Shown one piece after another: positions 1-14,471 of a DNA stretch of 14,471 nucleotides. Location of the stretch: positions 1 through 14,471 of the forward strand of contig DJEG01000015.1 of assembly GCA_002431305.1 (NCBI GenBank), written 5' to 3'. The first letter of the stretch is position 1; the number at the start of each line of letters is the position of its first letter. The position numbers were made by a program, and so were the translations under genes. The stretch comes from Ruminococcaceae bacterium UBA5904 (GTDB lineage: Bacteria; Bacillota; Clostridia; Oscillospirales; Acutalibacteraceae). Under the pieces are notes generated by a model. It did no database searches and was not told where the DNA came from. It worked only from the letters and a program-made list of their open reading frames with translations.

Positions 1-14
1 TAAAACCGAAAAAC

Positions 15-42
15 GGTTCTATATCAAGTGTTGGGGTAAAAC
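15..42 (+). repeat. Left terminal inverted repeat of the ISL3 element
   Basis: This 28-base end matches the reverse complement of positions 1389-1416 at 23 of 28 positions. The conserved blocks are the first nine bases, GGTTCTATA, and the inner TGTTGGGGT. The base pairing does not continue outward past position 15. Confidence 0.88.
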
Positions 43-63
43 CCAAAAAAACAAGCAAACCAT

Positions 64-91
64 ACAGCGGTCATCAACAGGTGACTGCTGT
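64..91. repeat. Hairpin over the transposase stop codon
   Basis: Ten-base arms at 64-73 and 82-91 are complementary except for one position, a G.U pair in plus-strand RNA and an A.C mismatch in minus-strand RNA. The transposase stop codon lies at the arm/loop edge. In the transposase direction a T-run begins only about a dozen bases after the stem, so this is at best a weak terminator. It may instead limit antisense transcription. Confidence 0.4.
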
Positions 92-1288
92 TAATTTATC
101 CCGTTGATAAGAAAACATATGCAAGATTCTATTCCTGAATCTTTTAAAATTCCGATAGCCGTATGCATTTCTTTTCAGAACTTTGATTTTGTTGTTACAA
201 CCTTCGGTGAATCCGTTCGTGTATTCAACTGAAAAAGAGTTGATAATCCCGGAATACCAATTACGCATTGTTTTCGCGCATTTTTCAAATTGAGGAATTG
301 AACAGCATTCGGCGTTTGCTATCCACTCGCTCATTGCTTTTCTAGCTTCGTTTTTATCTGTGCATGACAATATGTTTAAAAAATCTTCTTTGTAGTAATA
401 TGCCCGGCTTATGTTGACCGAATAATACAGCATTACGGAGACCTGCTGTTTCTGCTCTTCGGTCAGGTTCTTTGTTCTGCTGATAAGCAAAGACCGCGAA
501 CGTTTAAAGTATTTTCTAAGCTCAGTTCCAAGCTTTTTTTGTTCCTGTTTTCTGACGTTTTCAAATGCCCATACAGCCTGCCTTATCCAATGATATTTGT
601 CCACTATCTGTATTGAATTTTTAAACCATACACTTGCAGTCTCTGAATAAGGTTTCCACATATCGCTTATGAAATATTTAACTTTTTGCCGTTCCTCCTG
701 CGTATATTTCTTAAAATATTCTGTTAGATAGCTGCTGTATCTCTGCGGAAGAATGTCCAGAACAACTTTGTTTTTCGGATTTGTAAGAATACATTGATAT
801 TTTTCGCCGTTTGTATTACCTTTGAATTCATCTATTGCAATAACTTCCGAAAGTTCTGCCGGAGGATACGAAATACAGTCAAAATATCGAATAATAGTTG
901 ATACCGAAAGTCCAGTTTCCCTTGCTATGCTTGTATATGAACATTCGCTTCTTAATCGGTCTATTATGTATTCTTTAAGACGCATTGTTGATCTTTGATA
1001 TTTAGGAAGAAATACATTTCGTTCAAAAAACCGTTTACCGCAGGTGTTGCAGCGGTATCTTCGTTTCTTTAAATGAATAAGAACCGAGCGTCCGAACCCA
1101 TTTATGTCTTTTATTATCTGCGTTCTGTAGTCGTGTATTTTTGTTGTTTCTTTATTGCAGACGGGGCAGAAGTGCGGTTTCCTTTGCATTTGGGCAAATA
1201 TATTTATCTCTTTTTCGCTTTTCTCAATATTTGTTACTTTTACCCCTTGCAATCCGATTATTTTTTCTGTAAAATCAGTGTAGAGCAT
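74..1288 (-). CDS. ISL3-family transposase
   Basis: A 404-aa DDE transposase that would cut and join the ends of the surrounding element. Seen in the sequence: an N-terminal zinc finger with Cys41/Cys44 and Cys80/Cys83, a helix-turn-helix around residues 100-137 (SYTSIARETGLSVSTIIRYF), and a catalytic domain with Asp153 (AIDEFKG), Asp209 (FISDMWKPY) and Glu at about 362 (GFTEGCNNKIKVLKR). This order is standard for ISL3. The start at 1288 is chosen because GGAGG lies 6 bases upstream; an in-frame ATG at 1327 would add 13 unconserved-looking residues and has no good ribosome site. The frame is intact, so the enzyme may be active. The start codon sits inside one arm of a perfect 15-bp inverted repeat (see 1281-1356). 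Confidence 0.95.
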   Translation of the reverse strand: MLYTDFTEKIIGLQGVKVTNIEKSEKEINIFAQMQRKPHFCPVCNKETTKIHDYRTQIIKDINGFGRSVLIHLKKRRYRCNTCGKRFFERNVFLPKYQRSTMRLKEYIIDRLRSECSYTSIARETGLSVSTIIRYFDCISYPPAELSEVIAIDEFKGNTNGEKYQCILTNPKNKVVLDILPQRYSSYLTEYFKKYTQEERQKVKYFISDMWKPYSETASVWFKNSIQIVDKYHWIRQAVWAFENVRKQEQKKLGTELRKYFKRSRSLLISRTKNLTEEQKQQVSVMLYYSVNISRAYYYKEDFLNILSCTDKNEARKAMSEWIANAECCSIPQFEKCAKTMRNWYSGIINSFSVEYTNGFTEGCNNKIKVLKRNAYGYRNFKRFRNRILHMFSYQRDKLTAVTC

Positions 1289-1356
1289 ATTTGACCTCCG
1301 TGTGATGAGTTTTGTGTTTATCTTCATTTTAACGGTTTTTAGTCAAATATGCTCTA
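1281..1356 (-). promoter_or_regulatory. Inverted repeat able to sequester the transposase start codon
   Basis: TAGAGCATATTTGAC at 1281-1295 is repeated perfectly in inverted form at 1342-1356. In minus-strand RNA the downstream arm contains the transposase AUG, and the GGAGG site lies at the loop/arm edge. A transcript entering from outside would carry both arms and could fold over the start. A candidate internal promoter (TTGACT inside the outer arm, with A/T-rich -10-like sequences such as TAAAAT further in) would start RNA within the loop and omit the upstream arm. The repeat is seen directly; the regulatory role is inferred by analogy with IS10 and IS50. Confidence 0.55.
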
Positions 1357-1388
1357 CTTTTTTTTATTTTTTTTCGTAGACTCTATTT

Positions 1389-1416
1389 GTTGCACCCCAA
1401 CATTTATTATAGAACC
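1389..1416 (-). repeat. Right terminal inverted repeat of the ISL3 element
   Basis: Partner of the left end at 15-42, identical at 23 of 28 positions when inverted. The outermost base, 1416, is adjacent to the first base of the ybaK stop codon at 1417-1419. Confidence 0.88.
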
Positions 1417-1896
1417 TTATTTAATTATATCCGCATACTTAATCCTGATAACCTTTTCAACGTCTTTCGGAGAAACTTCGACCTGATAGCCTATCTTGCC
1501 CGCGGAAAAGAAAATTTTATCAAAATCCTTTGCCGTCTCATGAAACGTAGTCTCAAAGAACTTTTTCATTCCTATAGGCGAACAACCGCCGTGGATGTAG
1601 CCCGTCAGAGGAAGCAAGTCCTTTGATTTAAGCATTTCTATCGACTTTTCGCCGACTGCCGAAGCCGCCTTTTTTAAATCGAGTTCCTCGGCGACAGGGA
1701 CTACAAACACGTAGTTTCTGCCCGTTTTTCCAACCGTTACAAGCGTTTTGAACACACATTCGGGTTTCTGTCCGAGAACGGAGGCAACCTCCACTCCGCT
1801 TATAGCGTCGGTATCGGCATAGCAGTGACTTTCGTATTTAACTTTTTTTGCGTCGAGGACGCGCATTACATTTGTTTTTTCGTTTTTTTGAGCCAT
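1417..1896 (-). CDS. ybaK: Cys-tRNA(Pro)/Cys-tRNA(Cys) deacylase, YbaK family
   Basis: A 159-aa cytosolic editing protein that hydrolyses mischarged Cys-tRNA(Pro), a common error of prolyl-tRNA synthetase. Seen: the family lysine Lys50 in VFKTLVTVG, a central VFVVPV strand, and the glycine-rich substrate loop GYIHGGCSPIGMKK at residues 99-112. Length is normal for stand-alone YbaK, so the C-terminus is probably intact even though the IS begins immediately after the stop codon. Its ATG directly follows the stop of the aldo/keto reductase gene with no gap, and the ribosome site is weak, which suggests translational coupling. Any native downstream terminator has been separated by the IS. Family membership is clear; the exact tRNA substrate is inferred from the family. 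Confidence 0.92.
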   Translation of the reverse strand: MAQKNEKTNVMRVLDAKKVKYESHCYADTDAISGVEVASVLGQKPECVFKTLVTVGKTGRNYVFVVPVAEELDLKKAASAVGEKSIEMLKSKDLLPLTGYIHGGCSPIGMKKFFETTFHETAKDFDKIFFSAGKIGYQVEVSPKDVEKVIRIKYADIIK

Positions 1897-3012
1897 TTAT
1901 ATCACGCTTTCATTAAATTCCCTTAGTTTTTCGGGGATATCGATGTGCTGGGGACAGACCGACGCGCACGCTCCGCAGTCTATACAATCGCCGACGGCTC
2001 CCGACCCTGAATTCACAACCTCATTATATTCATAACGCGTCTTGAATTTATTATTATATTTAAGATAGTTATTATAAACCGAGAACATTTTATTTATCTT
2101 AATATTCATCGGACACCCCTCCAGACAGTATCCGCACGATGTACACGGCACGGTCGGGATTTTATTTAAAATATCGGCAACGTCCATTACCTTTTTGAAT
2201 TCGTTTTCGGTAAATTCTTTCTTCAAATCCATAAACGAAAGATTGTCCGTCATCTGACTTAAATCGGACATTCCGCTTAATACCGTGATAACGCCGTCGA
2301 GCGACGAAGCAAACCTCAAAGCCCACGAAGCTATCGACATCTCCGGCTCCGCTTCAAGCAGAATTTTCCTCGCCTTATCGGGCAGAACCGCGAGCGAACC
2401 GCCCCTGACAGGCTCCATAATTATAACGGGTTTACCGTGTTTTCTCGCGACATCATAGCATTTTTTCGACTGAACGTTATCGCTTTGCCAGTCGTAATAA
2501 TTTATCTGAAGCTGTACAAATTCCTGCTCGGGGTGCTTTGTCAGAATTTCGTCGAGAACCTCCGCGCTGTCGTGGAACGAAAATCCCGCGTGCTTTATGA
2601 ATCCCTGTTCTTTTTTCTTCTGTATAAATTCGAATACGCCGAGCTCATCTATTTTATCAAGTTTGCTCTTGCTTAACGAGTGATTTAAATAAAAATCAAA
2701 ATACCCCGCGCCCGTGCGTTCGAGCGACGTATTAAAAATTTTCTCCAAATCCTCGTGCGTTTCACAGCACCAAACGGGCATTTTATCAGCCAGCAAATAA
2801 GAATCTCTCGGATATCTCTGCGCAACAGATTTCTTAAAAGCCTCCTCACTTCCTCCGTCGTCGTAAACGTACGCCGTGTCAAAGTACGTAAATCCTTTTG
2901 ACATAAACGCGTCAACCATTTTATTAAGCTCGCCGAAATCATAACCGCTCTCATTTTTCGGAAGTCTCATAAGTCCGAATCCGAGCTTTTTTATATTAAG
3001 ATTATCAATCAT
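1897..3012 (-). CDS. Aldo/keto reductase with C-terminal 4Fe-4S domain
   Basis: A 371-aa cytosolic oxidoreductase. Residues 1 to about 270 form the TIM-barrel aldo/keto reductase domain, with the expected catalytic set Asp45, Tyr50, Lys77 and His111. The C-terminus carries two ferredoxin-like cysteine motifs: Cys290/293/296/300 (CTSCGYCLEGCP) and Cys343/346/349/353 (CIDCGACASVCP). This barrel-plus-Fe-S architecture is widespread in anaerobic Firmicutes. It suggests electron transfer between a cofactor in the barrel and a ferredoxin-type partner, but the substrate is unknown. The start at 3012 has GGTGA 7 bases upstream. It is the first gene of an operon with ybaK, driven by a good sigma-A-type promoter at 3048-3075. 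The functional pairing with ybaK is unclear. Confidence 0.93.
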   Translation of the reverse strand: MIDNLNIKKLGFGLMRLPKNESGYDFGELNKMVDAFMSKGFTYFDTAYVYDDGGSEEAFKKSVAQRYPRDSYLLADKMPVWCCETHEDLEKIFNTSLERTGAGYFDFYLNHSLSKSKLDKIDELGVFEFIQKKKEQGFIKHAGFSFHDSAEVLDEILTKHPEQEFVQLQINYYDWQSDNVQSKKCYDVARKHGKPVIIMEPVRGGSLAVLPDKARKILLEAEPEMSIASWALRFASSLDGVITVLSGMSDLSQMTDNLSFMDLKKEFTENEFKKVMDVADILNKIPTVPCTSCGYCLEGCPMNIKINKMFSVYNNYLKYNNKFKTRYEYNEVVNSGSGAVGDCIDCGACASVCPQHIDIPEKLREFNESVI

Positions 3013-3047
3013 TTAAATTCACCGCGATATTATTGGATTTATTAATA

Positions 3048-3075
3048 ATTATAAACACAGAATAAAAAAAGTCAA
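3048..3075 (-). promoter_or_regulatory. Sigma-A-type promoter for the aldo/keto reductase-ybaK operon
   Basis: On the minus strand, TTGACT (3075-3070), a 16-base spacer and TATAAT (3053-3048) form a near-consensus promoter. Transcription would start about 30 bases before the reductase ATG. The -35 box and the T-rich spacer overlap the stem base and T-tract of the upstream cassette terminator. Confidence 0.75.
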
Positions 3076-3115
3076 CACGGAAACCGTCGCATATACATAT
3101 AACGGCTTCCGTGTT
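3062..3115 (-). terminator. Intrinsic terminator of the phage-derived cassette
   Basis: The arms AACACGGAAACCGT (3074-3087) and ACGGCTTCCGTGTT (3102-3115) pair at 13 of 14 positions around a 14-base A/T-rich loop. In the minus direction the stem is followed by a 7-T run (3070-3064). A shorter T-run on the other side may make it weakly bidirectional. It lies just after the holin stop codon and closes the ten-gene cassette. Confidence 0.85.
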
Positions 3116-3120
3116 TTTGG

Positions 3121-3372
3121 TTATTTATCTTTTTTGAGTTGTTTTACAATCTGATTACCGTACACCGCGGTGCCCGTTATCAGCACGCCCTGAACTGCGG
3201 ACTCAACATTCCATCCGCCCAGCGCCGTCGCACCGACGACGCCGACAGGTAAAAGTATAAGCGGAATCCACTTGTCGGGAATCTTGTTTATACCCTTAAG
3301 AATTCTCCCTATTATCCATAACGCCGGAATAAGTATATACGCGTTTTCGGTTATATAGCTTAATATTTCCAT
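3121..3372 (-). CDS. Phage holin (Hol44-like, holin superfamily V type)
   Basis: An 83-aa membrane protein with hydrophobic segments at about residues 9-29, 35-54 and 59-76 and a short lysine-rich C-terminal tail (KQLKKDK). The pattern ENAYILIPALWIIG...KIPDKWIPLILLPVG...VQGVLITGTAVYGNQ resembles small Gram-positive phage holins of the Hol44 type. Such proteins form pores that permeabilise the membrane and let the lysin reach the wall. The start at 3372 has GGAGGG about 6 bases upstream; a longer reading from 3462 would add an arginine/cysteine-rich leader that overlaps the upstream gene and is unlikely. The start overlaps the stop of the XhlA-like gene (TAATG). It is the last gene of the cassette, next to the lysin as is usual in phages. 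Confidence 0.85.
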   Translation of the reverse strand: MEILSYITENAYILIPALWIIGRILKGINKIPDKWIPLILLPVGVVGATALGGWNVESAVQGVLITGTAVYGNQIVKQLKKDK

Positions 3373-3662
3373 TACATCCCTCCTTGCATTATACAGGCAA
3401 TAACGCCTGCAGTCAGCGCGGTTCCGACAGCACCGATAACCGCGCCGATAAATTTGTCCCACATCTTTCCGGGACGGTTTTTCATCTCGTTGACTTCGCT
3501 CTGAACGAGACTGATATCCTCTCGCATGTGACGTATTTCCGAAACCATATCGCTGACAGACTGCGTAAGACGTTCCACCACATCGAGCCTTTTATGTGCT
3601 GATTTCACGCTCGCCTCGCTTCTCGTAAGACGTTCGAAAATCTCCCTGTCGTCTTCCGTCAT
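3372..3662 (-). CDS. XhlA-like lysis-associated membrane protein
   Basis: A 96-aa protein whose residues 1 to about 65 are charged and predicted helical/coiled-coil (repeated E/R/K with hydrophobic a/d positions). A single C-terminal membrane segment follows at about 72-92 (FIGAVIGAVGTALTAGVIAC). This layout matches haemolysin XhlA-type proteins, which sit between lysin and holin genes in Bacillus and clostridial prophages such as PBSX and assist lysis. Its ATG overlaps the amidase stop (ATGA) and its stop overlaps the holin start, so amidase, XhlA and holin are translationally coupled. Assignment rests on architecture and position rather than a catalytic motif. Confidence 0.75.
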   Translation of the reverse strand: MTEDDREIFERLTRSEASVKSAHKRLDVVERLTQSVSDMVSEIRHMREDISLVQSEVNEMKNRPGKMWDKFIGAVIGAVGTALTAGVIACIMQGGM

Positions 3663-4408
3663 TCGAGTTTCGCTGCCTTTCTCAGAATTCCGCGCGCGTC
3701 CTCGGCTGTGACTTTGCCGTCCGAATTCATATCCGCGGCGCGTTTCTCCGCCTCGTTTAAACTCTCGATTTTTGCGGCGCCTCTCAGCGCAGTGCGGGCG
3801 TCCTCCGCCGTAATTTTACCGTCGCCGTTTACGTCACCCTTTTTCCTCTCATGCTCTTTATATTCACTTCCTACGACCTCAAGCAGAGCTTTTGAGAGCG
3901 CGAGGGCGAGGGATTCAAAATTTTTATCGAGCGCGTCGTTATCCTTACGGCTCGTGATAAATCCGAGTTCGAGAAGCGATGAATACATATTCGTATACTT
4001 ATTTACGCCGAAATCCGTATAGCTTACGGCTCCGCGCTTTACGCCCCTGTTCTTAAGCCCCGTCGCCTTATTAACGGCTGTGAGAATTATATCGGCTTTC
4101 TTCACGGCTGTGTCATTACCCTTTGAATAAATCCAGATTTCGTTGCCCGTCGCGTCGGGCGACGCGGAATTTCTGTGTACCGACAGAAAGTAATCCGCGC
4201 CCCAGTTGTTAGCGTCGGCGCACGCCTCTTTTATTGTCGCGTCAACGTCCTTTTCCCTAGACAGTCTTACCTTGCAGTCCTGAGTTGAGAGAATTTCCTT
4301 AACTCTCAAACAAAGTCTTAAAACGTCGTCCTTTTCCTTTCTTCCCAAACTCGCAGCACCGGAATCGCTTCCGCCGTGCCCGGGATTGAGATATATTTTC
4401 TTTGACAT
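3659..4408 (-). CDS. N-acetylmuramoyl-L-alanine amidase with C-terminal type I dockerin
   Basis: A 249-aa zinc amidase (Amidase_3 fold) predicted to cut the bond between MurNAc and the peptide stem. Seen: zinc ligands His11 (NPGHGG), Glu25 and His78 (SVHRN), and the catalytic Glu147 (SLLELGF). After a short linker at about 180-190 there are two calcium-binding dockerin repeats, DVNGDGKITAED (192-203) and DMNSDGKVTAED (226-237), each followed by an ARxxLRxAAK helix. There is no signal peptide, so release through a holin is likely, and a holin lies two genes downstream. The ATG at 4408 has GGGGGT 6 bases upstream. A dockerin in place of the usual SH3 or LysM wall-binding domain implies docking to a cohesin-bearing surface protein; the partner is not in the window. 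Confidence 0.93.
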   Translation of the reverse strand: MSKKIYLNPGHGGSDSGAASLGRKEKDDVLRLCLRVKEILSTQDCKVRLSREKDVDATIKEACADANNWGADYFLSVHRNSASPDATGNEIWIYSKGNDTAVKKADIILTAVNKATGLKNRGVKRGAVSYTDFGVNKYTNMYSSLLELGFITSRKDNDALDKNFESLALALSKALLEVVGSEYKEHERKKGDVNGDGKITAEDARTALRGAAKIESLNEAEKRAADMNSDGKVTAEDARGILRKAAKLE

Positions 4409-4428
4409 GTTCTTACCCCCTATCGTTT

Positions 4429-5898
4429 TTACGAGAAATATTTTTTGTAAATCATATTCTCGTCAAACTCTCTTATTTTCTCGCTGTACTCTTTGCGCCA
4501 CTGATCATCGGCAGAATCCGCCTTGCGTTTTGACAATTCGTAATTACGCTCGTTATTTTCGCGCGAATATTCGAGAGATTTATTTTTGTACTCGTTATTT
4601 AATTCGTTCTGCTTTTTTGTCTCCTCGAACTTTTCTCTGTTCAAATCATACTCGGACTGCCACCTGCTCTGCTGTGCGCTTTTTTCGTCCTCATAGCGGT
4701 AACTTTCGGCAATCTCCTGTTCTACCTGATCGTCAAACTTTCTTTCGGCAAGACTGTTTTCAATTTTCTTCTGATTTAAATCCGATTGATACTTTCTCTC
4801 GTTTAAATCATCCTCAAAATCCTGATGAATAACCGATTCAAAAAACTTGCGCTCGTTTAGGTCGTTTTCGGTTTTCTTCTGTTTCAAATCAGACTGATAC
4901 TTTTTTTCGTTTAAATCGTTTTCAATCTGTTTCTGATCTAAATCCGACTGATATTTTCTCTCGTTCAGACTGTTCTCTATCTGTTTCTGACTTAAATCCG
5001 AGCGGTACTTTCTCTCGTTCAAATCGTTTTCAATCTGCCTTTGCTCAAGTTCCGACTGATATTTTCTCTCATTCAAATTATTTTCGGTTTCCTGCTGTCT
5101 GAGTTTGTCGGCGTATTCGGTTTCGTACCTCTTATCGGATATGCGCTCACGCTCGAGAGTATGCTCATAATCGCGGTCTTTATAGTAATTGTCGGCTGAA
5201 TCGGTCATTTCATTATATGCAAGCGAAAGACTATATCTTGCGTCGCTTACTTCGTCGCGGTAACGGGAATAACGTTTGTTCTCCTCGTCAGACAACAGAC
5301 CGTATTTATCATAAAGCGATTTTTCCTCGTCGCGGTAACGTGAATACGCGTCGGAATACATCTGCGGTATTTTATCGGAAGCCTTCGCCATATACTGATC
5401 GTATGCCGTCTGCGCCGAGTTAAAGGCGTATGAATTTCCGTAACCTGCGGACATTTTTGAAGAAGAAGCAAGCGCCTTTTTCGCGCTCTCAAGTCCGACA
5501 TCGCGGTAATTTTTCATATACGCAAGATAGTTTTCGTCCGTCGTATGGTCGTAAGAGAATTCTTTCCTATTGAGAATTTTGTCGGCAAGCTCATTCAGTC
5601 TGTTTTCATAATTCCCCGCGTCGTATGTTCCGGGCTGTAATTTTTTCGCGTTTTCATACTCTCTTTTTTTATTTAAATATTCGTTGTACGAGTCCGTTTT
5701 CATACCTTTGTCCGAAGAATAAGCGTAATTCGGACGCGAATAATCCGTCGACCTGAATCCGGGTCTTGAACCTGAATAATTCGTACGTCCCGATGACGGC
5801 GAACGACTGTATGACGAAACGCCTGAGTCCGGCTGATTGTTTATATTCGATTCTGTTTCGGTAATACGCTCCTTATTTTTTACGGTTTTATTCTGCAT
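4429..5898 (-). CDS. Coiled-coil phage-type structural protein with seven 18-residue repeats
   Basis: A 489-aa protein of unknown function. Residues about 25-65 are low-complexity, rich in Ser, Tyr, Arg and Gly. Residues 90-260 are charged and helical, with recurring YSRYRDE-like segments. Residues 272-397 are seven back-to-back 18-residue units of consensus ENDLNERKYQSDLxQKQI, with units 5 and 7 diverged. Residues 400-489 are charged helix rich in Glu, Lys and Asn. No catalytic motif, signal peptide or membrane segment is seen. Eighteen residues equal five helical turns, so the region could form a long straight rod. The start at 5898 has GAGGAGG 9 bases upstream; the extension to 5931 lies inside the upstream gene. 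Position between the nozzle-like gene and the lysis genes suggests an internal virion, ejection or fibre-like protein, but this is inference. Confidence 0.8.
   Translation of the reverse strand: MQNKTVKNKERITETESNINNQPDSGVSSYSRSPSSGRTNYSGSRPGFRSTDYSRPNYAYSSDKGMKTDSYNEYLNKKREYENAKKLQPGTYDAGNYENRLNELADKILNRKEFSYDHTTDENYLAYMKNYRDVGLESAKKALASSSKMSAGYGNSYAFNSAQTAYDQYMAKASDKIPQMYSDAYSRYRDEEKSLYDKYGLLSDEENKRYSRYRDEVSDARYSLSLAYNEMTDSADNYYKDRDYEHTLERERISDKRYETEYADKLRQQETENNLNERKYQSELEQRQIENDLNERKYRSDLSQKQIENSLNERKYQSDLDQKQIENDLNEKKYQSDLKQKKTENDLNERKFFESVIHQDFEDDLNERKYQSDLNQKKIENSLAERKFDDQVEQEIAESYRYEDEKSAQQSRWQSEYDLNREKFEETKKQNELNNEYKNKSLEYSRENNERNYELSKRKADSADDQWRKEYSEKIREFDENMIYKKYFS
4708..5085 (-). 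repeat. Seven tandem 54-bp coding repeats
   Basis: The sequence encoding the 18-residue units runs without gaps from 5085 to 4708, in frame. Unit starts are recognisable as GAAAAY followed by the codons for LNERK. The units differ at the DNA level, so this is an old, diverged amplification rather than a fresh one. Confidence 0.9.
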
Positions 5899-6046
5899 TA
5901 TTTTTCGCCTCCTCTTTTTTATAAATCTCACGGCATAACGCGTTCAGCTTATCAGCCGTTTTGTTAAGATAATCTATAATATCGGCGATTTTCACGCCGT
6001 TTGTAAAAAGTGAAACGGGAATCTTGTCAAACACAATCCTTCTCAT
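5888..6046 (-). CDS. Small hypothetical protein of the phage cassette (52 aa)
   Basis: A 52-aa protein beginning MRRIVFDKIPVSLFTNGVKI, probably a short beta segment followed by a helical, lysine/glutamate-rich C-terminus (ADIIDYLNKTADKLNALC then KKEEAKNNAE). It is not recognised. The start at 6046 overlaps the stop of the 722-aa gene by ATGA, with GGAGGG 12 bases upstream. Its 3' end overlaps the start of the coiled-coil gene by 11 bases. These overlaps support a real, translationally coupled gene. A longer reading from 6136 would lie inside the 722-aa gene and is rejected. Confidence 0.65.
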   Translation of the reverse strand: MRRIVFDKIPVSLFTNGVKIADIIDYLNKTADKLNALCREIYKKEEAKNNAE

Positions 6047-8211
6047 AATATTTCGCTTCCCTCCTCGAAATCCGCAAACACTCCGAACAGAGAAAATCCG
6101 CCTATTCCCGAAAGACGTATTTTTATATGATCGCACCTTGCGGGGATTACCGGCAGCGTTACTGCAATACCGGGCGCGTCTCTTAATGTAAAGATTCTCG
6201 TAAAAGTGCCTGATGAGTCGTATTCAATTTCGACATTTACGACCGTTCCCGTTTCGGGTTTTATACGAATACCTATTCTCGAAATATATTTTTTTGAATT
6301 TATCGAATAACCTATATCCCCGCTGACAAGAGACCATTCTATATTTTCTTCGTTTTCGAATTCAGCCGGTATCTTTGCTGCCTCCGCGTTCTGAGCGTAA
6401 AGTGCGCCCGACGAATCTATATAGTATACGTTTCCCGCGTCGGCGGTCATACAGACGGCGGTATGCCCCACATTTTCCTTTGTCCATACGTTTTTTGTCA
6501 GGTCATACACATACATCTGCGACTGCGTAAATGTTGCAAGCGAAGCGGAAATCAAATATATTGGATAAAAAAGCGTCGTATAGAGATTTAAATAAATCTT
6601 ATAAAGAACCGACGTGCTTTTTATTCCCGACATCTCGAGCTTTTCACGAGCGGCATTCTGCGCCGCGGATTTTGCACTCGCCTTTACATTCGGGTCAGAC
6701 CGCGCTTTATCATATTCGCGCGAGGATATACTGTTAAGATAGTACTTACCGTCGTGAGCGCACGCGCAAATCGGGATAATATCAAAATCCCCGAGCTGTT
6801 CGGAAATTTTTACGGATGCATTCCCGTTAAACATATATATGCCGTTTGTTCCCGTATAAATCAATCTGCCGTCAGTCTGCGCCGTCGATTCCGCACCGTA
6901 AATATTAACGCCGTCTAACTTTATGACGGAAGCGGAAAAATATCTGTCGAGCATTATCACGCATGTTTCCTTGAAAAAGCATACGTATCCGTTATATCCG
7001 CATACCGCGGTAAATTCGCCGTTTTCTCCTACGCTGAGCATATACGCGCCCGTGTCCGAATCCGAAAGTGAAAAATTTCCGGGCTCACCGAGTTTCGAAA
7101 CATATATTTCGTTAAGCGAACTCTGCACATTTCCCTCGGCTTTCTTAAAACGGCAGCCGTAAAGACGGTTTTCATATGAGCATATTATATCCATATCGGG
7201 AACGGGTCTCGTTACAGAAAGTTCTCCTGATAAATAACTTTCGGCAGCGGAATCCGTAACGCCCCTTATATATATGCAGTCGTTTTCTTCGTCGGTTTTC
7301 ACTACCGTTTTAGTACCCGATAAATACATTGTCCCGAGCGTGCCGGTTTCGCCGGCGGTAATTTCAACGCTGTCCCACTGAGAGAAAAGCGAACCGATTG
7401 AATCTCCGGAGAGTTTCAGATAAGCAATGTCTTTTCCGTACACCGTATTTCCGTCGGAATCTTTTTTCTTAATATAAAGTTCCTCGTCTCTCAGGTCATA
7501 GAATAATGAATCGTTCTGCGCGTTATAATCGGAAACGGCTGACGAGGAAGCCGAGTATACCCCGTCCGACAGCACGGCGGTTTTAAATGCCGATGACGCC
7601 GGACAATATAATATTATGCTGTCGTCGGGATAATCGTGAGAGGCAAGCACTCTGTTAACCGCTTTTTCTCCGCTTTTTGCACTCACGGCAATATCCTTCA
7701 TCTCGTCCGCACTAAGGCATATACACGCCTTAACGCTCCCGGAAGTGCCTATATCTTTATAAAGTGAATCGCACAGCGTGACATCAGCTGCCGAGGAAAA
7801 AGTACTTACAAGAGATTCGAATTTGCCGGAAAGCGTGCCGTATTTTATTTTATCGGGAAATATAATTATATCGGCACCCGATACCGCAGTCTTTTTCTGC
7901 TGAGAATCAAATGAATATCCAGTTATCTCAGCGCCGTTTTTATAAAGAGAATAGCTTCCGTCGTCCTTAGATTCGCTTCTTGCAAAGAAATACAAGTCTC
8001 CGTTAACTTCGTTCATTCCCGACGCTCCGGCGAATGTCTTATTTTTAAGTTTCGCGCGTTTTTTTCTTACGGACATAACGGGCAAGTCGTCGCCGGTCAT
8101 ATTATTCATATCCGAAAATGAACCCGCGTCAATCGTTTTTCTTCTGTCAAGACCGCCGAACGCGTCGACGGTTTTTGTAGTTACGGGATATTCGTTAAGT
8201 CTTTCAAGCAC
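6043..8211 (-). CDS. Large phage structural protein, nozzle/DNA-stabilisation-like beta-propeller
   Basis: A 722-aa beta-rich protein. The N-terminal block (FGGLDRRKTIDAG then FSDMNNMTGDDLPVMS) and repeated segments such as YENRLYGC, NEIYVSKLGEPGNFS, DGKYYLNS and MYVYDLTKNVWTKE recall podovirus tail-nozzle and head-stabilisation proteins (T7 gp12 or P22 gp10 type). These close the head and form the exit channel. Residues 535-561 are strongly hydrophobic and follow an Ala/Lys-rich helical stretch, unusual inside a propeller. There is no signal peptide. An adaptor-like gene lies 13 bases upstream and a coupled 52-aa gene downstream. This assignment is from resemblance of sequence pattern and gene order; the fold needs structure prediction to confirm. 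Confidence 0.7.
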   Translation of the reverse strand: MLERLNEYPVTTKTVDAFGGLDRRKTIDAGSFSDMNNMTGDDLPVMSVRKKRAKLKNKTFAGASGMNEVNGDLYFFARSESKDDGSYSLYKNGAEITGYSFDSQQKKTAVSGADIIIFPDKIKYGTLSGKFESLVSTFSSAADVTLCDSLYKDIGTSGSVKACICLSADEMKDIAVSAKSGEKAVNRVLASHDYPDDSIILYCPASSAFKTAVLSDGVYSASSSAVSDYNAQNDSLFYDLRDEELYIKKKDSDGNTVYGKDIAYLKLSGDSIGSLFSQWDSVEITAGETGTLGTMYLSGTKTVVKTDEENDCIYIRGVTDSAAESYLSGELSVTRPVPDMDIICSYENRLYGCRFKKAEGNVQSSLNEIYVSKLGEPGNFSLSDSDTGAYMLSVGENGEFTAVCGYNGYVCFFKETCVIMLDRYFSASVIKLDGVNIYGAESTAQTDGRLIYTGTNGIYMFNGNASVKISEQLGDFDIIPICACAHDGKYYLNSISSREYDKARSDPNVKASAKSAAQNAAREKLEMSGIKSTSVLYKIYLNLYTTLFYPIYLISASLATFTQSQMYVYDLTKNVWTKENVGHTAVCMTADAGNVYYIDSSGALYAQNAEAAKIPAEFENEENIEWSLVSGDIGYSINSKKYISRIGIRIKPETGTVVNVEIEYDSSGTFTRIFTLRDAPGIAVTLPVIPARCDHIKIRLSGIGGFSLFGVFADFEEGSEIL

Positions 8212-8224
8212 CGTGAAAACCTCC

Positions 8225-8596
8225 CTAAATTGATATCCGACGAGAATCGGTTCTGTGAGTTCTGTTAAAATGCCTTTTATATAAAGAATATAATGTATTG
8301 AACATTATCATCGAATTATTGTATCGTGAATATTCGCAGTTCGCTTTGTTTATCATCGCCTCGAGATAATAAATATAAATGTCGTCGTACCCCGATGAAA
8401 CGAGAAGACGGGTATCCGGGTCGGAGGAGGCGGAATATCCGTCAAATTCGGATATCCCGCTGTCCGCGCGGCGGCTGATGACTTCGTTAAATATTCTTTT
8501 ATCAATTTCGGACAGCCAGCGAACTTTTTCTTCGTAGGTATACTGATTTCCTAACATTCTGCTGTCCGTTACGGCGACGGCGTCTCCGATTGTCAT
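8225..8596 (-). CDS. Probable head-tail adaptor (head-completion) protein
   Basis: A 123-aa mainly helical protein with the pattern YTYEEKVRWLSEIDKRIFNEVI at residues 19-40, then DIYIYYLEAMINKANCEYSRYNNSMIMFNTLYSLY at about 72-106. Long amphipathic helices and this small size, together with a location between capsid and nozzle-like genes, are typical of phage adaptor/connector proteins that bind beneath the portal. No portal is encoded nearby, which is odd for such a protein. The ATG at 8596 has GGAGGT 4 bases upstream. Function is inferred from context and shape rather than a diagnostic motif. Confidence 0.55.
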   Translation of the reverse strand: MTIGDAVAVTDSRMLGNQYTYEEKVRWLSEIDKRIFNEVISRRADSGISEFDGYSASSDPDTRLLVSSGYDDIYIYYLEAMINKANCEYSRYNNSMIMFNTLYSLYKRHFNRTHRTDSRRISI

Positions 8597-8617
8597 ATTA
8601 ACCTCCGCTTTTTTTAT

Positions 8618-8845
8618 TTAAATTCCCGGTGCGAAACGAACGCTCTCGCCGTACTCGTCCGCAGCGTCCGACGCTCTGAAACTCTCCTCAACCGCTTCTT
8701 TGAAACGTTCGGGGATTCTGACCTTTTCGCCGTATTTGATTCTTATCGCCTCATCGTTTACGGACACATACATAGCGTCCTCGCCTTTAGGCGCATACAT
8801 TTTGGGAATAACAACCTCGTAAAGTTTTTCTTTTCTCTTTGCCAT
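8618..8845 (-). CDS. Small post-capsid phage protein (75 aa)
   Basis: A 75-aa charged protein beginning MAKRKEKLYEVVIPK, with a beta-rich middle (MYVSVNDEAIRIKYGEKVRIP) and a helical C-terminal half. It sits 18 bases after the capsid gene and 21 before the adaptor-like gene, and has a clear GGGGAG ribosome site. Small proteins with a VSVN...G..V.IP pattern are common directly downstream of capsid genes in Firmicutes prophages, but their role (decoration, completion or assembly) is not established. No enzymatic motif is seen. Confidence 0.7.
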   Translation of the reverse strand: MAKRKEKLYEVVIPKMYAPKGEDAMYVSVNDEAIRIKYGEKVRIPERFKEAVEESFRASDAADEYGESVRFAPGI

Positions 8846-8863
8846 TTTATTTTTCTCCCCTTT

Positions 8864-10105
8864 TTAGTTTTCCTCGTCTACCGAACTGAACTCAGAACCG
8901 CACTCTACGCGGACAAGTCTCTCAGGATAGAGGATTTTGCATCCGTACATGAATTTATATCCTATTGTCGAATACAGATTAAGCGGATTTTCCGTACCTC
9001 CGGAGTTTTTATCGTGGATTATCATCTCGAGTCCCGCTCCCTCGGGGTCGACGATTCCGTATGCCTTAGCGCCCATTGCGATGTTGCAGTATACAGCGGA
9101 ACCGTCCTTGCCCGCGCCTGTTCCGCAGATAATATCTCCCGCGGCGGCGGTTACGTCGTTTTTAAGAGTCAGAACGCTGTTGTCTCCGCTCTCGGTAATT
9201 GCCGTAACAGAATTCTCCTTGCCCGCAATATATACGGGAATATCAATATCGGAAACTGCGGTAAGCTTTTCGTTTACGGTTACGCTCTTGCCTGCGCTCG
9301 TTACGGCAGTCTTTACGGTGAGTTTGTTAAGAGAATCGGAAATAACTGCGGGAGCAATGACCTTAACGTTGTCATTTTCGATAAATCTTACGCCGTGAAG
9401 TTCGCCGATTTCTCCGTTGAAAATCTCCTTAACCGCAGAATATTTATGAACGTCCTTCCAGCCGTCGGACTCTCTTATGTCAAACGAACATGAGGGATGT
9501 ATCATCATAATGAAACTGCCGTCAATCTTAGGCGCCTTCGCCTTTTTAAGTTTCGTAGCAACCTTATTGATAAGCGTGGGTGTGAGAATACAGTTTTTGT
9601 TTATGTCCTTTCTCGAGGTTACCTCGTTTTCGCCGTCGGGGGCATAATATACGTTCGTACCGGAAATAACTCTGTTTCTTATAAGTGTGTCCTGTGTTTC
9701 GCCCGCACTCGCGCCCATCTCCTCTGCAGCGCCGAGAATCACGTCGTCAATAGCCTGAAGCTCGAGTTTATCCGTAATCTTCGTGTACGTACCGTGCTGA
9801 TAACATTCTGTTTCGATTTTTGTCGAACCGAATGTCTGCCCGGTAGGAGTAACGCCCTCGGTAAGCGGAGTGAGTGCCTTATCGAATGTATTCCACTTTC
9901 TCCACTCTACCTTATTTCCGCCGCCCGCGGGAAGAGGCTGTTTCTCGCCGAACTGGCTGAAAAACATATCCTTACGCGAGTTCTCAAGAAGTTCCGTGTC
10001 ATAGAATTCCTTCATCTGAGCCGACATTGAGCTCTGAGTCGTTTTGTTTGCATCAGAAGCGTCTGCAAACAGCTGAATATTAACCTTCATTACCTTTTCT
10101 TTCAA
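8864..10105 (-). CDS. Major capsid protein, N4-gp56 family
   Basis: A 413-aa (or 408-aa) capsid subunit expected to have the HK97 fold. The diagnostic block at about residues 78-155 contains LTPLTEGVTPTGQTFGSTKI, HGTYTKITDKLELQAIDDVI and ETQDTLIRNRVISGTNVYYA, as in N4-gp56-type capsids. The C-terminal block (AMGAKAYGIVDPEG ... YSTIGYKFMYGCKILYPERLVRVE) is also typical. Residues about 250-340 form an extra beta-rich insertion. The TTG start at 10105 has AGGGG 9 bases upstream; the ATG at 10090 gives the more family-like start MKVNIQLFADA but has a poorly spaced site, so the start is uncertain. The probable scaffold gene lies 25 bases upstream, the standard order. Confidence 0.92.
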   Translation of the reverse strand: MKEKVMKVNIQLFADASDANKTTQSSMSAQMKEFYDTELLENSRKDMFFSQFGEKQPLPAGGGNKVEWRKWNTFDKALTPLTEGVTPTGQTFGSTKIETECYQHGTYTKITDKLELQAIDDVILGAAEEMGASAGETQDTLIRNRVISGTNVYYAPDGENEVTSRKDINKNCILTPTLINKVATKLKKAKAPKIDGSFIMMIHPSCSFDIRESDGWKDVHKYSAVKEIFNGEIGELHGVRFIENDNVKVIAPAVISDSLNKLTVKTAVTSAGKSVTVNEKLTAVSDIDIPVYIAGKENSVTAITESGDNSVLTLKNDVTAAAGDIICGTGAGKDGSAVYCNIAMGAKAYGIVDPEGAGLEMIIHDKNSGGTENPLNLYSTIGYKFMYGCKILYPERLVRVECGSEFSSVDEEN

Positions 10106-10130
10106 TTCCTTTTTCCCCTTTCGTTTTCTG

Positions 10131-10979
10131 TCAGAAATAAATTTTCTCTCCCGCTTTGACTTTTCTTCTGATATCTTCGCGGGCTTTTTTGGATAAGTTT
10201 TTCATATCCGTACCAAACGATGCCGCCGAAATATTTGAACTTCCGTTTTCATTCGGGCGCATTCCCCTCGCCCTTACGTTCTGAGCGAACGCCTCGCTCA
10301 TCTTTTTTGCAGCGGAAGAATCTATTGACTCTTTGTGTCTTAAATAGTATGCCGAATCCGCGCTGACTCCGCTTTTTAAAAGCCTCAGGAATTCGGGATC
10401 TGACGCAATCTCGTTTTTAAGGTCGAATTCGGGATCGTACAGTTTTCTGATTTTATCCGATTCTCTCTCCCATTCTGCGAACATCTCCTCGTTACGTCTT
10501 AATTTGTAAAACTCGGTCGCCTGTTCTCTGAGCATTGCGTTTTCGCGTTCGAGCGCGTCCATTCTCGTCATCTGCTCCGCGGTGCATCCGCGTTTTGTAA
10601 CAATTCCCTCATTCATTGCGGGATCCGTCATAACGCCTCTTATGATGCCGTCGATATCCCCGGAATTTACGCCGTATCTTACGGCGAGAATGTTAAGCAT
10701 CGAATCGAGTTTTGAAAGAATCCGAACGGCTTTTTCGCACGACTTCCTGACATGTATGTTTCTTTCGTTTTCGATACGCTCGGCGTATTTCTTTCTGAAC
10801 GACTCATACTCGTCCGGCTGTACAGCTCCGTCGTTTTCAACTCCTGCTTCGTTTTTGTCCGGAATAAAAACATCCTTTCTTTCGTCCGCATTTTTTTCGG
10901 CGTCTTTAATGCCGCCGGACTTTTCGGCGCCGTCTTTTGTTTTCGGTACCTGTTTTGTCTGTTTCTGAGACACTTGCAT
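10131..10979 (-). CDS. Probable capsid scaffolding protein
   Basis: A 282-aa highly charged protein. Residues 1 to about 60 are disordered (Lys/Glu/Asp/Gln-rich); residues 60-180 are predicted helical with coiled-coil character (MDALERENAMLREQATEFYKLRRNEE); the C-terminal tail is basic (KKAREDIRRKVKAGEKIYF). Position directly before the capsid gene, charge pattern and basic C-terminal helix fit phage scaffolds that template capsid assembly and bind the shell through that helix. No protease motif is seen. The ATG at 10979 has AAAGGAG just upstream. It is the first gene of the cassette, where a portal gene would normally precede it; none is present. Confidence 0.7.
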   Translation of the reverse strand: MQVSQKQTKQVPKTKDGAEKSGGIKDAEKNADERKDVFIPDKNEAGVENDGAVQPDEYESFRKKYAERIENERNIHVRKSCEKAVRILSKLDSMLNILAVRYGVNSGDIDGIIRGVMTDPAMNEGIVTKRGCTAEQMTRMDALERENAMLREQATEFYKLRRNEEMFAEWERESDKIRKLYDPEFDLKNEIASDPEFLRLLKSGVSADSAYYLRHKESIDSSAAKKMSEAFAQNVRARGMRPNENGSSNISAASFGTDMKNLSKKAREDIRRKVKAGEKIYF

Positions 10980-10997
10980 TTCTCCTTTCTCACCCTG

Positions 10998-11015
10998 CCG
11001 AAAGCTTACATTCGG
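10998..11015. repeat. Short hairpin in the cassette leader
   Basis: CCGAA at 10998-11002 pairs with TTCGG at 11011-11015 around an 8-base loop. It lies about 13 bases before the AAAGGAG ribosome site of the scaffold gene and may affect leader stability or ribosome access. A T-run follows it in the plus direction, but no plus-strand gene ends here. Confidence 0.35.
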
Positions 11016-11040
11016 TTTTAATAATACTTGTTAAGTTTCA

Positions 11041-11078
11041 GGCGGTACTGAGTACCTGCCGGGTGTGAGAAGATTATA
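11041..11078 (-). promoter_or_regulatory. Candidate promoter and palindrome of the phage-derived cassette
   Basis: On the minus strand a perfect TATAAT (11078-11073), read in context as CATATAAT, has no good sigma-A -35 box at 16-18 bases (best matches are 3 of 6). A palindrome with arms GGTAC/GTACC and a 3-base centre, extended by GGC/GCC, follows at 11060-11041, where transcription would just have started. It could be an operator or a 5' RNA hairpin. The leader from there to the scaffold ATG is about 85 bases. Promoter assignment is inference; the palindrome is seen directly. Confidence 0.45.
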
Positions 11079-11128
11079 TGACATATTCGCCCCGTTTTTA
11101 CATCCCGCCTCTCCAGAAAAAGGTCAAC

Positions 11129-11162
11129 AAAAAAAACGCCGTAAGACAAAAGCCTCACAGCG
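11129..11162 (-). terminator. Intrinsic terminator of rodA
   Basis: In minus-strand RNA the arms CGCUGUGAGG (11162-11153) and UCUUACGGCG (11146-11137) form a ten-pair stem with three G.U pairs and a 6-base loop, followed by eight Ts (11136-11129). It lies about 40 bases after the rodA stop and separates rodA from the phage-derived cassette. Confidence 0.7.
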
Positions 11163-11198
11163 CTTAATAATAATTTATAAATTTGATATATCAGTATA

Positions 11199-12377
11199 TC
11201 AGTCGCTCCACAAGTCAATGCGTCCGGGTCTGAAATTAACCGCGGCATGTTCCTGTTCATATCTGTAAACGCTCAGCATAAGTCCGACGCCCAAATGTAT
11301 GCACAGATTCGAGCTTCCGCCGGCAGAGAAAAACGGAAGAGTTATACCAATAACAGGCAGAAGTTCAAGACACATTCCGATGTTTATAAGCACCTGACTT
11401 CCTATCATAGCCGCCATACCGTAGCACAGCAGAGAGCCGGCGTTGTGTCTCGCTTTATTTCCGTTGCGCACGATTCTTGCGATTATCATAATAAAAACAA
11501 GAAGCACGATTATACAGCCGAAAAGTCCCGCTTCCTCGCCGACGACGGAAAATATCATATCGTTTTCGCTCTCGGGGACAAGTCCTCTCTGCGTATATGT
11601 TCCCTGTAAAAATCCTTTGCCCCAGAAACCGCCTGAACTGATAGCCTTAAGTCCCTGTTCCTGCTGATATATGATATCCTCGTAATCCTCGGGATGAATC
11701 AGGGCTAAAAACCTGTCCTTCTGAAGCTGTTTTAAAACGAATTTCCACGCAATCGGAACCGCTCCGGCAACCGCGGCTGCACCGAGTCCGAAATAGCGCA
11801 TCGGCAGTCCCGCGCAGAACATCATTACTATAAAAATGCACATGAATACAAGCGCGCTTCCCATATCTCCGCTGACAGCGACGAGTAAAACGGGAATAGC
11901 CCCGTGAATACAGAGCATCATAACGTTTTTTAACTTTCCTATTTCCTCCCTGACCTTGTCAAGATGCGCGGAAAATGTTATTATGAATCCGATTTTTACA
12001 AGCTCTGACGGTTGAAAGTACAGTCCCGTATTACCCAGTACTATCCATGTTTTAACGTCGCTTCGCGATTCGGGACCTACGCCGATCAACAATGTCAGCA
12101 CCATAAGCCCGACGCACACGACCCCGACCAACGGCCACAATCGCAGGAAAATTTCGTAGTCTATCAGAGAAATAATCAGCGCCGCCGCAATTCCGACGCC
12201 GACCGCCATTATCATGGTTTTTGCGTCTCTTGAAATAAACGCGCCCTCTTTTACGGACGAATACGTCGCAGAGTAAACCATCAATACTCCGTAAACCGAC
12301 GCTGTTATACAAAGAAGCGATAAAAAAATGTCCGTTTCCTTGATAAATGTTTTAATGTATGCTATAATCTGTTTCAT
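11199..12377 (-). CDS. rodA: Rod-shape SEDS peptidoglycan glycosyltransferase RodA
   Basis: A 392-aa polytopic membrane protein with about ten membrane segments. It polymerises lipid II into glycan strands together with a class B penicillin-binding protein in the elongasome. Seen: QPSELVKIGFI, SGDMGSALV, the large-loop motif LVPESENDMIFSVVGEEAG containing the conserved Asp, and the C-terminal signature CLELLPVIGITLPFFSAGGSS. The absence of a long N-terminal extension and the motif pattern favour RodA over FtsW, though the two families are close. The start at 12377 (MKQIIAYIK) has GGAAAG about 8 bases upstream; the longer reading from 12479 adds an unlikely leader that includes the promoter. 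It appears monocistronic, with its own promoter and terminator, and is divergent from tsaE. Confidence 0.9.
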   Translation of the reverse strand: MKQIIAYIKTFIKETDIFLSLLCITASVYGVLMVYSATYSSVKEGAFISRDAKTMIMAVGVGIAAALIISLIDYEIFLRLWPLVGVVCVGLMVLTLLIGVGPESRSDVKTWIVLGNTGLYFQPSELVKIGFIITFSAHLDKVREEIGKLKNVMMLCIHGAIPVLLVAVSGDMGSALVFMCIFIVMMFCAGLPMRYFGLGAAAVAGAVPIAWKFVLKQLQKDRFLALIHPEDYEDIIYQQEQGLKAISSGGFWGKGFLQGTYTQRGLVPESENDMIFSVVGEEAGLFGCIIVLLVFIMIIARIVRNGNKARHNAGSLLCYGMAAMIGSQVLINIGMCLELLPVIGITLPFFSAGGSSNLCIHLGVGLMLSVYRYEQEHAAVNFRPGRIDLWSD

Positions 12378-12450
12378 AAAAGGTCTTTCCTTGTTTACGC
12401 GTAGAAAATTGACGCCCGCCTGCTGAAACGGCGGATATACATGCACAACA

Positions 12451-12479
12451 ATTATATAATTTAGACGCGTATATTGCAA
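12451..12479 (-). promoter_or_regulatory. Sigma-A-type promoter of rodA
   Basis: On the minus strand TTGCAA (12479-12474), a 17-base spacer and TATAAT (12456-12451) give a near-consensus promoter. The transcript would begin about 65 bases before the rodA ATG. The divergent tsaE gene starts 43 bases to the right. For tsaE only partial elements are visible (TTGACG at 12484 and TATAAA at 12501 are too close together), so no plus-strand promoter is called. Confidence 0.75.
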
Positions 12480-12521
12480 GTATTTGACGTATTAATTTTT
12501 TATAAAGGACTAATTGAGAGA

Positions 12522-12947
12522 ATGAGAGAATTTATTACTTCCTCTCCCGACGAAACACGTGCGCTGGCGCATGATTTTGCATTAAAAATAAAAGGCGGAG
12601 AGGTTGTCGCCTTTAAAGGCGGTCTCGGCATGGGCAAGACCACGTTCGTCTCGGGAGCCGCATCCGCGCTCGGAGCCGGAGATCTCGTATCGAGTCCGAC
12701 GTTCGCTATTGTAAACGACTACGGGGGAAAACCGCATATATACCATTTCGACATGTACAGGGTCGAGGATTGGGATTCCCTTTATTCCACAGGATTTTTC
12801 GATTACATGACGGATGAAAACGTGCTGTTTATAGAGTGGAGCGAAAATATAGAATCCGCCCTGCCCGAAAATACGATTTATATCACAATGGAAAAAACGG
12901 ATTCCGAATCCGGGCGTAAAATAACTTTTGACGGGGGCGGGTATTAA
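12522..12947 (+). CDS. tsaE: tRNA threonylcarbamoyladenosine synthesis ATPase TsaE
   Basis: A 141-aa P-loop ATPase that works with TsaB and TsaD to transfer threonylcarbamoyl to A37 of ANN-decoding tRNAs (t6A). Seen: Walker A GGLGMGKTT at residues 33-41, the SSPTFAIVNDY switch-like segment near 55-65, HFDMYRVEDWDSL, and a Walker B-like strand VLFIEWSEN. Length is normal. The ATG at 12522 is chosen because it starts the conserved part; AAAGGA lies 12 bases upstream, a rather long spacing. tsaB follows with no gap (TAA then ATG), so the two are co-transcribed and probably coupled. tsaD and rimI, often neighbours, are not in the window. Confidence 0.94.
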   Translation: MREFITSSPDETRALAHDFALKIKGGEVVAFKGGLGMGKTTFVSGAASALGAGDLVSSPTFAIVNDYGGKPHIYHFDMYRVEDWDSLYSTGFFDYMTDENVLFIEWSENIESALPENTIYITMEKTDSESGRKITFDGGGY

Positions 12948-13658
12948 ATGAATATTCTTGCACTTGAGAGTTCCGCGGTCTCCGCTTCGGCGGCAATCGT
13001 CAGAGACGGTAAACTCTTATGTAATTTTTATTTAAATAACGGACTCACCCACTCCGTAACGCTTATGCCTCTTGTTACAAAGGCGCTTGAATATACTTCG
13101 CTCACGCTTGAGGATATCGGCATAATTTCGGCGGCGGTCGGTCCCGGTTCTTTTACGGGAATCCGAATAGGAGTCGCGGCAGCTAAGGGACTTGCACTGA
13201 AAAACGACATTCCCTGCATTCCGGTCTCGACTCTTGAGGGAATTGCCTATCCGCTCAAAGATTCCGACGCCCTCGCCTGCGCCGTCATGGACGCGAGATG
13301 TTCGCAGGTCTACAACGCGCTGTTCTCTTTTGAGGACGGAAAAATGACGAGACTTTGTCCCGACAGAGCAATATCACTCGAAGAACTTAAAAATGATATT
13401 GAAAAAATTTCGAAAAAGATTATACTTATAGGTGACGGGGCTGATATTTCATATAAATATCTGAAAGATTATCTCCCGAACGTATCAAAAGCGAGCGAAC
13501 TCATTAAGTATCAGTCGGCGGCAGGTATCGCTCTGCGAGCTTACGATATTTATAATGAAACAGGCAAAACATGTTCTTCATTCGACTTTGCGCCGTCTTA
13601 TTTAAGACTTTCGCAGGCTGAAAGAGAATTAAAAAAGAAAAAGGAGAAAAACGCATGA
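12948..13658 (+). CDS. tsaB: tRNA threonylcarbamoyladenosine complex scaffold TsaB
   Basis: A 236-aa protein of the ASKHA fold, the catalytically inactive partner that dimerises with TsaD in t6A synthesis. Seen: the N-terminal MNILALESSAVSASAA, the signature AVGPGSFTGIRIGVAAAKGLA at about residues 63-83, and VMDARCSQVYNALF in the middle. Length and N-terminal domain match bacterial TsaB. The C-terminus ends in a lysine-rich tail (ERELKKKKEKNA), and the DNA encoding it also supplies the AGGAG ribosome site for rpiB. The stop codon overlaps the rpiB start by 4 bases. Confidence 0.94.
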   Translation: MNILALESSAVSASAAIVRDGKLLCNFYLNNGLTHSVTLMPLVTKALEYTSLTLEDIGIISAAVGPGSFTGIRIGVAAAKGLALKNDIPCIPVSTLEGIAYPLKDSDALACAVMDARCSQVYNALFSFEDGKMTRLCPDRAISLEELKNDIEKISKKIILIGDGADISYKYLKDYLPNVSKASELIKYQSAAGIALRAYDIYNETGKTCSSFDFAPSYLRLSQAERELKKKKEKNA

Positions 13659-14101
13659 AAATAGCTATCGGCAGCGACCACGCGGGTTTTGAATTAAAAG
13701 AGGAAATCAGAAAGTACCTCGAGGATAAGGGTTACAAATATGTCGACTGCGGAGTTTACAACACGGATTCCGCCGATTATCCCGTTCAGGCAAAACTTAC
13801 GTGCGATAAAATAATTTCCGGCGAGTGTGACAGAGGTATTCTCTGCTGCGGAACAGGTATCGGCATTTCAATCGCTGCCAATAAGGTCAAGGGCATACGC
13901 GCGGCGTGCTGTTCGGACTATTTCAGCGCAAAATATACAAGACTTCATAACGACGCCAACGTTTTATGTATGGGTAACAGAGTTATCGGCAAGGGCGAAG
14001 CGCTCGAGCTTGTCGAAGTATTTCTCAATACGGAATTTGAGGGAGGCAGACATCAGAGACGAGTCGACCTTATTACCGCGCTTGAGAACGAAAATCAATA
14101 A
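13655..14101 (+). CDS. rpiB: Ribose-5-phosphate isomerase B
   Basis: A 148-aa cytosolic enzyme interconverting ribulose-5-phosphate and ribose-5-phosphate in the non-oxidative pentose phosphate pathway. Seen: GSDHAGFELK with Asp8/His9, the active-site CCGTGIGISIAANK with Cys65, RLHNDANVLCMGNRVIG with His98, and GGRHQRRVDLI near the end. These are the RpiB/LacA/LacB family residues; the single-gene setting without lac genes favours RpiB. AGGAG lies 8 bases before the ATG, which overlaps the tsaB stop (ATGA). It precedes upp, and both feed phosphoribosyl metabolism. Confidence 0.95.
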   Translation: MKIAIGSDHAGFELKEEIRKYLEDKGYKYVDCGVYNTDSADYPVQAKLTCDKIISGECDRGILCCGTGIGISIAANKVKGIRAACCSDYFSAKYTRLHNDANVLCMGNRVIGKGEALELVEVFLNTEFEGGRHQRRVDLITALENENQ

Positions 14102-14108
14102 AACTATG

Positions 14109-14149
14109 GGAAATGCAGAACTTTCGGGTTCTGTCATTTCCTCGTTTTT
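14109..14149 (+). terminator. Hairpin with T-tract between rpiB and upp
   Basis: The arms GGAAATGCAGAAC (14109-14121) and GTTCTGTCATTTCC (14128-14141) pair fully apart from one bulged base around a 6-base loop, and TTTTT follows at 14145-14149. It lies 8 bases after the rpiB stop and 32 bases before the upp start. It looks like an intrinsic terminator or attenuator. No convincing separate upp promoter fits in the remaining space. Confidence 0.65.
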
Positions 14150-14181
14150 ATGTGTTAATAATTTTTTTGGAGGAATATTAA

Positions 14182-14471
14182 ATGGGCAAAATTACAGTAT
14201 TGGATCATCCGCTTATTCAGCATAAGCTTTCGATCCTCAGAAACAAGGACACGAGCACTTACGAATTCAGAACTCTTATAAGCGAAATCGCAATGCTTAT
14301 GACATACGAGGCGACTAGAGACCTTCCCTTAACGGACGTTGAGATTGAAACTCCCGTCGCAAAAACAGTAACCAAGCACCTCTCGGGCAAGAAGCTCGCT
14401 ATCGTCCCCATTCTCAGAGCCGGTCTCGGAATGGTTGACGGCGTTCTCACCATCATCCCCGCGGCGAGAGT
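14182..14471 (+). CDS. upp: Uracil phosphoribosyltransferase, N-terminal part (cut by window end)
   Basis: The first 96 codons of a protein that makes UMP from uracil and PRPP. The visible part begins [20 protein letters not shown], contains [20 protein letters not shown] and ends in the conserved [13 protein letters not shown] segment. These are hallmarks of bacterial Upp, usually about 208 aa. GGAGG lies 8 bases before the ATG. The C-terminal PRPP-binding motif lies beyond the window. It sits downstream of rpiB across a terminator-like hairpin, so its expression may depend on read-through. Confidence 0.94.

What the first reader, a model, noticed from the sequence alone, without database searches (positions are those of the whole stretch)
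3074..11078. Insulated capsid-neck-lysis cassette with no portal, terminase or integrase
Seen: ten intact, tightly packed co-oriented genes (scaffold, N4-gp56 capsid, small protein, adaptor-like, nozzle-like, 52-aa, coiled-coil, amidase, XhlA-like, holin) with a candidate promoter at one end and a strong terminator at the other, set between ordinary host genes. Known: functional tailed phages and most GTAs need portal and terminase, normally just upstream of the scaffold gene; here that space is 219 bases holding the rodA terminator and a promoter. Inference: loss of only the DNA motor while head, neck and lysis frames remain open suggests a domesticated particle or export/lysis device, or a satellite using packaging genes elsewhere. 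A recently decayed prophage is the null explanation.
Basis: partly seen in the sequence, partly recalled or inferred. Interest (0 to 1): 0.78.

Follow-up and report, generated by a model that had tools for sequence, protein, structure and literature searches.

The report
Scattered phage-derived DNA-packaging particle genes
A bacterium known from draft genomes carries the shell, neck and lysis genes of a virus-like particle here, while the matching DNA-packing motor and fibre genes sit elsewhere in the same genome, kept by selection, so it probably makes gene-transfer-agent-like particles rather than carrying a dead virus.

Summary
In detail: ten intact co-oriented genes (scaffold, N4-gp56-type capsid, 75-aa, adaptor, nozzle, 52-aa, coiled coil, amidase-dockerin, XhlA-like, holin) lie between rodA and a reductase gene, with no portal or terminase. 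The inference that the DNA motor is lost is wrong. The same genome, and a second species of the genus, carry a repressor-TerS-TerL-portal cassette and a two-gene fibre cassette at two other loci among host genes. In the 95%-complete second genome this is the only clear large terminase. Between the two species the larger genes of all three loci are under strong purifying selection (dN/dS: capsid 0.016, TerL 0.026, portal 0.05), with synonymous divergence in the range of flanking genes or lower. Recent decay is refuted. Best reading: the head/neck/lysis module of a multi-locus, podovirus-derived, gene-transfer-agent-like particle. The closest known system is FpGTA of Faecalibacterium (January 2026), where motor and capsid share one operon. 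Motor and capsid also lie apart in three other genera of the family (split in 7 of 21 genomes in which both genes were found, linked in 11, unresolved in 3), in two separate terminase lineages. Packaging and transfer of DNA are inferred, not shown.

The parts
10131..10979 (-). scaffold protein gene (282 aa), first gene of the cassette
   Evidence: phrog_13908 (unknown function) E 1.4e-41; its homologue between portal and capsid in phage G300 also matches the PHROG head scaffolding protein, E 3e-4; dN/dS 0.10 between two species
8864..10105 (-). major capsid protein, N4-gp56/P22-like type (413 aa)
   Evidence: phrog_1357 E 7.7e-74; 7282 of 8000 scored candidates match at E up to 1e-3, and 5 of the 120 listed are named N4-gp56 family major capsid protein by a source; dN/dS 0.016, Fisher p 1e-44
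8618..8845 (-). 75-aa conserved protein of unknown role
   Evidence: phrog_15239 E 1.5e-4; syntenic homologue in phage G300; 6 synonymous, 0 nonsynonymous changes
8225..8596 (-). head-to-tail adaptor (123 aa)
6043..8211 (-). tail nozzle (722 aa)
   Evidence: phrog_511 E 2e-35; top Foldseek hits are phage tail-complex chains (model pLDDT 67); dN/dS 0.11
5888..6046 (-). 52-aa protein, overlaps both neighbours
   Evidence: homologue at the same place in phage G300; 3 synonymous, 0 nonsynonymous changes
4429..5898 (-). coiled-coil protein (489 aa), no family match
   Evidence: homologue in phage G300; dN/dS 0.21 with in-frame indels; no Pfam or PHROG hit
3659..4408 (-). N-acetylmuramoyl-L-alanine amidase (endolysin) with C-terminal type I dockerin
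   Evidence: Amidase_3 5.7e-36, Dockerin_1 2.5e-11; phage G300 has the same fusion; 58 codons comparable with the second species: 7 synonymous, 0 nonsynonymous
3372..3662 (-). XhlA/hemolysin-like membrane protein (96 aa)
   Evidence: phrog_937 hemolysin E 2.2e-8; Pfam XhlA only E 0.033; homologue in phage G300
3121..3372 (-). holin (83 aa)
   Evidence: PF16079 E 1.5e-18 (on a 93-aa frame that starts upstream); phrog_1129
3052..3122 (-). intrinsic terminator after the cassette
   Evidence: -24.2 kcal/mol, z -4.66, followed by a T run; not listed by the consensus scan
11120..11175 (-). rodA terminator upstream of the cassette
   Evidence: -20.4 kcal/mol, z -5.6, followed by a T run
11095..11106 (-). 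12-mer GGGATGTAAAAA, candidate promoter or regulatory element, also just upstream of the unlinked fibre cassette
   Evidence: present at both loci in both species; a shared word of 12 or more arose in 9 of 2000 shuffles; suggestive only
11199..12479 (-). host gene rodA (flank)
   Evidence: PF01098 E 6e-73; same neighbour in the second species
1897..3012 (-). host aldo/keto reductase gene (flank)
   Evidence: PF00248 E 1e-40; this side could not be seen in the second species (masked)

Best explanation
The window cassette is the head/neck/lysis module of a domesticated, multi-locus, short-tailed-phage-derived particle of the gene-transfer-agent type. The other modules lie at two more loci among host genes of the same genome. 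Locus A holds a divergent S24 repressor, a small HTH protein, a 78-aa protein, TerS, TerL and portal. Locus C holds a BppU-type fibre and a 151-aa protein. SHOWN: the three loci exist in two species, each with at least one side of shared host neighbours, and the larger genes are under purifying selection. SHOWN: only one clear large terminase exists in the near-complete second genome. INFERRED: when the repressor is inactivated, as S24 repressors are after DNA damage, TerS/TerL/portal are made; scaffold and capsid assemble on the portal into a small head; the terminase fills it with host DNA; adaptor, nozzle and fibre close it; and holin plus amidase lyse the producer. INFERRED: the particle then delivers DNA to relatives.
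For: TerL and portal are found outside the cassette in both genomes of the genus, and fibre plus 151-aa genes at a third locus. All these are homologues of modules of one temperate phage, G300. dN/dS between the species: capsid 0.016, adaptor 0.06, scaffold 0.10, nozzle 0.11; TerL 0.026, portal 0.05, TerS 0.09, fibre 0.098. dS is 0.10-0.54 in the element and 0.22-0.48 in nine flanking genes. One strong terminase in the 95%-complete genome. No integrase seen by eye beside the three loci. Motor and capsid are also unlinked in genera g102, g93 and g66. In g102 TerS-TerL and portal stand near the same ileS-like gene in three species at TerL dS 1.2-1.3. FpGTA precedent: podovirus-like, two loci, host DNA packaged (PMC12946183).
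Against: No particle, packaged DNA or transfer is shown. The 3086-aa protein of phage G300 has no full homologue in either genome, so DNA delivery could be impaired, although at least 18 kb of the second genome is masked right after the amidase start and the first genome is only 68% complete. TerL of G000 falls on a contig end with two Ns and a change of frame beside them, so its integrity there is not shown; it is intact in G001. The coiled coil (0.21) and 151-aa protein (0.20) are less constrained, and HTH67 (0.33) rests on 9 changes. Holin, XhlA and most of the amidase could not be compared. Repressor, HTH67, 78-aa, 52-aa, 75-aa and adaptor genes have lower dS (0.10-0.14) than the flanks, on few changes. 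TerL is closer to phage G300 (dS 0.62) than capsid (1.43, C-terminal part) or portal (2.65), so genes are still exchanged with phages. Only two genomes of the genus are held.
Confidence: 0.7

Rival explanations
1. A PBSX-like or lysis-only device: particles or lysis proteins are made and kept by selection, but they kill or lyse instead of transferring genes.
For: The lysis genes are present and the large protein of phage G300 is missing. The FpGTA authors leave the same possibility open for FpGTA.
Against: TerL and portal are among the best-conserved genes (dN/dS 0.026 and 0.05), which a lysis-only device would not need; adaptor, nozzle and fibre are kept as well.
Confidence: 0.14
2. A phage satellite or part of a helper-dependent element that supplies capsids and takes packaging genes from a helper phage such as a G300-like prophage.
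For: A related temperate phage exists, and TerL has been exchanged with its lineage more recently than other genes.
Against: No integrase, primase or replication gene recognised with the window cassette or with loci A and C. TerL and portal are already in the same genome.
Confidence: 0.07
3. Decaying prophage, split by rearrangement and kept by chance.
For: Complete relatives of the phage exist, one large gene is missing, and a 53-aa piece of it lies in a frame between host genes of the second genome.
Against: Open frames and strong purifying selection at three loci in two species; the g102 arrangement is kept at TerL dS above 1.
Confidence: 0.06

Closest known systems
FpGTA of Faecalibacterium (PMC12946183; abstract and sections 9, 10, 26 read)
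   Same: Podovirus-like module set (TerS, TerL, portal, scaffold, capsid; fibre and lysis genes in a second operon), no replication genes, in gut Clostridia; operons far apart on the chromosome.
   Different: In FpGTA motor and capsid share operon I, while fibre and lysis share operon II. Here motor, capsid+neck+lysis, and fibre are three separate loci. Sequence homology to FpGTA proteins was not tested because they could not be fetched by name. Particle production is shown only for FpGTA.
BhGTA (VSH-1) of Brachyspira (PMC9662315; section 3 and passages read)
   Same: A structural gene cluster with a single terL located outside it, conserved across the genus.
   Different: Gene transfer is experimentally known for BhGTA. 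Here portal and TerS travel with TerL, and the host phylum differs.
Temperate phage G300 (IMG/VR 3300012662_000029, 40,050 bases with a 98-base exact end repeat)
   Same: Carries homologues of the packaging, head, neck, fibre and lysis genes of all three loci in one collinear order, including the dockerin-amidase; capsid 83-86%, TerL 96-97%.
   Different: Has an integrase and an early region and a 3086-aa protein absent from the genus; the locus A repressor and HTH67 have no match in it. It is a virus, not a scattered set.
P22-like podovirus heads and necks (P22, Sf6, T7)
   Same: Portal is P22_portal; adaptor nearest to P22 gp4/Sf6 gp7; nozzle nearest to short-tailed phage tail chains such as those of Pa223, T7 and P22.
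   Different: Genes are not one late operon but three loci; the fold matches are of moderate strength.

Membership tests
Gene transfer agents (definition in PMC9662315, section 3) | caudoviricete-derived proteins forming the particle | tested here: met
   Similarity part met: capsid, portal, TerL, holin, endolysin families and nozzle/adaptor folds; that a particle forms is not shown
Gene transfer agents (definition in PMC9662315, section 3) | fully endogenized in the host genome, often across multiple loci | tested here: met
   Three loci among host genes in each of 2 genomes of the genus
Gene transfer agents (definition in PMC9662315, section 3) | mostly vertical inheritance, co-diversification with hosts | tested here: inconclusive
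   Shared neighbours and flank-like or lower dS in 2 species point to vertical upkeep; no host phylogeny was compared, and TerL shows exchange with a phage
Gene transfer agents (definition in PMC9662315, section 3) | encapsidates mostly random host DNA | not testable with these tools
   needs particles
Gene transfer agents (definition in PMC9662315, section 3) | own genome cannot be fully packaged | not testable with these tools
   head size unknown; three unlinked loci make packaging of all genes on one fragment implausible
Gene transfer agents (definition in PMC9662315, section 3) | DNA delivered to other cells | not testable with these tools
   needs transfer assay
FpGTA | operon I with TerS, TerL, portal, scaffold and capsid together | tested here: not met
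   scaffold and capsid are at the window locus, TerS-TerL-portal at another
FpGTA | sequence homology to FpGTA proteins | not tested
Complete prophage | portal, terminase and integrase linked to capsid | tested here: not met
Phage satellite (capsid-forming PICI and similar; features recalled) | integrase and replication genes linked to the packaging/capsid genes | tested here: not met
   none recognised by eye among the frames of the window or beside loci A and C; no integrase family search was run on the whole genome

The most novel reading that the evidence does not exclude
A widespread class of short-tailed gene transfer agents in gut Clostridia has repeatedly broken the phage late operon apart, so that the DNA motor and the shell sit in separate, separately regulated chromosomal cassettes. 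The split is stable over long times and arose at least twice. It would act as a two-key safeguard: a DNA-damage-type repressor controls the motor, and a shared promoter element controls shell and fibre. It would also explain why packaging seen in gut genera without an identified gene cluster has escaped annotation.
Probability: 0.35. Interest if true: 0.82.

Novelty: new variant of a known kind. Interest (0 to 1): 0.7.

Why it matters
By its authors' account FpGTA, published in January 2026, is the first podovirus-like gene transfer agent; they saw GTA-like packaging in other gut genera too, and of four MAGs searched only one gave a strong candidate operon. This locus gives concrete genes in other Clostridia and shows that capsid and terminase need not be neighbours, so searches that require linkage would miss such systems. 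It turns 'who packages the DNA' into a search for unlinked TerS-TerL-portal and scaffold-capsid cassettes that co-occur in one genome. It also gives a case for asking why phage modules are scattered and how expression of unlinked modules is coordinated.

Tried and rejected
Window nozzle as query in viral contigs: 4 pattern matches, none a relative. Giant 3086-aa phage protein (its last 2926 residues): one 55-residue match (78%) in G001, none in G000, in a frame of unclear meaning. A common operator for all three loci: exact-word comparison found no word of 10 or more, conserved in both species, shared by locus A with B or C (in G000 alone A and B share 10 bases). The operator scan dropped repeated sequences before printing, so it does not show absence of imperfect copies at B or C. 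The 11-mer GGGATGTAAAA has 3 hits in G000 (loci B, C, one inside a gene) and 4 in G001 (B, C, one upstream of an ATPase-like gene, one inside a gene); the reversed control pattern has 0 and 1. Reading the linked relatives as all 'ordinary prophages' was given up: G078 and L055 have host-type genes on both sides, and L044 and L047 host-type genes upstream, so some may themselves be GTA-like operons; not resolved. In the capsid tree only the 258-aa piece of the phage capsid was used, and several rows in both trees are long branches, so deep placement is unsure. A second, much weaker terminase-profile match in both genomes (G000:C41, G001:C55, E about 1.5e-4) was not followed. Literature searches in the held library; no listing showed a motor/capsid-split system in Clostridia, but preprints and most subscription papers are not held, only two papers were opened, and the rest were seen as listings.
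Full report

THE COMPLETE PHAGE RELATIVE. A capsid search of viral contigs gave 19 loci. The closest, G300 (40,050 bases), has its capsid gene split over the contig ends (83% and 86% identity), which share an exact 98-base repeat, as in a circular genome. It looks like a temperate phage: integrase, TerS, TerL, portal, scaffold, capsid, 75-aa, adaptor, nozzle, 52-aa, coiled coil, a 3086-aa protein, a BppU-type fibre, a 153-aa protein, amidase with dockerin, XhlA-like, holin. Against this map the window lacks TerS-TerL-portal, the 3086-aa gene, the fibre and the 153-aa gene.

THE MISSING MODULES ARE ELSEWHERE IN THE SAME GENOME. The phage TerL and portal hit both genomes held for the genus. In G001 (95% complete) they lie at C16:53739-56990. 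In G000 portal and most of TerL lie on C90; TerS and the start of TerL lie at the end of C62. A contig break and two Ns, with a change of frame beside them, fall inside TerL of G000. The locus reads: divergent 222-aa HTH/S24 repressor, 67-aa HTH protein, 78-aa protein, TerS, TerL, portal, then a convergent aminotransferase-like gene, with matching neighbours on both sides in the two genomes. The fibre query finds a third locus, a 234-aa BppU_N fibre plus a 151-aa homologue of the phage 153-aa protein, behind the same permease-like gene in both genomes; downstream neighbours differ. The 3086-aa query (last 2926 residues) gives one 55-residue match in G001 and none in G000; 53 residues align at 81%. 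Terminase family searches find one clear large terminase in G001: PF03237 one match, and phrog_2 one at 9e-45 plus a second at 1.6e-4 not followed up. Names of host neighbours other than rodA and the reductase are my reading of the sequences.

SELECTION. G001 carries the window cassette beside the same rodA-tsaE-tsaB-rpiB block. dN/dS (Nei-Gojobori, two genomes): capsid 0.016, adaptor 0.062, scaffold 0.103, nozzle 0.112, coiled coil 0.21; the 75-aa and 52-aa genes have no nonsynonymous change (6 and 3 synonymous); rodA 0.068. Locus A: repressor 0.13, HTH67 0.33 (9 changes), 78-aa 0.04 (6 changes), TerS 0.09, TerL 0.026 (residues 152-481 only), portal 0.05. Locus C: fibre 0.098, 151-aa 0.20. 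Synonymous divergence is 0.10-0.54 in the element and 0.22-0.48 in nine flanking genes; six short genes of the element are below the flanks (0.10-0.14). No stop lies in any aligned stretch; the coiled coil has in-frame indels. Holin, XhlA and all but 58 codons of the amidase could not be compared, because that stretch of G001 reads N. Close capsids (17 listed clusters at 94-99% identity) include one on 62 contigs up to 207,874 bases, too long for a 40-kb phage. Recent decay is not compatible with this; upkeep at fixed loci is supported.

HOW GENERAL. The capsid was found in 26 of 300 family genomes (E up to 1e-3) and TerL in 35 of 398 (E up to 1e-30); both counts include the two g1 genomes. 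Of the 21 genomes with both, 11 have them 2.7-3.9 kb apart and 10 have them on different contigs. I count 7 of the 10 as split, because host-type genes stand where the missing genes should be: G000, G001 (g1), G102, G202, G271 (g102), G197 (g93), G066 (g66; judged on the capsid side, and no portal on either contig). Three (G061, G074, G188) are unresolved at contig ends. In G197, TerS-TerL-portal lies beside the ATP synthase operon and scaffold-capsid-adaptor-nozzle on another contig, each more than 49 kb from the near end of its contig. In the three g102 genomes TerS-TerL and portal stand on either side of an ileS-like gene, 5-9 kb apart, with the portal gene turned the other way in G202, and the capsid operon is on another contig. 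G370 and G326 (g93) have TerS-TerL-portal-90-aa-amidase cassettes, but their capsids were not searched. These genes too are constrained: g102 TerL 0.05-0.08 at dS 1.2-1.3 and capsid 0.04-0.10 at dS 0.7-1.0; g93 TerL 0.09 at dS 1.7. In the TerL tree (43 rows) the g93 and g102 rows fall in one fully supported clade of 15 with linked relatives, while g1 groups with phage G300 in another; the splits therefore arose at least twice unless split forms were rejoined. Several linked relatives have host-type genes beside them as well.

PHAGE-HOST EXCHANGE. Between G001 and phage G300, TerL has dS 0.62 and 96-97% identity, whereas portal has 2.65; between the window and G300 the capsid (258 residues) has 1.43. 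TerL has therefore been exchanged more recently than the rest; the direction is not known.

REGULATION. Locus A has a sigma-70-like promoter region with the palindrome TAGCCAAAATGGCTA and a partial copy. The window cassette and the fibre cassette share GGGATGTAAAAA just after the upstream host terminator, in both species; in G000 two of three genome-wide 11-mer hits are these, in G001 two of four. A shared word of at least 12 bases arose in 9 of 2000 dinucleotide shuffles, and three locus pairs were looked at. This is suggestive of shared control of shell and fibre, not proof.

COMPARISON WITH THE KNOWN. FpGTA of Faecalibacterium (PMC12946183; abstract and sections 9, 10, 26 read) is a podovirus-like GTA with a 10.5-kb operon (TerS, TerL, portal, scaffold, capsid and more) and a second 5.5-kb operon (baseplate, fibre, holin, endolysin) about 125 kb away in one strain. 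It makes 40-nm particles with about 9 kb of DNA; 8.4-8.9 kb in the metagenomes. The authors report GTA-like packaging in Gemmiger, Onthomonas and Ruminococcus callidus among others, and of four MAGs searched one gave a strong candidate operon. BhGTA of Brachyspira has its single terL outside the structural cluster (PMC9662315, section 3 and passages read), so an unlinked terminase has precedent. What differs here is that the whole motor (TerS, TerL, portal) is apart from the whole shell, in more than one genus. I found no such report in ten searches of the held library.

VERDICT. A GTA-like, multi-locus, domesticated podovirus particle. Of the GTA definition, caudoviricete-derived proteins and several endogenous loci are met; vertical upkeep is supported in two species but not tested by a host phylogeny; packaging of random DNA and delivery are untested. 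New variant of a known kind.

Noticed in passing
window 74-1327 (-): ISL3-like transposase gene (name by eye) with GC 0.36 against 0.43-0.46 around it, near the contig end.
   Followed up: no
window 3659-4408; L079:17162-17914: Endolysin with a C-terminal type I dockerin in both the window and phage G300: a phage lysis enzyme with a cellulosome-type docking module.
   Followed up: partly
L098:5629-6579 (G001:C16): 316-codon frame holding 53 residues 81% identical to the 3086-aa protein of phage G300, between transporter and glycosidase genes (names by eye); perhaps a phage remnant.
   Followed up: partly
L041:8039-8383, L047:7905-8246, L049:8505-8828, L053:8138-8470, L135:3209-3562: About 110-aa protein resembling the ribosomal-processing protease Prp (recalled) lies just after portal in linked relatives and next to portal in g102; none was seen after portal at the g1 locus or in phage G300. 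It may be the head protease of this group.
   Followed up: no
L044 and L047, upstream of TerS: Linked relatives have a threonine-synthase-like gene and an HTH regulator upstream of TerS, with an ImmA/IrrE-like gene as well in L044 (names by eye): a possible fixed insertion place.
   Followed up: no
L145 (G370) and L146 (G326): Five-gene cassettes TerS-TerL-portal-90-aa-amidase in genus g93 stand in different host surroundings (next to a groEL-like gene in G370).
   Followed up: partly
L089:8876-9112; G300 32402-32677; L055:4968-5249; L047:3763-4104; L143:106-447: A cysteine-rich small protein recurs upstream of TerS in phage, linked and scattered forms; a candidate regulator. The L089 copy matches no Pfam or PHROG family.
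   Followed up: no
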